Of a stretch of DNA of 64,000 nt, positions 1 to 64,000 are shown one piece after another; position 1 is the stretch's first letter, and every line of letters starts with the position of its first letter. The stretch is from Pyrobaculum ferrireducens. Lineage in GTDB: Archaea > Thermoproteota > Thermoprotei > Thermoproteales > Thermoproteaceae. The position numbers were made by a program, and so were the translations under genes. Location: the NCBI RefSeq assembly GCF_000234805.1, contig NC_016645.1:1-64000 (forward strand), in the 5' to 3' direction. Below the pieces are notes generated by a model. That model was not told the DNA's origin. It searched no databases and saw only the letters and a program-made list of their open reading frames with translations.

Positions 1-2
1 CT

Positions 3-236
3 CGGCGTTGACATAAAACGGCGGGTTTTGTCCCCGCTGGGGACATTTCTCATCGGATTTTGTCCACGGCGCGGGCATTACACGCCGCGTTATATCCACA
101 GCGGCTCCCCGCCTACATAGGGGCAACCCCCGTCGGCTGTCTACACCTGAGACACAAACGCTGGGTATTGCCCACGCCGTGGTCAATAAAGGCGGAGGAT
201 GCCAACGCCGTTGGCCGCTTTACACAGCTCGGCGCG
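3..236. repeat. Degenerate ~32-bp array of palindromic units
   Basis: Palindromes recur here at near-constant spacing. TGTCCCC-GCT-GGGGACA (29-45) is a perfect 7-bp inverted repeat, CCACG-C-CGTGG sits at 172-182 and GCCAACG-C-CGTTGGC at 201-215. CG-rich cores start at 3, 35, 67, 99 and 131 (steps of exactly 32), then at 175 and 206 (step 31). TTTTGTCC precedes two cores at the same 32-nt offset (26-33 and 58-65). About 32 bp is three helical turns, so the sites would face one side of the helix. The array lies directly upstream of the gene at 292 and may begin before the window. It could be operator sites, iterons or a recombination/transfer site; the sequence does not decide which. Confidence 0.5.
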
Positions 237-291
237 TGGGGGAATTTAGGGGATTGGCAAGGTTTTTTCGGCCCTCCCGAGCGAGGCGTAC

Positions 292-855
292 ATGCCCCCG
301 AAAAACGTCTCCCAAATCAAAGACAAGGAGAAGGCTGGGGAGAAGGTTAAGAAGCTTGCAATAGCCGCGCTGGCGTTGCTGGTGCTGGCAATGCCCATAC
401 TCGCCCAGCAGGCTGGCAACGCCACTGGCGGTGGCGGCGGGGGCGGCGGCGTTAGTCAAGGTAGGGACCTCGTGCTTAAAAGCGGCGCGGTTCAGAGCGT
501 CCAGTCAGCCGCCGGCGCTCTCATGGCCGTATGGGGCATAGCGTGGTGGGCGTCGCTCATAATCTTCGGCATCTACTACTTCGTAATGAGCAAGCTGGCA
601 CCGGCAAGCTGGGCGAGGTGGGGATACATCAACGATCTAGTCGACAAGTACAAGTGGCTACTACTGGCTATGATACTGTCGCCCTTCGCTGTTGGCCTCG
701 TGGTGCTTGGAGTAAACCTAGCCGCCGAGGCCTGGGGCCAGTCAGTTCAGAGCCAGCTAGACCCTCTGAAGACCGTGACGGACTTCCTAAGCCAAGTCCT
801 CATTCAGAGCGTCATAAAAGCGGGTGAGAAGCTGGCCTTCTGGACTACTAGCTGA
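292..855 (+). CDS. Small secreted two-helix membrane protein, pilin-like
   Basis: This 187-residue protein has a basic N-terminus (about residues 1-23), a hydrophobic segment at about 24-38 ending near LAQQ that looks like a signal peptide, a Gly-rich stretch of eight glycines near residue 50, and two strong hydrophobic segments at about 76-101 and 118-146. That order (signal, short linker, two helices) is the layout of VirB2/TrbC pilins and of the archaeal CedA1/TedC pilins; similarity was judged by architecture only. The ATG is used as the start, with a weak T-rich element about 26 nt upstream. The next gene begins 4 nt after the stop codon and the third overlaps it, so the three look like one operon. 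It could instead be an unrelated small membrane protein. Confidence 0.7.
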   Translation: MPPKNVSQIKDKEKAGEKVKKLAIAALALLVLAMPILAQQAGNATGGGGGGGGVSQGRDLVLKSGAVQSVQSAAGALMAVWGIAWWASLIIFGIYYFVMSKLAPASWARWGYINDLVDKYKWLLLAMILSPFAVGLVVLGVNLAAEAWGQSVQSQLDPLKTVTDFLSQVLIQSVIKAGEKLAFWTTS

Positions 856-859
856 GATA

Positions 860-1714
860 ATGCTGACCACACCCGAAATAATCACTCTTTTTTCCTCCTC
901 CATCATCTTCATCTACGGCCTCTACGCCTCCGTCCTATACGCCATTGGGGGGGCTAGGGAGAGGGAGGAGGCCCGCCACACCCTGTACAGAGCCCTAATC
1001 GCCGGGTTGCTCTTCGCCGCCGTTATGCTCTCCACGGCGCTGGTGGGATTCGGCGTTAGGGGCTTTTTGGAGGCTGTGGAGGCGGCGGCCGCCGAGACGG
1101 GGAGCAAGCCCCTCCAGCCCTACTGCCTCAAGTACTTCGACCTGGCGCCCTCCTTCAACATCGATGTGTACTTCGCCGCGGGGGCCAGGGCGCTTGAGTG
1201 CTCCGCCAAGACATTCAGCGAGAAGTTCAGCCGTTATGTAGACGCATACAGCACGATATTCTCCGCCACTACCATAACTGGGCTGGCCGGCGTAACCTCG
1301 CCGCTCTCCATGTCTCTATTCCAAGTAGCCATGCCCTTCTCAGGCGCGGCAAACGGGGCAATGCTGTCCCTCGCGACGGCCTACGCCGCCTCTCTCTTAG
1401 CAATAGGCCTCCTGGCGCTGGCCGGCCTCGCCGCCGTGCTGATAGCCATAGAGAGGCTTGAGTTGCTGGGGGCCGTCATCGCGGCTTTCAACATGGCCAT
1501 GCCCCCCGCCCTGGCCGCATACGCCGACTACGTGAGAGAGGTGGAGGTGACCTCCTTCGGATACCCCATTCTCTACGGCGCTGTGCTGAACGCAGTCGTG
1601 CCAGCCGCAAACATAGCCGCCGCCGCGGCCCTCGCCTTCACCATGGCCAGCGCGGTCACCGCCGCCATTACATACGCCTTCACCAAGATACCAGAGAGAA
1701 TCTCGGTGGAATGA
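860..1714 (+). CDS. Polytopic membrane protein, possible VirB6/CedA-like channel subunit
   Basis: This is a 284-residue protein from the ATG at 860; the open frame extends back to 824 but that would overlap the previous gene. Hydrophobic segments are visible near residues 8-30, 43-68, 135-160, 165-200, 205-230 and 240-275, with an exported loop between about 70 and 130 holding two cysteines. The segments are rich in Ala, Gly and Leu, as in polytopic channel proteins. Its place directly after a pilin-like gene recalls the VirB2-VirB6 pairing of conjugation systems and the archaeal Ced/Ted DNA-transfer systems, but no diagnostic motif is visible. Its TGA overlaps the ATG of the giant gene in an ATGA junction, which implies translational coupling. 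Confidence 0.7.
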   Translation: MLTTPEIITLFSSSIIFIYGLYASVLYAIGGAREREEARHTLYRALIAGLLFAAVMLSTALVGFGVRGFLEAVEAAAAETGSKPLQPYCLKYFDLAPSFNIDVYFAAGARALECSAKTFSEKFSRYVDAYSTIFSATTITGLAGVTSPLSMSLFQVAMPFSGAANGAMLSLATAYAASLLAIGLLALAGLAAVLIAIERLELLGAVIAAFNMAMPPALAAYADYVREVEVTSFGYPILYGAVLNAVVPAANIAAAAALAFTMASAVTAAITYAFTKIPERISVE

Positions 1715-4700
1715 TACCCATAACAGAAGCCCTAATTATCGCAGGAGTCCTCTCCGCCCTCTACCTACTCTTCGTCAGGGGAGACGAGGAGTGGTACTTC
1801 CCCATATTCGCCCTAGGGCTGGTTCTGCTCACCCCCTTCGTGGTGGACTTCGCCTTTAGGCTGGTGGCTCCCTTCGCCCCTACGCCGGTTTACCTCTACG
1901 GCTTCTACGACGTAGAGCACGTCCTCAAGGAGAGTGTGAGGCGTATGAAGGAGGCCTTCGACTTGGCCTACAGTACTGCACTGACCTTCGCCTACGCCAT
2001 TGAGGGCGCCGCCGTTGCCATGACGGCCGCCCTCGCCGCCATAGTCCTCGGAGTTGTTCTGGCGCCTCTCACCGGCGGAGGCTCTGTGGCCATCACAGCC
2101 GCCGCCATGCGTATCTACGAAATCGCCGATGCAATATACCACGTAGCGGCGACGGGATACAACGTGTCGACGGGCGCAATGATGACATACCACATCATGC
2201 ACTGGCTCGGCGAAATAGCAGAGAGGTGGGTCCCAACGCTGTTCTTCACCGGCATGCTCCTCATGTTACTACCCCGCGTGCGGGGGCTCGGGGCTCTGCT
2301 TTTCGGAGTCGGCCTCTTCCTCTACGTCGCCACGATAGCCGGGGCTTATACAACTCTACAAGGCATTCCGCTGTTGCAGTGGCTGAATGCGACAAGCCAG
2401 TGGGCTAACAGCGCCCCCAAGCCAGAGCCACAGATATACACGGCATTAGCCGTCGAGGGTGACGGAATTGCGTTGTTGAGATACAACGCCACTGTTTATT
2501 TGAGCCAGGTGAGGGAGGCAATTTTGGAGCTAAACAAATCGGCATACCCCTTCTCTCTTGTAAACAACACAACGCTGAGGTACGCCCTAGACTTCTTCTC
2601 ATCGCTGGCGAAGAACGGGAGCGACTGGGTGGCGGCGGGGTGGTGGACGCCTACGCTGGTGGGCGTCAAGAACTGGACCGGGCTAAACCAAAGCCGTCCC
2701 TACATAGTCCACACGTGGCTTGACGTTCCGCGTCCCGTCGAGATCCTATACTGGTGCCCGGACTACTCAATGATTGAGCCGTATTTCAGAGCGGCCGTCG
2801 GCAACGCCACTATTGCCAACGTGTCGGCCCAGGAGTGGATGGACAGGATAAAAGAGGCCGAGTGCAAGTACTACAAGAAGCTGTTACCATGGGCCAGGAT
2901 ATACGCCGGGCCTCAGCCCTTCTGGCGGATGCTCACCGCAGACCTCAACATCACCGTGACATACAACAACAAAACCCTCCTCAACGAGACGAGGGCCGGC
3001 TATGTAGGCGTATGGGGCTGGCTGGTGCCGCCCGCCTCGGAGGTCTACAAGGGCGGCAACGTCACTGTGAAGAGGGGTATTTTGAGGTACGACGTAGGCC
3101 TCAACGCGACGAACTACACAAAGCCCGCGGCGAGGCCGGCGGAGTCGAACTTTACGCTTCTGGTGCCCAATGCAGACAGGCCTGTAAAAGACGGTCATCA
3201 AGACTTCTACAAGTGGACTAGGGTGTGTGAGTGGTGTTGCGGGTGGACGTGTGACCCCAATGGCTACTGTTGGTGTGACGAGTGGTGCTCCACGTCGCGG
3301 GAGGAGTGGGAGGAGCCGAAGTACCAGAAGGAGCTGAAGCCCTCGGCCGCGGCGCTGACGGCGCTGTCCTACAGAAGGCCTTGGGTGCCGGAGAACCGTA
3401 GCGACGCCGTGCTGTCGATCCCATTCACGTATAGGGACTGGAGGGTCTGGGCTGAGGAGAAGTACGGCGAGTGGAGCAACGGGGAGCCGCCCAGCGGCGC
3501 CACGTGCCGGATTGAGAACAAGCACGTCTACAAGCGCGTAGTGTTCTGGGACGTACAGCGCAGTTTCGCCTACGTATACGGCTTCGCCTGGCTCGGCGGA
3601 GTGGCTCTCTCCGTAAACCCCCAGAGCGTACAGCTACCAGACACCTACGACGAGGCGCCGACAAGCGAAGACGGCGTCGAGTTGATAAACCTGCTGAGAG
3701 GCGCAGAGTACGACCAGGAATGCTCCACCTTTGTGCTTTCCGCAGACGAGCCTAAGTGGCGTCTGGTGCCGAAGGCCGCGGAGAACATGACCCGGGTGAA
3801 CCGCGACCTCTTCTTCGCCCTGCTGGCAAGCGGGAACTACAGCCGGGCGTATCTAGACTTTTTGAAGTGGCTGGCTCCAAACGTCAGCGACATAGAGCCG
3901 GCGGCCTCCGTCTGGCGCTACTACTACGGCGCAATAAAGCCAAGGCCCCTCCACCCAATGCCAGAGACTGAGCCGAGGGGGTACACGCCTTACAACTTCT
4001 ACGTGGCGTGTGTTAGGTTTGACTGGAGGCCCGTGGGCGTGGACAACACCAAGGAGGCCTACGGACGCGCCGTGCTGTACCCAGGCAACGCCACTTGGCT
4101 TCTCCACTACCCCGTCGGCGACTCAAACACCACGCGTAGGATAATCGGCGTCTGGATCCAGAGGTGGAGGTGGCTGATGAACAACCCGCCACCGCCGCCT
4201 CCCAAGGAGCTGGCGGCTCAGTGGCCCATACCCTGGAACGGCACGGTGGCCCTCTCCTACAAGCCCGCCGACACCCCGCCCATGCCCAGACCCGACAAGA
4301 GGTGGGGCGTTTCTATCTGGGATGTTGGCTTTACGTTGAATCTGCGGTGGGCTGTGGCGGAGATTTGGGGGAGGCTCTTCGTTGCGCTGTTCGTCGCCGT
4401 ATTCGCGCCGGTGGTGGTGCTGGAGGTGCTCTCCGCGGTGTTTGGCTTTCCGTCGTTTGGCCAGTACGTAATGAGGCTGGCTATACACGTAGTGCAGGAG
4501 CTCGCCTTCTGGTTCCAAATCCGCCTACTGCTGAGATCGAAGTGGTTCACCCGTCTGGCGAGGTTCATGAGCTCTCCTGTGAAGAGGGCCTCGGTGAGGC
4601 TGGTGAGGAGGCTGGCGCTGAAGGGGGCCGTAATCGCCAAGCGGTATAGGGATAGGGCTAGGGAGTACGTTGAGAGGAGATTCGGCGTACACCCAGACGC

Positions 4701-7700
4701 CGTCAACGAGCAGGTGAGGAGGCGCATCGAGGAGGCGGTGTGGCAGAGGCTGAGGCAGGCCGAGGAGGCTCTTGTGAAGGGAGGCAGAGAGGCGGCGAAG
4801 GCCGCCTACAAGGCGGCTAGAGAGGCCTACCGCGTTGCGAAGACGGTGCATGAATACACGAGAGGGGACCTTATCCACTTACTGCGGAGGATTTTCCCGA
4901 AGGTGGACTACGCCATAGACGCCCTCATGGAGGAGGTTGCGAGGCGCTACCCGTGGCTCTACTATACGCTGTTATGGCATATAGACGACAAGCCGAGGTG
5001 GCTTGCCCTTATCAACCCAGCCTACATTCGGAGGCTGTATCTAGAGGGCAAAATCACGAGGGAGAAATATGAGCAGTTTATGGCTGTGCGTGAATATCTC
5101 TTGGCCAGGAGGGCGGCGGCGAAGGCGAGGGCCGTCGCCGAGCGTGTTGAGGAATTCGCAGTAGCTCAGAAGATGAGGGAGATAGAGCGCGAGGCGGTCC
5201 AGCGCTCTAGACAAGCCTACATGGAGCTGATTAGGAAGCTAGCCGTCAAGGACTGGGAGGGCGAAATCGCGAAAAGCGTAGAGGAGCTTCTCAAAGCCGG
5301 CATGTCGAGAGAGGAGGCGGCGAGGAGGGCTGTCTCCGAGGTGGTTGGAGATGTGGAGAGGCTTGTTAGGGGGGTATACGAGCCCCTCCTCGAGATGCAC
5401 ATGGGGGCCTTCTCCAAATTCGCCGCCTTCTTTAGGCAGATAACTGGCGTAGAGCCGAAGTCGGCTAGGGAGGCGGCCGAACTTCTGGTGGGGGCTAGGA
5501 TAGAGGGGGAGAGGGTTGTGGTCGACCCCTCTCTCAGAGCTAAATTCCTAAGACACGCGGAGCAGTTCTGGGCGCTTTGGGAGGAGTACTGGCTGTCCCG
5601 CCCGGTGCCATACGACGCTCGTAGATACGCCAGGGCTGTGGCTGTGGACGAGATTAGGGCGAGTCTGCCGACGCTACGCGCCGTGGCCGTCGCCAGGGCG
5701 GTGGCCATAGGCGCGGTGAGGCCGGAGGAGGCCGAGCGGATGCTGAGGCCTCCCGTGAAAGAGCTGACGCTGGGCGCCGAGGAGTATGTGGGTAGAGCGA
5801 CGCCTCTTGAGAGAGGCGTATCGATAAAGCCCTATGTGTCGAGAGAGGGCTTGGCCGAGAGGCTGGCCGTGTTGAAGGCTGAGAGAGTGGCGGAGTCGGC
5901 GTATAGAGAAGTCTACGTCGTCTCCGCCTTGACGCCCATGGCCGCGGAGCCGTGGGCCGTCAAGCTTCTGGAGAAGGCCGTCAAGGCTGTGAAGGAAGGC
6001 GACGAGAAGGCTAGGAGGGAGGTTCTGCGGGAGTCCTTTGAGTACTTCCGCAGATTCGGCGCGGAGCACTCCTGGCTGGCGTACATGAGGCGGGTATACG
6101 CAGTGGAGAAGCCGGAGGCTGTTGAGGTGCTGAGGGCATTTGAGAAAGCCGTGAAGACGGCTTTGTCTGGCGATAGGGAGGAGGCGATGAGGCAGTTCAA
6201 AGCCGAGGTGGAGAGGCTGAGGGAGTTCTACGCCGCTAGGGGAGGCGAATCCGCAGTGAGGACCATCGAGAGGCTTGAATGGGAGTACGTCAAGCTTCTG
6301 GAGAAGGTTAGGCCGGAGGTGTTGAGAGACCTCGCCCCCGTTGAGCACTCGGCGAGGGAGGCCCAGAGGCTGAGGGCTGTCCTCGAGAGGCTTTCGGAGG
6401 CGAGGTCTGCGAGGGAGGGCTGGGAGCTGTTCAGGGAGGGTGACGTCGGGGCGGCTGGTCTTTCTCTGCTGTACAGAGGGCTGGTGGGGAGGGTGGAGGA
6501 GGCCGCCGCCAGGCATAGAGCCGTGGTGGACGCGGCCTCGGAGGCGCGGGAGGTGCTTAGGCAGTATGAAAACCTGAGGCCGTTACTCCGCAGATACCTG
6601 GAGGCCTCCCCGGCGGAGAGGGGGAGGTTTGAGTCTGCGCTGGTGCAGACAGCGGAGGCTTTGAGGAGGAGGGCTGGGGCAGTGTCTGAGCGGTTGCGTG
6701 TAGTGGAGGCGCCTCCCGAGTTTTATGTAAAACTCGCCGAGGCTTACATACAGCTGTACCGCATGAGAGTTGCAGACAGGGAGGAGAGGCTGAGGGCGGC
6801 GGCGCAGATAGGAGAGGAGCTGGGGAGGGCCTACTCGCCCAGGCCCCTGGCGGAGTTCTGGATTCCCGACCCGTTGCTCTACGCCATTGCGGCGGAGCAC
6901 AGAAGACTTGTTGAGGAGCTGAGAGCCGCCAAGGCGGCCGGCGGTGGCGAGGCGGTGAAGCGGATAGCCGCGGAGCTATCCGCCCTAGTCGAGCTGGCTC
7001 ACAGACACGCCTCCGCGAAGGAGGTGGCGGAGGTGTTTAGAGCTGTGTACGCTGGGAAAGAGCCGTATGTGGTGGTGAGAGAGGCGCAGTACGACGTGGC
7101 TCTCCGCCTGTGGCAGACCGCGGAGAGGGCGGCGGCGCTGGAGAAAGTCAAGAGAGACGTGTCGAAGGAATTAGAGCCTTTGAGAAAGGTCGAGGTTAGG
7201 CTGCCGGGCTACAGAGAGGCCCTGGAGAGGGTTTCTAGGCTGGTGGAGGAGGCGGAGGCCCTGGCTAGAGCCGGGAGGTACGTAGAGGCTGAGGGGCTGT
7301 TGGCGCATGCGAAGTCTCTCGCCGAAGCTCTTAACAGAGTGGAGAGGGCGGTAGGCGCCAGGTCTACGAAGATAGAGGCGCCTAGCGACGTCTCGCTCTA
7401 CCTAGACGCGTGGACAGCCGTGAGGTTATCAACGGCGGCCTCTCTGCTGTATACAGAGGGGGAGAGGCGTGCCTTGGCTAACGCCCTTAGAGAGCTGTAC
7501 AGCGGCAGAGGGCGGGAGCTGGCGGAGGCGGTGGCGGCTGTCAGAAAGGAATACGAGCCCTACTTCACAACGGTGAAGTTGCTGGGTAGGGAGGTGGAGG
7601 TTCCGGTGTTTAAACAGCCTACTGTGCCGGCGGAGGTCTTCGAGAGGGCTTTGGCTGTGGTGTTGCTGGCTGAGCTGGCTAGGCGCGAGAAGAGCGTGGC

Positions 7701-10700
7701 GGAGCATATAGGCAAGAGGATAGAGGCCATCGCCATAAACGCCCTTACAGACCTCGGGCAGAGGGTGGGGGTAGAGGAGGCTAAGCGCATCTGGGGCAGG
7801 GCCATAAAGGAGGCTCGGGAGGCTCTCCAGCCTCCCTTTGCGAAGCTGTCCACCGGCGACGCCGACGTACACGCCTTGAGGAGGGCGGCCGAGGCTGTTC
7901 TCGAAGTAGCCGGCAGACTCGGCGTGAGGACAAAGGCCGTGGAGGCGGCTGTCGAGCTGACGAAGCCCGGAGCCGCCGAGGCCGTCGTTAGGTATTTCAA
8001 AACTCTAGAAGAATTTAGAAAGACACAGGACAGGACTAGAGAGGAGGAGCTTAGGCGCCTAAGCCAAGAGGCGCCCGCCGCCATTTCCCTTCTGCAGAAG
8101 GCCGGCGCCGGGCCGGGTGAGGAGGCTGTTAGGCTTGTTGAGACGTTTAGGAGGGAGGCGGTGGAGGCCGCTTCTGCAGAGCTTGCGAAGTTACGTACAG
8201 AGCTTGAGAAGTACCTAGACCCCGACTCGGCGAGGCTGTTGATTAGAATCGCCTCTATCTCGCCCTCCGCGGCGGAGGCGGCTCTGGCTCTGTACTCAGC
8301 GAGGGAGGTTGTAGGCGGCGCCAAGGACGTGGAGAGGGCGAGGGCTGTGTTGAGGGAGTACGTCAAGGCTCTTGAGGCGTATCCGCGTCTCGTGGAGTAT
8401 CTGAGGTCTCCCGTGTTGGGGGAGAGGGAGCTGGCGTATGTAATATGGGCCGCCGAGAGGCTTGGCCTCAAAACGGCGTCGGAGATGCTTAGGGCTCTGG
8501 GGAGGGCCTACGAGCTTTTCGACGCCTACGGCCGGGAGAGGCTTTTCAACACGCTGTACGACCAGCTTCTGCCGTATTTGGGCTGGGAGCCTGAGAGAGC
8601 GCTTCTGAGAGCCCCGCCGGCCGTCTACGTGGTGAATAGGCTTGGGGAGCTGGCGGGGAGGGTCTTCGTTAGGTACCCCGTCTTCACAGAGCTGAAGGAT
8701 GTTGTCGGCGACGTGGCCGTTCTGGCGGACGTCCCGCTGAGGGTGGGCATGCCCACCTACGTCTTCAGACGGCCGAGGATTAGGCTGATAGAGGAGGAGG
8801 CCGGCGGCAGACACTACCCAGACAGAGTAGCCCGCTTCATCGCCAAGTGGGACTGGGCCGGCGTGCGCAAAGGCATCCAGCGCTATATGCGTACTACCGA
8901 GGGCAGGAGGCACAGAGCTCTGGCCGAGCTTCTGGCCAGAGGCGGGGTGGCGCTGGCTCTCGAAGAGGCGGCTTACGCGTTAAAGGGAAAGGCGCCTGAC
9001 GTCGTAGTTACAGCTCTGCTTGCCAGGGCGGCTAGGGAGGAGGCGGCTCTTGCAAAAGCCGCGGAGAAGGTGGATAGGGACAGGGCGAGGGTGGTGGCGG
9101 AAAGCGCGGCGAAGAAGTACAGCAGATACGTAAAACAGCTGAGAGAGGCGTTGATGAATATAGACGAGAAAAAGGCGGAGGAGCTTCGGAGGTGGTTCGG
9201 GCCGGGCGCTCTGTCTTTGACTAGGCTGGATCCTGAGGAGGCCGCCAGTAGGTTGATTAAGTGGTCTACGCCTGAGAGGGTTTTGGCGTGGCTGGTTGAT
9301 CTTAAGCTGGAGGGCGCCGCCGACGCTGTTGCGAAGTCGATAGAGGCCTACCGCATCTACAAGAGGTTTGAGAGGTGGATGGAGCCGAGGCGCACGTTTG
9401 TGAGGGAGGGCGGCGTCCTCTCCGTGGCAAAGGCTCTTGATGTCGAGGCGAGGTACCAGCCCTCCAGGCTAGAAGACGCTGTGGTTAGAAGCGTCGGTAG
9501 GTGGGCCTCTCAGCGGGTTAGGAGGCTTGAGGAGGAGGTGGGCAGAATAGCGTCTCAGCTGGCGAGGCACCACTCGGAGGGCAGAATCGAGTTGCCAAGC
9601 GCCGTGGCGCAGTGGCTCTGGGAGAGGGGCTACTACGACCTCGGCAGGTTGCTGAAGGAGGTTCAGCCAGCCGAGGATATCTACCGCGTCTATAGAGACG
9701 CGGTGAGGGGCGTCGTTGAGGAGCTCAAGGCAGTGGCGAAGTTCTCGCCGGGGGCAAAACACGAGGTGGAGCGCGTCGCGAAGGAGTGGTACGGCGAGGG
9801 AGGCCTAAGGCGCTACGTAGCTGTGATTGCGCTACAAGAGCTGGCTCGGATCGAGCCAGCCCGCGCGAGGGAGGCCGCGCTCTTCAGACAGCTCCCCGAA
9901 GAGCTTAGGCGGATGGCGGAGGCCGAGGTTGCAGACGTGGAGAGGGCTCTCGTTAGGGAGGGCTTCTACGACTCCGCGCTAAAGCCGGTGTGGAGAGCCC
10001 TCTGGCTGAGGGAAAGGGAAGGTAGAGACCCGAGGGAGTACGCCGAGAGGCTTATTGCCAGGGTCGAGGCGTTGGCAGGTAGAGGCGACCTTCCAGACGA
10101 AGTGGCGGAGAGGGCTGTCTCGGCGTTGAGACAGCTGGCGGAGTCGTCACTGGACGACCCGGCTCTCTACGAGAGGGCTGTCAAGGCGGGTGACGCCGTG
10201 GCGGAGGCGGCGGCTCATCTGGTGAGGACAAACGCCCTCGGCCTCGGCTACGGCGCCGCAGAGCTTCTGAAAGCCGCCGCGGAGGCGGTGGGCCGCATAG
10301 CCAAGTCCAGGGAGCTCCTCCTAGAGGCGCTGTATAGGGCAATGGATAGAGACGTTGAGGAGGCTCTCGAGGCATACCGCCAGTATCTGGCGCGCGGCGA
10401 GTTCCCCGTCCCCCGCGGCCTAGTGCAGGTCTACGTGACTAGGAGCAAGAAGGTGGCGGACTTCTTGGCCAGGCGCCTGGCCGTTGAGGTGGGCGAGTAC
10501 AGACCAGACGTCTTGAAGAGAGGCCACGTCTACTACTTCCTCTACCACCCCGCGCTGAGGGAGGTGCTTGGGAAGGCGCTTGACCTGCTGGTGGCTAAGG
10601 TGGCTAGGTCGAGAGATCCGGTGGAGGTGCGCCTCGGCGTGGCGCCTCCCGAATACGTCTTTGTAAACAAGGCGCTGGTGGCTCACGTAGGGGAGGGAGG

Positions 10701-13700
10701 GGTCTTTGCGTATCCCAACCGCTGGGTGGACGACGTCTTTGGCGTGTTGAAGAGTGTGGCTGACAAGGGGGTGTCGGTCTGGGGCCAGCACGTGGACAGA
10801 GCGGTCAAAGACCACGGCCCGGCTCTCCACGCCTATCTGAAGGCCGTGGACGTCGAGTACAGAAGGCTGTGGGTGCTGTACGGCGATCACCAGAGAGCTC
10901 TCAGAACCTACCTAGCATCGAAGGCCGCCGCCGTTATGTTTAACGAGTTTGTTAGGCAGGCGAGGGAGGGTAGGTACGAGGCGCTTTGGAGCTGGGTGCC
11001 GGGGAGCTGGGGCGAGGGGATCCTCCTCCACCTGGCGGAGAGGGCTGGGCGGTTGGTTACGCTGAGGGAGCTGGAGGACGCGCCTATTGTGGTGGATAGG
11101 GTGAAGAAGTGGCTTGAGTGGCTTCTGGCGGATAGGCTGGCGCCTCCCGGCGGCGTCGACGTCGCCTTCTACGCCGCGGCCAAGCTGTACTCGGAGGTTA
11201 GGGGCGTCGACGTGAGAGAGGTGGAGAGGTATGCGCTGGAGAGGCTACGCTCAATACTGAGGGAGGAGGCCAAAACCGCGGCCGAGGAGCTTGAAAAAGC
11301 CATGAAGCAGGCGGAGAAGCCGGCTGAAAAAGCCGCTCTGAAGCCGGCCAAGGAGGTTAAAGAGAGGGCGGCGGAGGGCGAGAAGCCGTCTGAAGAGGTT
11401 AAGGAGAAGCCGCCTCTCGGCTTCATACCTCCTCACTTGAGGGGTTCCTCTGCCGTGTCCTGGCTGGCCTCGGTGAAGGGGAGGGTGGAGCTGGATGGGG
11501 AGGCGGCTGAGGCGGTTGGCAAGGCGGCGAGGAGGGCTGTGGAGAGGGTGAGGGCGAGGTACGCCGAGAGGCTGGTGAGGAGGGGCGGCGCGGCGCTCGT
11601 CGAGGCGGCCGAGTCTCTGGCGAGAGACGTCTACAGCTTGATATGGCACGCCGCCGACTCCCCGGAGGCGCTGAACTATCTGGCGATCCTCCTCGAAAGG
11701 GCAGAGGACGTGGTACACGGCATGGAGCCGAGAAGCCCAGTGGAGGCAGACGCGGCTAGGGTCTTCGCGGAGGTTAGGGAGAGGTTTGAGAGGATAAGGG
11801 CGGAACTCGGCGAGGAGGCGGCTGAGGAAGCCTGGCGCTACGCGTATGCGGTGGGCAGAGAGGTGCTGAAGGCGTTGATCTCAACGCATGAAGGCGCCCT
11901 CAGAGCCGTCGCCACGGTGGAGCAGGCTCTGAGGCTTACTGTGTTTGCAAGCGCCGCGGCCGAGTCCTTAATCGCACTGCACCAAGGGCTGTACAGCGAG
12001 GCTGTTGTCTCCGCAGTGGCCGGCGCCATGGCGCTTGTGGAAGAGGGCCGTTTCGAGAAGGCGGTTGAGTACGTAAAGAGAGCCGCCGAGACTGCCTACG
12101 AGGCTCTGCGGGAGTGGTTTGAGAGGGCTAAAATCGCGCTTGAGAGGCTTTACGAGCTGTTTGTAGAGGCTGTAGCTCGCATAATCGCGTGGGTGGATGA
12201 GCACAGGGCGTGGCTGTTCCTCGCCGCGGCTACAACCGCCGGCGTAGTCACGTGGGCCTTTGCCCACGACGTCTTCGGCTCTATTCAGCTGGGGAAGCTG
12301 GCTTTAGCGGCTGGGCTGATTAAGTACGGCGAGTTTAAGAAGCCGCCAACAGTGCAGGAGCTGGTGGAGGCGGCAAAGAAGAGGAATGTAGATGTGGGCA
12401 AGGCGCTCGAGGAGCTGTTTAGCGTTGTGGACCAGCTTTATAGGGGCGCAGCCAAGGTAGACGAGGAAGGGCTTTTGAAGCTTGTAAATCTGCTGGAGGC
12501 GGCTAGGGGCGTTAGGGTGCCGTGGCTGGGGCCGGCGGCTGAGGCGCTTAAGTACTGGGAGAGGGGTAAGCGTAGCAAGGAGGAGAAGAACGAATACGCC
12601 AAGGCGGCTTTTCTAATCGTGTGGGCTGTGCTTCAGCGCCGCGCCCATGAGGTGTACGAGAGGCTTGTGGAGATGCGGAAGGCGAGAGAGGAGGCCGCCG
12701 CGGTTCTGAGGCAGGCGCTGGAGGGTAACGATAGAGAGAAGTGGAGGGAGTTCTACAACGTATTGAACAGACTGGAGGAGGCCGAGGGGAGGGTTTTGAA
12801 AATCGCTGAAGAAGTGGCGAACGAGCTTAACACCATCGCCGTCCATCTAAAAACCGCGGCTGAGAAGAAGGGCGTAAAGGCGCTGGAGAAGGTGGCGGAG
12901 TGGGTGGAGGTGAACGCGATAGAGGCGAGGAGGCTGGCAGAGGCGACTAGGGATAAGCTGTCTAGATTCTCCGGCGCCAACTACGGCACCAGGGCCGTGG
13001 CGTATCTAAAGGCCGTCGTCAGCGACAACATCGTTGGCTTGACTGTGCTGAGGGCTTTCGCCGCGGAGGACTTGGCTTCGCTTGTGGCTAATACGCCGCA
13101 TGGTGCGTACAACAAGTTGCTGGGGAGGGCGCAAAGCGTCAGACGCGGGCGGCTGAGGGAGCTTCCGCTTGAAGAGAGGCTGGTTGTGGAGCTGGGCAGA
13201 GTTCTGAAAGACGCTGAGGAGCGCGAAGAACTGAAGCACCTGGTGGAGGCGTTTGAAAAGGGCGAGGCGAGGGTGGTGAAGACAGAGAAGGAGGGGGAGT
13301 ACGTCATCTACGCCGGCGGTAAGAAGGCGGAGCTGGAGCTTTTGAAGGGCGGCGCCACGCTGTCAGTCGGCGAGCTGACCCGCCCGCTGGCGGAGAGGAA
13401 GCTGGAGGAGGCCAAAAGGGCTGTGGAGAAGTACGAGAAGATGCGTATCGCCGGCACAGCGCCTCCGCCTCTGCGCGAGGCGCAGGACGGATGGCTGTTA
13501 AGCGACGCCTCTGTGGTGGAGATCAGCGAAGAGGGGCGCATAGTCGTTATGGCGACCACCTCCTTGGAACAAGTGGTGGCGTTTATCTCGGCCTTCGGCG
13601 TGGGGGCTGAGGAGATACACTGGGGAGGCGGCGAGAGGGGGAAGAAGCCGGTCAAGATCTACGTCGAGCGCTTCAGCATAACCAGCGAGGGGCTGAAGCC

Positions 13701-15495
13701 CATGTACCGCGTAGAGCTTTACGGCAGATACGCCGAGGAGGTGTGGGAAAGGCTGTCGGCGGCGCGTAGCATGCCGGAGGATGAGAGGAAGAGGTTTATC
13801 GACTTCGTGGCTAAGACCCTGGAGGGCTCTGGCGTAGATCACGAGGCGTTTAGGCAGAAGCTGGAGAGGTGGCTTGGTGAGTGGCTTGCAAAGGCGCCGG
13901 GCTTAAAGCATCACCGGGTGTTCCACACCCTTGTGAACGTCTTGAAAGAGCTGGCGCAGAGCGAACAAGATGCCGAAAAGCGCGAGGTTGCGAGGAGGCG
14001 CGCCGTGGGTATGCTCCTCCACGCCGTGCTGGGGGACGGTTCTGTGTATTCAAACGAGATTAGGCTAACCGTCGGCGGCGGTGAGGAGGATGAGGTGCCG
14101 GCGGAGGTCAAGGCGGCTCTCTACTACACATTGCTTAAGAGAATTGGGTATGAGCCGAAGATGCACGAAGACAGAGGCGTCGTCCACATAAGGCTTTACG
14201 GCGGGGAGGCGAGGAAGTTCGCCCGGGATGCTCTGCCGTATCTGGTGGCTCTTGAGCGTGTGCTTGAGGAGGTGAGGAGCGATGAACAGATTTATTCCAA
14301 AGTGGAGAAGATGGCCGACATGGCCAAGGCAGAAAAAGTGAAGGCGCGGGTGGAGGGCTTCACCGCCGAGGGCGGCAGGCCGAGGGCTAGGCTGGTTGTC
14401 GAGGCTGAAGGCGCGGCGGCGGAGTACATAATACATCTACAAAGAAACAATGCCGTAGCGCTTGAATTCGGCACAACTAACCGCGCCGAGGCTGAGCGGA
14501 GGGCGGCGGTGCTGAGGGTTATGGGCGTGAGAGCGGAGGTAGGCAAATACTACCACAAGTCCCGCGGCCGCGACGTGTGGCGTATAGACGTCTCGACGAA
14601 CGCTCTAGCCGCGGAGTCGGTGCACGAGGCGGTTAGAAGGGCGGTGGTGGAGTTCCTCAAACAGTGCAGAGAGGCCGGCGTCCTCGGAGAGGAGACGTAC
14701 AGACGCCTAGCCGGGAAGTTCGAGAGGGGCGTGCCTGAGTGGGGAGAGGTAAGGTACTCCGTAAAGCTGACGAAACACGGCGCTGTAGAAGTAACGTACG
14801 AACCCAGAGATCCCCAGTCCTTTAACAAAGCGGTGGAGCTTCTGCGGGGGCTAGGGATGAGGGATGCATGCGAAGGGGAGTGGTGTGTAGTACACTTCAC
14901 GGCTAGGGAGCCGAGAAGGGGCGAGAAGGGCTTTGTGCGCATAACGGCGGACGGCCTTAGGTACGTCGGCTGGCTGGCCAGCCGCGGCGATGAGAGAGCG
15001 CAGTGGCTGAAGGAAATGCTCCTCAAGGAGGCCGAAGCGAGGGGGGAGGAGGTGCGCAAGCGCTTGGAGGAGTACTTCCGCGAAGGCGAGCAGTGGGGCT
15101 CTGTGAAGCCGCCGATAGAGAAGGAGGTTGAGGTGGAGGGTAGGCGGCTGAGGGTGCGTATAGATGAGGTGGAAGCCGGCATAGAACGCGGCGAGAGGAA
15201 GGAGTACTTAGTCGTCAAGATGCGGGCGAAGGTTATGGAGGGTGGACGCGAAATAACTGTGCAGAAGGAGGTGAAGTTCTACAAAACCAGCGGCGGTAGG
15301 ATTAAAGGCTACATAACTATACGCGGCGACACCGATGAGGAACGCGCGGCGGACTACGCGAGAACAGCCGCCGTGCTGAAAGCCCTCGGCGTAGAGAGCT
15401 GGAGCAGACATAAAGAACAGATACAACTCACCGGAGGCGCCCTAAACGCCCTCATGCACCTAGAGCCGGTGTGCTACGCTGTATTGAGCAGATAG
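1711..15495 (+). CDS. Giant 4594-residue membrane-anchored protein with PaREP2b-like C-terminus
   Basis: One uninterrupted frame of 13.8 kb. Seen in order: hydrophobic segments near residues 6-24, 30-55, 97-120 and 174-216; a probable exported domain (about 217-880) with over a dozen N-x-S/T sequons, a Cys/Trp-rich knot at about 505-526 (seven Cys) and a Pro run near 826-831; a membrane segment at about 883-913; then some 2300 residues of Arg/Glu/Ala-rich amphipathic helix; a Lys/Pro/Glu linker near 3190-3244; a further hydrophobic segment near 3499-3522; and a C-terminal region (about 4050-4594) resembling PaREP2b proteins, including LLHAVLGDGSVYSNEIRL from 4102, which looks like a LAGLIDADG-type motif. 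Function is unknown; a cell-surface or DNA-transfer role is inference. Its length, with no stop codon, argues that it is maintained by selection. It is translationally coupled to the upstream membrane gene. Confidence 0.85.
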   Translation: MIPITEALIIAGVLSALYLLFVRGDEEWYFPIFALGLVLLTPFVVDFAFRLVAPFAPTPVYLYGFYDVEHVLKESVRRMKEAFDLAYSTALTFAYAIEGAAVAMTAALAAIVLGVVLAPLTGGGSVAITAAAMRIYEIADAIYHVAATGYNVSTGAMMTYHIMHWLGEIAERWVPTLFFTGMLLMLLPRVRGLGALLFGVGLFLYVATIAGAYTTLQGIPLLQWLNATSQWANSAPKPEPQIYTALAVEGDGIALLRYNATVYLSQVREAILELNKSAYPFSLVNNTTLRYALDFFSSLAKNGSDWVAAGWWTPTLVGVKNWTGLNQSRPYIVHTWLDVPRPVEILYWCPDYSMIEPYFRAAVGNATIANVSAQEWMDRIKEAECKYYKKLLPWARIYAGPQPFWRMLTADLNITVTYNNKTLLNETRAGYVGVWGWLVPPASEVYKGGNVTVKRGILRYDVGLNATNYTKPAARPAESNFTLLVPNADRPVKDGHQDFYKWTRVCEWCCGWTCDPNGYCWCDEWCSTSREEWEEPKYQKELKPSAAALTALSYRRPWVPENRSDAVLSIPFTYRDWRVWAEEKYGEWSNGEPPSGATCRIENKHVYKRVVFWDVQRSFAYVYGFAWLGGVALSVNPQSVQLPDTYDEAPTSEDGVELINLLRGAEYDQECSTFVLSADEPKWRLVPKAAENMTRVNRDLFFALLASGNYSRAYLDFLKWLAPNVSDIEPAASVWRYYYGAIKPRPLHPMPETEPRGYTPYNFYVACVRFDWRPVGVDNTKEAYGRAVLYPGNATWLLHYPVGDSNTTRRIIGVWIQRWRWLMNNPPPPPPKELAAQWPIPWNGTVALSYKPADTPPMPRPDKRWGVSIWDVGFTLNLRWAVAEIWGRLFVALFVAVFAPVVVLEVLSAVFGFPSFGQYVMRLAIHVVQELAFWFQIRLLLRSKWFTRLARFMSSPVKRASVRLVRRLALKGAVIAKRYRDRAREYVERRFGVHPDAVNEQVRRRIEEAVWQRLRQAEEALVKGGREAAKAAYKAAREAYRVAKTVHEYTRGDLIHLLRRIFPKVDYAIDALMEEVARRYPWLYYTLLWHIDDKPRWLALINPAYIRRLYLEGKITREKYEQFMAVREYLLARRAAAKARAVAERVEEFAVAQKMREIEREAVQRSRQAYMELIRKLAVKDWEGEIAKSVEELLKAGMSREEAARRAVSEVVGDVERLVRGVYEPLLEMHMGAFSKFAAFFRQITGVEPKSAREAAELLVGARIEGERVVVDPSLRAKFLRHAEQFWALWEEYWLSRPVPYDARRYARAVAVDEIRASLPTLRAVAVARAVAIGAVRPEEAERMLRPPVKELTLGAEEYVGRATPLERGVSIKPYVSREGLAERLAVLKAERVAESAYREVYVVSALTPMAAEPWAVKLLEKAVKAVKEGDEKARREVLRESFEYFRRFGAEHSWLAYMRRVYAVEKPEAVEVLRAFEKAVKTALSGDREEAMRQFKAEVERLREFYAARGGESAVRTIERLEWEYVKLLEKVRPEVLRDLAPVEHSAREAQRLRAVLERLSEARSAREGWELFREGDVGAAGLSLLYRGLVGRVEEAAARHRAVVDAASEAREVLRQYENLRPLLRRYLEASPAERGRFESALVQTAEALRRRAGAVSERLRVVEAPPEFYVKLAEAYIQLYRMRVADREERLRAAAQIGEELGRAYSPRPLAEFWIPDPLLYAIAAEHRRLVEELRAAKAAGGGEAVKRIAAELSALVELAHRHASAKEVAEVFRAVYAGKEPYVVVREAQYDVALRLWQTAERAAALEKVKRDVSKELEPLRKVEVRLPGYREALERVSRLVEEAEALARAGRYVEAEGLLAHAKSLAEALNRVERAVGARSTKIEAPSDVSLYLDAWTAVRLSTAASLLYTEGERRALANALRELYSGRGRELAEAVAAVRKEYEPYFTTVKLLGREVEVPVFKQPTVPAEVFERALAVVLLAELARREKSVAEHIGKRIEAIAINALTDLGQRVGVEEAKRIWGRAIKEAREALQPPFAKLSTGDADVHALRRAAEAVLEVAGRLGVRTKAVEAAVELTKPGAAEAVVRYFKTLEEFRKTQDRTREEELRRLSQEAPAAISLLQKAGAGPGEEAVRLVETFRREAVEAASAELAKLRTELEKYLDPDSARLLIRIASISPSAAEAALALYSAREVVGGAKDVERARAVLREYVKALEAYPRLVEYLRSPVLGERELAYVIWAAERLGLKTASEMLRALGRAYELFDAYGRERLFNTLYDQLLPYLGWEPERALLRAPPAVYVVNRLGELAGRVFVRYPVFTELKDVVGDVAVLADVPLRVGMPTYVFRRPRIRLIEEEAGGRHYPDRVARFIAKWDWAGVRKGIQRYMRTTEGRRHRALAELLARGGVALALEEAAYALKGKAPDVVVTALLARAAREEAALAKAAEKVDRDRARVVAESAAKKYSRYVKQLREALMNIDEKKAEELRRWFGPGALSLTRLDPEEAASRLIKWSTPERVLAWLVDLKLEGAADAVAKSIEAYRIYKRFERWMEPRRTFVREGGVLSVAKALDVEARYQPSRLEDAVVRSVGRWASQRVRRLEEEVGRIASQLARHHSEGRIELPSAVAQWLWERGYYDLGRLLKEVQPAEDIYRVYRDAVRGVVEELKAVAKFSPGAKHEVERVAKEWYGEGGLRRYVAVIALQELARIEPARAREAALFRQLPEELRRMAEAEVADVERALVREGFYDSALKPVWRALWLREREGRDPREYAERLIARVEALAGRGDLPDEVAERAVSALRQLAESSLDDPALYERAVKAGDAVAEAAAHLVRTNALGLGYGAAELLKAAAEAVGRIAKSRELLLEALYRAMDRDVEEALEAYRQYLARGEFPVPRGLVQVYVTRSKKVADFLARRLAVEVGEYRPDVLKRGHVYYFLYHPALREVLGKALDLLVAKVARSRDPVEVRLGVAPPEYVFVNKALVAHVGEGGVFAYPNRWVDDVFGVLKSVADKGVSVWGQHVDRAVKDHGPALHAYLKAVDVEYRRLWVLYGDHQRALRTYLASKAAAVMFNEFVRQAREGRYEALWSWVPGSWGEGILLHLAERAGRLVTLRELEDAPIVVDRVKKWLEWLLADRLAPPGGVDVAFYAAAKLYSEVRGVDVREVERYALERLRSILREEAKTAAEELEKAMKQAEKPAEKAALKPAKEVKERAAEGEKPSEEVKEKPPLGFIPPHLRGSSAVSWLASVKGRVELDGEAAEAVGKAARRAVERVRARYAERLVRRGGAALVEAAESLARDVYSLIWHAADSPEALNYLAILLERAEDVVHGMEPRSPVEADAARVFAEVRERFERIRAELGEEAAEEAWRYAYAVGREVLKALISTHEGALRAVATVEQALRLTVFASAAAESLIALHQGLYSEAVVSAVAGAMALVEEGRFEKAVEYVKRAAETAYEALREWFERAKIALERLYELFVEAVARIIAWVDEHRAWLFLAAATTAGVVTWAFAHDVFGSIQLGKLALAAGLIKYGEFKKPPTVQELVEAAKKRNVDVGKALEELFSVVDQLYRGAAKVDEEGLLKLVNLLEAARGVRVPWLGPAAEALKYWERGKRSKEEKNEYAKAAFLIVWAVLQRRAHEVYERLVEMRKAREEAAAVLRQALEGNDREKWREFYNVLNRLEEAEGRVLKIAEEVANELNTIAVHLKTAAEKKGVKALEKVAEWVEVNAIEARRLAEATRDKLSRFSGANYGTRAVAYLKAVVSDNIVGLTVLRAFAAEDLASLVANTPHGAYNKLLGRAQSVRRGRLRELPLEERLVVELGRVLKDAEEREELKHLVEAFEKGEARVVKTEKEGEYVIYAGGKKAELELLKGGATLSVGELTRPLAERKLEEAKRAVEKYEKMRIAGTAPPPLREAQDGWLLSDASVVEISEEGRIVVMATTSLEQVVAFISAFGVGAEEIHWGGGERGKKPVKIYVERFSITSEGLKPMYRVELYGRYAEEVWERLSAARSMPEDERKRFIDFVAKTLEGSGVDHEAFRQKLERWLGEWLAKAPGLKHHRVFHTLVNVLKELAQSEQDAEKREVARRRAVGMLLHAVLGDGSVYSNEIRLTVGGGEEDEVPAEVKAALYYTLLKRIGYEPKMHEDRGVVHIRLYGGEARKFARDALPYLVALERVLEEVRSDEQIYSKVEKMADMAKAEKVKARVEGFTAEGGRPRARLVVEAEGAAAEYIIHLQRNNAVALEFGTTNRAEAERRAAVLRVMGVRAEVGKYYHKSRGRDVWRIDVSTNALAAESVHEAVRRAVVEFLKQCREAGVLGEETYRRLAGKFERGVPEWGEVRYSVKLTKHGAVEVTYEPRDPQSFNKAVELLRGLGMRDACEGEWCVVHFTAREPRRGEKGFVRITADGLRYVGWLASRGDERAQWLKEMLLKEAEARGEEVRKRLEEYFREGEQWGSVKPPIEKEVEVEGRRLRVRIDEVEAGIERGERKEYLVVKMRAKVMEGGREITVQKEVKFYKTSGGRIKGYITIRGDTDEERAADYARTAAVLKALGVESWSRHKEQIQLTGGALNALMHLEPVCYAVLSR

Positions 15496-15532
15496 GGGTT
15501 ACTTTTAAAAAATATAGGTTTACCGACATTAA

Positions 15533-18466
15533 ATGGCGCATGGGGATTTCAGGTTGCTTCCGAACTACAACCCCCACGCAGTAGAGAGAGCCGTTGGGGA
15601 ATTTTGGGAGAAGCGCAAGATTTTTGAGAGGTGGAAGTCGTGGCGCGGCGGGCCTGTGTTCGCGTTTCTTGAGGGGCCGCCTACCACAAACGGGATGCCC
15701 CATGTGGGCCACATCAGGGGCCGCACTTATAAAGACGTCGTCATACGCTTCCACCGTCTGCTGGGGTACGACGTGTGGGTCCAGGGCGGCTGGGATATGC
15801 AGGGTATGCCGGTTGAGTGGGAGGTTGAGAAGAAGCTCAAGCTGAGGTCGAAGAAGGATATTGAGCGGTACGGGCTGGAGAGGTTCGCCTTGGAGTGCAA
15901 CTCGCTGGTGGAGGAATATCTCAGCTACTGGAGGGAGTGGGGGACGAGGCGGCTGGGGCTGTGGCTAGATTTGGAGAACGCCTACGAGACTAGGCAACCC
16001 CGCTATCTTGAATACGCCTGGCGCGTCGTGAAGAAGGCTCACGAAGAGGGCCTCCTCGTCGAGGACTACAGGGTGTTGTGGTTCTGCCCCCGTTGCGAGA
16101 CTTCTCTCAGCGATCACGAGGTGGCGCTGGGTTACGACGAGAGGGAGGACCCGTCGATCTACGTCAAGTTTAGGGTGGAGGGGAGTCGCGACGAGTATCT
16201 AGTCATCTGGACGACGACGCCGTGGACCATAGTCGACAACGAGGCCGTGGCTGTGCACCCCGATTACGTCTACGCTAAGGTGGAGGTAGAGGGGGGTGAG
16301 AGGTGGTGGCTCGCCGAAGCCCTTGTGCCCGCTCTAATGGCTAAATTCGGGGTTAGGAGCTGGCGGGTGTTGGAGACGAGGAGGGGCTCCGAGCTGGTGG
16401 GGACTGCGTACGTGCACCCCCTTGCCGATGAGGTGCCGGAGAGGGCTGGGAGGAGCCACCGGGTGGTTGCCGCCGACTTCGTGACGCTGGATCAGGGCAC
16501 TGGGCTTGTCCACATCGCGCCTGGCCACGGCCCCGAGGATTTCGAACTGGCTAAGAAGCACGGCCTGCCGGTTACCAACAGCGTGGAGATAAACGGCGTG
16601 TACAACGAGCTGGGGGGGAAGTATGCGGGGATGCATGTATACGACGTGGATAAGGAAGTCATCAAAGACCTCAGGGCTAAGGGGTTGCTGGTGCATGAGG
16701 AGAGGGTGAGGCACGAGTACCCCCACTGCTGGCGTTGCGGCTCTAAGCTAATACTGAGGGCGGACAGGCAGTGGTTCATCGCCATCTCCCGCATCCGCGA
16801 GAGGATGTATTCAGAGTTGCAGAGAGTTAACGTGGTGCCGACGAAGCTGAGGGATAGGTTCGACGTGTTTGTCCAAAACGCCAGAGACTGGAATATTTCG
16901 AGAAGCAGGGTGTGGGGCACGCCGCTCCCCGTCTGGAGGTGTAGAAAAGATGGGCGTATACTGGTCGTAGGCTCCCTGGAGGAGTTGAAGAAGCTGGCCA
17001 AGGAGCTGCCCCCAGTGGACGACTTTAGGCTAGTCCACAGGCCTTGGATAGACCAAGTTAAGATCTCCACACCTGACTGCGAGGAGTGGGTGCGTGAGCC
17101 GTATGTAATGGACGTCTGGCTAGACAGCGGGATCGCGTGGATAGCTGCAGTAGATGGGGAGAGGAATAGGGAGCTCTGGCAGAGGCTTTACCCCTACGAC
17201 TTCGTGACGGAGGGCATTGACCAGACGAGGGGGTGGTTCTACTCCCTCCTGGCCACGTCGGTGCTCTACACCGGCAAGGCGCCGTACAAAACTGTGCTGA
17301 TCCAGGGACTTATCCTAGACAAACACGGCCAGAAGATGTCTAAGAGCAGGGGCAACGTCATCTGGGCGAGGGATCTATTTGAGAAATACGGCGCGGATCC
17401 CGTGAGGCTGTACATACTCTCCAAAGCCGCGCCTTGGGAAGACCTCTCCTTCGACCCCGACGAGGTTAAGCACGTAGTCAGCGACTTAAACATCTTGTGG
17501 AACGTGGTGAGGTTCGCCGACACCTACATGTCACTCGACGGCTTTACCGCAGATAAGTATCCACTAAGCCAGTGGGTAGACAAGGCCCTCGACGAGGATA
17601 GGTGGCTCCTCTCAGAGCTAAGCATGCTTGTGGCAAACTTCTCAGACTACGTGAAGAACATAGAGCTACACAAGGCGGCCAACGCCTTGAGGGAGTTCAT
17701 TGTCGAAACCCTCAGCCACCGCTATGTGAGGCTCCTCAGGAGGCGCGTCTGGAGCGAGGAGCAGACCCCCGACAAATACGCCGCGTACGCCGTTCTGCAC
17801 CACGTGTTGAAAAATGTACTGATCCTCGCCTCGATAATGGTGCCCTTCGTCGCCGAGTATCTGTGGCAGGCCTACGTGAGGAAGTACGACAAGGAGGCCC
17901 CCGAGTCTGTCCACCTATCCCAGTACCCGACCCCGGGCCCCGTCGAGAGGGAGCTTGTGGAGGCCTTCCGTGAGCTCTTCACAGCCTTCTCGGCGCTAGC
18001 CGAGGCGAGAAACAGGGCCGGCATAAAGCTCAGGTGGCCGGTAAGGGAGGCGTATATAAACGGCGGCAGGTACACAGAGCGCTACGCCGAGCTGTTGAAA
18101 TATCTCGGAAACGTGAAGGAGGTGAAGACGGGGCCCTGCCCCCAGGACTATGTAAAAGCCGCCGAGGGGGGAGTAGAGGCGTGCATCCCCGGCAAGCTGG
18201 AGCCCGACCTCTACTACGAGGCGCTGGCAAGAGAACTCATAAGACGCATACAGGTGATGAGAAAAGAGGCCGGGCTGGACATCGGAGACACGATCAGAGT
18301 TGTGGTGGACACCAGCTCAGCCGACGTCAAAGAAGCCGTAAGCCGCTACAGAGACTACATCGCCCGCGAGACAAGGGCCGTAGAGGTGGCGATCGGCGAG
18401 GCTAAAAACGGGCGCAGGTGGGACATCTCCGGAGAAGAGGTCAACATAGAGGTGCAAAAGGCTTGA
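15533..18466 (+). CDS. ileS: Isoleucyl-tRNA synthetase
   Basis: Class I synthetase of 977 residues that charges tRNA-Ile in the cytoplasm. The HIGH signature appears as HVGH (57-60) within PTTNGMPHVGH, and the KMSKS loop is intact at residues 601-605. The segment DWNISRSRVWGTPLPVW is the IleRS-type signature before the zinc region, and the editing domain (CP1, WTTTPWT) lies between about 225 and 400. A CxxC pair in HCWRCG fits a metal site. Size and order fit archaeal IleRS. The ATG lies about 25 nt after the TATA-like TTTTAAAAAAT at 15503-15513, so the mRNA is probably leaderless and has its own promoter, separate from the giant gene that stops 37 nt before it. Confidence 0.97.
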   Translation: MAHGDFRLLPNYNPHAVERAVGEFWEKRKIFERWKSWRGGPVFAFLEGPPTTNGMPHVGHIRGRTYKDVVIRFHRLLGYDVWVQGGWDMQGMPVEWEVEKKLKLRSKKDIERYGLERFALECNSLVEEYLSYWREWGTRRLGLWLDLENAYETRQPRYLEYAWRVVKKAHEEGLLVEDYRVLWFCPRCETSLSDHEVALGYDEREDPSIYVKFRVEGSRDEYLVIWTTTPWTIVDNEAVAVHPDYVYAKVEVEGGERWWLAEALVPALMAKFGVRSWRVLETRRGSELVGTAYVHPLADEVPERAGRSHRVVAADFVTLDQGTGLVHIAPGHGPEDFELAKKHGLPVTNSVEINGVYNELGGKYAGMHVYDVDKEVIKDLRAKGLLVHEERVRHEYPHCWRCGSKLILRADRQWFIAISRIRERMYSELQRVNVVPTKLRDRFDVFVQNARDWNISRSRVWGTPLPVWRCRKDGRILVVGSLEELKKLAKELPPVDDFRLVHRPWIDQVKISTPDCEEWVREPYVMDVWLDSGIAWIAAVDGERNRELWQRLYPYDFVTEGIDQTRGWFYSLLATSVLYTGKAPYKTVLIQGLILDKHGQKMSKSRGNVIWARDLFEKYGADPVRLYILSKAAPWEDLSFDPDEVKHVVSDLNILWNVVRFADTYMSLDGFTADKYPLSQWVDKALDEDRWLLSELSMLVANFSDYVKNIELHKAANALREFIVETLSHRYVRLLRRRVWSEEQTPDKYAAYAVLHHVLKNVLILASIMVPFVAEYLWQAYVRKYDKEAPESVHLSQYPTPGPVERELVEAFRELFTAFSALAEARNRAGIKLRWPVREAYINGGRYTERYAELLKYLGNVKEVKTGPCPQDYVKAAEGGVEACIPGKLEPDLYYEALARELIRRIQVMRKEAGLDIGDTIRVVVDTSSADVKEAVSRYRDYIARETRAVEVAIGEAKNGRRWDISGEEVNIEVQKA

Positions 18467-18525
18467 TCAGCTGGGTAGGGGCGTCCTCATCTGTCGGCGT
18501 CGGCGAAGAACCACCGCATCACACC
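18467..18525 (-). ncRNA. C/D box sRNA candidate next to the ileS stop
   Basis: On the minus strand: box C GTGATGC (18522-18516), 12-nt guide, D' CCGA (18503-18500), C' CAGATGA (18493-18487) and D CTGA (18470-18467). TTTTTAATAA at 18541-18550 (minus strand) lies about 23 nt before box C, the spacing expected of an archaeal promoter. The second guide is long (16 nt) and box C deviates at its last base, so this is weaker than its neighbour. The D box abuts the ileS stop codon. Pyrobaculum genomes are known to carry many such guides, often at gene ends. Confidence 0.4.
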
Positions 18526-18547
18526 CACTCTAAATCTCCTTATTAAA

Positions 18548-18602
18548 AACTCAGCGCTGCATACCCCGCCCACCGATCGCCAGCGGTCTTACTCATCACC
18601 CA
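18548..18602 (-). ncRNA. C/D box sRNA candidate with canonical spacing
   Basis: On the minus strand: box C GTGATGA (18599-18593), 12-nt guide, D' GCGA, 3-nt spacer, C' GTGGGCG, 12-nt guide and D CTGA (18554-18551). The 7-12-4-3-7-12-4 layout is the textbook archaeal methylation-guide form; D' and C' are degenerate, as is common. An AT-rich stretch at 18621-18634 lies about 25 nt before box C. D is followed by a T run that also forms the promoter of the next sRNA candidate downstream. The targets were not identified. Confidence 0.55.
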
Positions 18603-18663
18603 CTCCACACGTCTACTAGGTTTTAGTAAATTTTCTTTAATAAGGGTGTTTAGACCCGGGCTA

Positions 18664-19821
18664 ATGAAATACGCCTATGCTGGCCTCGTCTTGGTGGTTG
18701 CGGTCTTTGCGTACCTGGCCTACACGGTGGCGCAGTTGCCTGGCTCCGACGGGTTGCCGGGCGGGCCGGGGTACATCTCTGACGAGGTTTGGTATGTGAC
18801 CTCGGCGAGAAATTTGCTACACGACTTTTTCAGGTCAACTGCTAATTCGCCATATTTCACAACAACTACAAACTGCCTCACTAATGAGAGCAGGATTGTC
18901 AAGGAGTATACGAAGATAGATGCGGTTACTGTCGAGGGTGGAGTTGCGTGTTATTTGAGGAGGGGGTTTCCCTATCCCGACAAGGAGGGTATCCTTAGCT
19001 ACTACAACCTGGAGCACCCGCCCCTAGCCAAGTACGTGATCGCCGCCGTTGAGGCTGTGAGGGATGAGCCTCTGTTTTGGAGGTTGCCGTCTATCGTCCT
19101 GGGTTCTCTGACCTTGGTGTTTGTGTTTCTGGCGGCTAGGCGGGTGGCCGGCGAGCTGTACGCGTTGATAGCCGCCGCGCTTATGCTTTTTGACAACACC
19201 TTTAGAGCGATGGCTGGCATCGCCATGCTGGACGTGTACCTCGGCTTCTTCACAGCGTTGCTGGCCTATCTCTACCTCTCCGGCAGGCTCCTGGGGACGG
19301 GGGCCGCCCTTGGGCTAGCCGCCTCTGTCAAGTACTCGGGCGCCTTCCCCATCTTTGGGCTGGCCTACCTCCTGGCGAGGCGCGGCGTTAGGAACTTCGC
19401 GGCGGTGCTTTTAATGGCCGTCTCCGTCTTCCTCATTGTCAATATGCCGATAGCGGGAGGGCTGGGGTTGGAGAGGTGGGTCAGGGAGATCCTCGGCGCC
19501 TTGTCTTGGCACACCACATCTAGGCCTCCTGGCCCGACGGCGTCTAGTCCGCTGGACTGGCTGATTATGCAGAACAGCTTCGCCCTCTACATAAACCCCG
19601 ATATCTACGCCAGCGGCACGCCGGCCTACTTAATAGCGCTGATCTACAGTTTGTATAGGAGGGATGACGTGTCTATCCTCTACCTCTCTACCTACGGCGG
19701 CTACTGGCTTGTGTACCTCGCGGGGAACCACACCCTCTACAGCTTCTACACGGCGCACTTCACCCCCCTGGCCCATATAGTGCTGGCGAGGCTCTTCGCA
19801 GACTTGTCTAAAAAGACTTAG
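18664..19821 (+). CDS. PMT-type (GT39-like) membrane glycosyltransferase
   Basis: Multi-pass membrane protein of 385 residues resembling dolichyl-phosphate-mannose protein mannosyltransferases. After the first membrane helix (about 3-24) comes an exported loop with ISDEVWY, whose Asp-Glu (D40-E41) matches the conserved acidic pair of the family, and then EHPPLAKYVIA, a strong PMT signature. About eight further hydrophobic segments follow. It probably moves a sugar from a lipid carrier to proteins or lipids on the outer face of the membrane. The ATG at 18664 was chosen over an in-frame GTG at 18646 because TTTAATAA (18637-18643) lies about 25 nt before it. The exact donor and acceptor are unknown. 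Confidence 0.8.
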   Translation: MKYAYAGLVLVVAVFAYLAYTVAQLPGSDGLPGGPGYISDEVWYVTSARNLLHDFFRSTANSPYFTTTTNCLTNESRIVKEYTKIDAVTVEGGVACYLRRGFPYPDKEGILSYYNLEHPPLAKYVIAAVEAVRDEPLFWRLPSIVLGSLTLVFVFLAARRVAGELYALIAAALMLFDNTFRAMAGIAMLDVYLGFFTALLAYLYLSGRLLGTGAALGLAASVKYSGAFPIFGLAYLLARRGVRNFAAVLLMAVSVFLIVNMPIAGGLGLERWVREILGALSWHTTSRPPGPTASSPLDWLIMQNSFALYINPDIYASGTPAYLIALIYSLYRRDDVSILYLSTYGGYWLVYLAGNHTLYSFYTAHFTPLAHIVLARLFADLSKKT

Positions 19822-20182
19822 CCTGCTGCTTCGAGGCCTCGGTGTGGATGCGGCTCAGCCTCTCGTATATGTCCAGGAGCAGGCTCATCGACCTTAGATG
19901 CTCGATCATCTCCGGGGCAGACAGCTTCTCGATCTCTCTCCCCAGCTGGAGTATCTTGTCGAATACAATTCTCCTCACCTCTCTCAGCTGTACCACCTCC
20001 ACGGCTTGTTGCGCCTCTTCCTCGGTCTTTACGAGAACAACGGTGCGTTCGCAGTTTGCGCAGTAGAGCTCCCCGGTTTTGAGTCTGACTAGTACAGTGC
20101 CGCAGACTGGACAGGTATAGGAGGTGAGGGTAGCCCCCGCCCTCACCAACTGGGCTATTTTCTTTACGACGTCTTTCTCCAC
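19808..20182 (-). CDS. Zinc-ribbon protein of the Sjogren/scleroderma autoantigen 1 (p27) type
   Basis: This is a 124-residue protein from a GTG start. An N-terminal zinc ribbon has CPVC (C24, C27) and CANC (C41, C44), with GELYC leading into the second pair, followed by a long charged helix. This matches the archaeal Auto_anti-p27 family (SSSCA1), whose role in archaea is undefined. The GTG lies 24 nt from a TATA box shared with the divergent kinase-like gene. Its 3' end overlaps that of the glycosyltransferase by 14 nt in convergent orientation. Confidence 0.8.
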   Translation of the reverse strand: MEKDVVKKIAQLVRAGATLTSYTCPVCGTVLVRLKTGELYCANCERTVVLVKTEEEAQQAVEVVQLREVRRIVFDKILQLGREIEKLSAPEMIEHLRSMSLLLDIYERLSRIHTEASKQQAKSF

Positions 20183-20201
20183 GACGTACTCCCTCCATGT
20201 G

Positions 20202-20210
20202 TTTATAAAA
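20202..20210. promoter_or_regulatory. Shared bidirectional TATA box (zinc-ribbon gene / kinase gene)
   Basis: TTTATAAAA lies at the midpoint of the 46 nt between the divergent starts, 24 nt from the GTG at 20182 and 23 nt from the GTG at 20229. No second TATA box is present, so both leaderless transcripts appear to use this one. Confidence 0.6.
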
Positions 20211-20228
20211 TTCTTGCTACGGAGTTAT

Positions 20229-20912
20229 GTGCCGGACAGCGCGGCGGTTCTGCTCCTCCACACTCTGGGAGGCGGGGTTAGGCACGTGGCTTCTGTGCTT
20301 CTCCAGATAGAGGAGCTACAGCTAGAGGTTCTAGAGGGGGGCTCGGTGATGCTTAACGGCTTTTACGTAGTGGGTAAGGGCACCAACAGCGTTGTGTATA
20401 GGTGTAGGCCTAGGCTTGGGGGCTTTGACTTGGCGTGTAAGATCAGGCGCGGCGACTCTACGAGGCCCTCGCTGGCTCAAGAGGGGCAACTTCTCCACAT
20501 TGCCAACTCTGTTGGCGTGGGGCCCAGGCTGTACACATACAGCAGAGACGTAATTGCCTACCGATATGTAGACGGGGTGCCGCTGGAGAGGTGGTGGGGC
20601 GGCGCTGGGAGTCAGCAGAGGAGGGATCTCGTCGAGGATTTGTTGACTCAAGCCTTTAGGCTCGACGCCGCCGGCGTTTCTCACAACGAGTTGTCTAGAC
20701 TGGAGAGGCACGTAATAGTCGAGGGTGGGCGGCCTGTCATTATCGATTTCGAATCGGCGACTCTAGGCGGCGGCAGAAATGTCACCCAGGTGGCAAACGG
20801 CTTGATGCGCCTAGGCTTGAAGCCGCCTGTAGATGCCTTGAGGAGGTACAAGTCTTGTATGTGCCGCGACGCCCTCGACGAGGTCTTAAGAGGTTTTCTT
20901 AGCCAGCTCTAG
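20229..20912 (+). CDS. Predicted atypical Ser/Thr protein kinase (COG2112-like)
   Basis: This is a 227-residue protein from the GTG at 20229. The kinase core shows a short glycine loop (VGKGTNSVVYR), a Lys in ACKIRRG, the hinge-like AYRYVDGVPL, a catalytic-loop substitute HNELSRLERHVIV and IIDFESA in place of DFG. These variants characterise the archaeal predicted kinase family related to Bud32/RIO kinases. The true substrate is unknown. The GTG was chosen because it is 23 nt from a TATA box; the frame also opens at 20124 but that would run through the neighbour's promoter. The 3' end overlaps the convergent PUA gene by 27 nt. Confidence 0.75.
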   Translation: MPDSAAVLLLHTLGGGVRHVASVLLQIEELQLEVLEGGSVMLNGFYVVGKGTNSVVYRCRPRLGGFDLACKIRRGDSTRPSLAQEGQLLHIANSVGVGPRLYTYSRDVIAYRYVDGVPLERWWGGAGSQQRRDLVEDLLTQAFRLDAAGVSHNELSRLERHVIVEGGRPVIIDFESATLGGGRNVTQVANGLMRLGLKPPVDALRRYKSCMCRDALDEVLRGFLSQL

Positions 20913-21404
20913 CGATGCCCGCCAGATGCGGTCTCCCAGGTAGTGTAAATTCAGCAGTACCTTCCCCTTCTCCATCTGCTGGATCTCTTCGCTGGAGTGG
21001 AGGGCGACGGCTATCGCAATTGCGCGGCCCTTCTCGTCAACAACAAAGACTGTATCCCCCTTGTTAAACTCTCCCTCTAGTTTTTTTATCCCAGGCCGCA
21101 TCACATCTGCGCCGTCTATGATCCTCTTCACGGCCCCTGCGTCTACCACGGCCTTGGGGAGGGGCGGTAGCAACGCCCCCTTTGGTGATTTGTGAATTAG
21201 ATATAACGAGGGTATTATGAACTCGCCCAGGTCTTTAACGGATACCTTAGAGAGGAGGGGCTCGCCGTCTACAAGTATTATGGATTCTTTCTCAGTCAAC
21301 GGGACTATTTCAACAGTATCTACATTACTCATTATCGGCGCCGCGAATTTGTGGGACTCGCGTAGCTCCTTTATCTCCCTGTTGCTCAACCTTATCCTCC
21401 TCAC
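20886..21404 (-). CDS. PUA-domain RNA-binding protein (MCT-1-like)
   Basis: This 172-residue protein has an N-terminal helical/strand region (about 1-80) and a C-terminal PUA domain (about 85-165). The PUA part shows VVDAGAVKRIIDGADVMRPG, then KGDTVFVVDEKGRAIAIA, the usual PUA order. This layout matches archaeal MCTS1/Tma20-like proteins, which bind RNA and in eukaryotes act in ribosome recycling or reinitiation; the archaeal role is inferred. AAGTTAAAATT at 21423-21433 is the likely TATA box, about 24 nt before the start. Confidence 0.8.
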   Translation of the reverse strand: MRRIRLSNREIKELRESHKFAAPIMSNVDTVEIVPLTEKESIILVDGEPLLSKVSVKDLGEFIIPSLYLIHKSPKGALLPPLPKAVVDAGAVKRIIDGADVMRPGIKKLEGEFNKGDTVFVVDEKGRAIAIAVALHSSEEIQQMEKGKVLLNLHYLGDRIWRASLELAKKTS

Positions 21405-21447
21405 AAGCGTACCACTTCCAGAAAGTTAAAATTGTTGAGCCGGCGTA

Positions 21448-21500
21448 GATCTGTGCATGAATATCTCGTCACTGATTGGCCTTGCCGGGTCTCTTCACCG
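21448..21500 (-). ncRNA. Weak C/D box-like sRNA candidate
   Basis: On the minus strand GTGAAGA (21498-21492), 12 nt, CCAA, 3 nt, GTGACGA, 12 nt, CAGA gives the correct spacing but poor D boxes and a one-base-off box C. TTTTAAATATT at 21520-21530 lies about 26 nt before the C-like box, though it also fits the plus-strand regulator gene at 21553. It occupies an otherwise empty gap. Confidence 0.25.
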
Positions 21501-21552
21501 TTTTGATAGCCACAAAATCTTTTAAATATTCACGCACTCCCAATTACTGGAG

Positions 21553-22305
21553 ATGGGAAGTAAGTTGATAGAAGCCACAGTAAATATAGTTAGGAGTAGG
21601 GGAGAACAACTGTTCATAGACGTCAGTAGGCCCTACGCCTATACATTAGTAGCGAAATTTGACAGGTATAAGTACATAATGAGGATTGCGCCTGACGCGG
21701 ATCAAGTTTCGCAGAGCTCGCTAAAGGATCTTAAACTCCTCAGTATGTACACCGACGCGGCTAGTATATGTGTGGTGTCTACCGTCAAGTCTCAAGTTTT
21801 GCAACGCGGCGTTGTCCACATAAAGGACAGCGTGGTCTTTATGTCTCTGGCAACGTTCACCGACGTGTTAGAGGGCAGAGAACCTGTGTATAAGCTAAGC
21901 CGCGGCATCATCACAGCCTCGATAGATGGAGAGAAGCTGAGGGAGAGGAGGCAGAAGATGGGTATGAGTCTAGGCGCGCTGGCGCACAGCCTCGGCGTGA
22001 CGAGAGAGACGGTGTACCGCTACGAGCGCGGCGAGATAGAGGCGCCGCTGAGAGTCGCCGAGAGGCTGGCTTCTATATTCGGCGACGATATTATGAAGAA
22101 GATAGAGGTGGGCGAGAAGCCAAGGGCCACACCTGAGGAGCTGGCTAGTAGGCAGATCTCTCCAAATACATATAAGCTCGTCGAGTCACATCCAGACGCC
22201 ATTAAACACGACGGCAGGACCATATTCATTACTTCAGATCGTGAAAGGCTTAGAAAAACTATTGAGCTGGCGCAGGCGCTTAGCGCAGAGGTGGACAAGG
22301 CGTGA
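21553..22305 (+). CDS. HTH transcriptional regulator (COG1395-like)
   Basis: This is a 250-residue DNA-binding protein. The N-terminal half (about 1-115) is an alpha/beta region resembling a nuclease-like or sensor fold. A Cro/C1-type helix-turn-helix lies at about 125-180, with KLRERRQKMGMSLGALAHSL, GVTRETVYRYERGEIEAP and RVAERLASIFG. It matches the archaeal putative HTH-type regulatory proteins of COG1395. The regulated genes are unknown. The stop overlaps the GTG of trm1 (GTGA), so the two are co-translated. The TATA box TTTTAAATATT at about 21520-21530 is 27 nt before the ATG. Confidence 0.8.
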   Translation: MGSKLIEATVNIVRSRGEQLFIDVSRPYAYTLVAKFDRYKYIMRIAPDADQVSQSSLKDLKLLSMYTDAASICVVSTVKSQVLQRGVVHIKDSVVFMSLATFTDVLEGREPVYKLSRGIITASIDGEKLRERRQKMGMSLGALAHSLGVTRETVYRYERGEIEAPLRVAERLASIFGDDIMKKIEVGEKPRATPEELASRQISPNTYKLVESHPDAIKHDGRTIFITSDRERLRKTIELAQALSAEVDKA

Positions 22306-23381
22306 GGCACCTAGCTTTGAGGAGGGAGGGCGCCGTGGAGTTCTACACTCCAGATCCCGAGAAGTATGGCGGCATATACTCGGCGCCGGTTTTTTACAAC
22401 CCAGCTATGGAGAAGAACAGGACTCTCTCCGTGTTGATACTAAAGGCGTACGGCAAGACCGGCCTCACCGTATGTGAGCCGCTCAGTGGGACGGGGATCA
22501 GGGGGATTAGATATGCCGTGGAGAGCGGAGCCGTCGGCAGACTGGTGCTTAACGACATATCCAAAGAAGCGACTGAGCTCATTAAGAAGAACCTAGAGAT
22601 AAACGGCGTCGACGCCGAGGTATATAATGAAGATGCCAACGTCTTGTTGCATAGGCTGAGGGATACCTGCGACGTGGTGGATATAGATCCCTTCGGCTCC
22701 CCCGCGCCGTTTATGCAGGCGGCCTTCAGAGCCTTGAGGGAGGAGGGACTTATCTGCGCCACAGCCACCGACACGGCGGTCTTGGTTGGGCGCTATCCGC
22801 GAAAATGCCTAAGGAGATACGGCTCTGTGGCGTTTAGGACCCCCTTCTATATAGAGGTGGGTCTTAGAAACTTAATCGGTTTCGTGGCTAGGGTCGCCGC
22901 GTCGGAGGACTACAAAATAGAGCCGCTGATGTCTTACTGGGAGGGCCACTACTTCAGATTCTGCGCATACGCCGTCAGGGGGGCCAGAGACGCTGACGAC
23001 AACTTCCGCAACATCGGCTACCTCGAGTACAAGGGTGGGCTGAGGAGGGTAACTACGCGGCCCGGCGCGAGCTACCTGGGGCCTCTGTGGATAGGACCCA
23101 TGGGGGAGCCGCTGATTATATACAAAATGGCGGAGTTCGGACCTCACCAAGATTTCCTGAAACTACTGGCTGAGGAGTACTCCGTAGCCGCCCCTTGGTA
23201 CTACAGAATGCCTGAATTCGCTGTGGGTGGCAGGAGTGTAACTCTAAAAGAGGCCTTGAAGATCCTCAGGGAGGCAGGTATATACTCAACTGCGACGCAT
23301 ATGTCTCCAGATGGTTTCAAAACCGACTCTAGCTACGGCGAGGTGGCGAGGGTACTGAAAACATATAACTACGCCACTTAG
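22302..23381 (+). CDS. trm1: tRNA (guanine26-N2)-dimethyltransferase
   Basis: Uses S-adenosylmethionine to dimethylate G26 at the hinge of tRNA. This 359-residue protein shows the Trm1 N-terminal EFYTPDPEKYGGIYSAPVF with FYNPAMEKNR, SAM motif I CEPLSGTGIRGIRYA, and the catalytic IDPFGSPAPFM (D-P-F-G is the Trm1 version of DPPY). The C-terminal Trm1-specific domain follows, with RFCAYAVRG. Length is normal for the archaeal enzyme. The GTG start overlaps the preceding stop. It opens a run of RNA-related genes continuing to 24326 and opposes another tRNA methylase-like gene at 24229. Confidence 0.95.
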   Translation: MRHLALRREGAVEFYTPDPEKYGGIYSAPVFYNPAMEKNRTLSVLILKAYGKTGLTVCEPLSGTGIRGIRYAVESGAVGRLVLNDISKEATELIKKNLEINGVDAEVYNEDANVLLHRLRDTCDVVDIDPFGSPAPFMQAAFRALREEGLICATATDTAVLVGRYPRKCLRRYGSVAFRTPFYIEVGLRNLIGFVARVAASEDYKIEPLMSYWEGHYFRFCAYAVRGARDADDNFRNIGYLEYKGGLRRVTTRPGASYLGPLWIGPMGEPLIIYKMAEFGPHQDFLKLLAEEYSVAAPWYYRMPEFAVGGRSVTLKEALKILREAGIYSTATHMSPDGFKTDSSYGEVARVLKTYNYAT

Positions 23382-23388
23382 AAACTTC

Positions 23389-23898
23389 GTGGCTGACGTA
23401 GTAGCTGTAGCTGGACTCCCCGGGGCTGGGAAGACTACACTGGCTAGGTTAATTGAGAAGATGGGGTACAGCTACTACAGCCTAGGCGACGTGGTTAGGC
23501 TAGACGCTCAGAGGCGTGGGTACACGCCTGACAAGGCGGCGGTGAACCTACGCCTAGAAATGGGGAGGAGGGCCGTGGTAAACATACTTCTAAAAAACGT
23601 CGAGCCTGGCGGAAAGATTGTAATCGACGGAGTGAGGAGCCTAGAGGAGGTTGAGGCCATCGAGGAGCACCTAGGCCCCACCTTTCTCATATACGTAGTC
23701 GCCTCTAGAAGAACGAGGTATCAGAGACTCGCGGCGAGGGGTAGGAGTGATGATCCGGCTGTTTATTCCCAGTTCCTCCTAAGAGATCTCAGAGAGTTGA
23801 GGTTCGGCCTCGCGGATCTCCTCGCCAGGGCCGACTACATCGTTGTCAACGAGAAGCCTATTGAGGAGCTTGAACGCGAGTTAAGAGGCTTGTTATGA
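23389..23898 (+). CDS. UPF0200-family P-loop kinase (dephospho-CoA kinase/AK-like)
   Basis: This 169-residue nucleotide-binding protein has a Walker A GLPGAGKTT near residues 8-16, a short lid with RGRSDDP, and the IVIDGVRSLEEVEAI segment typical of archaeal UPF0200 proteins, which are related to adenylate and dephospho-CoA kinases. The substrate is unproven. It starts at a GTG 7 nt after the trm1 stop and its end overlaps the next gene by 4 nt, so it is part of the same transcript. Confidence 0.8.
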   Translation: MADVVAVAGLPGAGKTTLARLIEKMGYSYYSLGDVVRLDAQRRGYTPDKAAVNLRLEMGRRAVVNILLKNVEPGGKIVIDGVRSLEEVEAIEEHLGPTFLIYVVASRRTRYQRLAARGRSDDPAVYSQFLLRDLRELRFGLADLLARADYIVVNEKPIEELERELRGLL

Positions 23899-24326
23899 GA
23901 GTCGAAGCGGTGGTTGAGGTTAGGCTGACCGAGGACAAGAACAAAGTTTTGAAGGCGCTGGAAAACGTATTCACCCCCACCTCTATAGAGGAGAGGAGGG
24001 GAGACACCGGAGTAGTTCTAGTCGCTACGTGCGACGGGAGTGAGTGTCTTGAGAAAATGAGGGGGGCCATCTGGCGCCAGGGGATACAAGACGCGGCGAG
24101 GGGCGTGATCTCCAGGGGGATAGTCGGCGAGGACACGGTAGTATTTTCAATTAATAAACAGGCGGCGTATGTGGGCGTTGTTAGTTTCGTCACAGAGCCG
24201 GGGGAGTCCCCCCTAGGCCCCATAACTTTTACCGTGAGGACGAGAGATGTGCGTCAATTTCTCGACTGGCTGGCGCCGCGGACTTACAGAGGCAAGGTGT
24301 ACTACCAAGCCCCTCCCCCCGATTAG
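23895..24326 (+). CDS. UPF0201/COG1325 RNA-binding-like protein
   Basis: This 143-residue protein matches the archaeal UPF0201 family, predicted from structure to bind RNA and linked by context to the exosome. It shows an N-terminal strand VEAVVEVRLTEDKNKVLKA, a central helix, and SPLGPITFTVRT, a conserved turn of the family. The start ATG overlaps the upstream stop. The 3' end overlaps the convergent methylase-like gene by 98 nt, near a C-rich run at 24310-24320. Confidence 0.8.
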   Translation: MRVEAVVEVRLTEDKNKVLKALENVFTPTSIEERRGDTGVVLVATCDGSECLEKMRGAIWRQGIQDAARGVISRGIVGEDTVVFSINKQAAYVGVVSFVTEPGESPLGPITFTVRTRDVRQFLDWLAPRTYRGKVYYQAPPPD

Positions 24327-25005
24327 AAACTCTCCATATGTAAACCACCCGGTAGAGGCCGCCGTGGAGATACATAACACAGCTCCTCAGAGCAGGAACG
24401 TCCACATATATGGGAGAGGCGAAGACCACGTAACCTCCGCTCTTTACAACTCTAGAGGCCACCTCGGCGAACTCTTGTATAAGAGCTCTTATCTCCAACT
24501 CCGACTTCGCCAGCCGGCCGTAGGGCGGATCGCCCACGGCGGCGTCGAGACCCCCCCTAAGCGGGGGGAGAACCGCGTTTGCCTGCGCCACGTCGCCAGA
24601 CGTATTACGCCTAGCTATGAACAGGGCCTCCAAGTCCAGGTCCGTCCCAACCACGTAGCCCCCCGCCCTCTCGACCTCGTGCGCCACGGCGCCCGTGCCC
24701 ACGAACGGCTCCCAGATCCTACTCCCCTCTGCCACCCGGGCCAGGTTAACCATGAGCCTGGCTGTTATGTAGTCCAGCGTCTTGGTGGACCTCTCGATCT
24801 GCGGCTTCTCTTTCCTAATCCTCTCCCCATTTACTGACTTAGCCAAGGAAGCCCTCTTGAAAATTTCACAACTAGGACAGGTAAATACCGCGTAGCGCGC
24901 GCCTACCTCAGCCGGCTCGCACCTGCCTATCTCCGCCAGCGCCATCGCCTCCTCGCGCGCGAGGCACGGGTACCTCTGCCCCAGCCCCACCACACAGATC
25001 TCCAT
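24229..25005 (-). CDS. Trm11/TrmG10-like RNA guanosine N2-methylase
   Basis: This 258-residue Rossmann-fold methylase has motif I IWEPFVGTGAVAHEV, motif II acidic residue GTDLDLEA, and catalytic motif DPPYGR (motif IV). It resembles COG1041 enzymes that methylate G10 in archaeal tRNA. The N-terminal region before motif I is short for a THUMP-bearing TrmG10 and contains CPSC. The family's natural C-terminus seems to fall near YIWRVSN (about 24320); the last 30 residues read antisense through the neighbouring gene and look like read-through after loss of the stop or a frameshift in a C run. It overlaps DUF373 by TAATG. Confidence 0.75.
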   Translation of the reverse strand: MEICVVGLGQRYPCLAREEAMALAEIGRCEPAEVGARYAVFTCPSCEIFKRASLAKSVNGERIRKEKPQIERSTKTLDYITARLMVNLARVAEGSRIWEPFVGTGAVAHEVERAGGYVVGTDLDLEALFIARRNTSGDVAQANAVLPPLRGGLDAAVGDPPYGRLAKSELEIRALIQEFAEVASRVVKSGGYVVFASPIYVDVPALRSCVMYLHGGLYRVVYIWRVSNRGEGLGSTPCLCKSAAPASREIDAHLSSSR

Positions 25006-26000
25006 TACCTCTCTAAAACACGCCTAGCGATATAAACCGCCACCACGATGAGAAACACCGCGGCTAGAAACTCGCCGATAGCCGTCAACACCTCTACGAG
25101 ATTACCCTCCTGTTTGGTAATAACTGGGAAGAGGAGGTAAAAGAAGGAGAAGGTTACGCCCCCCGCTACTATACCGCCGTACTTAATTTTCTTGTTTATT
25201 ATATACGCCTCACTTACATAGGACACGTAGGGAATGACTACGACCGCTAACAGTACGTAGTTAGGTATTATCTGCACTCCTAGAAAGAGAGACGCCAAGT
25301 AGATAACTACTATAAACATAGATACCACCGTTATGATAAAAGTCACTTCATATCTCTTTAACACGTCTCTAAGAAAATCATAAATACCGAATCCATATAT
25401 CATTATAAAGAAAGCCATAAATAAAAATACAATATTTATCATGTATCTAATAATTTCTATGTTAAAAGTGTTTCCAAAAAGTAGGATAAAGATTAGAAGC
25501 GCAGGTATGCCCACGGTGTATCTGCGATACTCCGGCTCTTTAACCGCCTTGTTTAGATAGTATCTAAAAAGCGTGACCGTCTCCTCGACGCCTCTCGCCT
25601 GTTTTACCACTACTCTATAGACAGACATCACAGGCCTCTTCGACTGAATTGCTGGGATCGCCGCCTCGTCGCTGGGCCCGTCAGAGACGAAATAAATAGC
25701 ATCCGCGTCGTACAGCGCCAACACCTGTTCCAACTCCTTAACCACAACTACGTCAGCCACAGCCGGGTCTGGAGAGCCGCTAATCACAGCCACATTTGTG
25801 TTCTCAACTCCATATTCAGAGGTCAGCCTATCGTATATCTTCACTGCGGCAAACACGGCGTTTGCGTCTGAGTCGTCCGGGTTTGCCAGTATATACCTAA
25901 TTGCCAGCCTCAACACCTCGTCTCTCCCTACAACAGGCGTCTCAAATCCCTGGGCCTTTAAATCGCCGTCTCTATCGACGTATAAAACAAGAACACGCAC
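25005..26000 (-). CDS. DUF373 family membrane protein
   Basis: This 331-residue protein has a soluble N-terminal half matching archaeal DUF373: VLYVDRDGDL at the start, NPDDSDANAVFAAVKIYDRL, then NVAVISGSPDP and YFVSDGPSDEAAIPAI. The C-terminal half (about 180-325) holds six or seven hydrophobic segments. Function is unknown. It lies between the coiled-coil gene, whose stop overlaps its GTG, and the tRNA methylase-like gene, forming a three-gene minus-strand operon led by the promoter at 27007. DUF373 next to coiled-coil genes suggests a membrane complex, but that is inference. Confidence 0.85.
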   Translation of the reverse strand: MRVLVLYVDRDGDLKAQGFETPVVGRDEVLRLAIRYILANPDDSDANAVFAAVKIYDRLTSEYGVENTNVAVISGSPDPAVADVVVVKELEQVLALYDADAIYFVSDGPSDEAAIPAIQSKRPVMSVYRVVVKQARGVEETVTLFRYYLNKAVKEPEYRRYTVGIPALLIFILLFGNTFNIEIIRYMINIVFLFMAFFIMIYGFGIYDFLRDVLKRYEVTFIITVVSMFIVVIYLASLFLGVQIIPNYVLLAVVVIPYVSYVSEAYIINKKIKYGGIVAGGVTFSFFYLLFPVITKQEGNLVEVLTAIGEFLAAVFLIVVAVYIARRVLER

Positions 26001-26989
26001 TACTCTTCCGGCAGGTATCCAGCCTCTATCAATATCTTAATTTCGTCATGAGTCAACCTCTCTCCATTTAGCAACCTGTTATACAAGACCTCCGCCCTCT
26101 CCTTCAGAGACTCAACCCGCTCCTCTCTCGCCCTAGCCCTCGCCTTGTTCCTCTCGGCTAGCTCTAAAGCCTTTAGCAGTACGTTGTATTTCTCCAGCTC
26201 CTCCTGGAGAGCCCTCCTCTTCTCTCTAAGCTCCTTCCGCTTCAGAGCCAGCTGTAGAATCTCCGACTTGATTTCCTCCCGGCGTTTTTTCAGCTCTTCT
26301 CTCCTCTCCTTCAGCTTCGCAAGCTCCTTGTACACCTCCTGCCTACTTGCCTTTAGCTGGGCCAGCTCTTGTTTTACAGTATTTAGATCTTGAACTAATC
26401 TAGCTATTTCGCTTCTAATGGCCTCTCTCTTGCTTTTAAATTCGTCAATTTGAGACTTTAACTCAGCTATATGCGCCTTTATCTTCTCCATGGAGTCCGC
26501 CAGGTTCAACTCCTTCTCTATCTCACTTATGTACTTGATAAACTGCCTCTCCCACTCGGGGTTTGTAGGCGAGGTTTCGAAGAAGTACTCAAGTTGTTCA
26601 ATTATCCGCTTCAACTTATCCTTCTCAAGCGTCTTCCCCCCCACATACTCATTTATTGTACTCAATAGATTTCTATAGATAACTAGTTTTTCTCTATATT
26701 TCTGCATAGTTATATTCATATTTAGTAATTCACTCCTAAGACTTCTTATCTGGTTTATTATCTGACTCTTTCTCTCCACTAGGGAGCTTATCAACTCTCT
26801 AGTTTTCTGAAGCCGCCCCCTAGCGCCCTCGATATGCGACCTCACCTCGGCGAGCTCCTTCCGGATTTCCTCCAGGAGAGTTCTTTTGTTGTTTATTTCG
26901 CTAGTGGTTTCGTCTATCTGTCTCTGGACCTCGTCAATTCGAGAATTTATTTCACGGATTTTCTCAAGCAACTCTTCCTTACTAAGCAC
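26000..26989 (-). CDS. Long coiled-coil protein (COG1340-like)
   Basis: This 329-residue protein consists almost entirely of heptad-patterned charged helix from about residue 4 to 295, with a break near 130-150 (TSPTNPEWERQFIKYI). No enzymatic motif, signal peptide or membrane segment is visible. It resembles archaeal uncharacterised coiled-coil proteins of COG1340. It heads the operon with DUF373 and a methylase-like gene. It starts at the ATG 22 nt from the shared TATA box. Confidence 0.75.
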   Translation of the reverse strand: MLSKEELLEKIREINSRIDEVQRQIDETTSEINNKRTLLEEIRKELAEVRSHIEGARGRLQKTRELISSLVERKSQIINQIRSLRSELLNMNITMQKYREKLVIYRNLLSTINEYVGGKTLEKDKLKRIIEQLEYFFETSPTNPEWERQFIKYISEIEKELNLADSMEKIKAHIAELKSQIDEFKSKREAIRSEIARLVQDLNTVKQELAQLKASRQEVYKELAKLKERREELKKRREEIKSEILQLALKRKELREKRRALQEELEKYNVLLKALELAERNKARARAREERVESLKERAEVLYNRLLNGERLTHDEIKILIEAGYLPEE

Positions 26990-27006
26990 GCCTATAGAAA
27001 ACCCCT

Positions 27007-27015
27007 AATTTAAAT
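27007..27015. promoter_or_regulatory. Shared bidirectional TATA box (coiled-coil operon / regulator)
   Basis: AATTTAAAT contains the self-complementary ATTTAAAT and is centred 22 nt from the ATG at 26989 and 23 nt from the ATG at 27034. It is the only strong TATA element in the 44-nt gap; a weaker TTATAT follows at 27017-27022. Confidence 0.6.
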
Positions 27016-27033
27016 CTTATATCCCGGCACTAC

Positions 27034-27807
27034 ATGCCTCCCTCGGCGTTTAGCCAAAAAGTAAAAATTAAAAATCACATATTACATACACACGTGAGTC
27101 ATCACCACGTAGCTATATACATAGCTGGCGATATAATAGTCTCGGATAATCCAGGGGAGGCTATAAAGAAGTGGAGACTTATTTTTGGGCTTACGCAGAC
27201 AGCCATAGCGACTAGGCTAAACACATCCCCCAGCGTTATCAGCGACTACGAGTCGGGCCGTAGGAAGTTCCCAGGCTCTAGATTCGTTAAGAAATTTGTA
27301 CAGGCGCTAATAGAGACAGATCTAGAGAGGGGCGGCATGGTTATAAACCTCCTCGAGCGCCAGCTGTTAAAAGAGAAGTTCTGGATAGCGGTGCTCGATA
27401 TGCGGGAATTCTCAGAGCCTGTGCCGGCTTCGGCTTTTCTACAGGCGATAGGGGCGGAGGTTGTGGTCCGCCCGCCCCCGGGCCTCGACATACACGGCTA
27501 CACGGTCGTCGACAGCGTCAAGCTGGTGCTGGAGGTGCCTGCCGCCGAGTATGTCCGGCTTTATGGAAGTACGACTCAGCGCGCGGCGATATTTACAAAG
27601 GTATCCACCGGCCGCTCTCCGATGATAGCGATAAAGTCCATGTCCTCTGTCCTAAGTGTAAAGCCGTCGCTTGTGGTGCTCCACGGGCTGAAGCCCGACG
27701 CCATTGACCAACTCGCCGTGGAGATTGCAAAGAGAAGCCATATACCGCTTGCGACAACTACTATGAGTATTGAAAAGCTGATAGAGAACTTGAGACAGTT
27801 TAAGTAG
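27034..27807 (+). CDS. HTH transcriptional regulator (COG1709-like)
   Basis: This is a 257-residue protein. An N-terminal extension (about 1-45) precedes a Cro/C1 HTH: EAIKKWRLIFGLTQTAIATR, then TSPSVISDYESGRRKFPG. The C-terminal part (about 115-250) matches the ligand-like domain of COG1709 archaeal regulators, with the conserved STGRSPMIAIKSMSS and PSLVVLHG. The regulated genes are unknown; divergence from the coiled-coil/DUF373 operon allows control of that operon. The ATG fits a leaderless mRNA 23 nt from the TATA box, but family members often begin closer to IAGDII, so a later start is possible. Confidence 0.8.
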   Translation: MPPSAFSQKVKIKNHILHTHVSHHHVAIYIAGDIIVSDNPGEAIKKWRLIFGLTQTAIATRLNTSPSVISDYESGRRKFPGSRFVKKFVQALIETDLERGGMVINLLERQLLKEKFWIAVLDMREFSEPVPASAFLQAIGAEVVVRPPPGLDIHGYTVVDSVKLVLEVPAAEYVRLYGSTTQRAAIFTKVSTGRSPMIAIKSMSSVLSVKPSLVVLHGLKPDAIDQLAVEIAKRSHIPLATTTMSIEKLIENLRQFK

Positions 27808-28281
27808 CTACTTCCGGTTTATAATTTTTGATATTCTCAATACGTTTCCTAATCCCTTCGTCGCCTCGTGCCTCTTCTTCAACGCCCTCTCCCTGGCCTT
27901 CTTCTTGAACTTGTAGTTGTGAGTCTCTCTGAGCTTCACAGAGGTCAGCCCTCTGGACGCCCTGCCGGCGGAGGTCAAGCCTCTGTACGCCCTCCCGCGC
28001 TTCCGCTTTATCTCCACTAGTTTTGGATACGTCGGCTCAGGCGGCGCGATCTTGCCCTCCAACACGTCGAGAAGCCACTTCCGCAGATTCTCCACGTTCT
28101 GAGGCCACGAGGATCTCCTCCTCTCGTCCACCGGGATTCCAAGCAACCTCGCCTGATCAGCGTTTATGCCTACTGCGCGTAGCTCCTCAAGAGAGTAGCC
28201 TCTGCCGGTCTTCCACCTAGTCACGCCGCCTTGGGCTATCCTCGCGGGTACTTTCACAAGCGGCTTCGGCGCCTTGGTCAT
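27808..28281 (-). CDS. rpl13e: 50S ribosomal protein L13e
   Basis: This 157-residue basic protein of the large ribosomal subunit is present in some crenarchaea and in eukaryotes. The signature KTGRGYSLEELRAVGI, then ARLLGIPVDERRRSSWPQNV and LRKWL, matches L13e; a long basic tail with repeats of RGLTSAGRASRGLTS follows. The ATG at 28281 was chosen over a TTG one codon earlier because TTATAAA (28303-28309) is 25 nt away. The stop codon lies immediately beside the stop of the convergent COG1709 gene. Confidence 0.9.
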   Translation of the reverse strand: MTKAPKPLVKVPARIAQGGVTRWKTGRGYSLEELRAVGINADQARLLGIPVDERRRSSWPQNVENLRKWLLDVLEGKIAPPEPTYPKLVEIKRKRGRAYRGLTSAGRASRGLTSVKLRETHNYKFKKKARERALKKRHEATKGLGNVLRISKIINRK

Positions 28282-28354
28282 CAAGCCCTCTTATTGACCT
28301 CTTTATAAATCTTCACACGCAACAAGCTTATTTACCGGTGCTATCCATCTGCTG

Positions 28355-28666
28355 GTGCACAGAGCCTTAGCCACGGTGGCTGTGTTTAAGCTTTTCTTAT
28401 CGCTCGTCGTGTTTTTTACTACATCCACCATCGACGCGGTTCTGCTAGTAAGCGTCTTGTTGATGACAATATCTGCATTAATTATCCGCATAGTTGAGGA
28501 GGCCGAGGTTGCCTTCATCCTAGTGGGGCTTATACTGCTCATAGACGTTATAGGTCTACTCCTCTCCTTTACTTTACTATCGCTGAGGGTGGTGCTGGCG
28601 TATGCGTTTCTCGTGGTGTGGGACATCCAGGTACTAATGCTCCTTAGACAAATCCTACGGACGTGA
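28355..28666 (+). CDS. Small four-helix membrane protein, unknown
   Basis: This 103-residue hydrophobic protein has segments near 5-22, 25-43, 49-70 and 73-98, with conserved-looking acidic residues in RIVEEAEVAF in the middle. No family was recognised. The GTG start is 24 nt after CTTATTTA (28327-28334), separate from the L13e promoter, which supports it as a real leaderless gene. Its end touches the convergent gene at 28667. Confidence 0.6.
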   Translation: MHRALATVAVFKLFLSLVVFFTTSTIDAVLLVSVLLMTISALIIRIVEEAEVAFILVGLILLIDVIGLLLSFTLLSLRVVLAYAFLVVWDIQVLMLLRQILRT

Positions 28667-29002
28667 CTACTCCACCACCTTAATCACCCTGCGGACTCTA
28701 TACATATCTAGATACCCCCACGCCTCAAGTACTATGTCTACTTCACCTACGCCAGATAAGATCTTTATGAGGTTACCCTCCACTTTTAGCTGAACGCCTT
28801 TAGGCTCTACTTTGTATTTGAAGTTCTGAATAAATATATATAGTTTATCTAAGTCGATTATACTATTACTCTTTACTGATTGTGGCAGTGGATAATTTTT
28901 AAAAATTGTAACTAATTTGTAGTCGTGGTGGATTCTCTGGGCTAAGAAAACGCCTATAGCTAGTACAATCGCCGAGGATACGGCCTCAAGCGTTAGATTC
29001 AT
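28667..29002 (-). CDS. Small single-pass membrane protein, unknown
   Basis: From the ATG at 29002 this is a 111-residue protein with one N-terminal membrane segment (about 5-22, VSSAIVLAIGVFLAQ) and a soluble remainder with alternating hydrophobic strands and a VEGNLIKILSG segment. A longer frame opens at 29029 inside the upstream gene. It overlaps the degenerate HIT gene by 17 nt and is probably co-transcribed with it. The family was not recognised. Confidence 0.55.
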   Translation of the reverse strand: MNLTLEAVSSAIVLAIGVFLAQRIHHDYKLVTIFKNYPLPQSVKSNSIIDLDKLYIFIQNFKYKVEPKGVQLKVEGNLIKILSGVGEVDIVLEAWGYLDMYRVRRVIKVVE

Positions 29003-29315
29003 GGCAACATTTTTCAATAACCCTCTCATATACGTCGCTGGGAGCTAGCGGAATTACCTTTATGCCGCCGAAAAACGCCACATTTACATCCCCACACCAA
29101 CGAGGTATTATATGCACCTCCCGGTCTTTGATGTAGATATTAAAACCCTCCGGGGAGAACTCGGCCTTCATGTACCTCACCACGTTATCTATGACGTTTT
29201 TTAGAGTTGCGAGTTCTCTCTCCCCGAGTTCGAGGACGGGGTTCTTTAATTTGATCACCACGTGGCCGCCGTTGAAAGGCCTCTCCGCGGCCTCTACCAC
29301 TACGTCAGCTACCAC
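28986..29315 (-). CDS. Degenerate HIT-domain protein
   Basis: This 109-residue protein aligns by eye with the C-terminal two-thirds of archaeal HIT hydrolases: FNGGHVVIKLKNPVLELGE, then FSPEGFNIYI, then VHIIPRWCGDVNVAFFGG and KVIPLAPSDVYE. The histidine triad HxHxH is reduced to a single His in REVHIIPRW, so nucleotide hydrolysis is unlikely. The N-terminal nucleotide-binding part of normal HIT proteins is missing. It could be a binding-only protein or be decaying. TTTTTAAAAAATTTT around 29336-29350 is the probable promoter, just past the TFB stop. Confidence 0.6.
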   Translation of the reverse strand: MVADVVVEAAERPFNGGHVVIKLKNPVLELGERELATLKNVIDNVVRYMKAEFSPEGFNIYIKDREVHIIPRWCGDVNVAFFGGIKVIPLAPSDVYERVIEKCCHESNA

Positions 29316-29347
29316 CGCGGACCTAGAGGAGAGGTTTTTAAAAAATT

Positions 29348-30349
29348 TTACTTTATAGGTACCTTGATGTTAAGCGCCTTAGCTAATTCTTTGTACCTAT
29401 TCCTGACTGTGACCTCTGTGACTCCGGCGGCCACCGCGAAGTCTTTCTGAGTTCTGTTGTCGCCGTGCATTAGCGAGGCGATGTACACCGCGGCGGCGGC
29501 GAGGCCAGCCGGATCCTTACCGGCGGTTATGCCGGCTTTCTTCGCCTTCTGAAGTATGTCTATTGCAGACTTGATCACCTCACCGCTGAGTTTTAACTGT
29601 TCCGCTATCCTTGAGATGTAGAGGATTGGGTCGCTTATAGGCACCTTTACATTTAGCTCTCTGAGGAGGAGTCTGTAGCACCTAGCCACCTCTCTCCTCG
29701 ACGCTTTTGTATACCTAACTAGCTCGTCTAGAGGTCTTGGCATCTTCATCATACGGCAGGCCATGTAGAGGGCGGCGGCTGCCATGGCCTCTACAGACCT
29801 CCCTCTGACTAGCTCCTTCTCTAGTGCCTGTCTGTAGATCTCCAGCGCCTGTTCTATACAGGGCCTTGGTATGCCCATGGAGCTCCTCAGCCTCTCTAGC
29901 TCCTGGGCGGCTTGTATGAAGTTTCTCTCGTACGACGTCTGTACCCTGGCCCTTGTCTGCCATTTCCTCAGCCTAATGACCTCTAGCTTTCTCTTAATGT
30001 CGAGCTCTTTCCCAGATACGTCTTTGTCTCTCCAGTCTATTACCGTGGTTAGAGCCTCTGAGATGAGTCTCGTGAGGGGGGCGCCGGTACGGGCCCTCTG
30101 GCCCTTTTCCTCTGAGGTAAAGGCCCTCCACTCCGGCCCCAGGTCGAGGAGCTGTTCCTGGACAACTGCGCCGCATACTATACACACCACCTCACCCTTC
30201 TCGTAGTTGTATACGAACTTGTCATTCCCGCAGATGGGGCATCGGTATACCTCGCCAGTGTCTGTAACAAGACTTAAATACCCCTCACTATCTCTGTTGA
30301 TGCGGAGTTTAAGAGGCTTGCCTGAGGACGTGGGGTTAGTCCCGGACAT
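29348..30349 (-). CDS. tfb: Transcription initiation factor B (TFIIB homologue)
   Basis: Recruits RNA polymerase to the TBP-TATA complex and binds the BRE. This 333-residue protein has an N-terminal zinc ribbon with CPIC (C37, C40) and CIVC (C56, C59), a B-finger/linker with GPEWRAFTSEEK and ARTGAPLT, and two cyclin repeats (about 130-220 and 230-330), the second carrying the HTH-like VAAGVTEVTVRNRYKEL. Length is slightly above the usual 300 owing to an N-terminal extension of about 35 residues. It may be one of several TFB paralogues. GGTATAAAAA at 30373-30382 is the probable TATA box. Confidence 0.95.
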   Translation of the reverse strand: MSGTNPTSSGKPLKLRINRDSEGYLSLVTDTGEVYRCPICGNDKFVYNYEKGEVVCIVCGAVVQEQLLDLGPEWRAFTSEEKGQRARTGAPLTRLISEALTTVIDWRDKDVSGKELDIKRKLEVIRLRKWQTRARVQTSYERNFIQAAQELERLRSSMGIPRPCIEQALEIYRQALEKELVRGRSVEAMAAAALYMACRMMKMPRPLDELVRYTKASRREVARCYRLLLRELNVKVPISDPILYISRIAEQLKLSGEVIKSAIDILQKAKKAGITAGKDPAGLAAAAVYIASLMHGDNRTQKDFAVAAGVTEVTVRNRYKELAKALNIKVPIK

Positions 30350-30424
30350 GGCGTGTTTATAAGCTTTTCTGGGGTATAAAAATCTTTCGTTTATAACACG
30401 AGACTGGTTCTGGGACAGATGTAG

Positions 30425-31384
30425 CTATCTAGACCTTAGAAGTTTCCTAACTTTAGCAAGCGCGCCGTAGATCTGTGTAAGTCCGTGGGCCCCCCTCAAG
30501 ATGGCGTAGTGAGCCTCGGCTATTATGTAGGCAAGCTCGGGTTTTACATACTCCGGCACGTCTAGCCTCAGCACCTCTCTGTGTATCTGCTTTATAATCT
30601 CCAGCTCGCCGACGCCGCCGTCCACCACGAATCCATATATCTGAGTGGCGGCTTTTCCAAAACTCCCCTTCACAGCCTCGTGAAGAGCCTCTCTCAAAAG
30701 ACGGGGGCTCACCATGCCGAGGGCTCTGGCCACCACCTCCTCAGTCACCTCCTTATCTACAGAGGCGGCTATCTGCAGGGCGTTTATAGCCCTCCTCATA
30801 TCGCCCTGGGTGAATTCATATATCGTCTCTAGCGCGTCGTCTGAGATCTTAACCCCCTCGTTCTCGGCTATGTAGCGGAGCCGTGTAAAAACCGCCTCCT
30901 TGGGGAGGGGGGAGAACCTAAACATTACAGTGCGGGACTGGATAGGCTCGATAATCCCGCTGATGTAGTTTGCTAGTAGTATGAATCTTGTGTTTTGTGC
31001 GTATATTTCCATTATTCTGCGTAGTGCTTGTTGTGCGTCTGAAGTCATGTTGTCTGCTTCGTCTAGTATGACTAGTTTGAAGGGGGCTTTGCCCACGGGC
31101 GCCGTCCGCGCGAATTCCTTTACTCTCTCCCGGATTACGTTTATCCCTCTCTCGTCTGATGCATTGAGCTCCAGCGTGTTCTCCCGCCAGTATTCACCGT
31201 AGAGTTCTCTAGCCAAGACAAGGGCCATGGTGGTCTTCCCAGTGCCGGGAGGGCCGTAGAAGAGGAGATGCGGCATGTCGCCGCTCTTCACAAAACCCCT
31301 AAGCCTAGCCTTAACCTCCTCCAAATCCACCACCTCATCAAAAGAACGAGGACGATACTTCTCAAACCAAAACAACTCGCTCAT
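30425..31384 (-). CDS. rfcS: Replication factor C small subunit
   Basis: Clamp-loader ATPase subunit that helps place PCNA on primed DNA. This 319-residue protein has Walker [10 protein letters not shown] (about 44-52), Walker [10 protein letters not shown], sensor [10 protein letters not shown], and the arginine-finger motif SRTVMFRF. The AAA+ core is followed by the helical collar domain (about 220-319). Size is standard for archaeal RfcS. Its ATG overlaps by 4 nt the stop of the helical gene upstream, so it appears to be the second gene of an operon. The large subunit is not in this window. Confidence 0.95.
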
Positions 31385-31821
31385 ATGTAGAACTCCTCTG
31401 CCAGCTCTGTTTTTATGTATTGACCTCCTTTAAGCAATACGTAGCCAAGGCGGTTCAAGATTTGTAAAAGTTCGTACTCCCTCCCGCCGAGTTTTTCCGC
31501 ATCAGACACAGATATGGGGAGCTTCTCTAGCAACTCACGCGCGGCTTCTTTCAGCACTACATACTCTCTGTTCGTCCCTTCGTCTCGCAGCACCAGCACA
31601 AGGCCTCTCTCCAGGGCCTGCCTCAGCGCCTGCCTCGACTTAATCTCCGACAGCTGTACAAACTTCTTCTCCCGGAGCATGTCTATAAAAGAAGACTTCT
31701 GGGGCTGACGCGCTCCCGGCGCCGATTTTTTCAACTCCCGCAACTCCTCAAGGACTGTGTTTAGCATTATCTCTATCTCGTCTAGCCTCTCCAGAACCCG
31801 CTTAACGTCTTCGCACACCAC
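31381..31821 (-). CDS. Hypothetical coiled-coil/winged-helix-like protein upstream of rfcS
   Basis: This 146-residue protein has an N-terminal coiled coil (about 4-32, repeated Leu and Glu), a polar linker, and a C-terminal globular part ending in [19 protein letters not shown], which looks like a small winged-helix wing. The family was not recognised. The GTG start lies 24 nt from ATTAAATAT (31840-31848), giving it its own promoter, and it overlaps rfcS, so a role in replication is possible but unproven. Confidence 0.65.
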
Positions 31822-31846
31822 GTAACTCTTGTACCGAATTAAATAT

Positions 31847-33016
31847 CTAGGCGTGTATCTCTACCACGTCGTTGTCGTGGAGGACGTAGTCGCGCCCCAC
31901 TCTCTTTGGGTGGCTGGGGAATGTCTCTCTGCGCCACACCACTGCGTATTTAAACGTCTCGGCGAGTGAGGAGTGTATTAAAGCCGCCACCTCGCCCACT
32001 GTGGAGCCGGCCTTCACCACAATAGGCTTGTTTACATAGGTCTTTGAGTGGATAGGTTTTGTAAATACTCTTATCCTCCCCGTGGCTTGGAGAAGATCCT
32101 CTAGCAACCTCCTCCTGTCTAGAGAGCAACTCCTCAAGTCGGCTAGGTAGTACCTAACGCCGCTTTTAGAAAAGAAATCCACGACGTCGGCCGCCGGCTT
32201 TATGGAGTCTATTTTTGTGACCACGGCGATTGTGGGTTTATACATCTTGTCGACGTACAGGGCTTCCTCTACCTCGTCGAGCGCCACTGCGCCTTCTATG
32301 TAGACAACAGCGTGGTGTATCCCGTACTCGTTTAGAATCCTCTTGACATCGTTTAAAGTGCCGCCCAGCACCCTCCCCCCTCCAATTATCTGTATACCGC
32401 CGAGGCCACGCCTCTCAATTTTCACGTAGTTGCTAGGCGGCGTAAGGTGCACACCCTCGTCTTCAAAAAAGCTGAGAATTTTCTCCAAGGCTCTGAGGTC
32501 GGCGTCGGCGCCCACCACCAGCAAGACGGCGTCGGCGTTTCTCACCGTGGCCAGGGTAATGGTGTTTAGCTCGCTACTCTGTTCCAAAACTAGACTCGGC
32601 GTCTTGACCAGCTGTACATAGACGCCGTCTTCTACAAACATTGAGGGCACTGGCTCCACGGTGGAAAACGGCAGGTCGTCAGGTCTAAGCGTTGTGTTTG
32701 TAAGACACTGGAGGAGGGAGGTCTTCCCAGAGCTGGGCGGCCCCACAACAGCCACCTGGATGTCGCCCTCCTTAGCCACGTAGAGGCGGGCCCCGCCTCC
32801 GCCGCGTATTGCCCTCTCTTTCTCCCGCCTCTCGTAGAGCTCTCTCTTCAGCTCAGCCATTCTCCTCCTGACGTGTTTTATAAGCTTCTCAGTGCCCTTG
32901 TGCTTAGGCACCGTCGAGAGAAACTCCTCCATGGCCCTGATCTTGTCCTCCGGCGTCTTAGCCTCCATCACCTTCAGCCACGCGGCCTTGGCCTCGGCTG
33001 GTAAATTCGCCGGCAC
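31847..33016 (-). CDS. DRG/Obg-type GTP-binding protein with TGS domain
   Basis: This 389-residue GTPase has an N-terminal helical domain (about 5-80), G1 GPPSSGKTSL, G4 TKID (standing in for NKxD) and a C-terminal TGS-like domain ending HDNDVVEIHA. It resembles archaeal and eukaryotic DRG proteins, which act on ribosomes or RNA. The G3 region reads LVKTPSLVLE where DRG has DLPG, so the switch-II Asp and Gly are lost and hydrolysis may be altered. The GTG start is about 25 nt from CTTTTTAGAC (33038-33047). Confidence 0.85.
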   Translation of the reverse strand: MPANLPAEAKAAWLKVMEAKTPEDKIRAMEEFLSTVPKHKGTEKLIKHVRRRMAELKRELYERREKERAIRGGGGARLYVAKEGDIQVAVVGPPSSGKTSLLQCLTNTTLRPDDLPFSTVEPVPSMFVEDGVYVQLVKTPSLVLEQSSELNTITLATVRNADAVLLVVGADADLRALEKILSFFEDEGVHLTPPSNYVKIERRGLGGIQIIGGGRVLGGTLNDVKRILNEYGIHHAVVYIEGAVALDEVEEALYVDKMYKPTIAVVTKIDSIKPAADVVDFFSKSGVRYYLADLRSCSLDRRRLLEDLLQATGRIRVFTKPIHSKTYVNKPIVVKAGSTVGEVAALIHSSLAETFKYAVVWRRETFPSHPKRVGRDYVLHDNDVVEIHA

Positions 33017-33040
33017 TGGAAAAACTACGCCCGGGGCTTT

Positions 33041-33721
33041 TTAGACTTTCCTGCCGAAGAACTTCCTAAGCCTCTCTCTAGTCTCCTCGCTGGTGCCCAC
33101 CTCAGCCAGTTTGTGTAGATAGGGAACCGCGTCGTCCACCACTTCAAGAAGGCGCCTCTTCGGCGAGGCGAAGCTCGCGACGTGGCTAGGCGGCGAGAAT
33201 AACTTCTCAAGCTCCAGCCCGCCTATTTCAGAAACGACGCCGAACGATAAAGCTTCACGCGCCGTGAAATCTCTGCTCAACATAATCCTCAGATGGCCAT
33301 GTGAAAACAGACGGCTCCCTATCGCCACGGTGTACGGCGGGAAAAGCCCCAGGTTTATGCCCTGCAGAGAAAATTTCACCGACTCGTGAGCCGCGACGAC
33401 GTAGTCTAGGAAGTACAATAACTCGACCCCGAAGCCGTAGACGTCTCCCCGTACATGCGCCACCACCCGCCTCTCGCATTCAAGCAACTTCTTAACAAGC
33501 TCATGAATCTTCAAAAGGTACTCAAACGCCTTTTCCCTCCCCTCTAGAAATATCGACAGATCTAGCCCAGCGGAGAAAACCGGACCCTCGTTCGTAATTA
33601 CTACATCTCTCTCACATCTCAGCCCTAGTAGATCCTCGAGAAGATTTGGCGTAAACGCGTTTCTCTTCTCACCTATGAGGACAACTCTGTCGTATTTGCC
33701 AATTGTTTCTATCCTTATCAC
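33041..33721 (-). CDS. Enoyl-CoA hydratase/isomerase (crotonase) family protein
   Basis: From the GTG at 33721 this is a 226-residue crotonase-fold protein. It shows the first oxyanion-hole segment in GPVFSAGLDLS, and a second region VAHVRGDVYGFGVELLYFLDYVVA replacing the usual AxVxGxAxGGG. The third characteristic part is the GLFPPYTVAIGSRLF segment, followed by REALSFGVVSEIG. The family's catalytic Glu pair is not clearly present, so the reaction is uncertain. The GTG was chosen because the longer frame's ATG at 33742 lies inside the TATA box. Confidence 0.7.
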   Translation of the reverse strand: MIRIETIGKYDRVVLIGEKRNAFTPNLLEDLLGLRCERDVVITNEGPVFSAGLDLSIFLEGREKAFEYLLKIHELVKKLLECERRVVAHVRGDVYGFGVELLYFLDYVVAAHESVKFSLQGINLGLFPPYTVAIGSRLFSHGHLRIMLSRDFTAREALSFGVVSEIGGLELEKLFSPPSHVASFASPKRRLLEVVDDAVPYLHKLAEVGTSEETRERLRKFFGRKV

Positions 33722-33741
33722 AATTCCGCCTAATAAAGACA

Positions 33742-33749
33742 TTTTAAAC
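33742..33749. promoter_or_regulatory. Shared bidirectional TATA box (crotonase / isocitrate dehydrogenase)
   Basis: TTTTAAAC is centred about 24 nt from the GTG at 33721 and about 22 nt from the ATG at 33767. It is the only TATA-like element between the two starts. This sharing is also what rules out the longer start of the crotonase gene. Confidence 0.6.
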
Positions 33750-33766
33750 TATTCGTCGAGAGGCAT

Positions 33767-35086
33767 ATGGCTACAGATATTGAGAAAATTAAAAGCAACA
33801 TAACAAACATAGTGCCATACGCCGGTAGGTATGTAGAGCCGCCTGAGGGTGAATACGTACAATACACAGGTCCAGGCCAGCTGAAGGTGCCGGACAAGGT
33901 TGTGATAGGGTACATAGAGGGCGACGGAATAGGGCCAGAGGTGGCGTACGCCGCCATAAAGGTTGCCAACGCCGCCGTAGAGAAGGCGTATGGCAAATCG
34001 AGGAGAATAACCTGGTACGAGGTTGTGGTTGGGGAAAAAGCCGAAAAAATCTTCGGAAGCCGGTTGCCGGACCAGAGCGTTGAGGTGTTGAAAAAGGTGA
34101 GGGTATTCCTCAAAGCCCCCCTGGAGACTCCGGTGGGTGGGGGTTTCAGGAGCATAAACGTCACTCTGCGCCAGCTTTTTGATCTCTACGCCAATATAAG
34201 GCCGGTTAAGTACTTCCCCGGCCTCCCCTCCCCCCTAAAGAGGCCGGAGTTCGTTGATCTGGTTATTTTCAGAGAAAACACCGAGGACGTATACGCCGGT
34301 ATTGAGTGGCCATACAACAGCCCAGAAGCCGCTAAGCTGAGAGAAATCTTGAAGAGGGAGTTCGGGGTCAGCCTAAGAGATGACGCTGGCATCGCCATAA
34401 AGCCGATAAGTAAATTCGGCACGCAGAGAATAGCGAGGCTGGCTCTGAAGTTCGCCGTGGAGAACAAGAGGCGTGTCGTAACTGTGATGCACAAGGGCAA
34501 TATACAGAAGTATACAGAAGGAGCCTTCAAAGAGTGGGCCTTTGAGGTGGCTAGGAATGAATTTAGGAACTACGTGGTGTTTGAAGACGAGCTGGCTCAA
34601 TACGGCGGCAAGGTGCCTGAAGGCAAGATCTTGGTGAATGACAGAATCGCCGACAATATGCTACAGCAACTACTCACGAGGACAGGCGAGTACGATGTAA
34701 TACTAGCGCCGAACCTCAACGGAGACTACGTCTCTGACGAGGCCGCCGGACTCGTCGGAGGACTCGGCGTGGCGCCTGGCATCGACGTGGGGGACTGGGG
34801 AATGATGGCGGAGCCCGTGCATGGAACAGCCCCGAAGTACAGAGGCAAAAACTACGTCAATCCGACGGCGACGATATTAGCCCTGGAGCTACTACTCCGC
34901 TTCATTGGGTGGAGGGAGGCAGCAAACTACATAATCAAGGGCGTTGAGACCGCGTATAGAGAGGGGTACTTCACGGGAGATCTCGCTAGACAGATGGACG
35001 AGGATGAGAGAAAACAAAGAGTTAAGGAGGTACTCGGAACTCAGGAATTTGCAGATAAAGTAGTTGAGATAATAAAAAACCTCTAG
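33767..35086 (+). CDS. icd: Isocitrate dehydrogenase (NADP-type)
   Basis: Converts isocitrate to 2-oxoglutarate and CO2 in the TCA cycle. This 439-residue protein carries VIGYIEGDGIGPEV, the substrate-binding SINVTLRQLFDLYANIRPVK, FRENTEDVYAGIEW, and the metal-binding NLNGDYVSDEAAGLVGG. The GTAPKYRGKNYVNPTA segment matches the isocitrate/isopropylmalate dehydrogenase family, and the full length and N-terminal extension fit ICDH rather than LeuB. Cofactor use is judged from family size only. The ATG is 22 nt from the shared TATA box. The end overlaps the convergent acetyltransferase by 4 nt. Confidence 0.95.
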   Translation: MATDIEKIKSNITNIVPYAGRYVEPPEGEYVQYTGPGQLKVPDKVVIGYIEGDGIGPEVAYAAIKVANAAVEKAYGKSRRITWYEVVVGEKAEKIFGSRLPDQSVEVLKKVRVFLKAPLETPVGGGFRSINVTLRQLFDLYANIRPVKYFPGLPSPLKRPEFVDLVIFRENTEDVYAGIEWPYNSPEAAKLREILKREFGVSLRDDAGIAIKPISKFGTQRIARLALKFAVENKRRVVTVMHKGNIQKYTEGAFKEWAFEVARNEFRNYVVFEDELAQYGGKVPEGKILVNDRIADNMLQQLLTRTGEYDVILAPNLNGDYVSDEAAGLVGGLGVAPGIDVGDWGMMAEPVHGTAPKYRGKNYVNPTATILALELLLRFIGWREAANYIIKGVETAYREGYFTGDLARQMDEDERKQRVKEVLGTQEFADKVVEIIKNL

Positions 35087-35556
35087 ACTTCTTTTGCAAA
35101 TAGGTACTCGACAGGCCTAAAGCCCATCTTTTTATAAAAGTTAATAGCTATTTCGTTAAGGGCCGGGAAAGAGGCCATAATCACCTCGGCGCCTCTCTTC
35201 CTCAGCTGCTCCATCCCCTCCATCATCAACCTCTTGCCAATACCCTTCCTCCGGTACTCAGGTAGTATATAGAACTCCCTGATAATGCCGGCGTACTTTG
35301 GGTAGTAGAATATCCTATCCTCGACGTCGCCTTTCAGCAAACCCACCACCTTACTGCCCTCCACCGCAACCACCAGCACAGAGGAGGGGTTATTCAAGGC
35401 GTTTTCTAAATACTTACGGGCGGCTTGTTCTATGTCTGGCGCCACCTGTAACAAGGGGTCAAACTCGGCATTTAGCTTCTTCAACCTCACTACTAGTTGA
35501 ACAGCTGAGTCAAGGTCTTCTTTTGTAGCAGGCCTAATTACTACAGTTGGATACAT
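35083..35556 (-). CDS. GNAT-family N-acetyltransferase
   Basis: This 157-residue acetyl-CoA dependent transferase of unknown substrate shows an N-terminal PTVVIRPATKEDL and the acetyl-CoA motif A with YILPEYRRKGIGKRLMMEG (R/QxxGxG/A form), then the C-terminal NEIAINFYKKMGFRPVEY, typical of the family. The ATG at 35556 was preferred to one at 35562 because TTTTTAAG (35577-35584) lies about 24 nt away. A 130-bp AT-rich gap without a gene separates it from NMD3. Confidence 0.85.
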   Translation of the reverse strand: MYPTVVIRPATKEDLDSAVQLVVRLKKLNAEFDPLLQVAPDIEQAARKYLENALNNPSSVLVVAVEGSKVVGLLKGDVEDRIFYYPKYAGIIREFYILPEYRRKGIGKRLMMEGMEQLRKRGAEVIMASFPALNEIAINFYKKMGFRPVEYLFAKEV

Positions 35557-35692
35557 GCACATGATCTATCAATACATTTTTAAGTATTCCCAATAGCCAA
35601 ATATTTAGTCTATTAAAGATAAATATAAAACTTTTATTATTTCTATAAAAAATTTACTATTTAAAACTAAGTTAATATTATGTATAGCCTAT

Positions 35693-36559
35693 TTATTGAC
35701 CTATAAGTATTATTTCACTATTCAAGAGCTCCGAAATCGTCAATTGATCGTACTTACCTGTTTCTACAGAGTAAAGAACCACGTGCCTACTACCGATGTC
35801 GACAATCCTCTTCTCCTCCCCCCGTATCCTCACCACGTCGCCGGGCTTATACGTAACTAGACGCAATGAATAAGTCATGTGGTATACTTTCCTGCCGTCT
35901 TTAACACCAACCACCTTTGCGGTCTCCTTTATAGAACTGGGGAACTGCCTATGCAAGACATATGCTAAATGTCTAGCTAAATTTGAATTAGTAGTATAAA
36001 TATCCAGCCCATCTTTCAAATATTTTATTTCACTAATAAATCCGATTTTCTTATCTTTAAATTTTAATAGTTCTTGTTCAATTATATTAAGTATTTTCTT
36101 TTTATATGTGTCATCGAGTCCTCGAGGGGTGCCTCTTATCTGTAGTAGAGCAACCTCTCTACGACTCAGCATTTCTCTACAGGTATTACAAATGTCGTAT
36201 TCGTATTCGAACTCCACTACGTAGCTTAACGACCTCGGCTCAATAGAGGGGTGTGGAGAGCCTTTAACAACTACGTTGATTACTATCTCACCATCACTTT
36301 GCGAAACCTCCGCCTTCTCTAAAACACCTCTGATCGAGGTCTTTTCAGATATGATCCTCCTAGCCACCTCCCCTAAGTCGCCTCTCTTCCCCCTCACCCA
36401 TTTACCCCCTAGGAACACCGCGCCGCAGTATTTACATCTCAGCAACCTCCGCTCCTTCACCAACACCAGGGGGTGCCTCTCAATGTAACACTCTTCACAC
36501 TGACCCTCAATAAGTCTGTCCACAAGACGGCCGCAGTAGGGACATGGAACTTTAGCCAC
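35693..36559 (-). CDS. NMD3-like protein
   Basis: This 288-residue protein has four N-terminal zinc motifs of NMD3 type: CPYC, CEEC, CKYC and, further along, CNTC. The central YEYDICNTCREMLSRREVALLQIRG and the C-terminal VRIRGEEKRIVDIGSRHVVL match archaeal NMD3. In eukaryotes NMD3 is an adapter for 60S export and joining; in archaea it presumably binds the large subunit. The GTG starts 4 nt after the methyltransferase stop, so the two are co-transcribed. The end lies in the AT-rich gap. Confidence 0.9.
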   Translation of the reverse strand: MAKVPCPYCGRLVDRLIEGQCEECYIERHPLVLVKERRLLRCKYCGAVFLGGKWVRGKRGDLGEVARRIISEKTSIRGVLEKAEVSQSDGEIVINVVVKGSPHPSIEPRSLSYVVEFEYEYDICNTCREMLSRREVALLQIRGTPRGLDDTYKKKILNIIEQELLKFKDKKIGFISEIKYLKDGLDIYTTNSNLARHLAYVLHRQFPSSIKETAKVVGVKDGRKVYHMTYSLRLVTYKPGDVVRIRGEEKRIVDIGSRHVVLYSVETGKYDQLTISELLNSEIILIGQ

Positions 36560-36563
36560 GTAT

Positions 36564-37514
36564 CTATCCCCTCCCCTCTAAATATTTTCGCACTTCTACC
36601 GCTATTGCGTAGGCGAGGGGAGGGGGGACACTCTCCCCGACTTGGTTGAATTGGGAGTCTTTTGAGCCGAGGAAGACGTAGTCGTCTGGATATCCCATCA
36701 ACCTGGCCTGCTCTCTCACAGTGAGGAGCCTGTGCTCCTCGGGGTGGATAAACCTCCGGGAGCCCATGACGGTGGGCGCCACGTCGTCCCACACCAGCCT
36801 TATATAGTTTTCATAGAAGCCGCCGGCCCCCCGGAACCTCATCAAGGCCTCGCCAGGCCTCATCTTAGCTATCCTCTCCTGTTTCTTTATGCTGATGGTC
36901 ACAGTGTCGTGATTCGGCGGGTAGGCGCTGTCGGGTGGAGGCAGGCCGTGGAGCGCTTGTCTGACCGTAACGCCGCCGGTCTTGGGGGGCTTTATCTCGA
37001 TATTTGATATGAAGACCCGGCGCCTTCTGCTGGGCACGCCGTAGTCCTCGGCATGCAAGACGTTGAAGTATACTTCGTCGTAGCCCACCCTCTTGAACTC
37101 CCTCCTTATGTACGTCTTTAAAGGCTCCTCAGCCAGCGCCGCGACGTTTTCCATTACAAATACCCTCGGCCCTATTTCACCTACGAGTCTTATAAATTCC
37201 AGCGTCAGTTGCCCGGCGGGGTCTACGTAGAGCCTGTCGGCAGGTTCCTCCATTCTCTCAGGGTTAGCTGCCGTGAAGGGTTCACAAGGCGGACTACCGA
37301 TCACAACGTCGACGGTGTTTGAATACTTCAATAAGTCTCTGTAGCTGACGAGCCTCACGTCCTCCTGCATCACCACCGTTTTGCTGTGGTTAGCGCTGTA
37401 GGTCCGCGCCGCGTCTCTATCCACATCAACTGCAACCCTGATTCTAAACCCGGCCTTGGCGAACCCCAGGCCGAACCCCCCGCCACCTGCAAATAGATCA
37501 ACTACGTTATACAC
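36564..37514 (-). CDS. Cytosine-5 DNA methyltransferase
   Basis: This 316-residue enzyme has all main C5-MTase motifs: I DLFAGGGGFG (6-15), IV GSPPCEPF with catalytic C77, VI MENVAAL, VIII SRRRRVFIS, IX HRLLTVREQARLMGYPDDY and X FNQVGESVPPPLAYAIA. It methylates cytosine C5 in DNA; the target depends on the region of about 100 residues between VIII and IX and cannot be read from sequence. Motif X has GE where GN is usual. The GTG start is 24 nt from a TATA box shared with a nuclease-like gene, which would suit a restriction-modification pair. It is followed directly by NMD3. Confidence 0.9.
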   Translation of the reverse strand: MYNVVDLFAGGGGFGLGFAKAGFRIRVAVDVDRDAARTYSANHSKTVVMQEDVRLVSYRDLLKYSNTVDVVIGSPPCEPFTAANPERMEEPADRLYVDPAGQLTLEFIRLVGEIGPRVFVMENVAALAEEPLKTYIRREFKRVGYDEVYFNVLHAEDYGVPSRRRRVFISNIEIKPPKTGGVTVRQALHGLPPPDSAYPPNHDTVTISIKKQERIAKMRPGEALMRFRGAGGFYENYIRLVWDDVAPTVMGSRRFIHPEEHRLLTVREQARLMGYPDDYVFLGSKDSQFNQVGESVPPPLAYAIAVEVRKYLEGRG

Positions 37515-37534
37515 TTCCCGTTAGTGAGTAAATT

Positions 37535-37542
37535 ATTTAAAT
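37535..37542. promoter_or_regulatory. Shared bidirectional TATA box (C5 methyltransferase / nuclease-like gene)
   Basis: ATTTAAAT is perfectly self-complementary and is centred 24 nt from the GTG at 37514 and 22-23 nt from the ATG at 37561. A single promoter therefore appears to fix the balance of both genes. Confidence 0.65.
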
Positions 37543-37560
37543 ACACAACCCACCCCCTTT

Positions 37561-38151
37561 ATGGGCTTTGCCAAGAGGCTGAAGTACCGCCTTAGCGATT
37601 TGATACGACTGGAGAAGCCAGACGCCTGGAGCTCCCGCTACGGCAAGGCGTTTGAGAAGGCTGTGCTGACGCTGATCAAGGCTAGAGACGCCGTTGTGGC
37701 CCTCCGCACGTTTATAGAGAACTACGGCGAGCCCCACACCGGCGCCTTCAGCAAGTTGGTGAAGCTGACGCCGTGGGCGAAGAAAGTAGTCGAGATAGAG
37801 CCGGCCCCTCCCGTGTTTTTCCAGATAGACGGGGTCACCATCACGGCGCAGGCGGACTTCATTGTGAAGTACGCAGACGGCAAGAGGGAGCTGGTGGAGC
37901 TCAAGTCCCACATACTTAAGAAAGGCGAGTGGAAGACCAAGGCCGAGTGGTCCCTAGCTACTAAGATAATGCGCATGCTGTACAGAAAAGCTGGCTACGA
38001 CTACCCGCTACGCCTAATATACTTCGTCGACAATGGAACAAGCGTGACGCCGGAGGAGGAGGTGTTCATATATCCAAACGACGAGAAGGACGACGAGACG
38101 CTTCTAAGCGTCCTCCGCGAAAGGCTTAAGAGGGCCGTCGAAGGCAGGTAA
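37561..38151 (+). CDS. PD-(D/E)XK nuclease-like protein
   Basis: This 196-residue protein has the nuclease signature QADF (D99) followed after 13 residues by LVELKSH, giving D...E113-x-K115, and a C-terminal helix/strand SLATKIMRMLYRKAG and LRLIYFV that resembles the RecB/Cas4 motif region. It could be a restriction endonuclease or a Cas4/RecB-like repair nuclease. It is divergent from a C5 methyltransferase with one shared TATA box. Its 3' end overlaps the convergent small gene by 26 nt. Confidence 0.65.
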   Translation: MGFAKRLKYRLSDLIRLEKPDAWSSRYGKAFEKAVLTLIKARDAVVALRTFIENYGEPHTGAFSKLVKLTPWAKKVVEIEPAPPVFFQIDGVTITAQADFIVKYADGKRELVELKSHILKKGEWKTKAEWSLATKIMRMLYRKAGYDYPLRLIYFVDNGTSVTPEEEVFIYPNDEKDDETLLSVLRERLKRAVEGR

Positions 38152-38434
38152 ACCTCTCCCTAGCCAGCTGATAGGCCTGCTTCACTATAGACACCGCGGC
38201 GTCTAGCTTATCCAGGTGGCGGGTCTGCACCACGGCATTCTCGTCGCCGATCATAAACTCGACATAACAGTCCTCTTCGTCGCTCCAGCTAAAGACGATG
38301 AATACATAGAAGTCGTCCCCGATCTGTATCTGCGCAAGAGCCTCGCTCTGCCGCCACTCCACTGTGAAGGCCTCTACCTCCCTATCTATCCTCTCCCCTA
38401 GCTCTCTGAAGTACTGCTCTACCCTCTGCCGCAT
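38126..38434 (-). CDS. Small acidic hypothetical protein
   Basis: From the ATG at 38434 this is a 102-residue protein: helix 1-22, beta-rich middle with FYVFIVFSWSDEEDCYVEFMI, and a C-terminal helix. The family was not recognised. The longer open frame starting at 38569 is a shadow of pheT. The start is chosen by the TATA box 23 nt away, which also serves pheT. The 3' end overlaps the nuclease-like gene. Confidence 0.6.
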   Translation of the reverse strand: MRQRVEQYFRELGERIDREVEAFTVEWRQSEALAQIQIGDDFYVFIVFSWSDEEDCYVEFMIGDENAVVQTRHLDKLDAAVSIVKQAYQLARERFTCLRRPS

Positions 38435-38453
38435 ATGGGTAGCTAGATCTCTC

Positions 38454-38460
38454 TTTAAAT
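38454..38460. promoter_or_regulatory. Shared bidirectional TATA box (hypothetical / pheT)
   Basis: TTTAAAT is centred 23 nt from the ATG at 38434 and 24 nt from the GTG at 38481. The upstream TTG at 38463 is only 6 nt from it and so cannot be a leaderless start. Confidence 0.6.
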
Positions 38461-38480
38461 AGTTGGGCTTTCCTAAACCA

Positions 38481-40037
38481 GTGCCTGTTATAGACATTGC
38501 GAAATTCGACATAGAGAGGCTGACAGGTCTCAAATTCGAGGAGGTGGCGAAGCTACTGGAACACGTCAAGTGCGAGGTGGAGGAGGCCGACGGCGAGAGG
38601 GTAAAGGTCGAGGTTACTCATGACAGGCCGGACCACTTCTCCGCGGAGGGGCTTGCCAGAACCCTAAAGGGCGTCGCAGGCGTCGAGACGGGACTCCCAG
38701 TTATCAAGCTGGGGCCCTCCCCCATTAAACTCGTCGCTGGGCACATAGAGGAGAGGCCCTACATCTCCATGGCGGTGGTTAGGGGAGTCCGGCTAGACGA
38801 CGAGGCGGTGAGGCAACTCATACAGCTACAAGAAAAGATACACGAGACCTACGGCAGGGGGAGGCGGCGGATAGCCATCGGCTACTACGACGTCTCTAAG
38901 ATAAAGCCGCCTATATACTACAGAAGGATTTCACAAGATGACGAGTACACGCCCCTCGGCTTCGACAAGCCGATAAAAGTTAGAGACATGTACCAGCTAA
39001 CTGAGCAGGGCCGTAGGTACAGCCCCTTGATCCACATAGAGCGGCCCCCGGCGCTGGTGGACTCGGCAGGGCAGATAATGGTCGTGATCCCAGTCCTGGG
39101 CTCGGAGTGTTGTAAAATCACCGAACGCACCACCGACGTGCTGATAGACGTGACCGGCACCGATCCCCGCGCCGTCGTCAACGCCCTATCCATATTGATA
39201 TACGCCCTCCTCGAGCGGAGCGGCCCCAGGCAGGTGGAGTTGGTCGAGGGGGGTACGGGCTACAGCCACGAATACGTAAAGATAGAGACCGACGAGAGGG
39301 CCGTGGGTGATCTACTCGGCGTGGAGCTCAGCCGGGCCGACTTTCTTAGGTATGTCAAAATGGCGCGCTTCGATTACGTGGACGGCCACGTGGTGGTGCC
39401 GCCCTACCGCATTAACGTACTGTCGTGGGTAGACGTGGCCGAGGAGGTGGCCGTGATGATAGGCTACAACCAGCTACCCAGGGAGGCTCCCAGGGTCATG
39501 GCGGCTGGGAGGAGGCACCGCGTCGAGGTGGCGACGCAGGAGCTACGGAAGTCCCTACTCTCGATGGGCTTTACAGAGGTGAATAACTACGTCTTGACAG
39601 ACGACTCGGTGGGAGATTTCTGCAGGCCGGCGCGGGTGGCCAACCCCATATCTGAGCTCTACACCACCGTGAGGTGCTCCCTAGTTCCGCAACTCGTGGC
39701 AACAGCCGCCGCAGTCAAGAGGCGGGAGGTTAAGCTATTCGAAGTAGGGGAAGTGGTGCGGGAGGGCAGAACAGTCAGAGCCCTCGCCCTCCTCATAAGC
39801 CGCGAGGGGGCGACGCTTACAGACGGGCTATCTGCAATAAAAGCGCTGTGCCACCGCCTCGGCTGGAGCTGCAAGTTTAAGCCGCTGGAGGCGGCGTGGG
39901 CCCTGCCCAGCAGAGCCGCCGAGGTTGTGGGAGACGTCGCGGGGTACGTCGCGGAGGTAAACCCCGACATCTTGACAAAGCTGAGACACACAACGCCCAC
40001 CGTGGCCGCCGAGCTGTTTATACACATGCAATCGTAG
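38481..40037 (+). CDS. pheT: Phenylalanyl-tRNA synthetase beta subunit
   Basis: This 518-residue subunit of the class II PheRS (alpha2 beta2) shows an N-terminal B1-like domain with PVIDIAKFDIERLTG, the B3/B4 tRNA-editing region (around EDERPYISMAVVRG-like segment), and a C-terminal catalytic-like domain with AEEVAVMIGYNQLPREAP and YVLTD. The N-terminal EMAP-like domain of bacterial PheT is absent, as usual in archaea. The GTG was chosen because it is 24 nt from the TATA box. The alpha subunit is not nearby. Confidence 0.95.
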   Translation: MPVIDIAKFDIERLTGLKFEEVAKLLEHVKCEVEEADGERVKVEVTHDRPDHFSAEGLARTLKGVAGVETGLPVIKLGPSPIKLVAGHIEERPYISMAVVRGVRLDDEAVRQLIQLQEKIHETYGRGRRRIAIGYYDVSKIKPPIYYRRISQDDEYTPLGFDKPIKVRDMYQLTEQGRRYSPLIHIERPPALVDSAGQIMVVIPVLGSECCKITERTTDVLIDVTGTDPRAVVNALSILIYALLERSGPRQVELVEGGTGYSHEYVKIETDERAVGDLLGVELSRADFLRYVKMARFDYVDGHVVVPPYRINVLSWVDVAEEVAVMIGYNQLPREAPRVMAAGRRHRVEVATQELRKSLLSMGFTEVNNYVLTDDSVGDFCRPARVANPISELYTTVRCSLVPQLVATAAAVKRREVKLFEVGEVVREGRTVRALALLISREGATLTDGLSAIKALCHRLGWSCKFKPLEAAWALPSRAAEVVGDVAGYVAEVNPDILTKLRHTTPTVAAELFIHMQS

Positions 40038-40539
40038 CCCCCTCTCTGCCTCCCCACACCCACATGCGCCGCGCGCCCACCGGCCAGCGCCAGACACGCG
40101 TAGTGGATTCCAGCCTCACGTACCTCAGGGCTTAAAGCTAGCCGCAGCTTTCTGCCCCCATATACATCCCTCCCGACCTCTCGTCACACGTTTTACCTAA
40201 ATCAGGAGGTTCATACGACGTGAGGACAGGTAGAATGTATAGGGGCCGCGCACGGCGCAGTGGCAGAAAAAGCTACCGGAGCAGGAGAGGAAAATCCTCT
40301 CGTTCCACAGCTAGGCTGGGGGCGATTGCGACTAAGGAACAGACTGGGCGAATACAGAAGGAAACTGAAGGAGCTGGAAGGCAATGAAGGTTTAAGTACC
40401 CACGTCACCGGAGGCATGATGCCCTAGACCGCCACGGCGACGCGTTCGCCGAGTTTGAAGAGCCAATCCCTAAAAGTCAATGAAAGAAGTTTTTAACCTG
40501 TTGTGTATATTTTCCTAGTGTTAGTTATACAAGTAGGCT
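40038..40539. other. 500-bp gap with relic-like small frames and hairpins
   Basis: No confident gene. Seen: a 55-codon frame from a GTG at 40260 to TAG at 40427 coding WGRLRLRNRLGEYRRKL and KELEGNEGLSTHV, which looks protein-like; a perfect hairpin GAGAGGA-AAA-TCCTCTC at 40285-40301 inside it; a very basic frame from a GTG at 40220; and several TATA-like stretches (40131-40137, 40491-40497, 40503-40510). A decayed gene end or an RNA gene is possible. Confidence 0.35.
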
Positions 40540-40544
40540 GTGAG

Positions 40545-41078
40545 GTGTTTAGGCATCTGCTCAGATCAGAATAATCGTTGGAAGGTATCTAGAGCTCTAC
40601 CGCAGAGGCCCCTCGGCCGAGGTGGTGTCCAAGCTATTATTCTTTACACTTTACGGAGAGGGCGAGCCCGTATTAAGATCACCAGAGCGCTTCACCATAT
40701 ATCTAAAAGGGCCGTTTATGCCTATAGACAAGCTTGCGGAGAGGTGCGGAATAGACGTGGTTCGGGTAGGCGACTCGTATTACGTCAAAAACCGGGAGAG
40801 GTCGCGGCGGAGGGCGCGGCGGCGCTTAGACGCATGGGGCTCGGCGAGCTCGCCGAGACGGCCATGAAAGTGGTTGAGGCCTACGGCCGTAAATCAGAGG
40901 AGGAGCTCGCGGAGCTAGCCCTTAAAAAACTCGGCTTGGAGGGGGACGTAAAAGCCCTGGCGTTCAACGTAGATCTAAACGCGTATCTAGACTTCCGGCG
41001 CAGGTTGAAGGAGACCCTGAAAAAACAAAATACACAGACGAAGTCGAAGAATTCCCCGACCTCTTCAGCAATGTTTAA
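40545..41078 (+). pseudogene. Frame-broken gene, possibly the partner of the PIN-like gene
   Basis: Protein-like sequence is spread over shifting frames. One frame gives RIIVGRYLELYRRGPSAE, VVSKLLFFTLYGEGEP, GPFMPIDKLAERCGID and VVRVGDSYYVKN up to about 40790. It continues in another frame as MGLGELAETAMKVVEAYGRK, LALKKLGLEG and LNAYLDFRRRLKETLKK to about 41025, and then a third frame carries YTDEVEEFPDLFSNV to a TAA at 41076-41078. The pieces together make a plausible protein of about 175 residues. The stop overlaps the start of the next relic, so the two were once a coupled pair. Sequencing error could explain the breaks. Confidence 0.5.
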
Positions 41079-41710
41079 GAACGTACACCTCTTCGCTGAC
41101 ACAAGCGTCTTGGCGCGGATAGTCTACGCAGTTGCGGCGACGCGCGTCTCGAAAAGACCTAAGCCGCTGGTAGAAATAGCGATGGAACAGGGCTTGGTTA
41201 TCTACATTGATAAAGCCGTAAATAGGGAGCTCCCCGATGCGTTAAAAAACATATTAAAATCGGTGGATCGGGCGAGGCACGGCTGGCCGCATCTCGATGT
41301 AGAGTCCATGTTTAACATAGCCCTGACGGCCTATTCCGATCTCGCCCAATCACGCCACATTAGGATCGTGGAGGACGGCGGAGCCCTCGCTAGGCAGAGG
41401 CGCGCACTGGAGAGTAGAGAGACGCGTAGGGTGTGTTGGAGCGAAAAAGTGAATGAATACACTACTGTCCCTCGGAGGATATCCTAGAGGTACTGGCCTC
41501 TCTGCTGTACTCATACGACCTACTCGCCACAGGCCTAGGAGGACGGTCGCCGGCATAACCAAGGGAATCTTACTGTTTCTAACAGAAGACAAAAAACTCG
41601 CCGCCTTTGTGGAAGAAAAGTTATCGTGCAACGATTGCGTATGCAGAGGATTAATAAAAACTATGAGGTATCGGGAACTTATACAGTGGATAAAGAGCTT
41701 GGCTATGTAA
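41071..41710 (+). pseudogene. Frame-broken PIN-like gene
   Basis: Starts with MFKNVHLFADTSVLARIVYA, whose D-T-S resembles the first acidic motif of PIN nucleases, followed by YIDKAVNRELPDALKNIL with a conserved-looking Glu. The frame breaks near 41460. SEDILEVLASLLYSYDLLAT reads in a second frame (about 41472-41555) and ILLFLTEDKKLAAFVEE with the C-terminus in a third, to the TAA at 41710. The last two segments look like the later acidic motifs of a PIN domain. Two frameshifts make an intact product unlikely unless they are sequencing errors. It was possibly a toxin-antitoxin pair with the upstream relic. Confidence 0.55.
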
Positions 41711-41850
41711 TCCATCAACAGCTAAGGAATATACCCCCATCTCCGCTCATCTGGCAACTCCGCCCGGGCACGCCGAAAGGCCGGCCCACGCCCCGCGCCG
41801 CCCGAACTGTATATGAGCTAATTCTTAAATAGAGCCAAAACCCCAACTAC

Positions 41851-42207
41851 GTGGACGAGATAGACACGCTACTGAGGAAAAAAGCCCTAGAGCTGGCCAA
41901 GACGAGCAAGAGGGAGGAGCCGCCCAAACAGAAGGTCGTAACAGGCGAGGAGGCTGTCCAAATCGTGAGGAAGATAACCAAGGGCGAGAGAGCCGGCGAG
42001 ATAATTGAAAACGCCCTGGCTCTGTATCAACAACACGCAGTCGCACTCTTCAAAAAAATAGCAGAGCTACACCTACAAGGCGTAATAAAGGAGTTGGAAG
42101 ACTACGAACTCTACCAAATACTGCTGAGGGCGGGCATGAGGGTACCAGTGAAGACCGAGGTGAAGATAGTGAGACACGGAAGAGAGTATAAACTAGGCGA
42201 GGCCTAG
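41851..42207 (+). CDS. Small basic helical protein, possible PDCD5-like fold
   Basis: This 118-residue charged protein has an N-terminal helix rich in Lys/Glu, central VVTGEEAVQIVRKITKGERA and IIENALALYQQHAVALFKKI helices, then GVIKELEDYELYQILLRAG, and a C-terminal KIVRHGREYKLGEA. The helical pattern faintly recalls the archaeal DNA-binding PDCD5 proteins, but no family was confirmed. The GTG lies 24 nt from TCTTAAATA (41822-41830). It overlaps the convergent zinc-ribbon gene by 4 nt. Confidence 0.6.
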   Translation: MDEIDTLLRKKALELAKTSKREEPPKQKVVTGEEAVQIVRKITKGERAGEIIENALALYQQHAVALFKKIAELHLQGVIKELEDYELYQILLRAGMRVPVKTEVKIVRHGREYKLGEA

Positions 42208-42431
42208 CCCCCGTCTAGGTAAACCGCGTAGAGCTCCGACACCAGCCCCCTCCAGTCAAACCTCCTAGACGCGTAGTCGACATACCTCCGGGCCAGCTCC
42301 CTCTTCTCCCTCTTCACGTAACGCATACAGCGCCTACAGCCAAACCAGATATACGACCTATCCTCCACAATCTCCAAAGCCCCACCACAGAGGGGACACC
42401 TATTAGCCACCTCGACAACGGTCAAATCCAT
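42204..42431 (-). CDS. Small zinc-ribbon protein
   Basis: From the ATG at 42431 this is a 75-residue protein with CPLC and CRRC pairs, the latter in WFGCRRCMRYVKREKRE, followed by a basic helix, FDWRGLVSELYAVYLDGG. It resembles small archaeal zinc fingers of unknown role. The longer frame from 42479 was rejected because TTAAAAAG (42451-42458) is 23 nt from the ATG. Confidence 0.6.
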   Translation of the reverse strand: MDLTVVEVANRCPLCGGALEIVEDRSYIWFGCRRCMRYVKREKRELARRYVDYASRRFDWRGLVSELYAVYLDGG

Positions 42432-42510
42432 GTAACCTGCCCCCCGCCCCTTAAAAAGACAAACAGATAAATTAACCACCTCCGTTTAAACCAACCACCT
42501 CCCCCTAGCC

Positions 42511-42594
42511 GTGATAAAACTCATACTCAAGCTAGTAGGCGCCGAGAAAAAGAAACTAATAGAACAGCTAAAAGACGACATGGAAGTGATATAG
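42511..42594 (+). CDS. Candidate 27-residue leaderless small protein
   Basis: GTG-initiated frame coding MIKLILKLVGAEKKKLIEQL and DDMEVI, a hydrophobic then charged amphipathic pattern. GTTTAAAC (42484-42491) is about 24 nt before the GTG, exactly as for annotated genes here, and no other function explains that promoter. No family was recognised. A small RNA beginning at the same point is an alternative. Confidence 0.35.
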   Translation: MIKLILKLVGAEKKKLIEQLKDDMEVI

Positions 42595-42630
42595 CTTCCA
42601 GCGATGTTCTGAGACCCAATCCAGGGGACA

Positions 42631-42903
42631 CTAGCAAATTGTAAATACCGGCAGGTTTTTTCTTTCTCTGAGGTCGGCTTGGGCCTCTAGGTAGAATTTC
42701 TTAACTTCTCTACATCTACTTAGCCAAAACTCGTCCTCCCCCCTCTCGGCCTCGAGCACAAGCACCGCGGCCCTCGCCACGTATTCAAGCCGCGCGTAGA
42801 AGTCCTCCGGGGGGTTCGGCAACTCCACCCCCACAGCCTTGGCGTACTCCACGATGAGGAAGGGGCGCCTCACCGCCTCCCAGAGGAAGTCGTAGAAGCT
42901 CAC
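42631..42903 (-). CDS. Small helical hypothetical protein
   Basis: From the GTG at 42903 this is a 90-residue, mostly helical protein, with EDFYARLEYVARAAVLVLEA and EVKKFYLEAQADLRERKN. No family was recognised. It overlaps the YbaK-like gene stop in a GTGA junction, so it is the last gene of the archease/YbaK operon. The frame extends upstream antisense-like to 43110 but that part is low-complexity Arg/Pro and is rejected. Confidence 0.6.
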   Translation of the reverse strand: MSFYDFLWEAVRRPFLIVEYAKAVGVELPNPPEDFYARLEYVARAAVLVLEAERGEDEFWLSRCREVKKFYLEAQADLRERKNLPVFTIC

Positions 42904-43316
42904 AGATCTATCGGCACGGCGACGCCTCTCTCCACAAGTGTAAGCGGCCGGAATTTCAAAAGACTGTGGTCGTCGCCGCCTCCCCCATATACGTACTCCT
43001 CCTCTAGTAGTTCTCTGTCTATGTAGACTGGTATGGGGAGGACGGGGGGAACCCCGCCGACGGCGTAGCCGGTGACGCTGAGTACCTCCTCGGGGGTGGC
43101 CATGCGGCACCCGAGTCTTTCTAAATCGAGTTTCTTGACGCCTCGGAGTACGTAGGCCCTGTACTCGCCGCCGCAGTTAACAACGAGGGTCTTTATAATT
43201 CTGCTCTCGTCTACGCCCACAGCCTTGGCCGCTTGTCTTACTGTACGCACAGGCTCCCCCAGCCTTATCAGTTGTCCAAACTCCTCTAGAGCCGGTCGTC
43301 CCGCGCCGAGGCTCAT
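42900..43316 (-). CDS. YbaK/EbsC-type aminoacyl-tRNA deacylase domain protein
   Basis: This 138-residue protein is of the YbaK/ProX family, which hydrolyses mischarged tRNA. The typical order is seen: [50 protein letters not shown], then [11 protein letters not shown] and PVYIDREL. The Lys of IIKTL corresponds to the conserved position. The exact substrate (Cys-, Ala- or Ser-tRNA) is not determined. The start overlaps the archease stop by 4 nt, so this sits in the middle of a three-gene operon. Confidence 0.85.
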
Positions 43317-43756
43317 ATATCGACGACGTACTGCAACACCCAGTAGTCCCCCACCTTCCTTATCTCCATCATGTGGAAAGTCATGGCCTTCACGATGAGG
43401 CCCGTGAAGCCGTGCTTCTCAATGTCGTACCGCTCGCCGTATACCGTCGCTCTTACGACGTATTTCTCGCCCTTATCCACGCTCAGCTCAATCTTTCTGC
43501 TCAAGGCAAATTTCTCGGCATCGAATAGGTAGAGGAGCTCATCAATCCACTTGAACAAGAGGCCCTCCAAGTCGTCGTACTCGATCACCACTGACCTGCT
43601 CTCCCTTGGCTCTACCCGCTGGCTGTGGTACGTCAAGTCGGCGAGGGCCACCGCGGCGTTTTTAAACGCCTCCTCTAAGGTACAGCCGAAGGCCTGCACC
43701 AAGACGTCGGCTGTGTGCTCGCCGTATCTATAGTCGCCGGGCTTGCCGCAGGTCAC
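43313..43756 (-). CDS. Archease
   Basis: Activates the RNA ligase RtcB by promoting guanylylation. This 147-residue protein shows [19 protein letters not shown] near the start, [18 protein letters not shown] in the middle and [20 protein letters not shown], all standard archease segments with the conserved acidic residues of the metal site. RtcB is not in the window. The GTG start lies 24 nt from a shared TATA box. It heads the operon with the YbaK-like and helical genes. Confidence 0.95.
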
Positions 43757-43776
43757 AGCTCCCGTGGAGATATCTG

Positions 43777-43784
43777 TTTTAAAT
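43777..43784. promoter_or_regulatory. Shared bidirectional TATA box (archease / HPS)
   Basis: TTTTAAAT is centred 24-25 nt from the GTG at 43756 and 23 nt from the ATG at 43804. No other TATA-like element is in the 47-nt gap. Confidence 0.65.
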
Positions 43785-43803
43785 CGTTAATCTCGTCGTA
43801 GTT

Positions 43804-44469
43804 ATGAAAATCCAGGTAGCTCTCGACTTGGTGGATCTTAGAAAGGCGGTGGAGCTGACAAGGGAGCTCTGCGAGGCGGGGCTGGAGGTGGTGGAGGCGG
43901 GGACCCCCCTCATTAAGATGTTCGGGATGCCCGCGGTAAGCGCCTTGAAGACCGCGTGCCCCAGAGCCGAGGTTGTGGCCGACTTGAAAACCGCCGACGT
44001 GGGGAGCCTCGAGGCGAGGATGGCTAGGGAGTTCGGCGCGGACTGGGGCACCGTCCTCGGCGCCACCAATATAGAGACTATAGAGGAGTTTGTGAGGGAG
44101 GGCAGAGCCGTCGGCCTTAAGTCGGCGGTGGATCTAATCGGCGTCGGCGACCCGCTGAGCCGGGCGCGGGAGATCCTGCAGAAGGCGCGCCCCGACCTCT
44201 TCGTGGTGCACCTCGGCATAGACGTGCAGAGGAGGACAGGGCTCAGATTTGAAAATCTCCTCGAAGTGGCGTGGAGGCTGAGAGACGAAGGCGTCGGCGT
44301 GGCCATCGCCGGCGGCATCACCGAGCGGGAAGTGGAGCTAGTAGCTAGAAGCGGGAAGCTAATTGACGTTATAATAGTGGGGAGGGCTATCGTCGGCGAC
44401 CCGTCGCCTAGAGCGAAATTTGTAATGATTAATAAAATTTTAAAACACACCAACGCCGTGGCTTTGTGA
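43804..44469 (+). CDS. 3-hexulose-6-phosphate synthase-like protein
   Basis: This 221-residue TIM barrel of the OMP decarboxylase superfamily shows QVALDLVDLRKA, EAGTPLIKMFGMPAVSALK, VVADLKTADVG (D-x-K-x-x-D), SAVDLIGV and the C-terminal IAGGITE with VGRAIVGDP. These match HPS. In archaea lacking the oxidative pentose pathway, HPS running in reverse supplies ribulose-5-phosphate. A separate PHI domain was not seen. It opens a four-gene plus-strand cluster and its stop overlaps adkA. Confidence 0.85.
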   Translation: MKIQVALDLVDLRKAVELTRELCEAGLEVVEAGTPLIKMFGMPAVSALKTACPRAEVVADLKTADVGSLEARMAREFGADWGTVLGATNIETIEEFVREGRAVGLKSAVDLIGVGDPLSRAREILQKARPDLFVVHLGIDVQRRTGLRFENLLEVAWRLRDEGVGVAIAGGITEREVELVARSGKLIDVIIVGRAIVGDPSPRAKFVMINKILKHTNAVAL

Positions 44470-45059
44470 AAATAGTAGTTGTCGCTCTGCCGGGGAGCGG
44501 CAAGACTACAATAATGAATTTCATTAGACAACGACTACCAGACGTCAAGATCGTGAATTATGGAGATGTCATGTTTGAAATAGCCAAGCAGAGGTTCGGC
44601 ATACAGCACAGAGACGAGATGAGGAAGAAGATTCCAGTAGAGGAATACCGGAAGATACAGGAGGAGGCCGCCGAGTACATAGCGTCTCTCCCCGGCGACG
44701 TGTTGATAGACACCCACGCTTCTATTAAAATCGGAGGGGGGTACTACCCCGGTCTGCCCGACAGGATAATCTCAAAGCTGAAGCCCGACGTAATTCTTCT
44801 GATTGAGTACGATCCAAAGGTCATTCTGGAGAGGAGGAGGAAAGATCCGGGGAGGTTTAGAGACGTGGAAAGCGAGGAGGAGATAGAAATGCAACAACAA
44901 GCCAATAGGCTATTTGCATTCGCCGCCGCGAACGCCGGCGAGAGTACGGTACATGTACTGAGTTTCAGAGGCCGCCCCGAGAGCAGACCTTTTGAACATG
45001 CAGAAGCCGCGGCTGACTACATCGCCAACCTTATTTTGAGATCTAGGCAGAAGTCTTAA
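44466..45059 (+). CDS. adkA: Archaeal adenylate kinase
   Basis: Interconverts ATP, AMP and ADP. This 197-residue protein is of the archaeal-type AdkA family. It shows Walker A ALPGSGKTT near residue 7, VNYGDVMFEIAK, DTHASIKIGGGYYPGLP, and the lid-like ERRRKDPGRFRDVESEEE segment. Length fits. The GTG overlaps the HPS stop (GTGA). Confidence 0.95.
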   Translation: MKIVVVALPGSGKTTIMNFIRQRLPDVKIVNYGDVMFEIAKQRFGIQHRDEMRKKIPVEEYRKIQEEAAEYIASLPGDVLIDTHASIKIGGGYYPGLPDRIISKLKPDVILLIEYDPKVILERRRKDPGRFRDVESEEEIEMQQQANRLFAFAAANAGESTVHVLSFRGRPESRPFEHAEAAADYIANLILRSRQKS

Positions 45060-45081
45060 ATATCCTCTTGTTGTGGAGGGC

Positions 45082-46651
<1,570 letters not shown>

Positions 46652-46680
46652 AAAAATTATAAACTCGGGAGCAACGAGAC

Positions 46681-46735
46681 GTGGTGATGCAGAGGTTTCC
46701 GGAGCGATAGATGAGCGGAGCCGTGGAGCTGACTA
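46681..46735 (+). ncRNA. C/D box sRNA candidate after egsA
   Basis: Plus strand: C GTGATGC (46684-46690), D'-like CGGA (46700-46703), 4-nt spacer, C' TAGATGA (46708-46714), 14-nt guide, D CTGA (46729-46732). AAAAATTATAAAC (46652-46663) lies 25 nt before box C and matches no gene start. Box C is one base off and guide lengths (9 and 14) are off the usual 12, so moderate support. Targets unknown. Confidence 0.45.
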
Positions 46736-47029
46736 GTAGAAATCCGCCACGTCTGCGTCAAGCAGATTAATAATAGGCGCGTCGAGAGGTATAAAGACTG
46801 CGTACTCCTCTGGTAGCCTCGGCGACGCCACGACACCCCTATCCCCATAAAAAACCGCCCCTATCAACTTTCTACTATGTGGGAAGTACAGCCACCCAGA
46901 CGCCCACAGCTTACTATCTATTTTTATATACATACCCTCAATATCTACTATTTTTATCTTTCTTGTAAAATTTTTATCAAATAATTTCTTAATATAGGTC
47001 TTTGCTAAATTACACAACATTACTTTCAT
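46733..47029 (-). CDS. AT-rich hypothetical protein
   Basis: From the ATG at 47029 this is a 98-residue protein: a basic N-terminal part, VDIEGMYIKIDSKLWASGWL, then YFPHSRKLIGAVFYGDRGVV, and an acidic C-terminus. Base composition is clearly more AT-rich than the neighbours, with Lys/Ile-rich codons, so recent transfer is possible. The frame extends to 47131. No family was recognised. The stop codon abuts the sRNA candidate on the other strand. Confidence 0.5.
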   Translation of the reverse strand: MKVMLCNLAKTYIKKLFDKNFTRKIKIVDIEGMYIKIDSKLWASGWLYFPHSRKLIGAVFYGDRGVVASPRLPEEYAVFIPLDAPIINLLDADVADFY

Positions 47030-47172
47030 AATAGTTTTTCTATATTTTATTTTTATCATACATTTACTACTATTGAATCTGCTTCTATAGATTTTTATAT
47101 TTACCTTGGTATTGGTGAATCCGCTTACCACGGCTCTGCGAAATATTTAATTATATATCTGTTACAGTTTCC

Positions 47173-48477
47173 GTGACAGAGAAGTGGTATCAGCTCTCCG
47201 TAGAGGTACATAAAAAATACGGCGGCAAAATATCGATCATTCCAAAAGTCCCCATTAGCTCAATGGAGGAATTTGCCATATACTACACCCCAGGAATCGC
47301 AGAAGTCTCTAGACAAATACACAAAAACCCAGAGCTAGCCTTTGAGCTAACCTCAAGGTGGAATATCATCGGAGTCATTACAGACGGCACGAGGGTGCTG
47401 GGCCTCGGAAATATTGGGCCAGAAGCCGCCTATCCGGTGATGGAGGGCAAAGCCCTGATTTTTAAATATCTCGGCGGCGTCGACGCCATACCCATCCCCA
47501 TAAGAGTGAAGACGCCGGAGGAGTTCATCTCAGTCGCAAAGGCCCTCGAGCCAGCGCTGGGCGGGGTCAACCTCGAAGATATCGAGTCGCCGAAATGTTT
47601 CTACCTTCTTGACAAGTTGAGAAAGGAACTGCAGATACCCGTGTGGCACGACGACCAGCAAGGCACGGCCACGGCCACCCTTGCCGGTTTAATAAACGCC
47701 CTGAAGCTCGTGGGGAAGAAGATCAGCGACGTCACCATAGCGCTTGTGGGAGCCGGGGCCTCTAATATCTACACAGCCCGCATATTAATCAAATACGGGG
47801 CAAAGCCGGGCAACCTCATACTAGTAGATAGCAAAGGCATTCTACACCCAGAACGCGACGACATCGACAAGATGATGATTGAAAACCCGTGGAAGTACAA
47901 ATACGCCATTGAGACAAACGCAGAGAGGCGCCGCGGCGGCATACCCGAGGCCATGAAAGGCGCAGACGTCATAATCGCGGCGTCGAGACCAGGCCCCGGC
48001 GTGATAAAGAAGGAGTGGGTAGCCTCAATGAACAAAGACGCCATCGTATTCGCCCTGGCCAACCCCGTCCCCGAGATATGGCCGTGGGAGGCAAAAGAAG
48101 CCGGCGCTAAAATCGTGGCGACAGGCCGCAGCGATTTCCCCAACCAAGTTAACAACTCACTAATATTCCCAGCGGTGTTCAGAGGCGCACTCGACGTGAG
48201 AGCCACTACTATAACCGACGAGATGCTCATTGCGGCCGCGGAGGAGGTGGCCAAATTCGCAGAGGAAAAAGGCATACACGAGGAGTACATAATACCCAAA
48301 ATGACTGAGTGGGAGGTCTATGTCAGAGAAGCCGCCGCAGTCGCCGCAACCGCCTCGGCGCAGAAGGTAGCCAGGATACCACGGTCCTACAACGAGGAGC
48401 TAGAAGTAGCGAGGACAGTCATCGGGAAGAGCATAAAGACCCTCGAAATTTTAATGAGGGAAAAAATTATCGAGTAG
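47173..48477 (+). CDS. Malic enzyme (malate dehydrogenase, decarboxylating)
   Basis: Converts malate to pyruvate and CO2 with NAD(P). This 434-residue protein is of the short prokaryotic malic enzyme type: [13 protein letters not shown], the substrate motif with [38 protein letters not shown], and [12 protein letters not shown] (the metal-binding Asp-Asp), then [16 protein letters not shown] for the nucleotide. The transferase-like domain of fused bacterial forms is absent. The GTG is about 24 nt from TATTTAATTATA (47141-47152). It is convergent with citrate synthase, with only 4 nt between the two stops. Confidence 0.95.
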
Positions 48478-48481
48478 TTTT

Positions 48482-49711
48482 TCACCTCTGTTCAATCGGT
48501 ACGTACTGCAAATCGTGGGGACCAACGTAGCAAGCCCTGGGTCTGAATATTCTGTTGTTCTCCCAGTACTCCAGTATATGCGCAACCCACCCAACTACTC
48601 TCGACACGGCGAATATAGGCGTGAAGTACTCGTAGGGCACCCCCATGTAGTAAAAAGCTATGCCAGACCAGAAATCTACGTTGGGGTAGAGCCTCCTCTG
48701 CTGGAAGTAGGGGTGGTTCAAGACCTCGTGCTCAATAGCGCTGGCAATCGCGTATAGATTCTTAGGATCGCCGAACTTAGCGACGTAGTTTTTTGAAAAC
48801 TCCCTAAAAATCTTCGCCCTCGGGTCATAGGCCTTATACACCCTGTGCCCAACTCCCATCAACTTAGGGCCGCCGGGCTTAGTCGCGGCCTCCACTACGT
48901 CCCTCGCCTTCGATGGGTCGCCTATCTCTAGGTAGCTCCTAACCGCCATTTCGTTAGCACCTCCGTGGAGCGGACCCTTCAACGCCGCCACGGCGGCGGC
49001 CACAGCGGAGTAGAGATCGCTGAGGGTAGAGGCAACGACGTGCGCCGTGAAGGTGCTGGCGGGGACCTCGTGGTCGGCGTGAAGCATCAGGTAGAGGTCA
49101 ATCCCTCTGACGGCGAGTGGATCGGGCTCTTTTCCAAACATCATGTAGAGGAAGTTGGCTGAGTGCGACAGGTCCTCCCTGGGCTTTACAATATCGAGGT
49201 TGCGGGAGAGTCTGTAGTGGTAGGCCACTATGGTGGGCATCTTCGCCACGAGCTTCTCAGCAATTTTATACGCGAGCTCCTTTTCCTCTGCCTTGTACCG
49301 GCCTAACCTCAGCGCCTCGGCGAGCTTGTGATTATCCTCGTCGTAGGCTCCTTCTGCGGCGACGGCCGCCTCAAGTGCAAACATGGGGTGGGCCTTTGCG
49401 AGGTTTCTAATTACTTCGATGGTCTCTGGACGTAGATCTCTGTTCTTCCGCAACCTGCTCACATAGTCCTCGAAGTCTTTTTTAGTAGGTAGCTTCCCGT
49501 ACAGTATGAGGTACGACACTTCTTCGTACGTTGAGTGCTGGGCTAGATCCTCTATTCTGTAACCTCTGTACCAGAGGATGCCCTTGTCGCCGTCAATGTC
49601 GCTTATTGATGTGTTTTTTATCAGTACGTCTTCTAGGCCGTGGATGATTGGGCCGCATGGAGACTGTAAAATTTTGCCTCCTGTTCTTATTTGAACAGCT
49701 TGTTCACTCAT
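48482..49711 (-). CDS. gltA: Citrate synthase (possibly also 2-methylcitrate synthase)
   Basis: Condenses acetyl-CoA with oxaloacetate at the head of the TCA cycle. This 409-residue protein has ILWYRGYRIEDLA, HADHEVPASTFTAHV with the catalytic His, GPLHGGANE, and MGVGHRVYKAYDPRAK; the final Asp region and the short type-II-like length fit archaeal enzymes. Some archaeal enzymes also accept propionyl-CoA, and prpB/prpD lie 9 kb away, so dual use is possible. The ATG is followed by an N-terminal extension of about 20 residues. Confidence 0.95.
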   Translation of the reverse strand: MSEQAVQIRTGGKILQSPCGPIIHGLEDVLIKNTSISDIDGDKGILWYRGYRIEDLAQHSTYEEVSYLILYGKLPTKKDFEDYVSRLRKNRDLRPETIEVIRNLAKAHPMFALEAAVAAEGAYDEDNHKLAEALRLGRYKAEEKELAYKIAEKLVAKMPTIVAYHYRLSRNLDIVKPREDLSHSANFLYMMFGKEPDPLAVRGIDLYLMLHADHEVPASTFTAHVVASTLSDLYSAVAAAVAALKGPLHGGANEMAVRSYLEIGDPSKARDVVEAATKPGGPKLMGVGHRVYKAYDPRAKIFREFSKNYVAKFGDPKNLYAIASAIEHEVLNHPYFQQRRLYPNVDFWSGIAFYYMGVPYEYFTPIFAVSRVVGWVAHILEYWENNRIFRPRACYVGPHDLQYVPIEQR

Positions 49712-49842
49712 AAGTATTTTAGCTATACTTCTAAATTTATATTGTGTTTGATTAATCGTGTAAGAATATTTTCACTTAAGTCGAATCTAGGTGCTGATCT
49801 GCTCGGACTGACCTCCTCCCGTCCTGAGGGGCGGGGGCTCCT

Positions 49843-51057
49843 CTAGGGCGGGTCATAGGCGCCCTCGTCCCCTGCCGGGATTATGGCGCCCGGCGGGGTC
49901 ATGGGGCCGGCCCGGGCCAGCACGGCGGGCCACCTGGCTTTAACAGTACGCTCCGCCCTCAGCACAATAGCAGACCACTCCTCCAGCTGTCTTTTGTCCA
50001 CTGTGGATAGTGCATGTCTGACCACCTCGGCGTATTTCGGCTCCAGCTCCTCCGCGGCTTTCTTCAGAATGTTTAACACGGCCGCAACGTCTCTGTGGAC
50101 CCAGTGGCCGTGGGGGCAGAGCCCCATCTTGGGGCCGAGGGGGAACGACAGAGGCTCTCTGTGTACTGGGCAGGTCTTGGAGTACCTGCTGGCTGACACA
50201 AATACAAACCTCAAACCGCGCTCCGCGGCTCTGTCCCGTACTTTTCCTACTACGGCTTTGATAGGCATCTGCTTAATGCGGTGCCTAAGCCCGGCGCTTT
50301 TCGCCCTCTCCACCATCTCCTCCTGAGGCCTTCTGCCCAAGTCCTCAGCGACGAGGATCACCGGCTCTCTCGTAAGCTCATGAGCTATCTTGTTAACTCT
50401 ATCCCGCTTCCTCTTCCCCTCCCTAAGCCTCTTCACCCTCTTTCGAAACTCCCTAGTGTGGACGCCGGAGAGCTTCCTCCCGCTCACCTCCACGGAGAGC
50501 CCCTCGGCCCACTTGCGTCTAATCGCGGCGTAGCGCTTGGCCAGCCTGCCGAAATCTGTCTTGAACACCTTAATCGAGGTGGAGGGCTGCACCCACTTGC
50601 GGTTCCACTGGGCAACTCTGTCGGCTGAGGCCTTAAGATCGACTCTAGCTACCACCACTGTGTTATCGTTCACGTCGAAGGCCGCAACGGCGGCGGGCTC
50701 TTTTTCCGCCTCTGGCTCCACCTCGTATGTAAACATGGCGTATACCCTGTTCTTCACCCGCCTCAGCCTAATCGTAGACGCCCTCTTGGCCCTCCCACCC
50801 CTGACAAGCCACTCGAAGAGCCAGAACCGCTTGTGCGGCCACAGCTCCGCGGCGTGCCTCCCAGACATGAGCCTTATGGATAGAGCGGTCGCCGAGTCAA
50901 AGCGCCACGTCCTCTCGTCTACGTAAGGCGCTACGCGCCTCACCTCAGGAGGCCTCCCGCCCGCCTCGGCCCAAGAGTTGTAGGCCTCGACCGCTTCCTT
51001 GACGGCTTGCTGGGCGTATGCAAACGGTAGCCCGGTCTGTTTCACGACCTCCTTCAC
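49843..51057 (-). CDS. tnpB: TnpB RNA-guided nuclease-like protein, main part
   Basis: Most of a TnpB (404 residues). RuvC residues are present: Asp in AAFDVNDNTVVV, Glu in ILVAEDLG, and Asp in HRDVAAVLNILK. The zinc-finger-like part is CPVHREPL and LCPHGHWVHRD, with His replacing some Cys. Intact catalytic residues suggest DNA cleavage ability if translated. The start is a GTG overlapping the stop of a short upstream frame that encodes the missing N-terminus, so the gene is split by a frameshift or translated by coupling. The C-terminal tail of about 60 residues is variable. Confidence 0.85.
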   Translation of the reverse strand: MKEVVKQTGLPFAYAQQAVKEAVEAYNSWAEAGGRPPEVRRVAPYVDERTWRFDSATALSIRLMSGRHAAELWPHKRFWLFEWLVRGGRAKRASTIRLRRVKNRVYAMFTYEVEPEAEKEPAAVAAFDVNDNTVVVARVDLKASADRVAQWNRKWVQPSTSIKVFKTDFGRLAKRYAAIRRKWAEGLSVEVSGRKLSGVHTREFRKRVKRLREGKRKRDRVNKIAHELTREPVILVAEDLGRRPQEEMVERAKSAGLRHRIKQMPIKAVVGKVRDRAAERGLRFVFVSASRYSKTCPVHREPLSFPLGPKMGLCPHGHWVHRDVAAVLNILKKAAEELEPKYAEVVRHALSTVDKRQLEEWSAIVLRAERTVKARWPAVLARAGPMTPPGAIIPAGDEGAYDPP

Positions 51058-51224
51058 CTCATGCCATACACGGAAGTAGCTGGCTCTCCTCCCCCATACT
51101 TCTCCACGAGGTACTCCACCGCCATCCGCTTCACCTTTCTGTATCCCTTCTCCAGCTCTAGGAAGTCGAGGAATTGGTTGCCGTCCAGCAGAAGCGGAAC
51201 AGCGACAGAGCGTCTAGCCACCAT
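51054..51224 (-). pseudogene. N-terminal TnpB fragment (56 codons) in a different frame
   Basis: ATG frame coding MVARRSVAVPLLLDGN, FLDFLELEKGYRKVKRMAVE and YLVEKYGGGEPATSVYGMR before TGA, a typical TnpB N-terminus. It ends 4 nt into the GTG of the main frame. Joining them would need a one-base shift near 51055-51062. Coupled re-initiation is the other possibility. Confidence 0.6.
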
Positions 51225-51288
51225 GTCCAAATTGAAGCCTCGTTTAAAGCCTTACCCCGCCCTAAAGGGCGAGGCTTGTGGTCGTCTA

Positions 51289-51342
51289 GAATCAGATAGG
51301 ATGCCGCCTGTCACCTATCCTGCGGGTTCTAATCATCACAGG
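51289..51342 (-). ncRNA. C/D box sRNA, strong candidate
   Basis: Minus strand: C GTGATGA (51339-51333), guide TTAGAACCCGCA (51332-51321) with a degenerate D', C' GTGACAG (51314-51308), 12-nt guide GCGGCATCCTAT (51307-51296) and D CTGA (51295-51292). TTTTAAA (51359-51365) lies 23 nt before box C, overlapping the end of the HTH gene. It sits between that gene and the IS element. The D' guide could pair with a tRNA T-arm-like sequence, but the target base is not resolved. Confidence 0.7.
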
Positions 51343-51360
51343 TTTGGTGTAGATCCTATT

Positions 51361-51924
51361 TTAAAGTCTTAGCGCGTCGTGGCACATCAACTCTATTGGC
51401 GTGAGGGCGTCTGCGAAGGTGTCGCCGCAGGTGATGACCACCGAGGTGTCTTGTGCTATGTGGTGTTCTAGTTTTTTTGCGAGGTTGGCGTGGTATTTTT
51501 CTAGTGGCTCTCCGATGGGGGGGAGGTATGTCTTGCCGCCTTTTTTCTCAATTATCAAGGCGCCGCATGCGCCTAGCCTCACCAGCGAGTCGCGTATCTT
51601 GATGACGTCTCCCAAGGCGCCTCTTACTACGTGTGCCACGCACCTCCGGCCGCAGAGTAGGTCTTTGGCTTCCTCTACGGCGAATATGCCGCCTATTCCG
51701 CAGATGTCGAGTGCGTCTTTTAGAAATGTCTGACCTGCCTCGGTTATCTTGACTCCCCCCTTCATTATCAAGACGTGGCCGAACTCCCGGCCGCCTTCGA
51801 GTAGTGTTCTGACGATTCCCTCGCCGATTTTGAGCTCCTCCGCCAGATTCTTCCGGCCTCGTGGGGTGTTCGACGTGCTGAGTAACGCGAGTAGCTGTAG
51901 ATACGCCACCTCGCGGTTCTTCAC
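51361..51924 (-). CDS. Archaeal HTH protein (DUF4443-like)
   Basis: This 187-residue protein has an N-terminal winged-helix region (about 5-65) with STSNTPRGRKNLAEELKIG and IVRTLLEGGREFGHVL, then a domain with EEAKDLLCGRRCVAHVVRGA and SLVRLGACGALIIEKKGGK. It resembles the crenarchaeal family DUF4443, possibly regulatory. The GTG is about 23 nt from CTTAAAAAT (51943-51951), one of two adjacent TATA boxes in the gap to the RuvB-like gene. Confidence 0.7.
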   Translation of the reverse strand: MKNREVAYLQLLALLSTSNTPRGRKNLAEELKIGEGIVRTLLEGGREFGHVLIMKGGVKITEAGQTFLKDALDICGIGGIFAVEEAKDLLCGRRCVAHVVRGALGDVIKIRDSLVRLGACGALIIEKKGGKTYLPPIGEPLEKYHANLAKKLEHHIAQDTSVVITCGDTFADALTPIELMCHDALRL

Positions 51925-51979
51925 ATGTCTTAGTTTCCCGCGCCTTAAAAATTTTTAAAAGGGATACATGGAGGGTGTC

Positions 51980-53335
51980 ATGTCGTCGGTTAAGATTGAG
52001 GAAGTTAGGACACAGTTCGAGCGCTTCGCCGCTCACAGCCACATTAAGGGCCTCGGCGTCAGGGAGGGGAAGGTGGAGTTCGTCGGCGACGGGTTTGTGG
52101 GGCAGACAGAGGCGCGGGAGGCGGCTTACATAGTGGTGAAGATGATTAAGGAGGGGAAATTCGCTGGGAAAGGCGTGTTGATCGTAGGGCCGCCGGGCAC
52201 CGGCAAGACGGCGCTGGCCCTGGGTATCGCGAGGGAGCTGGGTTCCGAGACTCCGTTTGTGGCGCTTTCCGGCGGGGAGATATATTCCCTGGAGGTTAAG
52301 AAGTCGGAGTTTTTGATGAGGGCGCTTAGGAGGGCGATTGGGATAAAGGTGAGGGAGTGGAGGAAGGTGTACGAGGGGGAGGTGAGGTCGCTGGAGTTTA
52401 GATACGGCCGCCACCCCTACAACCCGTATATACAGAGGGTGCTCGGCGCCACTATTAAGCTGAGGACTAGGGACGAGGAGAAGACGTTGAGGATCCCGGC
52501 TGAGATTGCGCAGCAGCTGATTGAGCTGGGGGTGGAGGAGGGCGACGTCATTATGATTGACGAGGAGACAGGCGCCGTGTCTGTGGTGGGGAGGGGGGAG
52601 GGCGGGGAGCAGTACGACATAGCTGTGAGGAAGAGGGCGGAGTTGCCCAAGGGCCCCGTCTACAAGGAGAAGGAGATTGTGAGGTTCTTCACGCTTCACG
52701 ACGTCGATATGTCTCTGGCGAGGCAGAGAGGTCTAATCTCCGCCATGATTTTCGGATTTGCCGAAGAGGTTAAGGAAATCCCAGACGAGGTTAGGAGGCA
52801 GAGTGATGAAATTGTGAAGAAGACTGTGGAGGAGGGCAAGGCGGAGCTTGTGCCGGGGGTTTTGTTTATAGACGACGCCCATCTCCTGGACATCGAGAGC
52901 TTCTCGTTCCTCATGAGGGCTATGGAGACTGAGTTCGCCCCGATTATCATCATGGCCACTAATAGGGGGATAGCTAAGATTAGGGGGACCGACGTGGAGT
53001 CGCCCCACGGGATACCGCAGGACATGTTGGATAGGCTGGTTATCATCCGCACAAGGCCCTACACGGCCGACGAGGTGAGGGAAATCATAACGATTAAGGC
53101 TCGTGAGCAGAACGTGCCGCTTGGGAGAGACGCCCTCGAGCTCTTGACCGCAATAGGCGCGGAGCACTCCTTGAGATATGCGCTTCAGTTGCTCACGCCG
53201 GCTTATATAATAGCCAAGGAGCGGGGCAGATCCACGGTGACGAGAGAGGAGGTGGAGTACGTCAAGAGGCACTTCGTATCTGTGAAGGAGTCTGTGGAGT
53301 ACGTCAAGTCGCTGGAGGAGAAGTTTTTGAGATAG
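51980..53335 (+). CDS. RuvB-like (TIP49/RuvBL) AAA+ ATPase
   Basis: This 451-residue archaeal homologue of eukaryotic RuvBL1/2 has the N-terminal HSHIKGLGV, Walker [12 protein letters not shown] (70-80), an insertion of about 150 residues (OB-like domain II), and Walker B VLFIDDAHLLDIESFSFLMR followed by sensor MATNRG. The Walker B acid usually Glu is Asp here (DDAH). Likely acts in chromatin, transcription or RNP assembly; archaeal targets unknown. The ATG at 51980 was preferred to 51968 because TTTTTAAAA (51952-51960) lies about 24 nt away. Confidence 0.9.
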   Translation: MSSVKIEEVRTQFERFAAHSHIKGLGVREGKVEFVGDGFVGQTEAREAAYIVVKMIKEGKFAGKGVLIVGPPGTGKTALALGIARELGSETPFVALSGGEIYSLEVKKSEFLMRALRRAIGIKVREWRKVYEGEVRSLEFRYGRHPYNPYIQRVLGATIKLRTRDEEKTLRIPAEIAQQLIELGVEEGDVIMIDEETGAVSVVGRGEGGEQYDIAVRKRAELPKGPVYKEKEIVRFFTLHDVDMSLARQRGLISAMIFGFAEEVKEIPDEVRRQSDEIVKKTVEEGKAELVPGVLFIDDAHLLDIESFSFLMRAMETEFAPIIIMATNRGIAKIRGTDVESPHGIPQDMLDRLVIIRTRPYTADEVREIITIKAREQNVPLGRDALELLTAIGAEHSLRYALQLLTPAYIIAKERGRSTVTREEVEYVKRHFVSVKESVEYVKSLEEKFLR

Positions 53336-53346
53336 GGCTCGGCTCG

Positions 53347-53859
53347 CTAAGCCTCTTCTATTGTAAAGATCTTGGCTTTTAGACCTCCCTCGCCTCTCTT
53401 TTTCACCCTCTTCTCCACCACGTAGACGTTGTAGATGGCGTATAGTATCAACACTTGGCCTATGTCTAGGTATATCTGGGTGGTGTTTTTCACCGTTATG
53501 GTGTAGAAGAGTGGGTATATCGCCACGCCGTAGCCCGGCGGGGATGATGTAAATAGGAGGGTTAGGTAGTGGAACGCGGCGGTTGCGATGGAGAGCGTCG
53601 CCAGCGTCCACCTGGCGCGGTCGTTGGGCTTTGTGAAGAAGGTGGCCACCACGGCGGCGAAGAGGAGAAGTGTAAAGACCACCGTAACTCTCCACATATA
53701 CAGCCACAGAGGCGGCGCAGACACGGCCTTGACGCCGTCTGGGGTGAGGATTTTGTTAGGCGGGGGCCTGAAGGCGTCTGAGACAAATACCTCAACTGGC
53801 AGAAAGGCGGACGCCGCGGCGAGAGCCGCCACTATGGCTACCAAGAGCCAGAGCTTCAT
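53347..53859 (-). CDS. Four-helix membrane protein, unknown
   Basis: From the ATG at 53859 this is a 170-residue protein: a hydrophobic N-terminus (about 3-22), then three more hydrophobic segments around residues 50-70, 85-105 and 120-140, ending in a charged tail. It overlaps the M50 protease gene stop by 4 nt, so it is co-translated with it and possibly is a partner. No family was recognised. Confidence 0.65.
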   Translation of the reverse strand: MKLWLLVAIVAALAAASAFLPVEVFVSDAFRPPPNKILTPDGVKAVSAPPLWLYMWRVTVVFTLLLFAAVVATFFTKPNDRARWTLATLSIATAAFHYLTLLFTSSPPGYGVAIYPLFYTITVKNTTQIYLDIGQVLILYAIYNVYVVEKRVKKRGEGGLKAKIFTIEEA

Positions 53860-55364
53860 CTTATCGACTGCAGAATTCTGTACTGCTCTCCCAACACGCC
53901 GAGGGCTATGTTGAAGATAAGCATGGCGGCGAGGACCCACGTCACTGCGCTTACCACGGCGTTGCCCCTCTTCTCCCCCAGCCTCCGCTGAATCGCCGCG
54001 GCGAGTAGCTGCCCCCCGTCTAGTGGGTATATGGGCAACGCGTTGAGCACGGCGAGGCCGTAGTTCACCACAATTAGCCAGAACACGAGTTTTGTGAAGT
54101 CGGTGTTGTACAACTGGTCCCTTTTTATAGGCCCCGCGTCGTAGCCGATCATGGGCAGGCTACCGGGCCCCAGCCCGTAGAAAATCTTCCCCCCCTTCTC
54201 CACCAGCGTCACGTTAAAGACGTGGAGCGTGCCGTTTCTCTCCACGTAGACCCTAACCGAGTCCCCCGCTCTGCACACAGCCCTCGTCTCAATTACTGCG
54301 CTTAGTAGCTGGCCGCTCGTCGGCGTTTCCCACGTCCTGCCGCAACCCTCTATCTTCGTCACCACGTCCCCCGGCCTGACGCCGCCGAGGTACAGCGAGC
54401 CGTCTGTGTAGAGCCAGTTTATCCTGGGGGGCGTGGTGAAGCTTGTGTAATCCAGCGTGACTTCGTATCGATGCAGCCACGAGGCGGCGACGAGGGTCAC
54501 CTTGTCGCCTGGCTTGCAGTTGACAGTTTTGTTTATTCCCATAAGCGGCCCGAGGCCGGCGAGCACATTTAACTTCGTCAACAGGTCATCAGGGGTGTAG
54601 ACGGCGTCCTGTAGCCCGCAACCGTGGATTCCAATAACCCTGTCTCCTGGCTGGACGCCGTAGGCCGGGACGCCGAACACCGCGCCTTGTAAGCCGGCCC
54701 AGGCGCCGGCGACCCCTAACAACATCGCCGACAGCGCCACAACGACGTTTACAGCGACGCCGCTCGCCAAGACGGCGAGCTTGGCTTCTGTATTTGCCTT
54801 CTTGAACTGCTCCTCGTCGGGCTCTACAAAAGCCCCGCTTAGGATGTAGAAGAGGGAGAAGACCCCGACGGACCTCACCGGGATCCCGTATCTCAAGGCA
54901 GCGTATCCGTGCATTAGCTCGTGCAGAACGACGCCGACAGCGACGGCGACAGCCATGTAGGGCAGTTGATCCCATGGGAGTGTGACTCCTGGGATAATTG
55001 GAGTAACCCCGGCTGAGCGCGCCGCGGCCTCCTCCGGCGGCGCCCCTCTGAAGAGCGCGCCGAGGGCGTTTAAAGTACCTCCAACCAACATGTAGAGAAA
55101 GCCCCATAAAATCTGGACCTGCCCGTCTGGCCTCACAAAGGGGATAGCCACGAATACAGGCACCGCGAAGAGAGTCAGCGCCACGACGAGGTAGGCTCTG
55201 AGAGGTACAAAACTCAGCCTCCTAGTAAACGCCTCGACGTACCTTACGAGCCTCTCGCTCTTCCAGTAGATGGCTAGGAAATACCTCACGGCGCTTCTAT
55301 TCAACAGGTATACGATGCCAACCAGCACGAACCAGCTGATGGCCAGTGCTAACAGCCCGTCCAC
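53856..55364 (-). CDS. M50 family site-2 type membrane metalloprotease
   Basis: This 502-residue intramembrane zinc protease has HELMH (148-152, the HExxH site) in the second membrane segment and a distal YPLDGGQLLAA in a later one, which gives the third zinc ligand (Asp of LDG). A large exported region (about 210-420) holds PDZ-like segments with GVRPGDVVTKI and GVQPGDRVIGI, both typical of S2P families. It probably cleaves membrane-anchored regulators. It starts just after the MBL-like gene's stop on the same strand. Confidence 0.9.
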   Translation of the reverse strand: MDGLLALAISWFVLVGIVYLLNRSAVRYFLAIYWKSERLVRYVEAFTRRLSFVPLRAYLVVALTLFAVPVFVAIPFVRPDGQVQILWGFLYMLVGGTLNALGALFRGAPPEEAAARSAGVTPIIPGVTLPWDQLPYMAVAVAVGVVLHELMHGYAALRYGIPVRSVGVFSLFYILSGAFVEPDEEQFKKANTEAKLAVLASGVAVNVVVALSAMLLGVAGAWAGLQGAVFGVPAYGVQPGDRVIGIHGCGLQDAVYTPDDLLTKLNVLAGLGPLMGINKTVNCKPGDKVTLVAASWLHRYEVTLDYTSFTTPPRINWLYTDGSLYLGGVRPGDVVTKIEGCGRTWETPTSGQLLSAVIETRAVCRAGDSVRVYVERNGTLHVFNVTLVEKGGKIFYGLGPGSLPMIGYDAGPIKRDQLYNTDFTKLVFWLIVVNYGLAVLNALPIYPLDGGQLLAAAIQRRLGEKRGNAVVSAVTWVLAAMLIFNIALGVLGEQYRILQSIR

Positions 55365-55391
55365 GACCCCTAAACGAACTGTATATTAATT

Positions 55392-55964
55392 TTAGACCTC
55401 CAGCGAGGCCCCCGCCCCCAGCCTATAGACGTTGAATTTCTTCTCCAGCTCCTTGGCGAGCTGAGGCGCCGTGTGCATAGCTACGACGCACCGCACCCCC
55501 AGTAGCCTAAGCTCCGCCGCTACTCTGTGGAGCAGGTAGGGGCTGTAGCTGGTGCCGCCCAGCCCCCCGACAAAACACCGGGCCTTCACCCCCCTCTGCG
55601 AGAGCTTGTGGTAAGGCACGGAGAAGAGGCCGCAGGGCGACACCACCACCCCATCTACATAAAGAATGTTCTCCCCACGTTCTTTAAACACCTTGTACCT
55701 GACCCCAAGCACCACCAGCTCAACGTCGAGGGGTGGGTTCACGACGGGGATCTTATACAGCCCAAACCCGCCGGAGTGGTGCTCGTTGCCGGCGACCCCC
55801 ACCACGCCGATTGACGGCTTGGCCTTCGACTTCGCGGCGAATTGCAAGGCGGCGTCTCTACTACAGCTGTCGAACAAAACCGCGTCGTTTATCAAGACTC
55901 CAAATCCGTGGCTAGGCTCAAGCACTCCTGGGTGCTCAGAACACACGGCAGTTATCCTCACCAC
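55392..55964 (-). CDS. Metallo-beta-lactamase-fold protein with degenerate metal site
   Basis: This 190-residue protein shows the MBL pattern of a DHP-synthase-like subgroup: an early VLFDSCSRD strand, GVAGNEHHSGGFGLYKIP where active enzymes have HxHxDH, then FVGGLGGTSYSPYLL, and a C-terminal VAMHTAPQLAKELEKKF with GAGASLEV. Several zinc ligands are missing, so activity is doubtful. GTG start about 23 nt from the shared TATA box. Confidence 0.6.
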   Translation of the reverse strand: MVRITAVCSEHPGVLEPSHGFGVLINDAVLFDSCSRDAALQFAAKSKAKPSIGVVGVAGNEHHSGGFGLYKIPVVNPPLDVELVVLGVRYKVFKERGENILYVDGVVVSPCGLFSVPYHKLSQRGVKARCFVGGLGGTSYSPYLLHRVAAELRLLGVRCVVAMHTAPQLAKELEKKFNVYRLGAGASLEV

Positions 55965-55982
55965 GTCGAGATGTGGAGAACG

Positions 55983-55990
55983 TATTTAAA
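55983..55990. promoter_or_regulatory. Shared bidirectional TATA box (MBL-like / DUF2208)
   Basis: TATTTAAA is centred 23 nt from the GTG at 55964 and 25 nt from the ATG at 56012. A GTG at 55973 opens the plus frame earlier, but it lies upstream of the box and is not usable as a leaderless start. Confidence 0.65.
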
Positions 55991-56011
55991 CTGATTAGCA
56001 AATGGCGAGGC

Positions 56012-56698
56012 ATGAGGCGAGCCGTGCTGAGCGTGGCGTCGATACTAGTTTTCTCAGCGATTCTCACCTTCTTCCCTGGCGAGTACTTCACAGCTATATT
56101 ACTGTACTTCGTCCTATTCTTCGGAGTCTCTATACTAATGGGGGTGAGGTCGTACAGGAGAGGCATGGCAACGGTGCAGGAGGTGTCTAAAGGCCGCCCC
56201 ATAATTGAAATAGATGAGAAAGAAGTTAATAAACTCTTAGAAAAAGATAAAGAGCTTGTAAATGAGTATAAAAAAATGGTCAGGGGGTCATTTCTGCCGA
56301 TGTTAACACTACCTCTATTTATACTACTAGCCACGTTCCTATTTCCAACACTGCCGCCCGCAACCGAGTCGGCGCTTGGCCCCAGCATAGGAAAGCTCCC
56401 CGCGAGATTTCTCGGCTACGTGGCTGTATTTGGCATATTCACCTTGATCTCCATGGCGACTTTCAAGCCGCCTACCGCCCCGAGGATAGTGAGGAGTCTA
56501 AAGGTGTACGACGCCGGCCTCGTCATAGACAAGAGTCTGGGCCTCAAGGCGCCTATAGAAGTGGCGGATTACAAAGTCAGCGAGGAGAGGAGATTTATCG
56601 AATTTAAGCTAAATAACCAAATATTTAGAATCTACTACAAAGATATAAAAGAGCTTGATAGTGTTTTATCTAAACTAGTTAAGCCTCTAAAACAGTGA
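56012..56698 (+). CDS. DUF2208 family membrane protein
   Basis: This 228-residue protein from the ATG has hydrophobic segments near 3-22, 26-45, 95-120 and 140-160, a charged cytoplasmic-looking loop ([19 protein letters not shown]) between them, and a C-terminal soluble domain with [16 protein letters not shown]. It matches archaeal DUF2208, of unknown function. The start was chosen by the shared TATA box. The end overlaps the L12 gene by 12 nt. Confidence 0.75.
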
Positions 56699-57016
56699 AG
56701 CCAGCGAGCCGGCGATTTCCTCCTCGCTCGGCCCCTTCTTCTCCTCTTCTTCTTTCTTCTCCTCAGCCTTTGCAGGCGCTGCGGGGGCGGCCCCGCCGGC
56801 TGCTGGCGCCGCCGCGGGCGCCGCGGCGGCCACCGGCGCAAACGCCGCCGACTTAATAGCCTCCTCTATGTTTACCTCCTTGAGAGCCGCCACGAGAGTC
56901 TTTATCCTAACCTCGTCTGGCGAAATGCCTGCCGCCTGCAGTACCTTCGCCAGATTCTCTTCGTTTATCTCCTGCTTAGCGTAGTGAAGCAACAACGCCC
57001 CGTATATGTACTCCAT
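56687..57016 (-). CDS. rpl12: 50S ribosomal protein L12 (P1-like stalk protein)
   Basis: This 109-residue acidic stalk protein is recognisable by [20 protein letters not shown], the helical dimerisation domain, the Ala/Pro hinge (about 60-85), an acidic Lys/Glu stretch and the C-terminal GSLASLF (the factor-binding tail, a variant of GLGALF). It forms the ribosome stalk that recruits translation factors. L10 is not adjacent. CATTTAAAAATTTT near 57038-57050 is the likely promoter. Confidence 0.95.
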
Positions 57017-57057
57017 GGAAAAGGTCGGGAAGGAGGCATTTAAAAATTTTAGCCACC

Positions 57058-57261
57058 CTACACCTCTTCGATCTTCACGTTCTTAGACTTGAGCTCTGCC
57101 AAAACCTGCTCTGCCTTGTCTGGGGGGAGTTTAATAGTGTAGAGATACCCGGCGAGCCTGGCCTTAAGCTTCACGTAGTCTTGATAGCGCCTTACCCGGA
57201 CCTCCTCAGCCTTCTCCCCGTACTGCTTCCAAATCGCCAGCAAGAACACCTCTTTTGGCAT
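57058..57261 (-). CDS. Small basic archaeal protein
   Basis: From the ATG at 57261 this is a 67-residue protein, [20 protein letters not shown] then a basic stretch and a helix ending [11 protein letters not shown]. It resembles short conserved crenarchaeal proteins of unknown role, possibly linked to translation since it lies beside L12. TATATAAAAT (57281-57290) is 24 nt before the ATG. The longer frame to 57390 is rejected. Confidence 0.6.
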
Positions 57262-57293
57262 AGCCCACAGTAGGGAGGGGTATATAAAATTTG

Positions 57294-57336
57294 GCCGGGG
57301 TAACCCACCAGGCTCATTCGCCCCCCTACAGGGGAG
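57294..57336 (-). other. Two adjacent stable hairpins between TATA-like elements
   Basis: On the minus strand CUCCCC-UGUA-GGGGGG (57336-57321) is followed by AGCCUGGU-GGGUU-ACCCCGGC (57314-57294), two compact hairpins. Orphan TATA-like elements lie upstream at 57353-57360 and 57366-57374. They may be a small structured RNA or an attenuator upstream of the small basic gene; no homology is claimed. Confidence 0.3.
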
Positions 57337-57412
57337 TTGCCCAGGGCGTTTCCTATATATCCACATGTATATATTCTTTACGGCCGGCAAATACCTCCAC
57401 GACTCCAGGCCC

Positions 57413-57940
57413 CTAGCTCACGCTTCTGTGTCTGTACTTGATATGGGGGAGGGTTCTCATCACCTCGAAGGCTAGGTTGGAGAGCTGGTTTAACAGCTTG
57501 GCCCCGGCGGACTCTCCCAGCGTGACCAGCCTCCTCTCGGCCCACCTAATCCACACCCGGGCTTCGTCCACCGCCGAGCACTCGGGGGAGGCGCAGGCTA
57601 TCCAGCTTCTAAGCGGCTCCTCAGGCGCCGCGGCGTAGGCCAGCTTCAGAGCCCTCTTGTACAGCGCGGTGGCTGTGTCTAGGTACTCCGCCTTCCCGGT
57701 GGCTAGGTAGAAGCCGAGCTCCATCACGGCGAAGGCCACGAGGCGCATGATCCGGGCCTGGGGGCGGGGCAGGAGGTTAGCCGCCTTGTGGCTGTACACC
57801 ACCGCCGAGTCCAGCGCGCCGAAGAGCTTAATCAACGGGTCGTCCTTCCTCGCCCTCCTAGCCTCCCCCCTCCAGTATACCAAAGTCTCTCCACCATCAC
57901 CCGGACATGCAAAGAGCAGTAGACATGGTTTAGACAGCAC
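57413..57940 (-). CDS. Helical protein of unknown function
   Basis: From the GTG at 57940 this is a 175-residue, largely helical protein with an N-terminal CLLLFACPGDGG, then helices such as LRSWIACASPECSAVDEARV. A tetratricopeptide-like or small-RNA-binding fold is possible, but none was confirmed. The start was moved from the open frame's 57979 because the TATA box at 57958-57968 lies inside that stretch and is 22 nt before this GTG. Confidence 0.65.
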   Translation of the reverse strand: MLSKPCLLLFACPGDGGETLVYWRGEARRARKDDPLIKLFGALDSAVVYSHKAANLLPRPQARIMRLVAFAVMELGFYLATGKAEYLDTATALYKRALKLAYAAAPEEPLRSWIACASPECSAVDEARVWIRWAERRLVTLGESAGAKLLNQLSNLAFEVMRTLPHIKYRHRSVS

Positions 57941-57957
57941 TACACCTCCCCAAAGTC

Positions 57958-57968
57958 TAAATATAAAT
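57958..57968. promoter_or_regulatory. Shared TATA box (minus-strand gene / plus-strand C/D sRNA)
   Basis: TAAATATAAAT is centred about 22 nt from the GTG at 57940 and 24 nt from box C at 57986. It therefore looks like a promoter firing in both directions, one product being the sRNA. Confidence 0.55.
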
Positions 57969-57982
57969 GAATCAGTCAAAAT

Positions 57983-58036
57983 GCCGTGATGAGGCCGCTG
58001 AGCTTGGAGTGGTGACGTAATTTCAGCCGGCTGAAT
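57983..58036 (+). ncRNA. C/D box sRNA in the leader of prpB
   Basis: Plus strand: C GTGATGA (57986-57992), 12-nt guide GGCCGCTGAGCT, D' TGGA (58005-58008), 3-nt spacer, C' GTGACGT (58012-58018), 12-nt guide AATTTCAGCCGG, D CTGA (58031-58034). This is the canonical layout. A promoter lies 24 nt upstream and prpB begins 32 nt after D, so the sRNA may be processed from the prpB 5' leader or have its own ending. Confidence 0.65.
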
Positions 58037-58065
58037 TGTTAAGAGTGTGTAGAAAGTTGGGGGAT

Positions 58066-58992
58066 ATGTTGTTTAGAAAGTCTAGGGCGGACGGCGCCGC
58101 GCTGTTGAGAGAGGAGTTGCGGAGGCCCGGCATCGTGCTGGTCCCCGGCGTCTTCAACGCGTTGACTGCTTTAATGGCCCAGCAGCTGGGCTTCAGGGCT
58201 GTGTACGTATCGGGGGCGGCTGTCACGGCCTCCATGGCCTTGCCCGACCTCGGCTTGATAACTCTCGACGAGATGGTAAAGACCGTGAAGTACATTGTAG
58301 ACGCCGTAGATGTGCCAGTGATTGTAGACGCCGACACGGGCTACGGCGAGGCGCTCAACGTCATGCGCGCCGTTAGGGAGTTTGAGGCGGTGGGCGCCGC
58401 CGGGATTCAGCTAGAGGATCAGGTCCTGCCGAAAAAGTGCGGCCACCTCAGCGGCAAGGCCGTCGTGCCGCCGGACGAAATGGCTAAGAAAATCCGCGCC
58501 GCCGTGGAGGCCCGGAGAAGTCCAGACTTCGTCATAATCGCACGGACAGACGCTGTTGGGGTGACGGGGTTTGAGGATGCGGTGGAGCGGGCCCAGCTCT
58601 ACCTAGAGGCGGGGGCCGACGTCATATTCCCAGAGGCCCTCCGGACTGAGGAGGAGTTTAGAGAATTCGCCAGGAGGGTCAAGGCCCCGTTGCTTGCCAA
58701 CATGACGGAGTTCGGCGTCTCCCCCCTCATACCGGCCAGGCGGCTGGAGGAGTTCGGCTACAAATTTGTAATTTTCCCAGTCACCGCGCTGAGGGTGGCT
58801 ATGCACGCCATTAGAGAGGTCTTCAGAGCTATAATGAACGAGGGGACGCAGGAGCGGTGGCTGGACAAGATGTTCACACGGAAGGAGCTCTACGACTTGA
58901 TTAAGTACTACGACTACGAGAAGTTGGACACAGAAATTTCTAGACATATAGACAATATTTATAAGAGCGGGCGGGGTGGGCGCCATGGATAG
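58066..58992 (+). CDS. prpB: Methylisocitrate lyase family (PrpB-like)
   Basis: This 308-residue ICL/PEP-mutase-family TIM barrel shows VDADTGYGEALNVMRAVREF for metal and substrate binding, and KKCGHLSGK, the catalytic Cys motif of methylisocitrate/isocitrate lyases, then IARTDAVGVTGFEDAVERA. It would cleave 2-methylisocitrate to pyruvate and succinate. The ATG at 58066 was preferred to an upstream TTG (58036), which is inside the D box region of the sRNA. It overlaps the prpD-like start. Confidence 0.9.
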   Translation: MLFRKSRADGAALLREELRRPGIVLVPGVFNALTALMAQQLGFRAVYVSGAAVTASMALPDLGLITLDEMVKTVKYIVDAVDVPVIVDADTGYGEALNVMRAVREFEAVGAAGIQLEDQVLPKKCGHLSGKAVVPPDEMAKKIRAAVEARRSPDFVIIARTDAVGVTGFEDAVERAQLYLEAGADVIFPEALRTEEEFREFARRVKAPLLANMTEFGVSPLIPARRLEEFGYKFVIFPVTALRVAMHAIREVFRAIMNEGTQERWLDKMFTRKELYDLIKYYDYEKLDTEISRHIDNIYKSGRGGRHG

Positions 58993-60346
58993 AGTCACGA
59001 AGATCCTGGCGGAGTACACCAGCGCCGTAGACTACTCCAAGGTGCCTCTAGAGACTCGTCACGAGGTTAAGCGCAGGATCATCGACTCCATGGCGGTGGC
59101 CTTCGCGGCGTACAACGCAGAGCCCGTGGCTATCGCCAGGAGAGTCGCGTCGAAATTCGCCACTTCGAGGGGGGCCAGGCTGCTGGGCACGCGCTACGAA
59201 ACCACGCCAGACTGGGCCACTTTTGTAAACGGCCTCATGATCCGCTACCACGACTACAACGACACCTACCTCTCCAAAGAGCCCCTCCACCCCAGCGACT
59301 TGATCGGCGCCGCCCTGGCGGTGGGCGACTACGTCGGCGCGGAGGGGACAGACCTCATCACAGCCGTAGCCATAGGCTACGAGGCGTCGGTCACCTTCTG
59401 CGACGGCGGAACCCTGCGGAAGAGGGGCTGGGACCACGTCAATTTCCTGGGGATTGGCAGCGTGCTGGCCGCCGCCAAGCTACTACGCCTCGACGCGGCC
59501 AAGACACAGCACGCCCTGGCCATCTACGCCGTCCCCCACGCCGCGATGCGCCAGACGAGGGTGGGCGAGCTGTCTATGTGGAAGGGCGCCGCCGCCGCCA
59601 ACTCAAGCCGCAACGCGGTATTCGCCACGTTGCTCGCACAAGAGGGCTACACGGGTCCCTACAAGCCGTTTGAGGGGGAGATGGCCTTCTTCAAGCAACT
59701 GTTGCAGGGCGACTTCGACCTGGGTGTGTTGAAGAGCATGGAGGAGGGGAGGCCGCCCCGTAGGATACTCGACACGTACATCAAGCCGTACCCAGTGGAG
59801 TACCACGCCCAGACCGCCGTCGAGGCCGCCCTGAAGCTCAGGGAAAGGGTCAGAGTTGAGGAGATCGAGAAGATTAGGATAGACACCTACGAGGCGGCCT
59901 ACACAATCATCGGCCCCAAAGACCCCGAGAAGTGGGACCCCCACACCAAGGAGACGGCGGACCACTCCATAATGTGGATCACCGCCGCGGCGTTCTTCTG
60001 GGGCCCGATAAAAATAGAGCACTACAGAGACGTGAGGAACCCCGCCGTCCTCTCCCTAATGAAGAAGATAGAGGTCAACCTCGACCCGGAGCTCGACAAG
60101 CTCTACCCGCAGGCCTTCCCCACAGTAATTACGGTCTACACCAAGGGAGGGGGTAAATACACCGAGAGAGTGGACTACGCAAAGGGGCACCCCAAAAACC
60201 CCATGACCGACGCCGAGCTTGAGGATAAGTTCAACACACTAACCCGCGACGTACTGCCGGAGGAGGCTAGGAGGAGGGCGCTGGAGATTATGTGGAGACT
60301 GGAGGACTACAGCGCGGCGGACCTCCTCGAGGCTCTTGTAAAGTAG
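58985..60346 (+). CDS. prpD: MmgE/PrpD family 2-methylcitrate dehydratase
   Basis: This 453-residue protein is of the MmgE/PrpD family: RRIIDSMAVAFAAYNAEPVA, LLGTRYETTPDWATFVNGLM, RYHDYNDTYLSKEPLHPSDL, AAAANSSRNAVFATLLAQ, and a C-terminal DHSIMWITAAAFFWGP region. It would convert 2-methylcitrate to 2-methylaconitate. It overlaps prpB by 8 nt and runs in the same direction, so the two form an operon for the methylcitrate route of propionate breakdown. Confidence 0.9.
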   Translation: MDRVTKILAEYTSAVDYSKVPLETRHEVKRRIIDSMAVAFAAYNAEPVAIARRVASKFATSRGARLLGTRYETTPDWATFVNGLMIRYHDYNDTYLSKEPLHPSDLIGAALAVGDYVGAEGTDLITAVAIGYEASVTFCDGGTLRKRGWDHVNFLGIGSVLAAAKLLRLDAAKTQHALAIYAVPHAAMRQTRVGELSMWKGAAAANSSRNAVFATLLAQEGYTGPYKPFEGEMAFFKQLLQGDFDLGVLKSMEEGRPPRRILDTYIKPYPVEYHAQTAVEAALKLRERVRVEEIEKIRIDTYEAAYTIIGPKDPEKWDPHTKETADHSIMWITAAAFFWGPIKIEHYRDVRNPAVLSLMKKIEVNLDPELDKLYPQAFPTVITVYTKGGGKYTERVDYAKGHPKNPMTDAELEDKFNTLTRDVLPEEARRRALEIMWRLEDYSAADLLEALVK

Positions 60347-61312
60347 CTATTTTTTCTCTGCTTTCCAATCTACGAGGCTGTGCACAGGCCTGCCCTTCAT
60401 TTTCATTACGTGCGCCGTGGCTGAAAGCGCCGCGGCGACCCCCATGGCGGCTGAGATCACGGCTTGTTTATAGGGGTAGGCCACTATGTCGCCGGCGGCG
60501 AACACCCCCGGCGTCTTCGTCCTGCCTTCCCAGTCTGCGATGATTTCGCCCCTCTCGTTTAGATCCACTAGGTGCCTTACGAAGTCGCTCTTGGTGACGT
60601 AGCCCACTTCTACAAAAACCGCCGCGACTGGAAGCTCCTGCACCTCTCCGGTCTTCCTGTTTTTCACGACGACGGCTCTCACCTTTGTATCGCCTTTTAT
60701 CTCCACCACCTCGCTGTTGGGCACAAGCACAGCCTTGCCGAGCTTCTTTGCCTGCTCTAGAAACTCCTCGTCGTGGATTGGCCTCTCCGAGGGGAATATC
60801 CAGTAGAACTTGTTAGAGGTGGAGGAGAGGATTGTCACAGGCTCCCTCGCCAAGTCGCCCCAGCTGACCAGGGCGATGTCTTGCCCTTTGAAAAACGGCG
60901 CGTCGCAGATGGTGCAGTAGGAGACGCCCTTGTTTTTAAACTTGGCCTCGCCCGGCACCCCCAGCTCCTTCGGCGTCTTGCCAAACGCCAGTATCAAGGC
61001 GAGGCTCTTGTACTCGTCGCCGCCCTCGGTCCTCACGACAAACACGTCGCCCTGCTTCTCCACGGTCTTAACCTCGTCGAATATAATCTCAGCGCCGAAG
61101 GTCCTCGCCTGTTGCTCAACTCTCTTGGCGAGCTCAGGCCCCGAGATTTTGTGGATAGCTGGGTAGTTCTCGATGAGAGTCGTCATGTTGAGCTGGCCGC
61201 CGAGGTCCTTGCTGATCACCAGCGTCTTCAGCCTCTGACGCGCCGTGTACAACGCCGCGGACAGCCCGGCGATGCCCGCGCCTACGATAATCACATCGTA
61301 GTCCACCTCCAT
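60347..61312 (-). CDS. Thioredoxin reductase-like protein with an altered NADPH site
   Basis: From the ATG at 61312 this is a 321-residue flavoprotein. FAD motif GAGIAG is at 11-16 and the redox-active CTIC at 133-136. The NADPH-binding glycine motif, normally GGGDSA, reads VSWGDLAREP (149-158), and the nearby HRR signature is lost (FYWIFPSERP). It may use another donor such as ferredoxin or NADH. A typical C-terminal TPGVFAAGDIVAYPYKQAV is present. The start was chosen because a TTTTTAA element (61334-61340) lies about 25 nt before it. Confidence 0.85.
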   Translation of the reverse strand: MEVDYDVIIVGAGIAGLSAALYTARQRLKTLVISKDLGGQLNMTTLIENYPAIHKISGPELAKRVEQQARTFGAEIIFDEVKTVEKQGDVFVVRTEGGDEYKSLALILAFGKTPKELGVPGEAKFKNKGVSYCTICDAPFFKGQDIALVSWGDLAREPVTILSSTSNKFYWIFPSERPIHDEEFLEQAKKLGKAVLVPNSEVVEIKGDTKVRAVVVKNRKTGEVQELPVAAVFVEVGYVTKSDFVRHLVDLNERGEIIADWEGRTKTPGVFAAGDIVAYPYKQAVISAAMGVAAALSATAHVMKMKGRPVHSLVDWKAEKK

Positions 61313-61388
61313 GACCACCGTTTCCAATGTCCATTTTTAAGATTTCTACAGCAGTAAAGTTTTTAAAAGGGGTCCATTGGCCACCTTC

Positions 61389-61865
61389 GTGTCTTCAAAA
61401 GAGCAGGAGGCTCAGAAAGGCAAGCAGGGCTGGATCACTCCGGCGGTGATACCGCCGGAGGAGTGGGCCACTTTTAGATACCGAGGTAAGACGCTGGAAG
61501 AGTTGCTAAATATGCCAATGGACGAGTTTATTAAACTTCTGCCAGCTCGCCAGAGGAGGAGCCTAAAGAGGGGGCTGAAGCCAGAGCACAGAAAGCTACT
61601 GGAGAAGATCAGGAAGGCCAAGAGGCTGGCCGCTCAGGGGAAGAAGGTCGTGATAAAGACCCACGCCCGCGACATGATAATATTCCCAGAGATGGTCGGC
61701 TTGACTATCCAGGTGTACAACGGCATCACCTACATACCTGTGTACATATCGCCGTGGCACATAGGGCACTACCTAGGCGAATTCGCACTAACGACGAAAG
61801 TCGTGCAACACGGCGAACCCGGGCTGAAGGCCACGAGGTCCTCGCTACACATAGCGGCGAAGTAG
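61389..61865 (+). CDS. rps19: 30S ribosomal protein S19
   Basis: Protein of the small-subunit head. From the GTG this is a 158-residue form with an N-terminal extension (about 1-40), the [20 protein letters not shown] segment, the [19 protein letters not shown] core and the C-terminal [16 protein letters not shown]. The GTG was picked because TTTTTAAAA (61360-61368) is 25 nt before it, whereas the upstream TTG at 61377 is too close. It is one nucleotide ahead of S17. Confidence 0.95.
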
Positions 61866-61866
61866 T

Positions 61867-62307
61867 ATGACCACGGTCAAGCTCCAGGCAAGGCCAAAGC
61901 CAGGCGACACCTTTACGCTACCTAATGGAAAGAGGGTAGAGGTGAGGGACATAGGCGTGCCCTACGTCCTGCCGCCAGCCGCCGTCTGCGACGACCCGCT
62001 CTGCCCGTGGCACGGCCATTTAAAAATTAGGCTGAAGCTCCTCGAGGTGACCGTCGAGAAGGTGAGGATGCACAAAGCCGCCGTGGTGACCCACGAGTGG
62101 GTACACTACATCAGGAAGTACAACAGGTATGAGCGCAGGAGGAGGAGAATGAGGGTGAGAGTCCCCGAGTGTATCGAGGTGAAGCCGGGGGACAAGGTGA
62201 TCATAGCAGAAACGAGGCCGCTCTCCAAGACAATATCCTGGGTAGTCATAGGCAAAAAGGAGGACGTAACTGAGTGGACTGCCAAGCACGAAGTCCTGGG
62301 GACCTAA
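61867..62307 (+). CDS. rps17: 30S ribosomal protein S17
   Basis: This 146-residue OB-fold protein of the small subunit shows a long N-terminal archaeal extension including CDDPLCPWHGHLKIR (a possible zinc site), then RMHKAAVVTHEWVHYI and RVRVPECIEVKPGDKVIIAE, and ETRPLSKTISWVVIG. These are standard for archaeal S17. Sits directly after S19 as one transcript. Confidence 0.95.
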   Translation: MTTVKLQARPKPGDTFTLPNGKRVEVRDIGVPYVLPPAAVCDDPLCPWHGHLKIRLKLLEVTVEKVRMHKAAVVTHEWVHYIRKYNRYERRRRRMRVRVPECIEVKPGDKVIIAETRPLSKTISWVVIGKKEDVTEWTAKHEVLGT

Positions 62308-62380
62308 ACTAGCAACCATAGGAGGCCCGAATAGGATTCGTACTGCGTCAATTATATATTGGACACATTTCCAAGAACCC

Positions 62381-64000
62381 ATGGAAGGGAGATTTTTTCC
62401 AAACCGCGTTGTTGATAGCCGCGCTAGCGGCGGCCATGTCAGCCGCCTCTCCACACAGGCCAGCGTATACGTCGGATTACATCTGTCTGGATGCTTTAGA
62501 CGTGGGGATTTCTAATCCCCATAGCGTCGCGCTGAGCGTCTACGTAGACGGCGAGGGGTTCCGCCCAACCGCCCTGTACGTCGAGGGCGATGTCGTGTCA
62601 GGAGTCTTTCCAAACATAACAAACGTGGTGTATACAGTGGTGATGCCGCAAAAAGCTAAGAGGGTCTGTCTTGACCTGCCTATTTCTAACTCTGCGCCAG
62701 ATTCCGTGCAGAGGGCCGCAGAGGCATACGCGAGGGCAAAGGGGCACCTATACGCAGTCGCTACCCCGAAAGGACGCGGCTACCTCTTGGTGGAGAACCG
62801 AACTGCTGATATCCCGCCTTTTGTTAAGTGGCCCGGCGGCGGCGCCACGGCGAAGCCGACAGATAGGCGGGAGGTCGTGCCGCGGGGCGGCAAGAGGGGC
62901 GGGGAGCCGGTGGCCTCGGTCACGGCTAACGTGGGCGACGTGGTGGGCTACATCCGTAGCGTTGCGTATAACTTCACGAGATACCCGGGCGGTTGCACGA
63001 GGAATCCATACCGGATTGCCCTACCCAACGGCACGTTGTGGATTGAGTTTATCCTCACCAACGCGACGACGCGTGGAGACTATACAGTTTATATAGATAT
63101 ATACGACGCCCCGGTGGGGGGCGCTACGGTGTTTTACGACGTATATGGACAGCGTGTGACTGTCGATAAGAGGTCGCCGACCTACCTAGCTAGGCACGTG
63201 GATGTGCCACCCGCGGCTCAGGACAGAATCATATATTTAGAGGTGTGGACCTGCGGCGGCCCGCCCGGTGTTTTAGATGGATACATCGTGTTTAGGGTGC
63301 GGACGAGTGACTACTACGCCGACTATGTGCGCTACCCCATCCAGCCCGGCGCCGTGGTTGTTGTGAAAAACACCCTTACAAGCCCCAGCCTAAATGATAT
63401 GTACTCTAACACCACTCACGTAGTCCTTCCGCCTTTCGAAACTCCGCCCGGCCACTGGGTAGGAACCGGCGCGCTGGCCGCCGACGTCACAATTAAGCTC
63501 TGCACCACGAGCTCCTCCACGCCGCCGCCCTCCTACTTCGGACCGCTGAACCTGTACTACGGCCCCTACTGGGTAGCCTCAACATCCGTGGCGGCGCAGA
63601 GTTGCGGCTGGCAGAGTATTGGCGGCTACAGTCTCTACTGCTGCACCTACAGGGCCAATACCTGGAGCTGGATAAACGCCCAGGATCAAGTCGCCACGGC
63701 ATATTCGCTGAGAAATCCACTCGGGTTCCCAGTAATCCTAGGCCCTATACCCAGCTCCAGCGCCATCGTGTACTCGGACGCCGTTATTAACACGCTTTAC
63801 TACAGAGGCCAGAGGAGGCCCGACATAGCGCCACCGGATTCGAGTATTTACTCAGGCTACGCCCACAACTTCGCAGATGTTGTACTAAACTATCTAAATG
63901 TGAGGGGCACATCTGGCGTGGGCATTAGAATAGACGTAAGGACACAATTTTCAGGTGGAAGTAGCGCTATCCCATACATTCCTATAGCCCTCTCTCCACT
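62381..64000 (+). CDS. Large secreted protein, frame-shifted near its start, continues past the window
   Basis: One open frame runs without a stop from about 62400 to the window end (at least 530 codons). Its start lacks an ATG: the frame begins after the six-T run at 62393-62398. The ATG at 62381, located 24-27 nt after ATTATATATT (62351-62360), reads MEGRFF and then loses the frame; removing one T gives MEGRFFQTALLIAALAAAMS, a good signal peptide. The mature part is Thr/Ser/Pro/Tyr-rich with N-x-S/T sequons and several Cys pairs, so a cell-surface or extracellular beta-rich protein is likely; no family was recognised. A TTG at 62409 is a possible alternative start. Confidence 0.6.

Follow-up and report, generated by a model that had tools for sequence, protein, structure and literature searches.

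The window, by which we mean the whole stretch of 64,000 nucleotides analyzed here, comprises bases 1-64000 of the single-contig 2.47-Mb chromosome of Pyrobaculum ferrireducens, and it begins at the numbering origin. Close to that origin lie three consecutive genes, the last of them of giant size and directly followed by ileRS. An earlier note on this DNA had called attention to the giant as a 13.8-kb uninterrupted frame, and it is indeed one open frame with an ATG start and no internal stops. The genes and the regions of the giant protein are collected in Table 1.

Table 1. Coordinates of the tedC-tedA-giant genes in the window, and of the regions of the giant protein
Feature	Position	Strand	Remarks
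TedC-type (VirB2-like) conjugative pilin	292..855	+	187 aa, signal peptide ending AQ, two hydrophobic helices
TedA-type (VirB6-like) polytopic membrane protein	824..1714	+	TedA profile A2 relatives adjoin giants
Giant gene, third in the Ted operon	1711..15495	+	4594 aa
Residues 1-213, TedA/VirB6-like membrane bundle, R-x-R-G-L-G-A motif	1711..2349	+	hhalign to TedA profile
Residues ~215-885, extracellular domain, 24 sequons, Cys-rich patch (CEWCCGWTCDPNGYCWCDEWC) near residue 506	2353..4365	+	
Residues 889-907, membrane anchor, then Arg/Lys-rich stretch (positive-inside)	4375..4431	+	
Residues ~940-3499, charged helix-rich arm, no sequons or repeats detected	4528..12207	+	
Residues 3500-3518, conserved hydrophobic segment	12208..12264	+	absent from the earlier note
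Residues 3536-4594, PaREP2b-type module, also as orphan genes and fragments	12316..15492	+	
LAGLIDADG-like domain around GDG (residues 4108-4110)	13966..14200	+	motif, AF2 fold, Foldseek
Pfam PaRep2b (PF07775) match, two stretches	14278..15486	+	

The product of the first gene matches 8dft, the P. calidifontis pilin (phmmer E = 7.7e-9, residues 68-171), and its signal/AQ region is conserved in an alignment with seven relatives. The true start of tedA is probably nearer 851, and its stop overlaps the ATG of the giant (ATGA, 1711-1714). P. calidifontis has the same order: tedC, with a product that differs from 8dft at one of 112 residues; directly behind it tedA (310 aa), with which the TedA of the window aligns; and a 5058-aa giant, again overlapping tedA by ATGA. 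Beltran et al. 2023 (PMC9905601) treat this locus and name TedA, TedB, and TedC. Their text makes no mention of a third gene behind tedA; their figure may show it as a gray gene.

The earlier note named long homologues in syntenic loci of other species as what would support it, and the tedC-tedA-giant order does recur across the Thermoproteaceae. On the chromosome studied here, it occurs in the window, at a second locus (L016), and at a third (L017) with tedA 2.6 kb from the giant. When 61 genomes are searched with a TedA profile, 11 loci are strong, and a giant N-terminus lies within about 140 bp downstream in 10 of them, and at 2.6 kb in the 11th. ATGA or TAATG overlaps appear in all nine tedA-giant junctions examined; by sequence, the giant is translationally coupled to tedA. 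Counting against an assignment to the Ted system, another giant of the same chromosome (L013) has neither tedC nor tedA beside it.

With the window beginning at the numbering origin, the remainder of the Ted locus falls just before it. ParA-like, TedB-like (DUF87/HerA), AAA, and Rad51-like genes are found in the final 18 kb of the chromosome (L018), ordered as in the L015/L016 copy of the locus, and when the chromosome ends are joined, both sides of the junction align with that copy. The TedB-like gene (L018 7747-9723) matches DUF87/HerA with an E-value of 5e-13, and its NCBIfam CedD/VirB4/HerA matches are partial and below the cut-off. The locus has the makeup of the Ted operon, with a TedC pilin, a VirB6-like TedA, a VirB4-like TedB ATPase, and ParA-like and recombinase-like genes nearby.

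The host chromosome has two more intact giants, of 4608 aa (L013, 86% identity) and 4642 aa (L016, 78%), and a diverged split one (L017) with frames of 1966 and 1617 aa, from which about 1000 middle residues are absent. In other genomes, uninterrupted homologues span 4239 to 5058 aa: 4372 aa in P. oguniense (G002), 5058 aa in P. calidifontis (G010), 4239 aa in Thermoproteus sp. CP80 (start uncertain), and 4471 aa in a Thermoproteus-type genome (G012) that also has a giant of at least 4122 aa at a partial locus. That homologues might be broken up was a concern of the earlier note; most are single frames, and the breaks seen are those of the split paralogue and of one metagenome-assembled genome (G014), where the giant is spread over consecutive ORFs. 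Comparing the window giant with its two same-genome paralogues gives an overall dN/dS of 0.157 (a/b) and 0.22 (a/c). The ratio is lower over the first 1600 residues than elsewhere, measures 0.09-0.14 over the first 1200 aa, and is about 0.25-0.43 over the last 1000 aa. Purifying selection covers the whole length of the giant, and the C-terminal module is its fastest-evolving part. These low ratios, together with the long uninterrupted homologues, argue that the frame is functional and not due to chance, and bear out the view of the earlier note that it is probably under selection. Relatives of the giant were searched for in viral contigs, plasmids, and phages and none were found, so an origin from a virus or plasmid is unsupported. 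A whole-protein hmmscan against Pfam reported no match (missing even PF07775), and searches of NCBIfam and PHROGs gave nothing convincing. In the L016 giant, identity falls to 34% around residues 3000-3200, with 69-90% on either side, which suggests recombination with a diverged copy.

The architecture described in the earlier note can be followed from the N-terminus. Hydropathy gives the proposed four membrane segments before residue 215 (five in the paralogue). Against the TedA profile, the N-terminus has an hhalign score of 44.1 (E = 1.4e-5), where the best of 60 block-shuffled decoys reaches 25.2 and the reversed profile 24.7; against the short homologues discussed below, the bundle has an E-value of 6e-10. 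By profile comparison, then, the first ~210 residues of the giant resemble TedA itself. The Pfam TrbL/VirB6 model has no match to the giant N-terminus up to E = 5, and TedA fails likewise. PDB sequence-profile searches with the giant N-terminus, TedA, and the LAGLIDADG region gave no informative match, and an AF2 prediction for the first 1020 aa (four sequences) is unusable, with a pLDDT of 33. We also considered an alpha-pore-forming identity for the N-terminal helices (E ~0.01-0.06), which we rejected as helix composition.

Both the glycosylation-rich ectodomain and the second membrane anchor hold up, the latter as a hydropathy segment at 889-907. Residues 220-920 contain 24 N-glycosylation sequons, and the more than 3,600 residues beyond 940 contain none, a split common to the full-length homologues; residues 215-885 also hold 12 cysteines. 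This split, and the anchor followed by a strongly basic stretch, would place the ectodomain outside and the remainder inside. Residues 940-3500 are Ala/Glu/Arg-rich and helix-favoring, which agrees, as far as residue propensities go, with the more than 2000 residues of helix claimed; self-BLAST detects no internal repeats. The arm is probably cytoplasmic. For the C-terminal module, the extra hydrophobic segment at ~3500 makes the topology uncertain.

The PaREP2b-like C-terminus is confirmed by Pfam: PF07775 matches at 14278-14913 with 53.8 bits, for a curated cut-off of 20.4, and reaches 247 bits in the P. oguniense giant. PaRep2b has been described as a family of stand-alone repeat proteins, and the PaREP2b-type module does stand alone in two neighboring Pyrobaculum genomes, G006 and G008 (sp. 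WP30), whereas in the giant the ~400 residues that match form the end of a T4SS-linked protein. Within the module, the DG of an xDG motif is invariant in 13 of 13 aligned sequences, and the P. calidifontis and G012 giants have the same kind of motif. An AF2 model of residues 3901-4594 has a pLDDT of 80.5. Its top natural PDB matches by Foldseek are LAGLIDADG inteins and homing endonucleases (TliVMA, I-DmoI, I-SceI), all weak (E 0.009-0.4), and its viral structure matches include annotated homing endonucleases and intein-type domains. The LAGLIDADG_3 model (cut-off 22.5) gives 24.1 bits in a WP30 PaREP2b relative, 21.0 in the split copy L017, and 20.0 in paralogue c; the window giant is not listed.

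By motif and predicted fold, the C-terminal domain is LAGLIDADG-like, and it is probably DNA-binding. The predicted domain shares with homing endonucleases (I-DmoI, I-SceI, inteins) the alpha-beta-beta-alpha-beta-beta-alpha order and the invariant DG, but the similarity is weak, there is one acidic motif, and there is no intron or intein context. With only that one acidic motif conserved, as one invariant Asp per chain, catalysis stays putative; a dimer could supply the second catalytic acidic residue. Two side observations concern the family at large. A 547-aa frame (G000:C1:1633477-1634211) has LAGLIDADG_3 over the cut-off and then a stretch related to the C-terminus of the giant, and may connect PaREP2b with the classical LAGLIDADG proteins. 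And a PaRep2b protein with 447 bits occurs outside the Thermoproteales (L094), where its 3.7-kb contig was assigned to Candidatus Calditenuaceae, by either transfer or misbinning.

The C-terminal module also occurs apart from the giants and in exchanged form. More than 20 C-terminal copies and fragments are found in each of the host genome and a second one (G003); they share one 3′ end but differ in where they start. Some are broken, and the four intact ones tested have dN/dS of ~0.2-0.33. One G003 giant (L066:10183-11872, contig 6) has ~85% DNA identity to the others over 10.2 kb, and just after the 3500 segment it switches abruptly to another module, which has ~37% identity to the L017 one; antisense behind this giant lies a PaREP2b remnant. 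In G014, the last of the consecutive ORFs (L082:2232-5600) has a LAGLIDADG-like motif and then ends in a PAPS-reductase/PP-loop domain (PF01507, E = 9e-13). An intact 414-aa PaREP2b orphan (L018:15107-16351) sits inside the Ted locus itself, between the Rad51-like gene and tedC, and is missing from the equivalent position at the L015/L016 copy. Insertion of PaREP2b linked to tRNAs was rejected as a rule, the single tRNA found being ~300 bp behind the split copy L017.

What, then, is the giant? The earlier note offered a single-gene "surface, contact or DNA-transfer machine". The conserved tedC-tedA-giant operon strongly favors DNA transfer among these options and does away with the single gene, since the giant stands third in a T4SS-like operon and has a membrane part akin to the product of tedA next to it. 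With its gene immediately after those for the pilus and the pore of a conjugation-like DNA-exchange machine, the giant is most likely part of that machine, and a previously undescribed one. We think it likely, arguing from gene order and homology, that it is a structural component of the Thermoproteales Ted apparatus, a T4SS derivative, and an archaeal "extended VirB6".

The behavior of the C-terminal module invites other readings. A PaREP2b element of the LAGLIDADG homing-endonuclease type could have parasitized the ted operon, leaving the giant mainly as a vehicle for its spread with no role in transfer. The scattered copies, many of them broken, the LAGLIDADG-like fold, the module replaced in one homologue, and the description of PaREP2b as a putative transposon (PMC3558965) all agree with this; yet constraint is strongest in the N-terminal half (dN/dS ~0.1), the same membrane plan occurs in short homologues of other families, and the giant N-terminus tracks tedA, so that we find a selfish gene of this kind quite improbable. 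The abrupt swap after residue 3536, with ~85% DNA identity upstream, could also recall the logic of CdiA and Rhs, in which a fixed membrane and stalk part would bring an exchangeable C-terminal nuclease to, or against, partner cells, with the orphan cassettes as a reservoir. A polymorphic contact-dependent effector of this sort would account for the fast evolution of the C-terminus, for orphan cassettes sharing a 3′ end, and for the homologue ending in a PAPS-reductase domain. But the absence of sequons after residue 940 makes the C-terminus look cytoplasmic, no immunity gene is recognized behind the giants (ileRS follows in the window), and the orphans are under purifying selection; we give such an effector little chance.

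The selfish and effector readings explain the C-terminal copies and swaps well, and not the N-terminal constraint or the linkage to tedA, and both may be partly true of the C-terminal module. The large glycosylated Cys-rich ectodomain would also suit a surface adhesin or S-layer-linked stalk for cell aggregation, merely co-regulated with Ted. Such a protein is very unlikely, as only ~670 of the 4594 residues are outside, and a TedA-like bundle and a DNA-binding-type C-terminus do not fit it.

For the giant as a component of the Ted machine, we infer complex membership, the sidedness of the arm, and the handling of DNA as follows. The N-terminal bundle and TedA would assemble together about the channel in the inner membrane. 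Between membrane and S-layer, the glycosylated Cys-rich domain would brace either the TedC pilus or the junction with the partner cell, and would fill the place of the VirB8/VirB10-type scaffold proteins that archaea lack. The helical arm of ~2,500 residues would extend into the cytoplasm, and the C-terminal LAGLIDADG-like domains may bind, and perhaps cut, DNA, relaying it among the pore, TedB, and the Rad51-like protein encoded at this locus. A bolder version, which we regard as rather unlikely, is that archaeal conjugation-like transfer has its missing DNA-processing enzyme in the tethered LAGLIDADG-like end: a nuclease on the ~2,500-residue arm, anchored at the channel, would cut or capture DNA on its way in or out through the Ted pore, and the scattered C-terminal copies would be traces of this activity.

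Extended VirB6 proteins occur in bacteria (PMC12857230). Those of the Rickettsiales are VirB6-3 and VirB6-4, and the VirB6-4 of Anaplasma reaches 4,322 and 9,935 aa (PMC7648143); TraG of the F plasmid is grouped with them. The giant is like these proteins in its putative VirB6-type bundle, its very long hydrophilic extension, its comparable size, and the tandem VirB6 paralogues of its operon. The bacterial extensions, however, are tandem repeats and probably surface-exposed, while the giant has no detectable repeats; a glycosylated ectodomain is inserted in it, its arm is probably cytoplasmic, and it ends in a LAGLIDADG-like domain.

Archaea are without VirB3 and VirB8 homologues, and Ted, in which pilin, pore, and ATPase are the only named parts, is called the most simplified T4SS (PMC11868833); nor do archaea have recognized relaxases (PMC11868833, PMC12857230). 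A protein of four to five thousand residues would be the largest part of the Ted system, and a testable candidate for both roles missing in archaeal T4SSs, scaffold and relaxase. It would extend the theme of the extended VirB6 to archaea, and it would give the PaREP2b repeat family a context, as C-terminal modules of a transfer-machine protein.

Profile searches also find short homologues, of 914-1450 aa, in other families of the class. Their plan is several membrane helices, 12-15 sequons, an anchor, and a tail. In one genome (G046) the order is a pilin-like gene (134 aa), a TedA-like gene (274 aa), and a 1403-aa homologue. Given this order and the shared plan, the giant looks like an enlarged version of an old third component. 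Single-sequence searches found no PDB match for the outgroup pilins, which are putative pilins by their position, their length, and their two hydrophobic helices.

A last observation concerns this same genome. Compared with the gene of the 1403-aa homologue (L078:7112-11323), five loci (L098-L102) are truncated copies of its 3′ end (~290-520 bp, 87-93% DNA identity). Similarity ends within 2 bp of the stop codon in five of five, and the 5′ ends vary. This is the nested 3′-anchored pattern of PaREP2b, in unrelated sequence. By eye, the flanks of two of the copies (L100 and L101) resemble the end of a TnpB-type transposase gene on the opposite strand.
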